A DNA stretch of 33,766 bases. Origin: Desulfamplus sp. GTDB taxonomy: Bacteria; Desulfobacterota; Desulfobacteria; Desulfobacterales; Desulfobacteraceae. Shown here one piece after another: positions 1-33,766 of this stretch. The stretch is from NCBI GenBank assembly GCA_015231705.1, contig JADGBC010000018.1, forward strand, positions 1 through 33,766, in the 5' to 3' direction. The notes beneath the pieces were generated by a model that was given only the letters and a program-made list of their open reading frames with translations, ran no database searches and was not told where the DNA came from. The position numbers were made by a program, and so were the translations under genes. Numbering within the stretch: the first letter of the stretch is position 1; every line of letters starts with the position of its first letter.

Positions 1-41
1 CTGTTGCTGTCTTTGCTCAAGTTCCTGTTTGATCAGCTCTC

Positions 42-1868
42 TTGTATAATACATATATACAGTCCCTACTTTGTCTTTTTCATGGATGGCATCTCCCACC
101 ACAGAGAGCGACTCATCCAACTCAACAGTCACCGATAAAACATCTCATAGACCTTGCAGAGTCAGAACAACCAAACATTATCGGATTTTCAGTTCTAAAT
201 GCCAATCGCCATTGTGCCATTGATGCTGCAAACGTACTAAAGCAGATACACAAGGATATCAAGATTGTATTTGGTGGGCCTGCCCCGACTTTTGAACCGT
301 ACTATTTTTTCCGTGCATGCACGGCATTAGATTACATTGTAAAGGGTGAAGGCGAAGAGACATTTGATAAATTAGTCTCTTACCTTGGAACAGATATAAA
401 AAACAGGTCTGCCATCAGACAGATTAATGGGTTGATGTTTCGTGACCATAGCAACGCTATTGTTGAAAACCCTTCAAGGCCAATGATATCTGATCTTGAT
501 AGACTGCCTCATCCTGCAAAATATTTTGATTTTCAACATATTTCACTTTCAAGAGGCTGCCCTGGCAGATGCACATTCTGCGGTTCTCCTGATTTCTGGG
601 GAAAAGGCAAGGTAAGATTTCACTCTGCAAAGTGGTTTGTAGATGAGATGGAGCTTCTAAGCCACAGAGGAATTTCCCATTTCTTTGTCTCGGACGACAC
701 CTTTACCATGAAGAAAAATCTGGTTATTGAGGTGTGTCAGGAGATTGTGCACAGATTTGTGGATCGTGGCATAAAGATTACATGGGCTGCTATTTCACGG
801 GTTGATTTTATAGATGAAGAGATGCTTTTGCATATGCGAAAAGCAGGATGCATCCAGATTAGCTTCGGAGTTGAAAGCGGCTCTGAAAAGATCAGGCAGA
901 CTCTGGGCAAGCCGTTCAAAAATGAGACTATAATCAGGGCATTTAAGTTGACCACCTCATTTGGTATTCTGCCAAGGGCATATTTTATCTACGGCTCACC
1001 TGGTGAAACCAACGAAAGTATCTTTAAGAGCATTGAACTTATGGAGCAGCTAAAGCCTTTGAGCATGGTCTCCTACATGCTTGTGCTTTTCCCTGGAACT
1101 GCTCTTTACAAAAATCTGTTCAGTTGCACCGATAGCAATACACCCCTCACACAAAAGATTATCTTAAATTACAAACCTTCAGGTCGTGTCGTCAAAATAA
1201 AGTCCAGATTGGCCTCTAATTTAAATAAACGGACATGGCCGGATTTGGCCACCCTCAATAATGAAAATAAGATCGTGCATTTTCATGATAAAGAAGAAGA
1301 AAGTAGTATATGGGATCAGAAGATTGAAGATATTCCCTGGTTTGAACTTGATCCAAATCTTGATTTTGAAATGGTCAAAGGGTTTGGAGAGGCATTGAGA
1401 AATTCATTTTATTCAAATGTTCACCGTTTTGCACTTGATATAAGACTTGTGGACAATAAAGAGCTATATCCTTATCATGCGGACTTTCTCTCAAGGCTTG
1501 CCATGACATTCAGCCATGGAGATTATGCCTCAAACCCGAAGGTTCAAAATCAGGATAGCACTGCTGCAACTCTTTATAAACAGGCTCTCTCTTACAGTCC
1601 TGATGCAAGGGCATATCTTGGACTTGCCATGCTTATGCAAAAACAGAAAAATTTTAAAGAAGCTGTTGCGATTATTGAACAGGCTTTTCATGCCCAAAGC
1701 GGTATTGCCAATTGCCATAACCTGAATATTAAACGACAACTTGTACTGTGCATGGCTATAAGTCTGATGAACATGGGAAAGTTCAAAGAGGCATTAACAT
1801 GGCTTGAGCCATTCGTAAATGATGAGGATGTAAAACCATATTTGGCAGCATGCCTGTCAAGGCTATGA
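42..1868 (+). CDS. B12-binding radical SAM protein with TPR-like C-terminus (N-terminus uncertain)
   Basis: Residues about 30-115 look like the second half of a cobalamin-binding Rossmann domain (PNIIGFSV, then IKIVFGGPAPTF and a KGEGEETF motif). The radical SAM CxxxCxxC motif follows at Cys173, Cys177 and Cys180 (RGCPGRCTFC), with later segments typical of the radical SAM barrel (FGVESGSEKIRQTLGK, YFIYGSPGETNES). The last ~120 residues contain helical pairs resembling TPRs (FKEAVAIIEQAF, FKEALTWLEPF). Such proteins use SAM radical chemistry, often methylation or rearrangement; the substrate cannot be read here. The first ~30 residues do not look like a normal B12-domain start. The frame opens only after a TGA at 30-32 and begins at TTG 42, so the true N-terminus may lie upstream of the window behind a frameshift or stop. 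The last six bases overlap the convergent acyltransferase gene. Confidence 0.75.
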   Translation: MYNTYIQSLLCLFHGWHLPPQRATHPTQQSPIKHLIDLAESEQPNIIGFSVLNANRHCAIDAANVLKQIHKDIKIVFGGPAPTFEPYYFFRACTALDYIVKGEGEETFDKLVSYLGTDIKNRSAIRQINGLMFRDHSNAIVENPSRPMISDLDRLPHPAKYFDFQHISLSRGCPGRCTFCGSPDFWGKGKVRFHSAKWFVDEMELLSHRGISHFFVSDDTFTMKKNLVIEVCQEIVHRFVDRGIKITWAAISRVDFIDEEMLLHMRKAGCIQISFGVESGSEKIRQTLGKPFKNETIIRAFKLTTSFGILPRAYFIYGSPGETNESIFKSIELMEQLKPLSMVSYMLVLFPGTALYKNLFSCTDSNTPLTQKIILNYKPSGRVVKIKSRLASNLNKRTWPDLATLNNENKIVHFHDKEEESSIWDQKIEDIPWFELDPNLDFEMVKGFGEALRNSFYSNVHRFALDIRLVDNKELYPYHADFLSRLAMTFSHGDYASNPKVQNQDSTAATLYKQALSYSPDARAYLGLAMLMQKQKNFKEAVAIIEQAFHAQSGIANCHNLNIKRQLVLCMAISLMNMGKFKEALTWLEPFVNDEDVKPYLAACLSRL

Positions 1869-2519
1869 AAACAAAAAAAGCCTTTTTCTCATTGTATCTT
1901 CAAGATACTGTCTTTGCTGCTCGAACTGCTCGGGTGTCTGGGCAGGTTCAAAAGATATCTTCTCACCAAACAACAGAGTAACTTTAGAAAATGGTTTTGG
2001 CAGCATAAACTTGTCCCAGGAGTTAAAAAACCATGCTTTGTCAGAGGATATATAAAAAGGGACAATAATTGCTCCGCTCTCTTTTGCCATCTTGATGACT
2101 CCAGGCTTCACAATACCCATAGGGCCTCTTGGACCGTCAAGAATTTGTGCACCAAAACCATAACACTTCAGATGTTCGATCATCTCGAGAAGAGCCTCTT
2201 TTCCCCCTTTTGAGGATGAGCCTCTTGCGGTATGCCATCCTGTTCTGTTAGCTACACCTGCAATCAGTTCACCATCACGGCTCTGGCTGATCATAAGTCC
2301 AGGATTTAAACGGGCATAGCTTTTAAAGTGGCGTATGGCAGCAAAAAACTGCTGATGCCATGCACAGAGCAGCACTCTTTTTCCAGCTTTCAACTCGTTT
2401 TGCCACTGTTGTTCATTAACTACGTTGAAACGGAAGGTCATGGAATATAACCTTATAAAAAAATAGATAAATGCAATAAAGGGTTTTGTATATATGATGA
2501 ACTTCATTTTTTTCAACAT
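1863..2519 (-). CDS. DUF374-type lysophospholipid acyltransferase family protein
   Basis: About 218 residues from ATG 2519, which has AAAGGA about six bases upstream. The frame stays open to 2585, but the extra part runs through a dispersed repeat (2528-2596), so the shorter start is preferred. A hydrophobic N-terminal segment (FIAFIYFFIRLYSM) suggests a membrane anchor. Conserved parts are LLCAWHQQFFAAI, DGPRGPMGIVKPGV and GAIIVPFYISSDKAW, which match the DUF374 (LPLAT-like) family that transfers acyl groups in lipid or lipid A-type synthesis at the inner membrane. It is the third gene of a minus-strand run after dtd and trmJ. The exact acyl acceptor is unknown. Confidence 0.8.
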   Translation of the reverse strand: MLKKMKFIIYTKPFIAFIYFFIRLYSMTFRFNVVNEQQWQNELKAGKRVLLCAWHQQFFAAIRHFKSYARLNPGLMISQSRDGELIAGVANRTGWHTARGSSSKGGKEALLEMIEHLKCYGFGAQILDGPRGPMGIVKPGVIKMAKESGAIIVPFYISSDKAWFFNSWDKFMLPKPFSKVTLLFGEKISFEPAQTPEQFEQQRQYLEDTMRKRLFLFS

Positions 2520-2527
2520 TATGGTTC

Positions 2528-2596
2528 CTTTACCGTGAAAACACATTTTTACTTTAATTATTCGGGATGATCGGATTTCGATCATGAACGTTTATT
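2528..2596 (+). repeat. Dispersed intergenic repeat R1 (copy 1)
   Basis: The bases match the repeat at 24536-24603 along about 68 nt: both contain ctttac(c/t)gtgaaaacacat near the left end and (a/c)catgaacgttta near the right end. It lies just upstream of the acyltransferase start. A tandem form in the opposite orientation is at 4185-4287. Confidence 0.6.
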
Positions 2597-2604
2597 AACA
2601 TCTG

Positions 2605-3342
2605 TTATTTTATTAATCTCTGGCTGTTAACCCATTCAATTTTACTCATCAATCCTCTTATGATTCTAACATCTCGATCCACAAGATTACTCCTTCCCAA
2701 TATTTGCCTGAATGTCCTCAAAAGATGATCAGGATTCTGCGGGTCAAGAAACTCTATATCGCATAGAGCTTTTTTCATGTGACTGTACATTTGCTCAATA
2801 GATTCAATGGTGGCTGGAGTCCTGGTAGAAACAGGTTTTGTGATTCTGTTTTTCATTGCTTTTGAAGTTTCGTAAAGCAATATTGCCAAAGCATGAGACA
2901 GATTCATGGATGGAAAAGCATCATCTGTCGGGATAGTTACAAAATGCTGACAAAGGGCAAGTTCATCAGCATTAAGGCCATTATCTTCGCGTCCAAGCAC
3001 TAAAGCACATTGAATTGCAACATCAAGGTCTGCAATGGACTTACCTGCCGGCTCTGGAGTGAGAAAGTTTTTTCTGTACTTCCCGAACCTCCGTGTGGTG
3101 CCAAAAGCAACGTGACAATCAGCCAAAGCTTCGCCAAGAGAGTCGAACAGCCTGGCATCAACAAGCATATGTTGAGCACTTAACGCCATCTTTCTGGCCT
3201 GTTCAGACTTATATTCTTTACAAGGATTAACAAGCCTTAGATCTTTAAAGCCAAAATTCATCATTGCCCTGCATACTGACCCGATATTTAAAGGTCCCTG
3301 GGGTTCAACAAGAATAACAGTCAGATTATTATGGGTTCTCAA
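2605..3342 (-). CDS. trmJ: tRNA (cytidine/uridine-2'-O-)-methyltransferase TrmJ-like (SPOUT)
   Basis: 245 residues. The N-terminal SPOUT knot core carries VEPQGPLNIGSVCRAMMNFG. The C-terminal part of the domain has VLGREDNGLNADELALC and IPTDDAFPSMNLSHALAI, the SAM-binding trefoil-knot motifs of TrmH-class 2'-O-methyltransferases. Length and motif wording fit TrmJ, which methylates the ribose at position 32 of tRNA. The helical C-terminal extension (EQMYSHMKKALCDIEFLD) is also typical of TrmJ. The start is a TTG at 3342, preceded about ten bases upstream by AAAGGAA; there is no better ATG nearby. It sits between dtd and the acyltransferase on the same strand. Confidence 0.85.
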   Translation of the reverse strand: MRTHNNLTVILVEPQGPLNIGSVCRAMMNFGFKDLRLVNPCKEYKSEQARKMALSAQHMLVDARLFDSLGEALADCHVAFGTTRRFGKYRKNFLTPEPAGKSIADLDVAIQCALVLGREDNGLNADELALCQHFVTIPTDDAFPSMNLSHALAILLYETSKAMKNRITKPVSTRTPATIESIEQMYSHMKKALCDIEFLDPQNPDHLLRTFRQILGRSNLVDRDVRIIRGLMSKIEWVNSQRLIK

Positions 3343-3473
3343 TCAGTTACTTTCCTTTCTATTATTTTTACTCTTTTAGAGGCTTTAAATACAACCACAA
3401 TTGTAGCAAAACTTCATATATTCTTACTAAGAAATCTCAATCAGACACTCATTACAGCAAAACTGCTTATGTT

Positions 3474-3920
3474 TCATCTTTCACGGCTATCTAAAAGAAG
3501 AGTAACAGGTCCGCTATTTACAAGAGAGACATCCATCATTGCCCTGAACTGACCTGTTTCAGTATGGATTCCATTTTGCCGGACCTGTTTTACGAAATAC
3601 TCATAAAGTTGCTCTGCGGTTTCAGGGGAAGCTGCATTGGTAAAAGATGGTCTTCTGCCTTTACGGCAATCTCCAAGAAGCGTAAACTGGGATACAACAA
3701 GCATCTTTGCCTTTATATCAATCAACGAGCGATTCATCTTGCCCTGATCATCTTCAAAGATTCTCAAATGGACAATCTTGTCTGCCAGAAAATCTGCGTC
3801 AGCTTCTGTATCCTCTTTTGCAACACCAAGAAGCACCATCAATCCATTACCGATATGCCCTTTAATATAACCATCTACAGATACATCTGCATTTGAAACT
3901 CTTTGAACAACTGCTTTCAT
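3474..3920 (-). CDS. dtd: D-aminoacyl-tRNA deacylase
   Basis: 148 residues, the usual length for bacterial Dtd, which hydrolyses mischarged D-aminoacyl-tRNA (and glycyl-tRNA-Ala) in the cytoplasm. It begins [15 protein letters not shown], as Dtd proteins do. The active-site [17 protein letters not shown] motif is near the middle and the VNSGPVT motif is near the C-terminus; both are diagnostic. AAGGGA lies upstream of ATG 3920. It is the first gene of the dtd-trmJ-acyltransferase run, with 131 bases between it and trmJ in which I see no gene. Confidence 0.95.
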
Positions 3921-3954
3921 TTAATATCCCTTGCCGTAAAAAGTAAAAACACCT

Positions 3955-4145
3955 GACCATCAGGGCTAATGCTGTTGACTTAAGCCCTGACGTGTAAGGT
4001 CAGCCCTTTGTCTGAATTAGGATGCTCAGGATTAAAAGATGTACAGGATGAGAAAAAATCCTGCTTTATCCTGTACATCCTGTTTATCCTGATTCAGACA
4101 AAGGGAAACCACAAGACTTAAGTCAACAGCATTGACCATCAGGGC
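3955..4145. mobile_element. MITE-like foldback element with 12-bp flanking direct repeat
   Basis: Terminal inverted repeats of 17 bp match perfectly: aatgctgttgacttaag at 3968-3984 and its complement at 4117-4133. Further nested perfect arms lie inside: 14 bp (4004-4017 with 4092-4105) and 12 bp (4038-4049 with 4068-4079), so the whole ~167-nt unit folds into one long hairpin. It is flanked by the identical 12-mer gaccatcagggc at 3955-3966 and 4134-4145, as expected of a target-site duplication. It has no coding capacity, so it would have been mobilised in trans. The family is not identified. Confidence 0.7.
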
Positions 4146-4184
4146 AAGGTGTTTTATAGAAATAAACCTTCATGGCCATTATGT

Positions 4185-4287
4185 GGCCACCCCGAACTAT
4201 GAAAATCAGAATGTATTTTCATGGTAAACAATCATAGTCAAATTCTGGCCATCCCGAATTATGAAAATTAGAGGGGATTTTCATGAT
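4185..4287 (-). repeat. Dispersed intergenic repeat R1 (copy 2, two tandem half-units)
   Basis: Two half-units in a row, each starting near ccccgaa or tcccgaa and each holding an atgaaaat...attttcat inverted repeat (8-bp perfect stems). Read on the plus strand, the 100-nt unit aligns over its full length with the reverse complement of 24536-24642, including the shared ggtaaac and attctg(g/c)cca segments. Confidence 0.65.
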
Positions 4288-4331
4288 AACCGCCATACCC
4301 TGATGGGCACAACGAAAAATGAAAGCCCCAT
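4285..4331 (+). repeat. Dispersed repeat R2 (shortened copy)
   Basis: It starts gataaccg and ends gggcacaacgaaaaatgaaagcccc, matching the two ends of the fuller R2 copies at 14157-14229 and 17643-17715 but lacking most of the middle. It directly abuts R1 copy 2, so two repeat families are joined here. The following agactttcacataaaatttt (4349-4368) recurs exactly at 27540-27559. Confidence 0.45.
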
Positions 4332-4366
4332 GTTGAAGCTTTTTTAAAAGACTTTCACATAAAATT

Positions 4367-4720
4367 TTAACCAATAGTATTCTTAACGATTCCAATCAGT
4401 TTTTCCGGATCAAATGGTTTTGACAGCCATGTAATGGCTTTATCAATGGAAAGATGACGGCTTGCCATTCCACTTATGACAATTACCGGTATATCCTTCA
4501 AATTTTTATGTTTGGAAAATCTTCTGAAAAATTTTGGCCCCCACTCCTTGGGCATATCAAGATCCAGTGTGATCAGGTCAGGCATCTCTTTTTGTAGAAC
4601 CTCAAATGCTTCTGCACCGTCGTTTGCAGTACAGGTTTCATAACCATTGTCATTAAATATATTGACAAGATATCTTACAATCACAGGGTCATCATCAACA
4701 ACAAGTATTTTTTTAGGCAT
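4367..4720 (-). CDS. Single-domain response regulator (CheY/DivK-like receiver)
   Basis: 117 residues making one receiver domain and nothing else. It shows the acidic pocket ILVVDDDP, the phospho-acceptor Asp in LITLDLDMP, the switch Ser in IPVIVISGMA and the conserved Lys in WLSKPF. GGAGGAG precedes ATG 4720. It is the last gene of the tmc run, 42 bases after tmcA, so it is probably co-transcribed with the redox complex. From memory, tmc loci in Desulfovibrio also have response-regulator genes nearby. No cognate kinase lies in the window; the output partner is unknown. Confidence 0.85.
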   Translation of the reverse strand: MPKKILVVDDDPVIVRYLVNIFNDNGYETCTANDGAEAFEVLQKEMPDLITLDLDMPKEWGPKFFRRFSKHKNLKDIPVIVISGMASRHLSIDKAITWLSKPFDPEKLIGIVKNTIG

Positions 4721-4762
4721 TCTCTCCTCCAGTTACTCTTATTTATTTCTTTTCGATACTTC

Positions 4763-5176
4763 TTATTTTCTGTGACACTCTCCACATACAACTGGCCCTT
4801 TTTCTCTAGAAAGATGGCAATCTCTGCATAGTTTATGATACTTTGCAGCAAGTCCGATATCCGTATTATTTGAGTTTTTACTATCTGCATGACACTCTGA
4901 ACAGGGTTGGCCTTCTGATGATTCATCCGGTACAAGTTCTTCATGTTCGTCATAGATATGGTGACATTCCGAACAGTTTTCTATACCAGCTGTCTCGTTG
5001 TGAATATCATGCTCAAAGCAGATAAAGGGCCTTGTATTGGTATTTTTATCAATACTTTCGTTGTTTATGTTGAAGCAGTCATCAGCATAAACTATTCCAG
5101 CAGACATAAGTATCAGACCAATACCTGTCACAAAAATAGATGTCAGAATAATAATATTATGTATGATTTTTTTCAT
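4763..5176 (-). CDS. tmcA: Tetraheme cytochrome c3 of the Tmc complex (TmcA-like)
   Basis: 137 residues from ATG 5176, preceded by GAGGAG about 11 bases upstream. A TTG-started extension to 5209 is unlikely because the ATG begins a clean signal peptide (KKIIHNIIILTS... ending AGIVYA|DD). The mature part has exactly four CxxCH haem sites, at Cys68-His72, Cys92-His96, Cys117-His121 and Cys131-His135. Axial-type histidines are in FEHDIHN, at His73 and at His114, the class III c3 pattern. The protein is periplasmic and would hand electrons from hydrogenases or other c3 proteins to TmcB/C/D. Extra Cys34 and Cys53 outside the haem motifs might form a disulfide. Confidence 0.85.
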   Translation of the reverse strand: MKKIIHNIIILTSIFVTGIGLILMSAGIVYADDCFNINNESIDKNTNTRPFICFEHDIHNETAGIENCSECHHIYDEHEELVPDESSEGQPCSECHADSKNSNNTDIGLAAKYHKLCRDCHLSREKGPVVCGECHRK

Positions 5177-5269
5177 TTTGAGTTCTTTCTCCTCTAATAA
5201 CTCAGGCAATTATTGAGTCCATTACTATCCCTTACGCTTATTACCAAAGGTACTCAATCTATGACTTTA

Positions 5270-6604
5270 TTATTCAGGCAATTCAAGAATCTCATAAATA
5301 ATATCACCAAAGAATTTGAGCTCCATCTCAACACCATAATGGTGGATAATATCTTCAAGCCCCCCATGACAGTTATGACATGGAGCAATAACCACCTCTG
5401 CACCTTTGGCCTTTGCTGCAAAAAGCTGCTTGGCTTTTTGCTTGCCGCTTTCCACTCTTGCGTTTTTAAAAGGGGGACCGCAGTTGATGACACCACCACC
5501 GGCACTGCAACAGTAGTTATGTTCTCTATTTGGGGTCATCTCTATAAAATTTTCACATGTGGCATTGACAATATTTCGTGCCATCTCATGGAGACCTCTG
5601 CCTCTTGAGATATTACAGGGGTCATGCAAGGTAACGGGCTGTTCAAATTTTTTCTTTATTTTAATTTTATTATTCTCAAAGAGTTCGTTGTAATATTCGA
5701 TGGCATGAACAACCTCTATCGGAGGCATTCTCCATCCTAAAGCACGATTTCCAACATCATAGACTGATCGGAATGCATGGCCACACTCTCCCATGACAAT
5801 CCGTTTTGCCCTTAAATTCAAAGCTGATTCAAAATGGCGTCTTTTGAGACGCTCCATCATCTCATAGTCTCCGGTGAACATGCACATATCACTGTTATCC
5901 CATCCGGGCATTGAAGGCATTGTCCAGTTTTCACCAGCGGCATTCATAATCACCGCTGCTTGAAATATAAGCTGAGCCCTGAATTTGGGCTCAGGCCCGA
6001 TTACAGAATAGAATATATCCGCTCCTTCCTTATCCAATGGAATCCTTAAATTTTCCATTGCATCCTGGGCCTCTTCCTCCTGCCACATCAAAGTATCAAT
6101 CCACTCATCATCTTTTACCCACATCTGATTCATGGTGACCGAATGGCTGTGGGCAGTATCTTGAATATAAAGTGGGACAACACCAAGTTTGTGGCAAATT
6201 CTGCGCATCACAGACATGACATAAGCCACATCAAGCCCAAACGGGCAATACATGGCACACCTTTTACACATATTGCACTGAGTGTAGGCAATAGTGGCTG
6301 CCTGCTTTATAAATTCAGGAGAGACCTTGCCCTTTTTACGCATTATCTCCCACAGGGTCTGCTTCACCTTTCCTGCCGGAGAGTATCTTGGATCATTAAG
6401 GGAGAGAAAAAAATGGCAACCTTTACTGCACATGCCGCAGTGCACACAAGTCTCCACATAAACTTTGAGCCTTGCTCCGGTTTCATCACTTAGCACTTGC
6501 TGGATAACACTCTCGATTTTCTCAGGAGTCAGCTGTTCCAAACCTTTTAAAATTCCCTGATCTTCTGTTTTTTTAGTCTCTGTGACCGATTTGGCTTCAG
6601 TCAT
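5270..6604 (-). CDS. tmcB: Tmc complex iron-sulfur/CCG protein (TmcB-like, HdrC-HdrB type)
   Basis: 444 residues from ATG 6604, with AAAGAGGTG just upstream; a GTG at 6613 overlaps that site and is rejected. Two [4Fe-4S] motifs are near the N-terminus (CVHCGMCSKGC; CNMCKRCAMYC). A CCG-type region follows, with Cys in GECGHAF, DPCNISRG, NYCCSAGGG and PCHNCHGG, as in HdrB/HdrD and TmcB, where such cysteines hold a special [4Fe-4S] cluster for thiol/disulfide chemistry. The usual CCG reads CCS here. It is probably cytoplasmic and membrane-attached through TmcC, between tmcC and tmcA. It shares its whole domain order with the UGA-interrupted protein at 27614-28906, whose UGA falls at the Cys of ECGH. 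Confidence 0.85.
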   Translation of the reverse strand: MTEAKSVTETKKTEDQGILKGLEQLTPEKIESVIQQVLSDETGARLKVYVETCVHCGMCSKGCHFFLSLNDPRYSPAGKVKQTLWEIMRKKGKVSPEFIKQAATIAYTQCNMCKRCAMYCPFGLDVAYVMSVMRRICHKLGVVPLYIQDTAHSHSVTMNQMWVKDDEWIDTLMWQEEEAQDAMENLRIPLDKEGADIFYSVIGPEPKFRAQLIFQAAVIMNAAGENWTMPSMPGWDNSDMCMFTGDYEMMERLKRRHFESALNLRAKRIVMGECGHAFRSVYDVGNRALGWRMPPIEVVHAIEYYNELFENNKIKIKKKFEQPVTLHDPCNISRGRGLHEMARNIVNATCENFIEMTPNREHNYCCSAGGGVINCGPPFKNARVESGKQKAKQLFAAKAKGAEVVIAPCHNCHGGLEDIIHHYGVEMELKFFGDIIYEILELPE

Positions 6605-6813
6605 GGTTAACACCTCTTTATTTTTCTTAAATATTTGACACTAATAAATATTATTGGTCTCGTAAAAAGGCCAGATTTAGTAATTTAGAATTTAGTAACT
6701 CACTAATTTTATTGCATGGTTATTTGGATAGATTGATTTTTTACAAGGTAATCAATATTATCAAATGTGAGTTTTTTGTGAGCAGCTCCGCTTTATTGGC
6801 GAATAGTTAAGAA

Positions 6814-7473
6814 CTACCAATCCTTTGCCATACGAACGCCACCAAATTCAGATCCGATATATCCCCTTGTAAAAGGAAAAAGAAACATATGAAATAGCTT
6901 TGTAAAAGGGATGGCCATCAGCATAATTTCACCGGAAATAATATGAATAATGGTCATGACAGCAAAGCCTGGAAACTGATGGTAAACCCAGAATCCAGTA
7001 ACAAAAGGGGCGGCCACAATAAAAAGGATAATAAAATCCATTGGTGTAGTGAGATATCTGACATCAGCAAGTTTAATTCGCCTCCATAAAAAAAAGAGGC
7101 ATGACCCAATAACTATAAGTGTCATCAAATCGGCCACTGTGTTGGAAAGGGTAAACCAACTGATGTTGAAATTCTCTTTCCAAAGAACTACATGACCAAA
7201 GACAAACAAAGGTGTAATAAAAAGAGATATGTGAAACATAAAAGTCACAACAGTCATAGCAGGGTTGATCTGCATGCTTCTGCTGCCAAACGGAATGATC
7301 CAATGTGCAATCGAACGCAAGGCAAATTTCATATTCATGTACTCAAATACCGCACTATCCTTTTTTTTAGCAAGTTGCCAGATAGAATAAAAACGCCAGC
7401 CACTTCCAAAAATAAAGACAAGAAAAGTGATCCAGGCAAAAGGGCCTGTAAAAAAAGAGTAATAATCATGCAT
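6814..7473 (-). CDS. tmcC: Tmc complex membrane subunit (TmcC-like, NarI-type cytochrome b)
   Basis: 219 residues, strongly hydrophobic, with about five membrane segments (for example FAWITFLVFIFGSGW, FMFHISLFITPLFVFGHVV, LMTLIVIGSCLFFLW, FIILFIVAAPFVTGFWVY). Several histidines lie in or next to helices (FMFHIS, VFGHVV, VYHQF, IIHIISGE, LFHMF), consistent with b-type haem ligands. AAGGAG lies nine bases before ATG 7473. The order tmcD-tmcC-tmcB-tmcA on one strand supports the assignment; the family role is to carry electrons across the membrane between periplasmic TmcA and cytoplasmic TmcB. The 209 bases between this gene and tmcB hold no evident gene. Confidence 0.8.
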   Translation of the reverse strand: MHDYYSFFTGPFAWITFLVFIFGSGWRFYSIWQLAKKKDSAVFEYMNMKFALRSIAHWIIPFGSRSMQINPAMTVVTFMFHISLFITPLFVFGHVVLWKENFNISWFTLSNTVADLMTLIVIGSCLFFLWRRIKLADVRYLTTPMDFIILFIVAAPFVTGFWVYHQFPGFAVMTIIHIISGEIMLMAIPFTKLFHMFLFPFTRGYIGSEFGGVRMAKDW

Positions 7474-7591
7474 GGCTCAATTCTCCTTATATCATATGCA
7501 GCGAGGGCATTAGTACTGCATACATGTTGTTCTGCTGTTTTTGCTCAGCAATTTCAATTCAACAAAAATTATAGCTAATCTCTTTATATTC

Positions 7592-8854
7592 TTAAAGCGA
7601 GATGATCTCCCTGTTAAACAGATCCCCTTTACGACCTCTTATCAGCATACTGGAGCTGTCAGGGCTGAACAAGGGGGATTCCAGATCCTCATACTGTGCA
7701 TTTAGTCTTTTGCCGTTAAGGGCGATATAGTAAAAATCACCTTTTTTTACCTTGGCGGCAAGGTGTAAACCATCAAGGCTGAAAACCGGTGGCCATACCA
7801 TATCAAAAGGTTCATCCCATCTTGTTCCATCCACAGCCACACCCCATTTACCATTATCTTTAAAAAGACAGGCGATTCTGCTTCCATCAGGGCTGAAAAC
7901 AATGTCAGAGACACAGTCAGAAAAATTGATACCCCAAGAAATATTATCAATAGCAATAGTCCACCTTCCGAACGAAGGTGATACAATGGCAGCAATCTTT
8001 GTTCCATCAGGAGAATAGTTATGTTGCCAGAGCTGAAAATATGGGGTCTCCCATAAAATGATCCCATCTTTTGCTAGAAACCATTTACCTCCTTTTTTGA
8101 CCGGTGCGGTGACAGAATTGTCATTTGGAGAGAAACATGGCTCCCAAACTGAAGAAAAAGATCTGTCCCATGTCTTTCCATCAACAGCAATGTAATATTC
8201 GCCATATGAGGCTCTAACTGAAGCTGCAACATGGCTGGAATCTTTTGAAAATGACGGATTCCACACATTCATGAAGTTATGGCTCCATGCATCTCCATTT
8301 ACCGCAATTGAATAGCAGCCTTGCCTGAATTTAAAAATTTCGCTTTCAAGTACAGTCACCGATTCAATGACTGCTGCTGTTTTTTGGCCGTCTGGACTCA
8401 AAATCATCCCGGTCAGCCGAGAAAACGCATTTTCCCAGGGAATCTCATTGTTGACAACACAATAGGAGAGCTCCTTTTGAACAGATACTGCTATCTGTCC
8501 ATTGGAATTAAAGGTCATGTTCCATATAAAATCATAGCTGTTTTCCCAGGGGGTATCATCTGTGGAGACTTTCCATTTACCAGTTTCAGATACAAATGCA
8601 GAGAGGCGACTATCAGGGCCAAATCGCAAATTCCACACTTTGTCATAACCGCTTTCCCAAGGCTCAGGTTCACCCTCGCTAGTCTGAGTGCATACGGTGA
8701 ACTCCATATCATCATTTTTTACAATTATTCCAACTCTCTCTCCATCAGGGCTCGCACGGAGCTCTTCTATATATGAAAATTTATTTTTCAATGCACTAAA
8801 GTCAGCCACCAGTTTTGTACCAGCATTCCAATCCCACGTATCACAATTGTTCAT
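7592..8854 (-). CDS. tmcD: Tmc complex beta-propeller-like subunit (TmcD-like)
   Basis: 421 residues from the second ATG of an ATGATG pair, chosen because GGAGGG sits five bases upstream; the frame remains open to 8941. The protein is about ten repeats of ~40 residues with the pattern W-(N/E)-x-x-F-x-x-V-W-x-P-x-F-S-x-D-G, then IA-x-V and a GKW-x-(I/V)-AVDG strand (for example SFSSVWEPCFSPND, GKWGVAVDGTRWDEPF). These look like WD40/TolB-type propeller blades. There is no signal peptide, so it is probably cytoplasmic. TmcD of Desulfovibrio is described as a tryptophan-rich subunit of unknown role, which fits. It is the first gene of this tmc run. Confidence 0.7.
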   Translation of the reverse strand: MNNCDTWDWNAGTKLVADFSALKNKFSYIEELRASPDGERVGIIVKNDDMEFTVCTQTSEGEPEPWESGYDKVWNLRFGPDSRLSAFVSETGKWKVSTDDTPWENSYDFIWNMTFNSNGQIAVSVQKELSYCVVNNEIPWENAFSRLTGMILSPDGQKTAAVIESVTVLESEIFKFRQGCYSIAVNGDAWSHNFMNVWNPSFSKDSSHVAASVRASYGEYYIAVDGKTWDRSFSSVWEPCFSPNDNSVTAPVKKGGKWFLAKDGIILWETPYFQLWQHNYSPDGTKIAAIVSPSFGRWTIAIDNISWGINFSDCVSDIVFSPDGSRIACLFKDNGKWGVAVDGTRWDEPFDMVWPPVFSLDGLHLAAKVKKGDFYYIALNGKRLNAQYEDLESPLFSPDSSSMLIRGRKGDLFNREIISL

Positions 8855-9348
8855 CATGCCCTCCATACACAAGTTACCATAATATAACCATGACCATTTA
8901 AAATGATTATATGTTCTTAACACTCTACCCATTTTTTGCAACTACTATTTATTATAGTGCTACAATTTATTCTCTATTAACAGCAATTTATCATTTAATT
9001 GTCATGCTTCATTTGCCGGTTTACACTTTCTTTAACCACATTCCCATTCTTAGGTGATTTTCTCAAAAAAAGTGTCAACTACTTTTGAGGTGATATGAAA
9101 AATGCCATTTAATTTCATTTTTTTCTATCGCTCTCACTCCGAACTTTTAATCAACCAATAATTGCGGCAACACTGTTTATGTTATTTTCTACAATTTAAG
9201 TTTTTGAATATTTGTCATTTATTCAAAATGTGTTATAAGGAATGCTCACTAAAAACAACAATAATAGAATATGAATAATTAGCCGCTTAGTTTAAGGTTC
9301 TTGTGCAATCAAAACATCATACATTTATAGAATATGGTAAGGTTTAAA
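8855..9348. other. AT-rich divergent intergenic region (tmcD / cyclase)
   Basis: About 490 bases between divergent tmcD and the cyclase gene. No ORF with family-like features was found. A TATAAT hexamer is on the minus strand at 8906-8911, about 50 bases before the chosen tmcD start, but I see no well-spaced -35. This is presumably where both promoters lie; no operator was recognised. Confidence 0.4.
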
Positions 9349-10551
9349 ATGTATAAAACAGATAACGGCACCTTGTTAGCTTTTCCTTCAACTACAAAAA
9401 AGAGATTGCCAAATAGCAAAACAATCTCCCTGGAAGATGAGATCTATAACCTGAGAAAAACTTTGCCTGTGGCTGAAAAACCGACCATATCGACAGAGGC
9501 CATTCAATTAAGAGAACAGGAAGCTCAGTACCGAGAACTTGTGGAGGCCCTTAATGTCGGAGTTTATCGAACAACAGCACATAATAAAAATTTCTTAAAA
9601 GCCAACACAGCTATGGCACATATCTTTGGCTACGACTCCATTGAAGAGTTTATGAGAACCTCCATGTCCGACCACTATCAGCATCCTGAACAACGCCTGG
9701 AAGTAATGGAAATGTTACGAAGAAATGGATGCTGTAAGAACCTTGAAGTTCCAATGAACAAAAAAGATGGCACCAAAATTTGGGTCTCTTTCAATGTTAC
9801 TGTAAAATATGAAAACGATAATAATGCAACGGAACGTAAAATCAAATGGATCGACGGAGTAGCGGAAGATATTACTGAACGGAAAGAGGCAATAAACAAA
9901 TTACAGGAACTCAACGAAGCATATCAACGCTTTGTTCCCCATGAATTTTTACAAACACTGGGAAAAAAAAGCATTCAGGATGTCCAGTTAAATGATCGTA
10001 TCCAAAAAGAGATGTCGATACTCTTTTCAGATATCAGACATTTCTGCATGTTCTCCGAAGCCATGACTCCTGAGGATAACTTCAGATTTATCAATTCATA
10101 TCTGAGCCACATGGGTCCAATTGTTCGCCAGCATAACGGTTTTATTGACAAATTTATAGGAGATTCTATCATGGCACTCTTTGGAGGAAGTGCTGATGAT
10201 GCAGTCTCTTCAGCAATTGTCATGCTCAGAACACTAAAAGACTATAATGAGGGACGAAAACGGGCGGGCTATCTTCCGGTTCAGATCGGTATCGGTATAA
10301 ACACTGGTACGCTTATGCTGGGAACACTTGGTGAAGCTCACAGAATGGAGGGGACTGTGGTTGGGGATGCTGTAAATACCGCATCCCGCCTGGAGAAACT
10401 GACAAAGCATTACAAACGTCCCCTTCTTATAAGTGAAAATACCCTCAATGCACTCAAGGATCCCTCAGTATACGATATAAGGCATGTAGGACGTGTCATT
10501 GTAGAGGGAAGATCTCAGCCCATATCAGTTTACGAAGTATCTGACTTATAG
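9349..10551 (+). CDS. PAS domain-containing class III adenylate/guanylate cyclase
   Basis: 400 residues from ATG 9349, which has TAAGG six to seven bases upstream; an ATG at 9334 is the alternative. A PAS domain lies at about residues 55-185 (YRELVEALNVGVYRT ... DGVAEDITERKEA). A short helix follows, then a class III cyclase domain from about 215. The two metal-binding aspartates are in ILFSDIRHFC and FIGDSIMALFGG, the purine-recognition Lys is in IDKFIGD, and the GTVVGDAVNTASRLEKL motif follows. It has no membrane segments, so it is a soluble sensor making cAMP, or possibly cGMP (the residue before GTVV is Glu). Its stop codon is one base from that of the convergent DHH gene. Confidence 0.85.
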   Translation: MYKTDNGTLLAFPSTTKKRLPNSKTISLEDEIYNLRKTLPVAEKPTISTEAIQLREQEAQYRELVEALNVGVYRTTAHNKNFLKANTAMAHIFGYDSIEEFMRTSMSDHYQHPEQRLEVMEMLRRNGCCKNLEVPMNKKDGTKIWVSFNVTVKYENDNNATERKIKWIDGVAEDITERKEAINKLQELNEAYQRFVPHEFLQTLGKKSIQDVQLNDRIQKEMSILFSDIRHFCMFSEAMTPEDNFRFINSYLSHMGPIVRQHNGFIDKFIGDSIMALFGGSADDAVSSAIVMLRTLKDYNEGRKRAGYLPVQIGIGINTGTLMLGTLGEAHRMEGTVVGDAVNTASRLEKLTKHYKRPLLISENTLNALKDPSVYDIRHVGRVIVEGRSQPISVYEVSDL

Positions 10552-10552
10552 A

Positions 10553-11482
10553 TTACCCCAATATAGTTGCCTCCATCATAATATCAAGGATTTCCTCGAT
10601 ATTACTTTGTGCACATGAGGCATCCATGCTACATCCACCTGCCCCTGTATGCCCCCCTCCTCCATATTTTGAAAGCAGTTTTCCAATATTCAGATTAAAG
10701 CCATCTTTAAATATACTCCGTCCAATACTGACAAGAACTATATTCCTATCGCGGTCGTCATACCTTATTTTAACACTTGCCACACAGTTGGGAAACAGAG
10801 AGTAGGTTAAAAAACGGTTACCTGAGGGTGCCCTGTCCAGCGACCTGAAATCGGTCACAGAGATATTGCCATGAATTTGAGTATACCTTTTAAGAATATC
10901 TGCGTATGCAATATTTTCATCAATCACTTTGGTACACCGTTTTTTTACGTCTCCATCTGTAAGGATTTGATCAATATTTTTTTGACGCAGAAGATGAACT
11001 AACCTATTCCAGTATGGGGGGTCAGAATCGTCACGGTTCTTGACAGTCATTGAAAGAAGGATAAACGGGTAGTTCTGGGGGTAAAGAACCTGGTCCATTG
11101 AAAGAGTGGCTGCGTCAATGACATCCGTCTCTCGAATAAGTTCATCAAAATCCCTGGTCACCTTCCCCTGCTCCCTGTAATATTGATAGACTACTCCGGC
11201 AGCAGATGGGGCAATCTTGAAAGCTCCTTCAATAAGTCGGTTGTTACTGTTGGAGATGTAATCAGTGAATTGTGTACTGTTGGATACGTGATGGTCAAAC
11301 CAGACTGAACATCTTGGATCAAATGGAAGATTTGCCATGATGTCTCCCTGTTTGATATCTGCATTGCCATTTTGTACCTGGCTTGGCTCCAGCCACACCA
11401 AGGGCAACTCTTTCTGATGGGCTTCCAGAATAATTACAGCACACACAATGCCGTCAAAGTCGGGTCTTGTGACTATTCTCAT
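10553..11482 (-). CDS. DHH-family phosphoesterase
   Basis: 309 residues. The N-terminal RPDFDGIVCAV motif and SVWFDHHVSN, the DHH signature, supply the metal-binding aspartates and histidines. The C-terminal GGGGHTGAGGCSMD is the DHHA1 substrate-binding glycine motif. The family includes NrnA-type oligoribonucleases, cyclic-dinucleotide phosphodiesterases and pyrophosphatases. The substrate cannot be settled from the sequence, and its neighbour making cyclic nucleotides does not prove a link. It ends one base from the cyclase stop; the short intergenic distance implies no separate terminator hairpin. Confidence 0.8.
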   Translation of the reverse strand: MRIVTRPDFDGIVCAVIILEAHQKELPLVWLEPSQVQNGNADIKQGDIMANLPFDPRCSVWFDHHVSNSTQFTDYISNSNNRLIEGAFKIAPSAAGVVYQYYREQGKVTRDFDELIRETDVIDAATLSMDQVLYPQNYPFILLSMTVKNRDDSDPPYWNRLVHLLRQKNIDQILTDGDVKKRCTKVIDENIAYADILKRYTQIHGNISVTDFRSLDRAPSGNRFLTYSLFPNCVASVKIRYDDRDRNIVLVSIGRSIFKDGFNLNIGKLLSKYGGGGHTGAGGCSMDASCAQSNIEEILDIMMEATILG

Positions 11483-11636
11483 GTTGTTTCGTTCTTTTTA
11501 TATTAAATTGTCCAAGTTGATTTTACTTTTTCCATGCCACGCCTGTTTACTTTTATTATCAGGCTGTTTATTGTTATATATCGGTATGTTCTTAAATTTC
11601 AATTTAAAAGTTTTAAAAAACTTACGGTGGGACATT

Positions 11637-12047
11637 ATGATTCTATACGATGGACTCTATGAATGGGATGGAAAAAGTACAGACGGAAAACAACCTATAT
11701 GCTGGTGGCCAGGCTCTTACCGGATGAGAATTGTTGATCTTTCGTCAGATAATCCCAAAATAATATACCTTAAGTCATATGCTGTTATTTTAAAAAACAG
11801 TGGAAGAGGAACTTCTCTTAAAAATTATATCCATAATTTTGCACGGGTGGTATCAAAAAAATTCAACATTGAGATCGAAAAGACATTATGGGCAGAAATA
11901 GGCCATGATGATACAAATATTGATGAACGTCTCATGATTGCCAATATCCGCTGTATGTCATATGTGGGAGATAAACAACTTCTCTCATCAGTCTGGAGAG
12001 CAATAATGCCCAATGAACTTAAGCTTCTGGCTCCTTGGATTTTCTAG
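11637..12047 (+). CDS. Hypothetical protein, 136 aa
   Basis: I do not recognise this family. ATG 11637 is preceded by GGTGGG and begins MILYDGLYEWDGKSTDG. The open frame runs back to 11448, but that part overlaps the divergent DHH gene start and encodes low-quality hydrophobic sequence, so the shorter start is chosen. The protein is soluble-looking, mixed alpha/beta and rich in Trp near the N-terminus (ICWWPGSYRMRIVDL), ending NELKLLAPWIF. The tidy N-terminal part and RBS suggest a real gene, but there is no functional clue beyond its location divergent from the DHH phosphoesterase. Confidence 0.5.
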   Translation: MILYDGLYEWDGKSTDGKQPICWWPGSYRMRIVDLSSDNPKIIYLKSYAVILKNSGRGTSLKNYIHNFARVVSKKFNIEIEKTLWAEIGHDDTNIDERLMIANIRCMSYVGDKQLLSSVWRAIMPNELKLLAPWIF

Positions 12048-12124
12048 AGTTTCTACAGTAGCCAATAAGTTAATCTTCGGTTCAAATAGGCCACAGATTC
12101 AAAATTTTAAACTCCAAAACTTAG

Positions 12125-12142
12125 GGTTCAAAATTTTGAACC
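12125..12142. promoter_or_regulatory. 18-bp perfect palindrome
   Basis: ggttcaaaattttgaacc reads the same on both strands. A degenerate partner, gattcaaaattttaaact, lies about 30 bases upstream. It may be an operator or the remnant of a repeat. It sits in the 527-base gap 12048-12574, which has no other recognised gene. Confidence 0.35.
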
Positions 12143-12455
12143 GGCAAAATATAGAGAAAAAAAGCCTTTATATCAAATATTTATGAGTTATTACAACCTT
12201 CAAAAAATCAAAACCGATTCATTATTTTGAACTTTGAAGATATTTATCAGGCACATCAGAGATGATATTATCAAAAGCCTTCAAACACTCCACATATTTT
12301 AAACCAATATAACTATTTATTTTTATTAAACATATCTATCAACGAACAAATTATTTTTTATTTTTCTTCATTTTGGATCACAGTTGGCAACACATTTGCA
12401 TTAGTAGATATTCAAACACTAACATAAAGTTAGTTTTCATCTTTTTCCTCCTTTT

Positions 12456-12497
12456 AAAAAGGCTGGTTTCAGAAATGGTTCTGAAATCGGCCTTTTT
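12456..12497. terminator. Strong 19-bp hairpin, possible bidirectional terminator
   Basis: Left arm 12456-12474 and right arm 12479-12497 pair along all 19 positions (two G-U pairs) around a four-base loop atgg. The outer five pairs are A-T, giving A-run and T-run flanks as in bidirectional rho-independent terminators. It lies about 410 bases after the 136-aa gene and about 80 bases before the SDR gene, so a leader or attenuator role for the latter is also possible. Confidence 0.5.
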
Positions 12498-12574
12498 AAG
12501 TTCATGCCACCACCTGCATAAAATATCACTTGATATCAGTGCATCGTCAACCCTAAAAATATTAAAAACAGCAA

Positions 12575-14158
12575 ATGACAAAATCCTACACACCCGAAGA
12601 AATAGATAAATGTATCTCCATGCTTGAAAACATGACGGAACAAAGCGAACTTCTTGCACATATACCTGAGCAAAAAAGAATTGCTCTTCTTTCGGCAGCA
12701 GGGAGGATCTCGCGGCCGGACAGAAAATATCTCAAACAGAGACGCAAGGAGCTCAACAAGATACAACGACAGCCGGTTATTAAGCATGACAGACGGGCCA
12801 GAGCAGCCACAGGTATAAGAAGTGCCAGAGAAACAGATGTATTTGAAGCTCCTGCAAAAATCACTGCCATCTCTTCAAGCAGGGATGGTTCTGCAAAACA
12901 ACTTAATTCGCCTCGTAACTGCTATGTCTGCAAGACAAAATACACAACATTGCACCATTTCTATGATTCAATGTGCCCTCAATGTGCTGACTTTAACTAC
13001 CAAAAACGCTTTCAGACAGCTTCTCTTGAAGGCAAAGTTGCCCTGATTACTGGCTCCAGGCTTAAAATAGGATATCAGGCTGCCTTGATGATGCTTCGTG
13101 CAGGGGCAAAAGTTGTTGCTACAACGCGCTTTCCGGTTGATGCTGCTATTCGTTATTCCAGAGAGAAGGATTTTCATGAGTGGAAACAGAGACTTGACAT
13201 ATATGGCCTGGATTTAAGACACATCCCAAGTGTTGAGATATTTGCGGGCTATATTGAAAACCACTATCATCGACTTGATATTCTCATCAACAACGCTGCA
13301 CAGACTGTCAGAAGGCCACCAGGATTTTATGCACATCTTATGGAAAATGAGAATCTGACCACAGAGACTTTGCGACTTTCTCATCCAGATGCTGCACGGC
13401 TACTTGAAGAGCACAGTATATGCAAAGAGAGATTAAATGCGATTACCCTTAAACAGCACCCGGCTCACGAACAAATTATTAATGGGATTGATAACAAGTC
13501 TGCGGTCATGCCGATCACATGGCATAACCGTGATGATGCCCCTGCAATAGGACTGCGAGCATCTGCACAGCTATCCCAAATTCCCTACAGCCTTGATGAC
13601 TCTATCGGAACTGAAGAAATTTTTCCAGGAGGGCGGCTTGATATGGATCTTCAGCAGATTGACTTGCGTACAACCAATAGCTGGAGGCTTAAACTTGGTG
13701 AGATTCACACATCTGAAATGGTGGAAGTTCAGTTGGTCAATGCTGTTGCCCCGTTTGTTCTTTGCAACAGACTTATTGATCTTATGAAAAAAGATTACAC
13801 AGGGCAAAAACACATTGTAAATGTAACAGCCATGGAGGGAAAATTTCACAGATTCAAGCAGGCTTCGCGCCATCCCCACACAAACATGGCAAAAGCTGCT
13901 TTAAACATGATGACCCATACGGCTGCGGCTGACCTTGCAAAGCATGGAATATATATAAATGCGGTGGATACAGGATGGGTAACAGACGAAGATCCTGTTG
14001 CTCTTGCCAAAAAAAAAGAAGAGGTGCATGATTTCCAGCCGCCACTAGATATCGTTGATGGTGCTGCCAGAATATGCGACCCCTTCTTTGATGGTATTTT
14101 GACTGAAAAGCACTGGTGTGGAAAATTCCTGAAAGATTACAAACCGATTGACTGGTGA
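12575..14158 (+). CDS. Large SDR-family protein with N-terminal zinc-ribbon-like segment and non-canonical active site
   Basis: 527 residues, about twice the size of a classical short-chain dehydrogenase. Residues 1-100 are charged and helical. Cys116, Cys119, Cys134 and Cys137 (CYVC...CPQC) form a probable zinc ribbon. The Rossmann fold starts about residue 152 with [15 protein letters not shown] and continues with [17 protein letters not shown]. The expected Y-x-x-x-K reads T436-N-M-A-K440 ([13 protein letters not shown]), so the catalytic Tyr is missing, and the usual Ser region reads [10 protein letters not shown]. The fold is secure, but classical oxidoreductase activity is doubtful. The start ATG 12575 has no strong RBS. 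It is divergent in function from AtuB (a normal-size SDR) despite lying beside the acyl-CoA cluster. Confidence 0.75.
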
Positions 14159-14229
14159 TAACCGGCACGGCCGGAGCTGGGTATTGGATCTGGGCCACAA
14201 CGAAGAATGAAAGTCATATACACACAGCT
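14157..14229 (+). repeat. Dispersed repeat R2 (copy after the SDR gene)
   Basis: It begins within the SDR stop codon (gataaccggcacggccgg) and ends near cacacagct. By hand it matches about 59 of 73 bases with the reverse complement of 17643-17715, including gataaccgg, acggccggagc, gtattgg, cacaac and aagaatgaaag. It contains a short ccgg-rich palindrome, like REP elements. Confidence 0.65.
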
Positions 14230-14260
14230 ATCTGAAGAGATTTTCACACAAAAGGCTTTT

Positions 14261-16297
14261 TCAAATCCTGATTGCCGCCAGAAAGCCTCCATGCATGGCA
14301 TCATTTAGTTTGCCTGGCTTGACGCAATCCCCGATTGTGGAAAACGAGATTCCATGTTTTTCCATCTTGTTTTCCAGATCTGTCTCCACTCTTCTTCTGA
14401 TCTCTATTTCAATATCTTTGACTGCTGTAGAGCCTGATGCCAGGATCACACTGTCAAACTGCTCCTGGCAGATTTGCCCCTCTTTTTCAAATTCAACCAA
14501 TCCATTCTTGATAGACAGAACCTTTGCACCGGTTTTGATCTGAACACCATATCTTTTCAGGTTGTTCATCAGAATCCATTTTGTTGATTTGCCCACATCC
14601 TGACCAGCCTTGTCAAGCATTTCAAATACAGTCACCTTTGAAGAACCGTTAAACATATAATGTTTCAGCCGCTCCACTTCCAGGGCATCATAGGTCATAA
14701 GAAAATGAAGCATATCAGGCGAGAGAGTGCCCTTGTGAGCTATAAAAAACGCTGTTTCAAGGCCCACAGCCCCGCCGCCTATTACAGCCACACTTTTTCC
14801 AAGATACGGGCTGTTTTTCAATACATCCCATGAAGAGAGGACTCCTGAGTCATCCGCCCCCTTAATTGGCGGAATAATGGGCTTTGCACCCTGAGCAATA
14901 ATAAGGTGGTCAGGATTTATTTTTTTGATCAGATCTAAATCAACGACTATATTCAGGTGAATTGGAATATCATATTTTTTGAGCATGGCCCTGTAGTAGC
15001 GTATATATTCAAGAAGCTCCTGCTTATGGGGGGGAGCAGCAGCAGTCCAGAGCTGCCCACCTATATCTTCGCTCTTTTCATAGATCTCCACATGATGCCC
15101 TGCCCTCTTTGCAGTGACAGCAGCTTCAAGGCCTGCAACACCTGCACCCACTACCATAACATTTTTGGCCTGGACACATTTTGAAATTTTTCTCTCTCCT
15201 TCAAATCCAGCTCGCACATTTCCAATGCAGGAGACGGGTCGCCCTGAAAAGATCTCATCAGTGCACCCTTGGGAGCAGGCCACACAGGGTCTGATCTCTT
15301 CAGGCTTGCCCATTTTAGCTTTTTGGGGCCAGAACGGGTCGGCAATCAACACCCGTCCAAGATTGACCATGTCTGCCTGACCATCCCTTAAAATACGTTC
15401 GGCCTGTTCTGGCGTGGCAATTCTGTTGGATGCCATCACAGGTACTAAAACCGCATGTTTTATATTCATTGCAAGATATGAGAAGCCAGATTGCGGAAGC
15501 TCCATGGGAAGTTGGGGAACTTTTGATTCATGCCATCCGCCGGTCACATTAATGATATCAGCTCCCGCTTTTTCATACACCCTTGCAATCTCGGGTGTTT
15601 CAGTATCAGTCGTGCTTCCTGGAACGAAATCGTTTCCTGCCATCCTGACCCCGATGGGAAAATCAGTCCCTACTTTATCCCTGATCATCTCTATGATCTG
15701 CCTTGGGAATCTTGTCCGGTTTTCAAAACTTCCACCATATTCATCCCTTCTGATGTTTGTCAGAGGAGATAAAAACTGTGTAATTAGATATCCGGCAGAA
15801 GCGATAATTTCAACCCCTTCAAATCCAGCTTTTTTTGCTCTGTCTGCCGCATTCGCAAAGGCTATCTGGACAGCATGAATATCTTCAAGGGTCATCTCTT
15901 TTGGTGTGGTTTTGGAATAATTTGAAAAGAGTGCTGAAGGTGCAATTGGAGTTTCGTTATTGATAAGAAATGGGTGGGTATAGGCACCACCGTGAAATAG
16001 TTGAATCCAGGGGCTTGCACCATGACTTTTGATCATCTGCGTGGCCTTTAAAAATGAGTCGATCGCCTCATCTTTGGCAAGGGACAAGGGTACAAAACCT
16101 GAGCCTATAAAGTCAATTCCAACAGGGCCTATGGTTACAATACCGGCTCCACCTTTTGCGATTTCATTATAGAAATTATAATATTTATCATTTAGCTTTG
16201 TGTCATATGAATATAAAAGACCCAAGGATGGATAGGCAATCCGGTTCCTGATTTCCAACCGGTTGATCGTTATGGGGCTAAAAAGAGTGCTGTACAT
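14261..16297 (-). CDS. 2,4-dienoyl-CoA reductase-like NADH:flavin oxidoreductase (FadH/OYE family)
   Basis: 678 residues, full length for the family. Residues 1-340 form an Old Yellow Enzyme barrel (start STLFSPITINRLEIRNR). The FadH-like active-site Tyr is in SAGYLITQFLSP and the His in GGWHESKVPQ. The [4Fe-4S] cysteines follow as C-x2-C-x3-C-x11-C (CVACSQGC ... VSCIGN). After this come an FAD/NAD(P) module with VVGAGVAGLEAAV and AVIGGGAVGLETAFF. The enzyme would reduce a double bond of a dienoyl-CoA or similar enone using FMN, FAD and the cluster. AAGGAG precedes ATG 16297. It is the last gene of the acyl-CoA cluster, 70 bases after the acyl-CoA dehydrogenase. The substrate is unproven. Confidence 0.8.
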   Translation of the reverse strand: MYSTLFSPITINRLEIRNRIAYPSLGLLYSYDTKLNDKYYNFYNEIAKGGAGIVTIGPVGIDFIGSGFVPLSLAKDEAIDSFLKATQMIKSHGASPWIQLFHGGAYTHPFLINNETPIAPSALFSNYSKTTPKEMTLEDIHAVQIAFANAADRAKKAGFEGVEIIASAGYLITQFLSPLTNIRRDEYGGSFENRTRFPRQIIEMIRDKVGTDFPIGVRMAGNDFVPGSTTDTETPEIARVYEKAGADIINVTGGWHESKVPQLPMELPQSGFSYLAMNIKHAVLVPVMASNRIATPEQAERILRDGQADMVNLGRVLIADPFWPQKAKMGKPEEIRPCVACSQGCTDEIFSGRPVSCIGNVRAGFEGERKISKCVQAKNVMVVGAGVAGLEAAVTAKRAGHHVEIYEKSEDIGGQLWTAAAPPHKQELLEYIRYYRAMLKKYDIPIHLNIVVDLDLIKKINPDHLIIAQGAKPIIPPIKGADDSGVLSSWDVLKNSPYLGKSVAVIGGGAVGLETAFFIAHKGTLSPDMLHFLMTYDALEVERLKHYMFNGSSKVTVFEMLDKAGQDVGKSTKWILMNNLKRYGVQIKTGAKVLSIKNGLVEFEKEGQICQEQFDSVILASGSTAVKDIEIEIRRRVETDLENKMEKHGISFSTIGDCVKPGKLNDAMHGGFLAAIRI

Positions 16298-16367
16298 GCT
16301 ATCTCCTTATTGGTTCCGTCTGACCTTAAAAAACAAATGTTGTTCAACAGATGGCCACAACGATGGT

Positions 16368-17519
16368 TCACAATCCTGAAAATTTGGCGATCACGTCACA
16401 CATCACTTCACTTGCACCGCCGCCAATCGAAATAAGTCTTGAATCTCTGTAAAATCTTGAAATTTTCATTTCATTCATAAGTCCCATTCCACCATACATC
16501 TGAAGGCATCCGTCTGCCACTTCAGTTACAAGACTCCCGCTTTTGAGCTTTGCCATTGATATCTGAACTGTCGCATCCTGTCCTGCCATTTTCATCCGAA
16601 CAATATGATAGGCAAGCTGCTGGAGGCACTCTATTTCGGTGAGCCATCCGGCAATTCTGTGGCGAAGAACCTGCTTGGTAATCAAAGGTTTGCCAAACAC
16701 GACACGACCTCTAATGTATGCAACCACATCATCAATCATCCTCCTTGCCCATACATAAGCCATTGGAATAACGCTGAACCGTTCATGCTGAAACTGCATC
16801 ATCTGTTGAATAAAACCCTCTCCCTCTCGTCCAATAAGGTTTTCAGCGGGAATTCTCATTTCATCAAAATATAACTCTGCCGTATCAGAGCTTCTCATTC
16901 CAAGTTTATCAAGCTTTTTGCTTACATGAAACCCTGGCAGATCTGTAGGAACCACAAACAGAGAAAAACTGTGATACCCTGGGTCATCACTGGTTCTGGC
17001 AAGAAGAGTCAAAAAATCAGCCTGTGTACCATTGGTGATATATGTTTTGGAGCCATTCAGGATATAGTGATCTCCATCTTTTCTCGCAAAGGTCTTCAGA
17101 GCAGCCACGTCAGATCCTGCATCCGGCTCTGTCACTGCAATGGCCGAAACCATATCCCCTTTAAGTGCAGGTTTAAGATAGGTCTCTTTTAGATAGTCAG
17201 AACCAAAATCATTAATGGCAGGGGTGGCCATATTGGACTGTACGGCAATGGCCATTGGAATACCTCCGCAATCAATCCTTGCACACTCTTCAAGCACCAC
17301 TGTTTCATACCAGTAATCAAGCCCCTCTCCCCCCCACTTCTCATCGTACCTGATGCCAAGAAAACCCAAATCACCCATTTTTTTAAAGAGCTCATGCAGG
17401 GGGGCAATCCCTTTTTCCTCCCACTCATCTACATGCGGATTGATCTCCTTGTTCACAAAATCCCGTACCGCTTTTCTGACAAGATCATGCTCTTTTGTAA
17501 AATACAAATCGTTACCCAT
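16368..17519 (-). CDS. Acyl-CoA dehydrogenase (AtuD-like or related)
   Basis: 383 residues, the standard length. FAD- and substrate-binding motifs are present: AIAVTEPDAGSDVAALKT and YITNGTQADFLTLLART. Near the C-terminus the sequence MYGGMGLMNEMKISRFYRD places a Glu at the position of the catalytic base of medium/short-chain acyl-CoA dehydrogenases. Isovaleryl-CoA dehydrogenases use a Glu elsewhere, so this argues against simple LiuA identity. The enzyme would form the alpha,beta double bond before carboxylation. AAAGGA lies 11 bases before ATG 17519. It is the second-to-last gene of the minus-strand cluster and is separated from the AtuA-like gene by 202 bases, containing an R2 repeat. The electron acceptor would be ETF, not seen here. 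Confidence 0.85.
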   Translation of the reverse strand: MGNDLYFTKEHDLVRKAVRDFVNKEINPHVDEWEEKGIAPLHELFKKMGDLGFLGIRYDEKWGGEGLDYWYETVVLEECARIDCGGIPMAIAVQSNMATPAINDFGSDYLKETYLKPALKGDMVSAIAVTEPDAGSDVAALKTFARKDGDHYILNGSKTYITNGTQADFLTLLARTSDDPGYHSFSLFVVPTDLPGFHVSKKLDKLGMRSSDTAELYFDEMRIPAENLIGREGEGFIQQMMQFQHERFSVIPMAYVWARRMIDDVVAYIRGRVVFGKPLITKQVLRHRIAGWLTEIECLQQLAYHIVRMKMAGQDATVQISMAKLKSGSLVTEVADGCLQMYGGMGLMNEMKISRFYRDSRLISIGGGASEVMCDVIAKFSGL

Positions 17520-17579
17520 TTTTTATATTATCCTTTTCAAAATCTGTTAATTTCATGATTATGCTGCAATCTCTGTCTC

Positions 17580-17624
17580 CAGTTGCTCGTAATTTTTTAT
17601 ACAAAATCCCTCTTTAAGCAACTG
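17580..17624. other. Inverted repeat upstream of the acyl-CoA dehydrogenase gene
   Basis: cagttgct (17580-17587) and agcaactg (17617-17624) are perfect 8-bp arms separated by 29 bases. The pair lies about 60 bases upstream of the dehydrogenase start, in a 202-base gap. It may be an operator half-site pair, but two 8-mers this far apart are weak evidence. Confidence 0.25.
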
Positions 17625-17642
17625 TAATCATGTGACTTTAAT

Positions 17643-17715
17643 AGCCGTGATTATGTGGCTTTCATTCTTTGTTGTGACAGAGAGCCAATACTGTGCTCCG
17701 GCCGTTCCGGTTATC
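17643..17715 (-). repeat. Dispersed repeat R2 (copy after the AtuA-like gene)
   Basis: On the minus strand it begins gataaccggaacggccgg seven bases after the AtuA-like stop codon and ends near atcacggct. It aligns with 14157-14229 at about 59 of 73 positions. Relative to the preceding gene it has the same position and orientation as the copy after the SDR gene. Confidence 0.65.
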
Positions 17716-17721
17716 CTGACT

Positions 17722-19581
17722 CTATGGTTGTAAAGATATAGGAATTTCAATTATTTTTGACCTGAGGTATTCACCCAGTGTCTTTGCCTGGGGGTCACTT
17801 CTCAAAGATGCAGCCACTCCATCTTCCAACACCCCTTTTATGTAAAAATTAAGGGCAAAAAGATTTGGAAGCACATACCTTTCAATGTCAAATCCTGCCA
17901 TATCAGGAAGCAGCTCCTTTAACTTTTCCGTGGTCAAAAAGTGATTGAGAAAGTTAAACCTATCCATATCTTTTGCCCATACTCCAAGATTGGCATTCCC
18001 ACCTTTATCTCCTGATCTTGTCGCAAAAAGCCTTCCAAACGCTATTTTTATAAAAGGCCCAGCATATGAGCCATTCTCCAAAGGCAGAGGTTTTTTAGCA
18101 GTATGACCGGAGGAGACGGCATCACCTGGATATTCATAAACAGAGTGAAAAATTTTATTTTCTTCTGAATGGGAATCTTGAGTTTGAAGATTACGTATTT
18201 CATTATTTATTTTAATATGTTGCACCTTATTTTCAACATCTATTACCGCACCATTTATAACTACCTGCTGCCTGATCTTTTTTAGCGATATCAGAGTCGG
18301 CCAGTGCAAAATTGCAGGGGTCTCCTTTGAAGGCGGGCCTGCGAGTGTAAATCCTGGAATTGTGGAGAGTGCAGCCTCTACCATGGCTGAAGAGAAGAGT
18401 TTGCCAACTTTTGTGCTGTCTCTATCCATTACGGAAATTCTCAGATATGAAAAAGCTTCGTCATTTATTACAGGATCAGGGTTGTATGATTTTGTAAGCT
18501 GAACATCAATCTTTGCAAACTGCTCTTTGCCGCCCATCAGGCCAAACACAATATCCTCAACAACCTTTGCCTTTTTTTCAATATCAAGGCCGGTCAAGAT
18601 AACAGTCATGCTGTTTTTAAACCCGTAAAGGGTGTTGATGCAGACCTTTGTGGTTCCCGTGGTAGGCTCTCCTTTTACTCCAGAAACTTTTACACAATCA
18701 TTTCCAAGATCTTCAATCTTCATTGTATCAAACCTGGCCCTCACGTCAGGAGTAAGATAGACAGGTTCCCTTATTTCATATAAAAGCTGGGCTGTCACCG
18801 TCCCCTTGGATACAAGCCCCCCTGTCCCTTCATGCTTGGTGATTACAAAAGAGCCATCCTCATGAATCTTGGCAATGGGAAATCCCATCTTTTCATAAGA
18901 GGGAACCTCATCCATAAATGAATAGTTGCCTCCTGTGGCCTGGGTTCCGCACTCAATAATATGGCCTGCTGCATAGGCTCCGGCAAGTTTGTCGTAATCG
19001 GTCTCCTTCCAGTTGAACTGCCAGGCCGCAGGACCTGAAACCAGAGCAGCGTCAGCTATCCGTCCGCCAACCACAATATCAGCCCCCTGCTGAAGAGCCT
19101 TTGTTATTCCAAATCCTCCAAGATATGCGTTGGCTGTGAGAGGTTTGAGACCTGATGATTTAAGATCAATATTTTTATCAAGATGCACAAATTTTTCTCC
19201 TGATGCCTGGAGTTCTGCAAGAGTTGGCATCAGGTCATCACCCTGGATATAGGCAATGGTCGGGTTTAACCCCAGAGTCTGGCTCAATATCTTCAACTCT
19301 TTTGCAAGGCCAGCCGGATTCAGTCCGCCGGCATTGGCCACAATCTTTATCCCTTTGTCAAGGCATATCCCCATAACCTGCTCCATCTGGGATAGAAAAG
19401 TTGATGCATACCCCTTGTCTGGATCTTTTGATCTCATTCTGAACAGCAGTGCCATGGTGAGCTCCGCAAGATAATCCCCGGTCAGAATATCAATCTTTCC
19501 ACCTTCCACCATCTCTTTTGCCGCACTTAGTCTGTCTCCATAAAAACCGGAGCAGTTTGCGATAATCAATTCATCTTTCAT
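17722..19581 (-). CDS. AtuA family protein (DUF1446)
   Basis: 619 residues from ATG 19581 (GAAGG five bases upstream; a GTG six bases earlier is the alternative). It starts ELIIANCSGFYGDRLSAA, with later ADIVVGGRIADAALVSGP, GTQATGGNYSF and HEGTGGLVSKGTVTAQLLYE, the characteristic AtuA/DUF1446 wording. The last ~110 residues form a separate small domain (IAFGRLFATRSGDKGGNANLGVWA), also typical of long AtuA proteins. AtuA is required for acyclic terpene utilisation in Pseudomonas, but its reaction is unclear; homologues also sit beside other acyl-CoA carboxylases. It lies between enoyl-CoA hydratase and acyl-CoA dehydrogenase, implying a role on the same CoA substrate. Confidence 0.85.
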   Translation of the reverse strand: MKDELIIANCSGFYGDRLSAAKEMVEGGKIDILTGDYLAELTMALLFRMRSKDPDKGYASTFLSQMEQVMGICLDKGIKIVANAGGLNPAGLAKELKILSQTLGLNPTIAYIQGDDLMPTLAELQASGEKFVHLDKNIDLKSSGLKPLTANAYLGGFGITKALQQGADIVVGGRIADAALVSGPAAWQFNWKETDYDKLAGAYAAGHIIECGTQATGGNYSFMDEVPSYEKMGFPIAKIHEDGSFVITKHEGTGGLVSKGTVTAQLLYEIREPVYLTPDVRARFDTMKIEDLGNDCVKVSGVKGEPTTGTTKVCINTLYGFKNSMTVILTGLDIEKKAKVVEDIVFGLMGGKEQFAKIDVQLTKSYNPDPVINDEAFSYLRISVMDRDSTKVGKLFSSAMVEAALSTIPGFTLAGPPSKETPAILHWPTLISLKKIRQQVVINGAVIDVENKVQHIKINNEIRNLQTQDSHSEENKIFHSVYEYPGDAVSSGHTAKKPLPLENGSYAGPFIKIAFGRLFATRSGDKGGNANLGVWAKDMDRFNFLNHFLTTEKLKELLPDMAGFDIERYVLPNLFALNFYIKGVLEDGVAASLRSDPQAKTLGEYLRSKIIEIPISLQP

Positions 19582-19656
19582 GTTCACCTTCTGCCGTTAT
19601 TTTGCTTATTCTTTCAAGTATTTAAATTGCTGCTTACTTTGATCTTATATTTCATA

Positions 19657-20493
19657 TTATTTTCCCTGAAACACCGGAGATCTTTTCTCTAAAAATGCAC
19701 AGATTCCCTCTTTTGCATCATCGGTTTTGGAGACTTTTAAAAGTTCGCCTGAAAGAAGATAGAGTGCCTCCTCAAATGGCATGGATTCAACACAGCTGAA
19801 AGCCCGTTTTCCAAGTTTCATTCCAATGGGACTTTTCATGGAGAGATCATGAAGAATTTTAAGTGTCTGCTGTTCAAAAGTTGCTCTGGGAAAGATCCTT
19901 GTGATCAACCCAATCTCAAGAGCCTCACTGGCAGAAAGTCTCTCTCCAAGAAGCATCATTTCCATCGCTTTTTTTCGTAAAACATTCCTGAAAACAAGGG
20001 CTCCAATCATCATTGGAAAAAGGCCGACATTGACTTCAGGGGTTCCGAACTTCACATCATCTCTTGCAAGGACAATATCGCAAGCAAGCATAAACCCGGT
20101 TCCACCTGCAAGGCAGTGACCGTTCACTCTGGCAAGTGTGGGTTTTTCAAACCTGTAAATCCTGATCAGAAGATCAGCATAATTTTTAAAGACCTCCAGT
20201 TCTGTGTCAGATCCGGAACCGATACTTCCTGCCAGGTCAGCTCCTGAGCAAAAAACTTTATCACCGGCCCCTGTAATGCACACCACCTTGACATCATTAT
20301 CTTTTTCTGCAAGATCAAGAGCCTCAAGAAAAAGAGTGACAGCTTCCGGACTGATGGCATTCTGACGATTTTCTCTGTTAATTGTGATATAACCGACACC
20401 CTCTTTTGTGCTGTATAACAGGTCTTTGTGTTTGATCATTTCTCCAATCTGGGCCCCACTCTCGATCATATTTTTATCTCCCATTTGTTCCAT
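19657..20493 (-). CDS. Enoyl-CoA hydratase/isomerase (possible AtuE/LiuC counterpart)
   Basis: 278 residues from ATG 20493, with AAGGAG eight bases upstream; ATG 20499 is too close to that site, and the frame continues into the previous gene to 20661. The crotonase fold is clear: GYITINRENRQNAIS, VFCSGADLAGS (oxyanion hole), ARVNGHCLAGGTGFMLACDI and KFGTPEVNVGLFP, the last with the conserved Glu. The first catalytic Glu of hydratases (in GGGCE-type motifs) is replaced (GGTGF), which occurs in several crotonase subfamilies. In Atu or Liu pathways this enzyme hydrates the carboxylated enoyl-CoA. It lies between the biotin carrier and AtuA-like genes. I cannot tell which substrate it takes. Confidence 0.8.
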   Translation of the reverse strand: MEQMGDKNMIESGAQIGEMIKHKDLLYSTKEGVGYITINRENRQNAISPEAVTLFLEALDLAEKDNDVKVVCITGAGDKVFCSGADLAGSIGSGSDTELEVFKNYADLLIRIYRFEKPTLARVNGHCLAGGTGFMLACDIVLARDDVKFGTPEVNVGLFPMMIGALVFRNVLRKKAMEMMLLGERLSASEALEIGLITRIFPRATFEQQTLKILHDLSMKSPIGMKLGKRAFSCVESMPFEEALYLLSGELLKVSKTDDAKEGICAFLEKRSPVFQGK

Positions 20494-20581
20494 TGTCATG
20501 ACTCCTTCAGGGATTTTCCCCCTGCTCCTATTTTTTATGCCACCCTCTGCCTTACCAAGTGATCTCCTGTCCTTATCTCTT

Positions 20582-20611
20582 CTGTCATTGAGGCTCCTGT
20601 CATTGAGGCTC
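20582..20611. repeat. 15-bp tandem duplication across the end of the biotin carrier gene
   Basis: ctgtcattgaggctc occurs twice back to back (20582-20596, 20597-20611). The duplication copies the last codons and TGA stop of the biotin carrier gene, so an in-frame second stop follows 15 bases after the first. Confidence 0.75.
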
Positions 20612-21112
20612 CTCTTCTTTTTCAATATCCACAAGAATATCAGCCGGCATGACCTTGTCACCCTCTTTTGTATTTATGCCAGATACGATGCCTTCAAACG
20701 GTGCAAAAAGAGTGGTCTCCATTTTCATGGCAGAAACAATGATCAGAGGTTGACCCTTTTCAACTCTGTCTCCAATCTTGATTAGAACCGAAATAACTAC
20801 AGCAGGCATGGGCGAGGAGACGATTATGGATTGTTTCATAAAGCCTTTTTTTTCAGACAGGTTCTGTTCAAGAAGATCCGAATCCTGAATAAAATAGGAT
20901 CTCCCCTTGATGATCACGGTTTTTCCACCCTGGTCACTGAAGATAAAAGCATTAACATTCCGTCCGTCAACATTTAGCAAAATATGATGCTCAGATATGA
21001 TCACAAAGGAGGCATCGTAAATATTATCGCCTGTCTTAACTTTTAAATGGTGGTCAGAAATGGTTGCATCTGCTGATTTTTTCTCCTGGTTTACAATCAG
21101 GTTGTATTCCAT
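20600..21112 (-). CDS. Biotin carboxyl carrier protein with BT-type N-terminal domain (split carboxylase alpha subunit)
   Basis: 170 residues. The C-terminal ~75 residues are a biotinyl domain: the biotin-accepting Lys is in VSAMKMETTLFAPFEG, preceded by a strand-rich VEKGQPLIIV. Residues 1-90 are beta-rich (LLNVDGRNVNAFIFS, TVIIKGRSYFI) and look like the beta-barrel of the BT domain that joins alpha to beta subunits in methylcrotonyl-, geranyl- or propionyl-CoA carboxylase. In those enzymes BC, BT and carrier are one chain of roughly 650-670 residues. Here the carrier ORF begins eight in-frame codons after the stop of the biotin carboxylase. GAGGAG precedes ATG 21112, so the split piece appears to be translated in its own right. 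Confidence 0.85.
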   Translation of the reverse strand: MEYNLIVNQEKKSADATISDHHLKVKTGDNIYDASFVIISEHHILLNVDGRNVNAFIFSDQGGKTVIIKGRSYFIQDSDLLEQNLSEKKGFMKQSIIVSSPMPAVVISVLIKIGDRVEKGQPLIIVSAMKMETTLFAPFEGIVSGINTKEGDKVMPADILVDIEKEEEPQ

Positions 21113-21136
21113 TGTCTTCTCCTCTGGTACTCATTT

Positions 21137-22819
21137 TTATAGTTGCCAGTTCCCCAGAGTTCCCCATGGTGAGACTGTTTTTTTTGTGTCTGAAAAAGAG
21201 TTGGAATTATTTTTTGCACCCCCAACAGCATCTGCAATAAAAGCAATCATGGCCACATCGATAAGCTCGCTTGCTGAATATATAGACAGTGGCTCAAAAT
21301 TACTAAGCTCTCTTTCCGAATCAATAGACTCTGACTCAGAATTACTAAACTCTCTTGCTGAATCGATGAACTCTGGTTCAGAATCTCCAGGCTCTCTTGC
21401 CGAATCAGCAAGTTCCCTCTCTGAACTATTAAACTCTCTATTAGATTTCCAGCCTGAAAAATGGGCCTTGATGAAATCAGTAAACACCTCTCCGCTTCGG
21501 AACGGCCTGGAGTTTAAAACATTCACCATAAATTCAATTGGCGTTTTGACACCCAGAACAACATAATCTTCCAGTGCTTTGACCATTTTACTGATAGCCT
21601 GATCCCTTGTTTGTGCATGTACAACAAGTTTGGACAATATCGGGTCATAATCCACCGGAACTTCAAATCCCTGGTAAATCCCGCAATCATTTCTGATTCC
21701 AGGCCCTGATGGCTCTTTCATGAATATTATTTTCCCAGGAGACGGTAAGAAATCCTTTTCAGGGTCTTCTGCATAGATTCTGCATTCAATGGCATGCCCT
21801 CGGGGATGTATATCCTCCTGCCTGAGCCTCAAGGATTGACCTGCGGCAATCTCGATCTGGTGCCTTACAAGATCGACACCAGTGGTCATCTCTGTAATAG
21901 GGTGCTCTACCTGAAGCCGCGTGTTTATCTCCAGAAAATAAAAATTGTTCTTATCATCAAGAAGAAATTCCACAGTTCCGGCATTTTCATAATGTGATGC
22001 TTTTGCTGCTCTAACCGCAGCCGCTCCCATCTCCTGTCGCAGTTCAGACGTTAAAATCAAAGCTGGAGTCTCTTCAATAATCTTCTGATGCCTTCTTTGT
22101 ATGGAACACTCTCGTTCAAACAGATGGATTGTGTTGCCATATTTATCAGCAAGAATCTGAAATTCAATGTGTCGTGCCCTGGTAAAAAATTTCTCGATAT
22201 AGACATTGCCGTTTCCAAATGCCTTTAACGCCTCCCTTGAGGCAGATGCCACAGCCTCCTTGATCTCATCAGAAGAGTTGACAATCCTGATACCTTTTCC
22301 TCCACCGCCGGCTGTGGCTTTTACCAGCACAGGATAGCCTATTTCTTCAACGGCATCTGTCAGATCAGAAGTATCAACACTCACTGCCATATCGGACGTA
22401 CAGCCAGTCATCCCGTTCAATCCAGGCATAACCGGCACACCGCTATCCAACATTATTTTTCTTGAGGTGATTTTATCTCCAAGGTTCCTGATCGCTTCTG
22501 CTGAAGGGCCTATGAACACCAATCCTTCATCTTTGCATCTTTGTGCAAATTTGTAGTTTTCAGAAAGAAAACCATATCCAGGATGAATAGCCTGAGCACG
22601 GGTCTGTTTTGCTGCCTTGATAATAGCTTCTATATTAAGATAACTTAACGAGGGCTCGGAAGGTCCGATATAAACCGCCTCATCTGCAGAAAGAACATGA
22701 AGTGCTTTCTTATCTACATCAGAATATACGGCAACACTCTTTATACCCATCTCCCTGCAGGTATGGATAACCCTTATTGCAATCTCTGAGCGGTTTGCGA
22801 TTAAAATTTTTTCAAACAT
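21137..22819 (-). CDS. Biotin carboxylase subunit of an acyl-CoA carboxylase (MccA/AtuF-like)
   Basis: 560 residues. Residues 1-450 are a full biotin carboxylase: FEKILIANRSEIAIRVI, the ATP-grasp loop KATAGGGGKGIRIV, FERECSIQRRHQKIIEE and the catalytic EINTRLQVEHPITE. It carboxylates biotin on the separate carrier using ATP and bicarbonate. After residue ~465 come a Ser/Asp/Glu-rich minisatellite tail and then a segment ending SPWGTLGNWQL, which resembles the start of the BT domain. The TAA stop is followed in the same frame by AAA, TGA and six more codons before the carrier ATG. The gene lies 24 bases after the carboxyltransferase gene. Confidence 0.9.
   Translation of the reverse strand: MFEKILIANRSEIAIRVIHTCREMGIKSVAVYSDVDKKALHVLSADEAVYIGPSEPSLSYLNIEAIIKAAKQTRAQAIHPGYGFLSENYKFAQRCKDEGLVFIGPSAEAIRNLGDKITSRKIMLDSGVPVMPGLNGMTGCTSDMAVSVDTSDLTDAVEEIGYPVLVKATAGGGGKGIRIVNSSDEIKEAVASASREALKAFGNGNVYIEKFFTRARHIEFQILADKYGNTIHLFERECSIQRRHQKIIEETPALILTSELRQEMGAAAVRAAKASHYENAGTVEFLLDDKNNFYFLEINTRLQVEHPITEMTTGVDLVRHQIEIAAGQSLRLRQEDIHPRGHAIECRIYAEDPEKDFLPSPGKIIFMKEPSGPGIRNDCGIYQGFEVPVDYDPILSKLVVHAQTRDQAISKMVKALEDYVVLGVKTPIEFMVNVLNSRPFRSGEVFTDFIKAHFSGWKSNREFNSSERELADSAREPGDSEPEFIDSAREFSNSESESIDSERELSNFEPLSIYSASELIDVAMIAFIADAVGGAKNNSNSFSDTKKTVSPWGTLGNWQL
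21260..21440 (-). repeat. In-frame 21/42-bp minisatellite in biotin carboxylase
   Basis: Eight or so units of 21 bases encode heptads such as DSAREPG, DSEPEFI, DSAREFS, NSESESI, DSERELS, NFEPLSI and YSASELI. Units pair into a 14-residue higher period, D-S-(A/E)-R-E-x-x-(D/N)-S-E-x-x-x-I. The array lies between the conserved carboxylase core and the BT-like tail and keeps the reading frame. Confidence 0.8.
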
Positions 22820-22843
22820 TATCTCTTTTCCTGTTATTGTTTT

Positions 22844-24460
22844 CTACATTCTAAACACACCAAACCCATAGTCCTGATCCCTCAGAGGTGCATTCAAGGA
22901 GGCAGATATGGCAAGCCCCAATACATCCCTTGACTTTACAGGGTCAACAATACCGTCATCCCAGAGCTGGGATGTGCTGTAATAGGCATTACCCTCTTTA
23001 AAGGCTGCCTCAATCACCGGTTTTTTTATAAAATCAACCTCTTGTTGACTCATGTTCCCCTGCCCTGATCTGTTTCGTTGGTCATTTGTGATAGTGATAA
23101 GAACATCTGCTGCCTGTGCTCCTCCCATAACTCCGATCTGGGCATTGGGCCACATCCACAGCATTCTTGGTGAATATGCCCTGCCGCACATGGCATAATT
23201 TCCAGCCCCAAAGGAGGCACCAACAATCATTGTAAACTTGGGCACACTACAGTTTGCAACTGCGTTAACCATCTTATGCCCGTCCTTTATAATGCCTGAT
23301 CGTTCATAATCTCTTCCCACAATAAACCCGTTAATATTCTGTAGAAAAACAAGAGGGATCTTTCGTTTGTCACAAATTTGGATGAACTGGGTTGCTTTTT
23401 GTGCACTCTTTGAAAAAAGGATTCCGTTATTTGCAAGGATACCGACCGGATAGCCGTGGATATTTGCCCATCCGGTAACCAGAGTTTCACCGTACAACTC
23501 CTTGAATTCCAAAAACCTTGAACCATCCACAATTCTGGCAATAACCTCCCTGATATCATATGGCCTTGAAAGATCAGGACTGACGATTCCGTACAACTCC
23601 TTTGGATCATACAATGGAGATTCAGGAGCTTTCATTGCAAGTCTTGATTTTTCATTATCAGGAAGATTTTTTGTAATTTTTCTGATAATTCTTATGGCAT
23701 GGGCATCATCTTCAGCATAATAGTCAGAAACACCTGAATCATTGCAGTGAAGTTGTGCCCCTCCAAGGTCATCGGCAAGAACCTCCTCACCTGTTGCCGC
23801 CTTCACAAGTGGAGGGCCACCAAGAAAGATGGCACCATGTTGCTTGACATGTACAATCTCATCGCACATTGCAACACCGTAGGCTCCTCCTGCTGTACAC
23901 AATCCCATAACCCCCACAATCTGGGGAATGCCCATTTTTGACATTCTTGCCTGATTATAAAAGATCCTCCCCCCATCATCGATATCAGGGAAAATTTCAG
24001 ACTGAAGGGGCAAATAGGCACCTGCGGAATCCATAAGGGTAATAAGGGGCAAACGGTTTTCCATTGCTATGCTCTGGCATCTCAATGTTTTTTTGACACC
24101 CATCGGGTATATGGATCCGCCCTTGATCGTGGCATCATTAATGCTGATCATGCACTCTTTGCCCTCAACAACACCAATGCCTACGATAAGTCCTGCTTTA
24201 TGAATTTTGCCGTCATACATCCCCCTTGCCGCAAGTGGTGCGACTTCCAGAAACGGGGTATTTTTGTCAAGCAGCAGCTCCAGTTTCTTTTTGGCCGGAA
24301 GCTTTCCTGACTCCTCATGTCTTTTGACAGCTTTTGCAGATCGCTCGTTCAAAGATCTTTCAAGCTCGCTTTCAAGATCCCTGACAAGAGCTGTCATCTC
24401 CTGATAGTTTTTCTGGTACACCTCGGAATTGATATCAACTTTACTTTCAATTACATCCAT
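22844..24460 (-). CDS. Acyl-CoA carboxylase carboxyltransferase (beta) subunit, MccB/AtuC-like
   Basis: 538 residues, the usual length. It shows crotonase-like carboxyltransferase motifs in both halves: SINDATIKGGSIYPMGVKK, VVGVMGLCTAGGAYGVAM, FLGGPPLVKAATGEEVLADD, and in the second half GASFGAGNYAMCGRAYSPRM and WPNAQIGVMGG. This is the methylcrotonyl-/geranyl-CoA carboxylase type rather than the propionyl-CoA type by its wording. It would move the carboxyl group from biotin to the gamma carbon of a branched enoyl-CoA. GAGG lies five bases before ATG 24460. It is the first catalytic gene of the cluster behind tetR. Distinguishing geranyl-CoA from methylcrotonyl-CoA specificity needs a structure-guided alignment. 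Confidence 0.88.
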   Translation of the reverse strand: MDVIESKVDINSEVYQKNYQEMTALVRDLESELERSLNERSAKAVKRHEESGKLPAKKKLELLLDKNTPFLEVAPLAARGMYDGKIHKAGLIVGIGVVEGKECMISINDATIKGGSIYPMGVKKTLRCQSIAMENRLPLITLMDSAGAYLPLQSEIFPDIDDGGRIFYNQARMSKMGIPQIVGVMGLCTAGGAYGVAMCDEIVHVKQHGAIFLGGPPLVKAATGEEVLADDLGGAQLHCNDSGVSDYYAEDDAHAIRIIRKITKNLPDNEKSRLAMKAPESPLYDPKELYGIVSPDLSRPYDIREVIARIVDGSRFLEFKELYGETLVTGWANIHGYPVGILANNGILFSKSAQKATQFIQICDKRKIPLVFLQNINGFIVGRDYERSGIIKDGHKMVNAVANCSVPKFTMIVGASFGAGNYAMCGRAYSPRMLWMWPNAQIGVMGGAQAADVLITITNDQRNRSGQGNMSQQEVDFIKKPVIEAAFKEGNAYYSTSQLWDDGIVDPVKSRDVLGLAISASLNAPLRDQDYGFGVFRM

Positions 24461-24535
24461 AATGCCTCTTTTTTAAAAAATGGAAATTGTTTTAAACATC
24501 TGCAATTTTAAACTCTGACAGAATCTATTTTTCAA

Positions 24536-24642
24536 CTTTACTGTGAAAACACATCATTGTTTTCATGCTTGAGGGTGGCAGAATTCCGACCATGAACGTT
24601 TACCTTGAAAATGCATTTTGATTTTTAGTATTCGGGGGTGTC
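24536..24642 (+). repeat. Dispersed intergenic repeat R1 (copy 3)
   Basis: It lies in the 217-base gap between tetR and the carboxyltransferase gene. Its first 68 bases match copy 1 (2528-2596) and its full length matches the reverse complement of copy 2 (4185-4287). A tgaaaac/gttttca inverted repeat at 24543-24564 corresponds to the stems in copy 2. Confidence 0.65.
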
Positions 24643-24677
24643 TAAAATATAGACATTCCTGTTTAACAAGACTGTTT

Positions 24678-25364
24678 TTAACTTGACGATTCTTCTCTTT
24701 TGACAGGTCGTTGCAGACTCCAGTGAACAGGATCATTTCCAGTGTTCTCAATACCCTGGATAATCACATCAATCATTGGATCTACAAGCTCTTCAAGATT
24801 GTCAGGGTTTCCGGTCATTACCCAGTTAGTCACCAGATGCTCGATTGTTCCGAGAATCATTGACCTTATAAGATACGGATTGGTGCCCTTTTTAAACTCT
24901 CCTGTCTCAATTCCCTGGTCAATTACCGTTGTAATCTGTTTTATTCCAGCCTTGATTGCCACATGACCTTCAGTCTCCAGAAAATTTTTATTATGTTTCA
25001 AATAGAGCATGAGAACCGCAGCAAAATCAGGATTTTTCTGGTAGGAATCAATAAAAAGAAAAACAATTGCCCGAAGTTTGTTTGCCGCCCCGCGTATTAA
25101 TTTCAAATGAAACGTCATGGTATCAAAAAGCATTTGTGAAGCATCAACAGGAATTGAGAATAAAAGTCCCTCTTTGGTTAGAAAGTACTCATAGATAGAT
25201 GCTTCTGAAATTTTGGCCTTCTTGGCTATTTCCGATATAGTCGCCTCTTTAAAGCCTCTTTGGGAAAAGACCTTGGTTGCCGTATCAATGATCTTTTTCT
25301 TTCTTATGTCTGTCTTGTTCTGTGGCATGGCTGTTGAACCCTTGCGAATCAAATTTTTTTTCAT
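24678..25364 (-). CDS. TetR/AcrR-family transcriptional regulator
   Basis: 228 residues. The N-terminal HTH is standard: IIDTATKVFSQRGFKEATISEIAKKAKISEASIYEYF. The remaining ~150 residues are a helical ligand-binding domain (FSIPVDASQMLFDTMTFHLK, IRSMILGTIEHLVTNW) of the FadR/AcrR kind that often senses acyl-CoA. GGGGTG lies upstream of ATG 25364. It is the first gene of the minus-strand cluster and is probably its regulator, with an ATAT-rich palindrome just upstream as candidate operator. The ligand is not known; an acyl-CoA intermediate of the cluster is a reasonable guess. Confidence 0.85.
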   Translation of the reverse strand: MKKNLIRKGSTAMPQNKTDIRKKKIIDTATKVFSQRGFKEATISEIAKKAKISEASIYEYFLTKEGLLFSIPVDASQMLFDTMTFHLKLIRGAANKLRAIVFLFIDSYQKNPDFAAVLMLYLKHNKNFLETEGHVAIKAGIKQITTVIDQGIETGEFKKGTNPYLIRSMILGTIEHLVTNWVMTGNPDNLEELVDPMIDVIIQGIENTGNDPVHWSLQRPVKREESSS

Positions 25365-25377
25365 TATTCACCCCTTG

Positions 25378-25392
25378 TATATATCATATATA
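25378..25392. promoter_or_regulatory. Palindrome upstream of tetR, candidate operator
   Basis: tatatat-c-atatata is a perfect 15-bp odd palindrome starting 14 bases before the tetR start codon. It is low in complexity, so chance is possible. A second inverted repeat, cttttatt/aataaaag, follows at about 25401-25428. Confidence 0.35.
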
Positions 25393-25877
25393 TGGTGAGA
25401 CTTTTATTCTGTCAATAAAATAAAAGTCATTCTATTAAAATAGATAATTTTTTTATCTATCTAAACTCAATTAATGACTATAAATAATATTAAACTTTTA
25501 AATTCAGCTAAAATACAAACCTCAACACTGAATAGACACCCTATATACTCCCTGAATAATCTCCTGATGAGAAAAAATCTTTATCATTAGTTGAATTCCG
25601 TATCCGTGTCGCTTTATTTTACCCATTACACGCCCTTAAAACGTAAGCTAAAAATTAGAATCACTCGGTATACAGAACGAATTAATCAGAAACAGTCAGA
25701 TAATTAAAGATACTTATTCCTATTTTTAGATACGCTTAAATCTTTATATCGATATTATATTTATTTTATTTATTATTTTCTATAAAATAAATATTGACTT
25801 TAAGAAAAATATATAATAACTAAAATATCTATAGCTGAATAACAGCTAATTCTAACCAATCAAAGGAGGGCGTCCCC
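25393..25877. other. AT-rich divergent intergenic region (tetR / HTH-receiver)
   Basis: About 485 bases with very high AT content between the divergent regulator genes. No coding sequence or RNA gene recognised. It must carry the promoters for both directions, but the AT richness makes any -10/-35 call unreliable. Confidence 0.4.
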
Positions 25878-26450
25878 ATGGAAGACACCATGACTGTATT
25901 TACCGCAAGCAAGTACTGCAATGTCTCATCCAAAACAATTATAAACTGGATTGATGCCGGCCACATCAAAGCCTACAAAACGGTGGGTGGACATCGAAGA
26001 ATCAAGAAAACCGACCTGGAAAATTTTATGGAAAACCAGGGCATACCTATTCCAAGAGCAAATGATGAGACAGCCAGAAAGAAAATTTTGGTTGTGGACG
26101 ATGACCTCATCATTGTTGAGTCCATTGTTCAGTGCCTTGAGGAGGATCAGTATGATTATGAAGTGATATCGGCTTCTGACGGATTTGAGGCAGGCCTTCA
26201 GGTCAACCATTTCAAACCGGATCTGCTCATACTTGATATAATGATGCCGGACATCAAAGGATATGAAGTGTGCAAAAAGATAAAATCCACCAAAGAGACC
26301 GAACATATCAAGATCATAGTCCTGTCTGCCTATCTGGACGATGAAAAATTTCAGCAGATGAAAGAAAATGGGGCAGATCTTTGTCTTTCAAAACCTTTAC
26401 CTCTATCTCGACTCAAAGATGAAGTGGCAATCCTTCTTGGGTTGAAATAG
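25878..26450 (+). CDS. MerR/excisionase-type HTH fused to a response-regulator receiver domain
   Basis: 190 residues. Residues 1-55 are a helix-turn-helix of the MerR/BldC/excisionase type (TASKYCNVSSKTIINWID, then KTVGGHRRIKKTDLENFM). A short linker leads to a receiver domain at about 67-190, with ILVVDDDLIIV, phospho-acceptor Asp in LLILDIMMP, the Ser in IIVLSAY and the Lys in LCLSKPLP. This domain order, DNA-binding first and receiver last, is the reverse of most response regulators. GGAGG lies eight bases before ATG 25878. It is upstream of the metF-hdr genes on the same strand and may control them. Confidence 0.85.
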   Translation: MEDTMTVFTASKYCNVSSKTIINWIDAGHIKAYKTVGGHRRIKKTDLENFMENQGIPIPRANDETARKKILVVDDDLIIVESIVQCLEEDQYDYEVISASDGFEAGLQVNHFKPDLLILDIMMPDIKGYEVCKKIKSTKETEHIKIIVLSAYLDDEKFQQMKENGADLCLSKPLPLSRLKDEVAILLGLK

Positions 26451-26478
26451 AAACAGTTGCCATAAAGAATAATGCATC

Positions 26479-26502
26479 CCGATTTTCATGATTCGGGGCA
26501 GC
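26479..26502 (+). repeat. R1-like half-unit
   Basis: ccgattttcatgattcggggcagc resembles one half-unit of R1 (ttttcatgcttgagggtggcag in copy 3). It carries a cccga/tcggg inverted pair and lies 29 bases after the HTH-receiver stop. There is no T-tract, so a terminator role is not favoured. Confidence 0.35.
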
Positions 26503-26615
26503 TACAAAACAAACTGCCATGTCAGTTTATTTTTGAAATCAATCCCTTAATAAAATCAGTCCCTTAAAAATATAAAAGATTAAAATAACAGATATAATTA
26601 CGAAGGAGGTAGGTT

Positions 26616-27494
26616 ATGAACCTGAAAGAATCCCTGGCAAAAAAGAAATTTGTTGTTACATCGGAAATTCAGGCTCCTCTTGGCGATGACAACCCTGAAG
26701 AGCTTGTCAACAGCCTTAAAAAAGTTAGGGGCAGAATAGACGGAGTGGCTGTTTCTGATATTGAACTTGAAGGGGTTGTGGGTGACAGTATCCAGACTTG
26801 CGATATTTTACGCCAAAACAGCTTCAATGCAATCTATCAGACCACAACCCGCGATAAAAACCGGTTCCAGCTTCAAAAGGATCTCACCCTTGCCCATGAG
26901 ACCGGCGTTGAAAATCTTCTGGTATTTACAGAAGATTACCGTATTTCAGGAGACAGTCTTCAGGAGTCCATGTTTTTTCATGTTGATTCAGGAAAACTTG
27001 CCTCAGTTCTGGAGCACATGAGAGAAGGTCAGACCATTGACGGCAATGCAATGGATAAAAAGATTGAATTTGTCCTTGGTTCAGGAGTGGAGACCCCCTG
27101 GGGAAAGAATATCCCCAAAAAAGGGATGGAAGAGATGGAAGATATGATGAACATAGGTACTGGCTATTTTCTTACCACTCCGATCTTTGATGTTGATCAG
27201 TTTGAAAAATTTATGAAACAGGTCAACACCTTTAATGTGCCTGTGATTGCAGAAGTAATGATTCTTCGTACAGGCGGAATGGGTAAATTTTTGAATCGCC
27301 ACTTCAAATCCGGCCTTGTGCCTGAATGGGCTATCCAGAAACTGCTCAAGGCTCCTGACAAGATGAAGGCAAGTATTGAACTCTTTACAGATACAGTAAA
27401 CAGCCTCAAAGACCTGTGTCAGGGAATTCACATTATTACCATTGGCGGAGAAGACAAGCTGGCACAATATCTAAATGCAGCCAAACTGAAATAA
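26616..27494 (+). CDS. metF: Methylenetetrahydrofolate reductase, MetF type
   Basis: 292 residues, the length of a MetF TIM barrel. It begins FVVTSEIQAPLGDDNPEEL, followed by GVAVSDIELEGV, YQTTTRDKNRFQLQKDL, TGYFLTTPIFDVDQFEKFM and a C-terminal IHIITIGGEDKLAQYL. These match the FAD-binding barrel that interconverts methylene- and methyl-tetrahydrofolate. GGAGG lies six bases before ATG 26616. Position directly before HdrCB- and HdrA-type genes recalls the metFV-hdrABC-mvhD cluster of acetogens such as Moorella, in which MetF passes electrons through Hdr modules. In a sulfate reducer it would serve the methyl branch of the Wood-Ljungdahl pathway, probably in the oxidative direction. No MetV partner is seen in the window. 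Confidence 0.85.
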   Translation: MNLKESLAKKKFVVTSEIQAPLGDDNPEELVNSLKKVRGRIDGVAVSDIELEGVVGDSIQTCDILRQNSFNAIYQTTTRDKNRFQLQKDLTLAHETGVENLLVFTEDYRISGDSLQESMFFHVDSGKLASVLEHMREGQTIDGNAMDKKIEFVLGSGVETPWGKNIPKKGMEEMEDMMNIGTGYFLTTPIFDVDQFEKFMKQVNTFNVPVIAEVMILRTGGMGKFLNRHFKSGLVPEWAIQKLLKAPDKMKASIELFTDTVNSLKDLCQGIHIITIGGEDKLAQYLNAAKLK

Positions 27495-27613
27495 TTTTTT
27501 CCTGATTTAAAAAAGTCACATAAGCACCGCTATTTAAAGAGACTTTCACATAAAATTTTCACGATAATGTAAAGATATCATTTTAAAGGCTGTAGTCAGG
27601 AGGAATAGTCAAT
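27495..27613. other. Gap between metF and the Hdr gene with a shared 20-mer
   Basis: This 119-base stretch has no gene. agactttcacataaaatttt at 27540-27559 is identical to 4349-4368, across the end of the response-regulator gene beside R2. The preceding aaagtcacata recalls the right end of R2. Confidence 0.45.
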
Positions 27614-28906
27614 ATGGCAGAGCCAATTAAACTTCAAGAATTTACATGCGATTTTAAAGAGGAGGTCGCAAACCGCATACCCGAGGCAAATTTTGATCTG
27701 TGCCTCACATGCGGAACATGCACAGGAGGATGTCCGGCATCTGAGCAGTATGGAATGGATCCAAGAAAATTTTTGCGGATGCTTCTTCTTGGAATGGACG
27801 ATGAAATAAGAAAAAGCCCGTGGGCATGGGTATGCACCATGTGCGGACGCTGCATGTCAGCCTGCCCCATGAAAATCAATATCCCCAAATTTATTTACAA
27901 TGTACGGGGAAGCTGGGATCGAGACAAGAGACCCAAAGGAATCAGGGGTTCTTGCGATCAACACATAAAATCGGGCAATGCCATGGGCGTTCCAAAAGAG
28001 GATTTTGTATTTACAGTCGAAGATGTGGCAAACGATATCAGAGAGGCAGAGCCAGAATTTAGCGATCTTGAAATTACAGCAGATCGGGCAGGAGCTTATA
28101 TGGCCTTGAACCAGAACTCCCGCGAGCCTGTAACAGAGCCGGATGAGCTTGGCCCGCTGTGGAAAATTCTGCACAAGGCAGGAGCAGACTGGACATATCC
28201 CACAGTCATGTGGGGCGGTGAGAACTACTGCATGTTTTTAGCTGATGACGAGGGGTGGAAATATATAATGGAGGAGTTTGTTCACCATATTGAACATAAC
28301 CTCAAAAGCAAGGTGGTGGTAAATACTGAGTGAGGCCACTCATACTTCTCAATCCTGGAAGGATTGAAAAAATACAAGATTCCCCACACCTTTGAATTTA
28401 AAAGCATACTTGAGCTTTATGCCCAGTGGATCAAAGATGGCACATTAAAGGTAAACTCTGACTGGAACAAGGATCTTAAGATCAAATTCACGGTTCAGGA
28501 TCCCTGCAACATCGGCAGAAAAATTGGCACGAACAAAATTGTGGACGACTTGCGTTTTGTGGTCAAAGCCGTTGTTGGTGAAGAGAATTTCGTAGATATG
28601 GTTCCCAACCGGTCAAATAATTTCTGCTGTGGAGGCGGCGGCGGAGCCCTTCAAGCCGGCCACACAGAACAGAGAAGAGCCTATGGAAAGGTTAAATTTG
28701 ATCAAATTATTGCGACCGGTGCCAAGTATGTAATAACTCCGTGCCACAATTGCCATGCCCAGATCGAAGATATGTGCCACCATTACGGCGGCGACTACCA
28801 CACTTTGCATCTTTGGACAATAATTGCACTTGCAATGGGAATGCTTGGCGAAAATGAACGCACATATCTCGGGCCGGATCTTGCTGATTTCGGTCTGGAC
28901 ACTTAA
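27614..28906 (+). CDS. Selenocysteine-containing HdrC-HdrB-type iron-sulfur/CCG protein (UGA at codon 240)
   Basis: 430 residues if TGA 28331-28333 is read as selenocysteine. N-terminal [4Fe-4S] motifs are Cys30/33/36/40 (CLTCGTCTGGC) and Cys74/77/80/84 (CTMCGRCMSAC). Next is U240 in the local string NTE-U-GHSYF, then the CCG-type ligands Cys298 (DPCNIGRK), Cys338-339 (FCCGGGGG) and Cys377/380 (PCHNCHAQ). The order and spacing match TmcB, with U240 at the place of its ECGHAF Cys. Both halves are in one frame with no other stop, the second half has no ATG or RBS of its own, and a hairpin follows the TGA. The likely role is thiol/disulfide or electron transfer within a MetF-Hdr complex. GGAGGA precedes ATG 27614; hdrA begins 11 bases after the stop. 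Confidence 0.82.
28349..28367 (+). promoter_or_regulatory. Candidate bacterial SECIS hairpin
   Basis: tcaatcc (28349-28355) and ggattga (28361-28367) form a perfect 7-bp stem around loop uggaa, which contains GG as in the loops of bacterial SECIS elements. It starts 15 nt after the TGA at 28331-28333. Two further U-A pairs below a bulged C are possible. It lies inside the coding sequence, as bacterial SECIS must. Confidence 0.7.
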
Positions 28907-28917
28907 GGAGGTATCCG

Positions 28918-31900
28918 ATGACTCATCAAAAAAACGGTGCGGTGCTGGTTGTGGGTGCTGGCATTGCCGGTATTCAGGCATCCCTTGACCTTGCGGATTC
29001 CGGATACCTTGTATATCTTGTTGACAGCGACTCGGCCATTGGCGGTGTCATGGCCAAACTTGACAAGACATTCCCCACAAATGACTGCTCCATGTGCATC
29101 ATCTCTCCAAAACTTGTAGAAGCAGGTCGCCATCTCAACATTGAACTTTTAAATAAAACCAGAGTGAAGGAGGTTTTAGGAACCTCTGGCAACTTCAAGG
29201 TAAAACTTCTCGAAGAGCCAAGATTTATTGACCTTGAGAAGTGTACAGCCTGCGGAGAGTGTGCAAATGTATGCCCTGTGGAGCTGCCAAGCCAGTTTGA
29301 TGAAAAGCTGTGCGATCGCAAAGCTGCTTTTAAACTCTATCCTCAAGCCATGCCAAGTGCGTATACAATTGAAAAAGGAGACAGAGCTCCCTGTAAGCTG
29401 ATCTGCCCTGCAGGATTGAATGTTCAAGGTTATGTCCAGATGGTAAAACAGGGCAAATACAAAGAGGCTCTTGAGATTATAATGGAGCAGCTACCACTTC
29501 CAGGGGTTTTGGGACGCATCTGCCCCCATGAGTGCGAAAATGGCTGCCGCCGTGGTGAGCTTGACCAACCGATTGCGATCAGGGATCTCAAGCGTCTTGC
29601 AGCAGACAGCTTTGATGCAAGACAGATAGAGATTGAGTGTGCCCCTTCAACAGGAAAAAAGGTGGCTATAATAGGTTCTGGCCCAGCCGGGCTATCTGCT
29701 GCCTACCATCTTGCTAAAAAAGGGATTCAATCAACCATATTTGAGGCTCTTTCAAAAGCTGGCGGAATGCTTCGGGTTGGAATTCCCGATCATCGTCTTC
29801 CGCCTGAAGTGCTTGACCGTGACATTGAAGTTATTACCAATCTCGGGGTGGAGATACGACTCAACACTCCACTTGGAATCGATCTCTCATCTGACGGATC
29901 AAACGCTCAAGGTCAAGATGTTACCATTGACTCTCTGCTTGCAGATGGTTTTGATGCTGTATTTCTTGGTATGGGTGCACACAAAGGTATTGATCTTGCC
30001 ATACCAGGGGATCACCTTGACGGAGTAAAGCAGGGGGTGGATTATTTAAGAGAGTTGAACCTTACAGGAACGACTGCTACCGGAAAAAAAGTTGCTGTAA
30101 TTGGTGGAGGAAATGTTGCGATAGATGTGGCAAGAAGTGCGGTGCGTCTTGGTGCTGAAGAGGTGACCATAATTTATCGCCGGACACGCAAGGAGATGCC
30201 GGCATGGGAAGAGGAGATCAGTGCGGCTGAAACTGAAGGTGTCAAGATAATCTACCTGTCTGCCCCTCAGCAGGCCATTGGAACAAGCACTGATGCATCA
30301 GGAAACCAGCAGGGAACCCTGTCAGCAGTCCGCTGCATAAGAATGGAACTTGGAGAGCCAGACTCATCAGGAAGACGCAGACCAGTTCCTGTTCCGGGAA
30401 GTGAATATGATCTTGAGGTTGATCAGCTCATATGTGCTATCGGCCAGCAGCCTGATGTCTCTTCACTCAAAAAGAGGGGTGGTAGTGTTAACGACACGAA
30501 TATTGATGGTGATGGTACAGGTGGTGAAATCAAGATAACAAAATGGGCTACAACCGAGGTAAATCCCATAACCTTTGAGACTGGAAAAAAAGCAGTTTTT
30601 GCCGGTGGAGATCTACAGACAGGCCCGGGAGTTGCTATCAGTGCTATTGCCGCAGGCATGGAGGCTGCTGAATCCATAGCAAGGTATCTCAAGGGCGAAG
30701 ATATGGCTCTTGGAAGAGAGCGTAACATCACCGAATCCCCAGATTATACACCTATTCTTGAAGATATGCCCAAAGCAAAGCGGGCAAAAGTAAGAGAACT
30801 CTCCATAGAGCAGAGAAAAGGCAATTTCAATGAGGTTGAGCTTGGACTTGATCAAGAGTCAGGCAAATACGAAGCTGACCGCTGCCTTAACTGCGGTTAC
30901 TGCTCCGAATGTATGGCCTGCGTGGATGCCTGTCTTGCCAATGCAGTTGACCATTCCATGATTCCAAAAGTTCATGAGATCGAGGTTGGAGCTGTAATTC
31001 TTGCCCCTGGATTTACCCCTTTTAATCCTGCTGTATATGAAACTTACGGTTATGGTACCCATCCAAATATTGTTACAAGTATTGAATTCGAGAGGCTTCT
31101 TTCCGCATCAGGCCCATACAAGGGACACCTTGTGAGGCCCTCGGACGAGACAGAGCCCAAAAAGATAGCATGGCTTCAATGTGTAGGATCAAGAGATATA
31201 AACAGAGGAGGACACAGTTACTGCTCCGGCGTCTGCTGCATGTATGCGAACAAACAGGCGGTAATCGCCAAAGAGCACAGTGACCATGAACTTGACACTG
31301 CAATCTTTTTTATGGACATGAGAACTCACGGAAAGGAGTTTGATAAATATAATATCAGAGCAGAAGATGAAAGCGGTGTAAGATTTGTACGCTCCAGAAT
31401 CCACTCCATATTTCCCATGAGAGATGACAGACTGCGTATAGTCTATGCCACTGAATCTGGCTCAACTGCTGAAGAGATATTTGATATAGTAGTTCTGTCA
31501 ATAGGTCTTGCACCTTGTTCGGATGCTGTTGAACTTGCAAATGTGATGGGAATTGAACTTAACCGCCACCAGTTTGCAAAGACATCGAGCCTTGCTCCTG
31601 TGACAACAACAAAAGATGGAGTCTATGTATGCGGAGCATTCCAGGAGCCAAAAGATATTCCAATGTCAGTAATGGAGGCATCAGCCGCTGCTGCAATGGC
31701 AGCTCAAACTCTTGCGGATCAAAGATGGAGCCTGACCCGAACCAAAGAGCTACCACCGGAAAGGGATTTCTCCGGAATGTCACCGAGTATCGGCGTATTT
31801 GTATGCAACTGCGGAATCAACATAGGCGGGATTGCAGATGTTCCGGCAGTACGCGATTATGCTGCCACCCTGCCCTATGTAACCCATGTTGAGGATAATC

Positions 31901-33639
31901 TTTTTACCTGTTCTCAGGATTCCCAGGATCATATGAAAAAAGTGATCCTTGAAAAGAATATCAACCGCGTGGTGGTCGCATCCTGCTCTCCAAGAACCCA
32001 TGAACCACTGTTTCAGGAGACAATAAGAGAGGCAGGACTCAACAAGTATCTGTTTGAAATGGCAAATATAAGAGACCAAAATACTTGGGTTCATATGAAC
32101 AGCCCTGAAAAAGCGACCCAGAAGGCAAAGGAGTTGGTTCGGATGGCTGTTGCAAAAGCCGCTCATGTTGAGCCTTTGCATCAGGTAAAACTTGCCATCA
32201 AAAAATCGGTACTGGTTATAGGAGGAGGTATCTCCGGTATGGAAGCCGCTTTAAGTGTTGCTGATCAAGGTTTCAAAGCCATTCTTGTCGAGAAGAGCGA
32301 ATCTCTTGGCGGCAATGCGACCAAATTAAGAGCCACATGGCAGGGAGAGCCTATTCAGCCCTGGCTCAATCATCTTATAACAAGGGTAAGCGACAACCCC
32401 AATATTGAGCTCTATCTTGATACTGAGGTAAAAAGCACCACCGGAACTCTGGGTAATTTTATAACAACGCTATCATCTTGCATATCCAAAGATTCAGGTT
32501 CCTCAAAATCCACAGATTCAACAACTTTACAAAAATCGGCTGAATCTGCAAGCTCACAATCAACAGAGTCAGGTGCTTTAAAACACACAGATTCTGCAAA
32601 AAGTAAATTAACAGGTTCAGGGATTTCATACCTTACAACAATCGAGCATGGTGCAGCAATCATTGCCACAGGCGGCAAAGAGGATAAACCAACTGAGTAT
32701 CTATATGGAGAGCATCCTGATGTATTGACTCACCTGGATATGGATCAGGTGTTAGAGTATGGCACCAAAAGAATCGCAAAGGTAAAAACAGTTGTTTTTA
32801 TCCAGTGCGTAGGCTCAAGAAATAGTGACAAACCTTATTGCAGCAAAATCTGCTGTACCCATAGCCTGAAAAGTGCCATTGAGGTGAAAAAGAGAAGACC
32901 ATCAGCACGAGTTTATATCATTTACAGGGATATCCGCTCTTATGGATTCAGAGAAGATCTTTATCAGGAAGCACGTCAGAAAGGCATTATATTTATCAGG
33001 TATGATCTTGAAAAAATGCCTCAGGTTAAGGCTGTCAAGAGACAGGAGACAGAAGAGAGTGTTTACAGATATGATAAGGACAAGTATGGAAATCTTGAAC
33101 TTACGGTCATTGATCATGTTCTGAGGATGCCGGTCAAGATAAATCCTGATCTTCTTGTTCTTGCATCAGGCATTGTCCCCAATGCAAATAAACATCTGTT
33201 TGAGGCATTTAAAATTCCGGTAAATGCAGATGGATTCCTTGTGGAGGCTCATGCGAAACTCAGGCCGGTTGACTTTGCCTCAGATGGTCTTTTTGTGGCA
33301 GGTCTTGCCCATTACCCCAAACCTCTTGAGGAGTGCATAGCTCAGGCAAAAGCGGCAGTATCAAGAGCAATGAGGATTGTATCTCGTGATTCTATCATGG
33401 TTGGCGGTGTGGTGGCTGTTGTACAGCCTGAGAAGTGTGCGGTATGTCTTACCTGCGTGAGAACCTGTCCATACGAGATACCATATATCCATCAAGACGG
33501 GTATGCTGTAATTGACCCTGGTGAGTGTCACGGCTGCGGTCTTTGCGTATCAGAGTGCCCTGGTAAGGCAATCAGGCTAAATCACTTTACAGATGATCAG
33601 ATCATGGCAAAAACAGATGCTCTGTTCAAGGTTGCGTGA
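28918..33639 (+). CDS. hdrA: Large HdrA fusion: HdrA - NfnB/GltD-like - HdrA
   Basis: 1573 residues, much longer than a single HdrA (about 650). An N-terminal HdrA FAD part has VVGAGIAGIQASLDL and TNDCSMCIISPK, with a ferredoxin-like CTACGECANVCP at Cys109. A GltD/NfnB-like insert runs from about residue 158 to 610: CKLICPAGLNVQGYV (Fer4_20 type), IIGSGPAGLSAAYHLA for FAD, IGGGNVAIDVARSAV for NAD(P)H. HdrA then resumes with CLNCGYCSEC and LQCVGSRD...YCSGVCC. A second HdrA module starts near 1100 (VIGGGISGMEAAL), with a second CVGSR...YCSKICC and two C-terminal [4Fe-4S] motifs (CAVCLTCVRTCP, CHGCGLCVSECP). It probably bifurcates electrons between ferredoxin, NAD(P)H and the HdrCB protein. AAGGAGGT lies six bases before ATG 28918. 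Confidence 0.88.
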   Translation: MTHQKNGAVLVVGAGIAGIQASLDLADSGYLVYLVDSDSAIGGVMAKLDKTFPTNDCSMCIISPKLVEAGRHLNIELLNKTRVKEVLGTSGNFKVKLLEEPRFIDLEKCTACGECANVCPVELPSQFDEKLCDRKAAFKLYPQAMPSAYTIEKGDRAPCKLICPAGLNVQGYVQMVKQGKYKEALEIIMEQLPLPGVLGRICPHECENGCRRGELDQPIAIRDLKRLAADSFDARQIEIECAPSTGKKVAIIGSGPAGLSAAYHLAKKGIQSTIFEALSKAGGMLRVGIPDHRLPPEVLDRDIEVITNLGVEIRLNTPLGIDLSSDGSNAQGQDVTIDSLLADGFDAVFLGMGAHKGIDLAIPGDHLDGVKQGVDYLRELNLTGTTATGKKVAVIGGGNVAIDVARSAVRLGAEEVTIIYRRTRKEMPAWEEEISAAETEGVKIIYLSAPQQAIGTSTDASGNQQGTLSAVRCIRMELGEPDSSGRRRPVPVPGSEYDLEVDQLICAIGQQPDVSSLKKRGGSVNDTNIDGDGTGGEIKITKWATTEVNPITFETGKKAVFAGGDLQTGPGVAISAIAAGMEAAESIARYLKGEDMALGRERNITESPDYTPILEDMPKAKRAKVRELSIEQRKGNFNEVELGLDQESGKYEADRCLNCGYCSECMACVDACLANAVDHSMIPKVHEIEVGAVILAPGFTPFNPAVYETYGYGTHPNIVTSIEFERLLSASGPYKGHLVRPSDETEPKKIAWLQCVGSRDINRGGHSYCSGVCCMYANKQAVIAKEHSDHELDTAIFFMDMRTHGKEFDKYNIRAEDESGVRFVRSRIHSIFPMRDDRLRIVYATESGSTAEEIFDIVVLSIGLAPCSDAVELANVMGIELNRHQFAKTSSLAPVTTTKDGVYVCGAFQEPKDIPMSVMEASAAAAMAAQTLADQRWSLTRTKELPPERDFSGMSPSIGVFVCNCGINIGGIADVPAVRDYAATLPYVTHVEDNLFTCSQDSQDHMKKVILEKNINRVVVASCSPRTHEPLFQETIREAGLNKYLFEMANIRDQNTWVHMNSPEKATQKAKELVRMAVAKAAHVEPLHQVKLAIKKSVLVIGGGISGMEAALSVADQGFKAILVEKSESLGGNATKLRATWQGEPIQPWLNHLITRVSDNPNIELYLDTEVKSTTGTLGNFITTLSSCISKDSGSSKSTDSTTLQKSAESASSQSTESGALKHTDSAKSKLTGSGISYLTTIEHGAAIIATGGKEDKPTEYLYGEHPDVLTHLDMDQVLEYGTKRIAKVKTVVFIQCVGSRNSDKPYCSKICCTHSLKSAIEVKKRRPSARVYIIYRDIRSYGFREDLYQEARQKGIIFIRYDLEKMPQVKAVKRQETEESVYRYDKDKYGNLELTVIDHVLRMPVKINPDLLVLASGIVPNANKHLFEAFKIPVNADGFLVEAHAKLRPVDFASDGLFVAGLAHYPKPLEECIAQAKAAVSRAMRIVSRDSIMVGGVVAVVQPEKCAVCLTCVRTCPYEIPYIHQDGYAVIDPGECHGCGLCVSECPGKAIRLNHFTDDQIMAKTDALFKVA
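32491..32622 (+). repeat. In-frame 24-bp minisatellite in the second HdrA module
   Basis: Five units of about 24 bases, each starting ga(t/a/g)tc and mostly ending aca, encode the octads DSGSSKST, DSTTLQKSA (9), ESASSQST, ESGALKHT and DSAKSKLT, followed by GSG (residues about 1192-1235). They are inserted between beta strands (NFITTLSS and IEHGAAIIATGG) that are normally almost adjacent in HdrA. Confidence 0.75.
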
Positions 33640-33747
33640 GTGAAACCCTACCCTGTCCAACACAAAACAGATACAGATAATCTGTTCAATGTTGTGCTTT
33701 ACGGAATCCGTTGTCTGCCCAACACAAAACAGATATGGAGAAAAACA
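33640..33747. other. Short gap with degenerate repeats of the hdrA 3' end
   Basis: aaaacagat(...)ctgttcaa(g/t)gttg at the hdrA terminus recurs once about 50 bases downstream, and tg(t/c)ccaacacaaaacagata occurs twice (around 33655 and 33716). This looks like a partial tandem duplication of the gene end that has decayed. The frame after the hdrA TGA happens to be open to the window edge. Confidence 0.5.
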
Positions 33748-33766
33748 ATGAATACCTCTTTTGAAC
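33748..33766 (+). CDS. Start of the next gene, possibly mvhD (partial)
   Basis: ATG 33748 with GGAG about eight bases upstream starts MNTSFE and runs off the window. In comparable loci the gene after hdrA is mvhD, whose product often starts with a short acidic tail before the FCCNWC motif. Only six residues are visible, so this is inference from context. Confidence 0.4.

Follow-up and report, generated by a model that had tools for sequence, protein, structure and literature searches.

Does a TGA that parts two open reading frames of one frame end a gene, or is it read as selenocysteine (Sec) within a single iron-sulfur protein, and if so, what might Sec do there? A locus of Desulfamplus sp. 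raises this question in the 33,766 nucleotides that we analysed (the window), where an initial annotation had proposed Sec in an HdrC/HdrB-type protein of a MetF-Hdr locus.

A TGA inside a conserved reading frame

The two ORFs do share one frame, as had been noted: it runs on the plus strand for 430 codons, from ATG 27614 to TAA 28904-28906, and the only in-frame TGA inside it is codon 240 at 28331-28333, which would give the product the stretch VVNTE-Sec-GHSY. A likely ribosome binding site of this hdrD-type gene (27614-28906), AGGAGG, lies at 27598-27603 on the same strand. Since the TGA splits the ORF, the gene tends to be called as two. The claim that the downstream part lacks its own start codon and ribosome binding site holds only in part, as there is a mechanical in-frame start, TTG 28364. 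The sole Shine-Dalgarno-like stretch there, GGAAGGA at 28357-28363, lies inside the stem-loop described below and abuts this TTG with zero spacing, which makes it an unlikely ribosome site.

Homologues from a scan of genome contigs (80 loci, the best 80 of 200 confirmed relatives) carry either TGA (59) or a cysteine codon (TGC in 15, TGT in 6) in the TGA column, and no other codon. This stop is therefore not the invariable end of the homologues: with Cys in its place, 21 of the 80 read through. The TGA is also present in the cultured strains Desulfocicer vacuolatum, Desulfosarcina widdelii, Desulfosarcina alkanivorans and Desulfatitalea alkaliphila. An order-wide search found a match in 139 of 194 genomes (threshold E up to 1e-110), and among the matches listed 14 rows had at least 68% identity, 12 of them with one TGA (one also with a TAG) and two without any stop. 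These two, L114 and L115, belong to the same metF operon and have TGC at the Sec codon, so that the operon exists in a Sec and a Cys version. On either of two trees the Sec/Cys label requires four changes, and the forks joining L114 and L115 have support of 89/69 and 89/59. As the initial annotation had it, the residue at the TGA also aligns with a conserved Cys of TmcB; this Cys belongs to the motif GECGH in the TmcB that the window encodes.

Purifying selection is similar on the two sides of the TGA: in seven comparisons dN was 0.011-0.136 upstream versus 0.009-0.112 downstream, whereas dS was saturated or much larger. An eighth comparison (L009) was omitted and its upstream value dropped because that locus is longer and its upstream part is out of register.

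The main alternative is that the TGA is a true stop between two separate genes, the second starting from TTG 28364. It can draw on the mechanical ORF with GGAAGGA just before it, on three homologues with a start codon at this place (ATG after GGAAGGA in L061 and L066, TTG in L070), and on the fact that HdrB and HdrC are distinct chains in solved Hdr structures. However, the break falls inside the HdrB part (residues 161-424) and not between it and the HdrC part (26-130), and 19 of 22 rows of a second subfamily have CTG or CTC in place of the TTG and no GGAAGGA. Furthermore, G241 and H242 are invariant in an alignment of 60 proteins (that of the window and those of 59 of the 80 loci; alignment A3), although they lie between the TGA and the TTG. 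Together with the Cys homologues that read through and the like selection on both halves, this led us to reject two separate genes as highly improbable. A sequencing error or a decaying pseudogene is scarcely credible, since the genome is indeed a MAG of 74.9% completeness but the same TGA recurs in 59 of 80 loci, among them those of cultured strains, which refutes it for the family. General recoding of TGA seems unlikely, as at least one other gene of the window, hdrL, itself ends in TGA (33637-33639).

The downstream stem-loop and the selenocysteine machinery

A putative SECIS stem-loop begins 15 nt 3' of the TGA, on the plus strand, with 28349-28356 pairing with 28360-28367 around a GGA loop (28357-28359); its folding z-score against shuffles is -2.96. 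The position and the GG-containing loop are thus as previously described, and the stem is 8 bp long, not 7. For covariation we used 40 TGA rows, namely the window and 39 of the 59 TGA loci, picked for spread. In these, 93.8% of the cells in the stem columns pair, as compared to 47.8% for the best slid partner, and there are 49 double-change cells against a shuffle mean of 21.1, with none of 500 shuffles as high. Two cruder measures on the same 40 rows (double-change pairs and further pair types) showed no excess over shuffles. Across all 21 Cys loci, 53.0% of the cells in these columns pair, against 54.3% on average in shuffles. When the full set of 81 rows is counted, 58 of the 60 TGA rows form all seven inner pairs, as does one of the 21 Cys rows (L026). 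The stem also encodes residue 248, which is W or Y in 21 of 21 Cys loci and L, R or Q in 59 of 59 TGA loci; these counts, like those of pairing, come from related rows and do not represent independent events. As the Cys copies L114 and L115 have TGG (Trp) and TAC (Tyr) at codon 248, this mark tracks Sec status within one clade too. The alignments thus indicate that TGA copies have preserved the stem-loop through compensatory changes, whereas Cys copies have not. L114 and L115 retain five of the eight stem pairs each, and the 3' arm also encodes conserved residues; this gives at best a faint hint of a fossil SECIS in these TGC copies. A scan of the window against Rfam at the gathering threshold gave no match. 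Bacterial SECIS elements are gene-specific, and for this reason we do not count the null result against one.

The Sec reading further depends on whether the host has the machinery. In the host genome, a MAG of 282 contigs, we found selB (359 bits, cut-off 242), selA (581 bits, cut-off 268), selD (368 bits, cut-off 125) and tRNA-Sec (73.8 bits, cut-off 47), and an absence of selB and selC, which would have spoken against Sec, is thus not what we see. Among 14 control genomes weak matches were common, and matches over the cut-off were found for selB in two, selA in one, selD in two and tRNA-Sec in five. The host selD (L096, G000:C44:9780-10706) has one in-frame TGA itself, and it is therefore probably a selenoprotein gene.

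Overall, the sequence comparisons indicate that the locus has the features of a bacterial selenoprotein gene: a TGA amid conserved coding sequence, Cys homologues, a selected stem-loop and sel genes in the genome. Sec had been proposed from the window alone, and codon alternation, stem conservation, selection and the sel genes now support it. We consider it very probable that UGA 28331 is read as Sec and that the product is an HdrD-type fused HdrC-HdrB protein. The resident SelA, SelB, SelD and tRNA-Sec would then decode this UGA, directed by the stem-loop 15 nt downstream.

An HdrD-type protein in a metF operon

The product matches Fer4_8 and one complete CCG domain over the Pfam cut-offs, and HdrC and HdrB chains with E-values of 4e-14 and 1.8e-5; an HdrC-type dicluster domain and a CCG domain in one chain are what identifies it as an HdrD-type fusion. 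Scores well below the curated NCBIfam cut-offs for TmcB (170 versus 735 bits), HmcF (175 versus 750) and DsrK (113 versus 400) make it a relative of these proteins and not a member. A structure model (pLDDT 85.6, pTM 0.86) matched EtfD of Mycobacterium smegmatis (9ojn) over residues 13-428 (Z 25.2, 2.8 A, 367 aligned) and HdrB chains with Z of 20.6-21.6. The remaining Fe-S ligands were said to be retained, and indeed C30/33/36/40, C74/77/80/84, C298, C338, C339, C377 and C380 are invariant in the 60 proteins of A3.

HdrB has two complete CCG motifs and two noncubane clusters. Here the second motif is complete and the first keeps only C206 and Sec240; apart from C206, no Cys from residue 115 to residue 297 is invariant in A3. 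Profile alignment with PDB chains sets T-E-C240-G-H242-S243-F against T-C581-P-H583-C584-F of EtfD and T-E-C78-N-G-C81-F of Methanothermobacter marburgensis HdrB (printed numbering). This would place Sec240 at EtfD Cys581 and HdrB Cys78, and H242 at EtfD His583, and it indicates that S243 stands at EtfD Cys584 and replaces the bridging Cys (HdrB Cys81). In EtfD, Cys581 and Cys584 bind a linear [3Fe-4S] cluster and His583 completes the noncubane cluster; in HdrB, Cys81 is a bridging Cys at a catalytic iron (sections of PMC13083937). C206 corresponds to EtfD Cys538 by position only, as the profile alignments did not reach it, and a profile comparison with an HdrB of the host genome (L121) aligned only the second CCG domain. 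Because S243 replaces Cys, only C206 is left and the Cys residues of the second domain are intact, the first noncubane cluster has probably been lost, with Sec240 and C206 likely to adjoin the one that remains.

The MetF-Hdr context of the initial annotation is real. Upstream of hdrD lies metF1 (26616-27494, plus strand, 292 aa), of the MTHFR family (PF02219, 62.8 bits, cut-off 24). Downstream follows hdrL (28918-33639, plus strand, 1573 aa), an HdrA into which an NAD(P)H/glutamate-synthase-like module is inserted, according to its NCBIfam matches (HdrA2 model 909.8 bits, below the cut-off of 1100; NAD(P)-binding PRK12771 517.9, cut-off 516). The last bases of the window (33748-33766, plus strand) are the first codons of mvhD, as judged from the likeness of MNTSFE to the MNSSFE with which mvhD of the relative L108 begins; only 19 bases of this gene are present because the contig (C99:1-33766) ends there. 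Ahead of metF1 is a putative operon regulator with HTH_17 and receiver domains (25878-26450, plus strand). Of the 80 loci, 18 have a metF1 of at least 65% identity upstream of hdrD, and every one of these carries TGA; another close copy, L025, has its start near the edge of a contig.

The full operon, in the order regulator-metF1-hdrD(Sec)-hdrL-mvhD(Sec)-metV-metF2, is seen in relatives. In the regions of eight of them, the regulator, metF1, hdrD with its TGA and hdrL follow in this order in all eight, mvhD in seven, and metV and metF2 in six; two regions are without metV and metF2, one of these also without mvhD, and the hdr-mvhD-metV-metF set is thus complete in six. Six further regions, including two Cys versions, keep the order as far as their stretches reach, L116 being without mvhD after hdrL. 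The domains of the L108 gene set were confirmed by Pfam.

Several observations concern the neighbouring genes in their own right. Each of the 11 mvhD genes found carries a single in-frame TGA, in nine at a CCxYU site together with AGC(L/M)EGEC (L106-L108, L110, L113-L115, L117, L118) and in two at AGULEGEC together with CCxYC (L109, L111). Each TGA is followed by a stem-like sequence of its own, as judged by eye, and from these sequences Sec seems to change place within MvhD. MetF1 has about 20-25% identity to MetF2, which follows MetV (window gene 26616-27494; L106-L108, L110, L111, L113), and MTHFR scores of 62.8 bits (window) and 57.1 bits (L108) versus 156.3 bits for MetF2 (L108). Given this low identity and weak score, MetF1 may have another job. 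The regulator at 25878-26450 joins an excisionase/MerR-like helix-turn-helix to a receiver domain, and an ORF of about 618 aa (x618) lies near it in several regions. Elsewhere in the window, on the minus strand, the TmcB ORF (5270-6613) reaches 826 bits with the TmcB model, whose cut-off is 735, and just downstream of it an ORF at 4763-5209 has four CxxCH motifs and looks like a small multihaem protein.

Known relatives and the possible chemistry of Sec240

Sec in this kind of protein is already known. A 2006 paper described selenoproteins among the GlpC-type Fe-S oxidoreductases of operons linked to Hdr (PMC1794560), a 2009 paper reported that HdrD4 of Desulfobacterium autotrophicum HRM2 contains Sec (PMC2702500), and a 2026 review lists a GlpC-like selenoprotein family with the motif UGH (PMC13188914). 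The GlpC selenoproteins of Deltaproteobacteria (COG0247/PTHR43551) share the UGH motif, the Fe-S/CCG make-up and, as here, neighbouring genes for HdrA and for an MvhD/FrhD-type selenoprotein (passages of PMC1794560, PMC13188914 and PMC9312934). The hdrD product has this motif in a protein with Fer4 and CCG domains, the family being compared by its motif as printed in PMC13188914. The likeness to HdrD4 rests on its description: Sec in HdrD, and HdrC- and HdrB-like domains without a membrane part in the products of hdrD1 to hdrD4 (PMC2702500). Thus, the initial annotation went too far in setting this subunit apart from the known GlpC-like selenoproteins, as it looks like one of that kind.

There are differences in context. 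The GlpC operons in the published descriptions read glpC-hdrA-frhD-frhG-frhA, with a hydrogenase, whereas the partners here are MetF, HdrL, MvhD and MetV. HRM2 hdrD4 is not placed beside metF in the relevant text of PMC2702500, and a MAG named D. autotrophicum (G011, L030) carries Cys in its copy, with no metF1 match better than 28%. A metF adjoining HdrABC has been noted in Seep-SRB1g, in a passage that does not mention Sec (PMC10553843). The gene set of the relatives is the same as in the Hdr-type MTHFR of Moorella thermoacetica and Sporomusa ovata, HdrBCA-MvhD-MetVF (PMC9430772), and the marine Chloroflexi DscP3 likewise has a fused hdrC-hdrB and two metF (PMC5736913). Compared with known Hdr-type MTHFRs, the operon described here has Sec in HdrD and MvhD, the HdrL form of HdrA, a degenerate first CCG domain and an extra MetF1 leading the operon. 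EtfD shares the fold, the noncubane ligands and the His equivalent; on the other hand, it has Cys where the hdrD product has Sec, is membrane-bound and carries a linear [3Fe-4S] with four Cys ligands, not all of which are present here (structural account in PMC13083937). In the main text of CC-licensed PMC papers, as far as covered, we found no statement of a Sec-HdrD in a metF operon. On that coverage, what appears new is this metF operon context, a smaller novelty than had been claimed.

We infer that this operon encodes an Hdr-type methylene-THF reductase in selenoprotein form, with the hdrD product as its terminal Fe-S subunit. This product would be a single 430-residue HdrC-HdrB fusion with two cubane [4Fe-4S] clusters bound via C30-C84 and one noncubane [4Fe-4S] cluster bound by C298, C338, C339, C377 and C380, probably also by H242. 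Electrons would pass between MvhD and HdrL, with its flavins and NAD(P)H module, and from there to HdrD and on to MetF. An analogous association is known from the distant organism S. ovata, where pulldowns of HdrB with MetF and of MvhD with MetF have been reported (results given in PMC9430772). Sec240 would sit in the degenerate first CCG domain, two residues before the equivalent of the histidine that ligates the noncubane cluster. We tentatively suggest, with somewhat less than even confidence, that Sec240, perhaps with the invariant Cys206, tunes or joins the redox chemistry at this cluster.

Two more specific versions of this chemistry deserve consideration. Sec240 and Cys206 could form a selenenylsulfide/dithiol pair that, together with the noncubane cluster, serves to reduce or to oxidise a thiol partner such as DsrC. 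Both residues are invariant in the 60 proteins, and TmcB has Cys at both positions; the CCG domain of HdrB and TmcB is predicted to interact with DsrC (a section of PMC10553843), and for the S. ovata enzyme a co-reductant of the dithiol type has been considered (PMC9430772). However, dihydrolipoate and glutathione gave no rate increase in S. ovata (assays reported in the same paper), the operon genes identified in the eight and six regions of relatives do not include dsrC, and the CCG clusters of EtfD are described as electron-transfer clusters (PMC13083937), which leaves such a pair possible but doubtful. In the other version, Sec240 is a plain ligand of an extra cluster in the first CCG domain, and Sec merely shifts its potential. 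Its position is that of EtfD Cys581 and HdrB Cys78, and EtfD Cys581 is itself a ligand of the linear [3Fe-4S] (PMC13083937), yet with S243 in place of EtfD Cys584 and C206 as the only other invariant Cys in residues 115-297, two ligands are left versus four in EtfD, and we regard a plain ligand as rather unlikely. Extending the idea of a redox-active pair, one may speculate that this is a two-selenoprotein MTHFR complex in which Sec240 and Cys206 of HdrD take the place of one of the two noncubane clusters of ordinary Hdr, make up an active site of cluster and selenol, and couple methyl-THF chemistry to a thiol partner, which on the present sequences is an outside chance.

The case merits the attention of specialists for the chemistry of the Sec site and for the Sec and Cys versions of one operon, even if the surprise is moderate. 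For annotation, it is an example of a very probable selenoprotein gene that is split by a TGA and liable to be called as two genes. Additionally, Sec at a degenerate CCG site offers a spectroscopic handle (77Se) on the function of that site, and the Cys versions of the same operon in L114 and L115 provide a natural Sec/Cys pair with which to probe it. The discussion in PMC9430772 leaves open which second electron partner Hdr-type methylene-THF reductases use. If the coupling to a thiol partner were true, the Sec240/Cys206 site would name this second partner for the Hdr-type MTHFRs of sulfate reducers.
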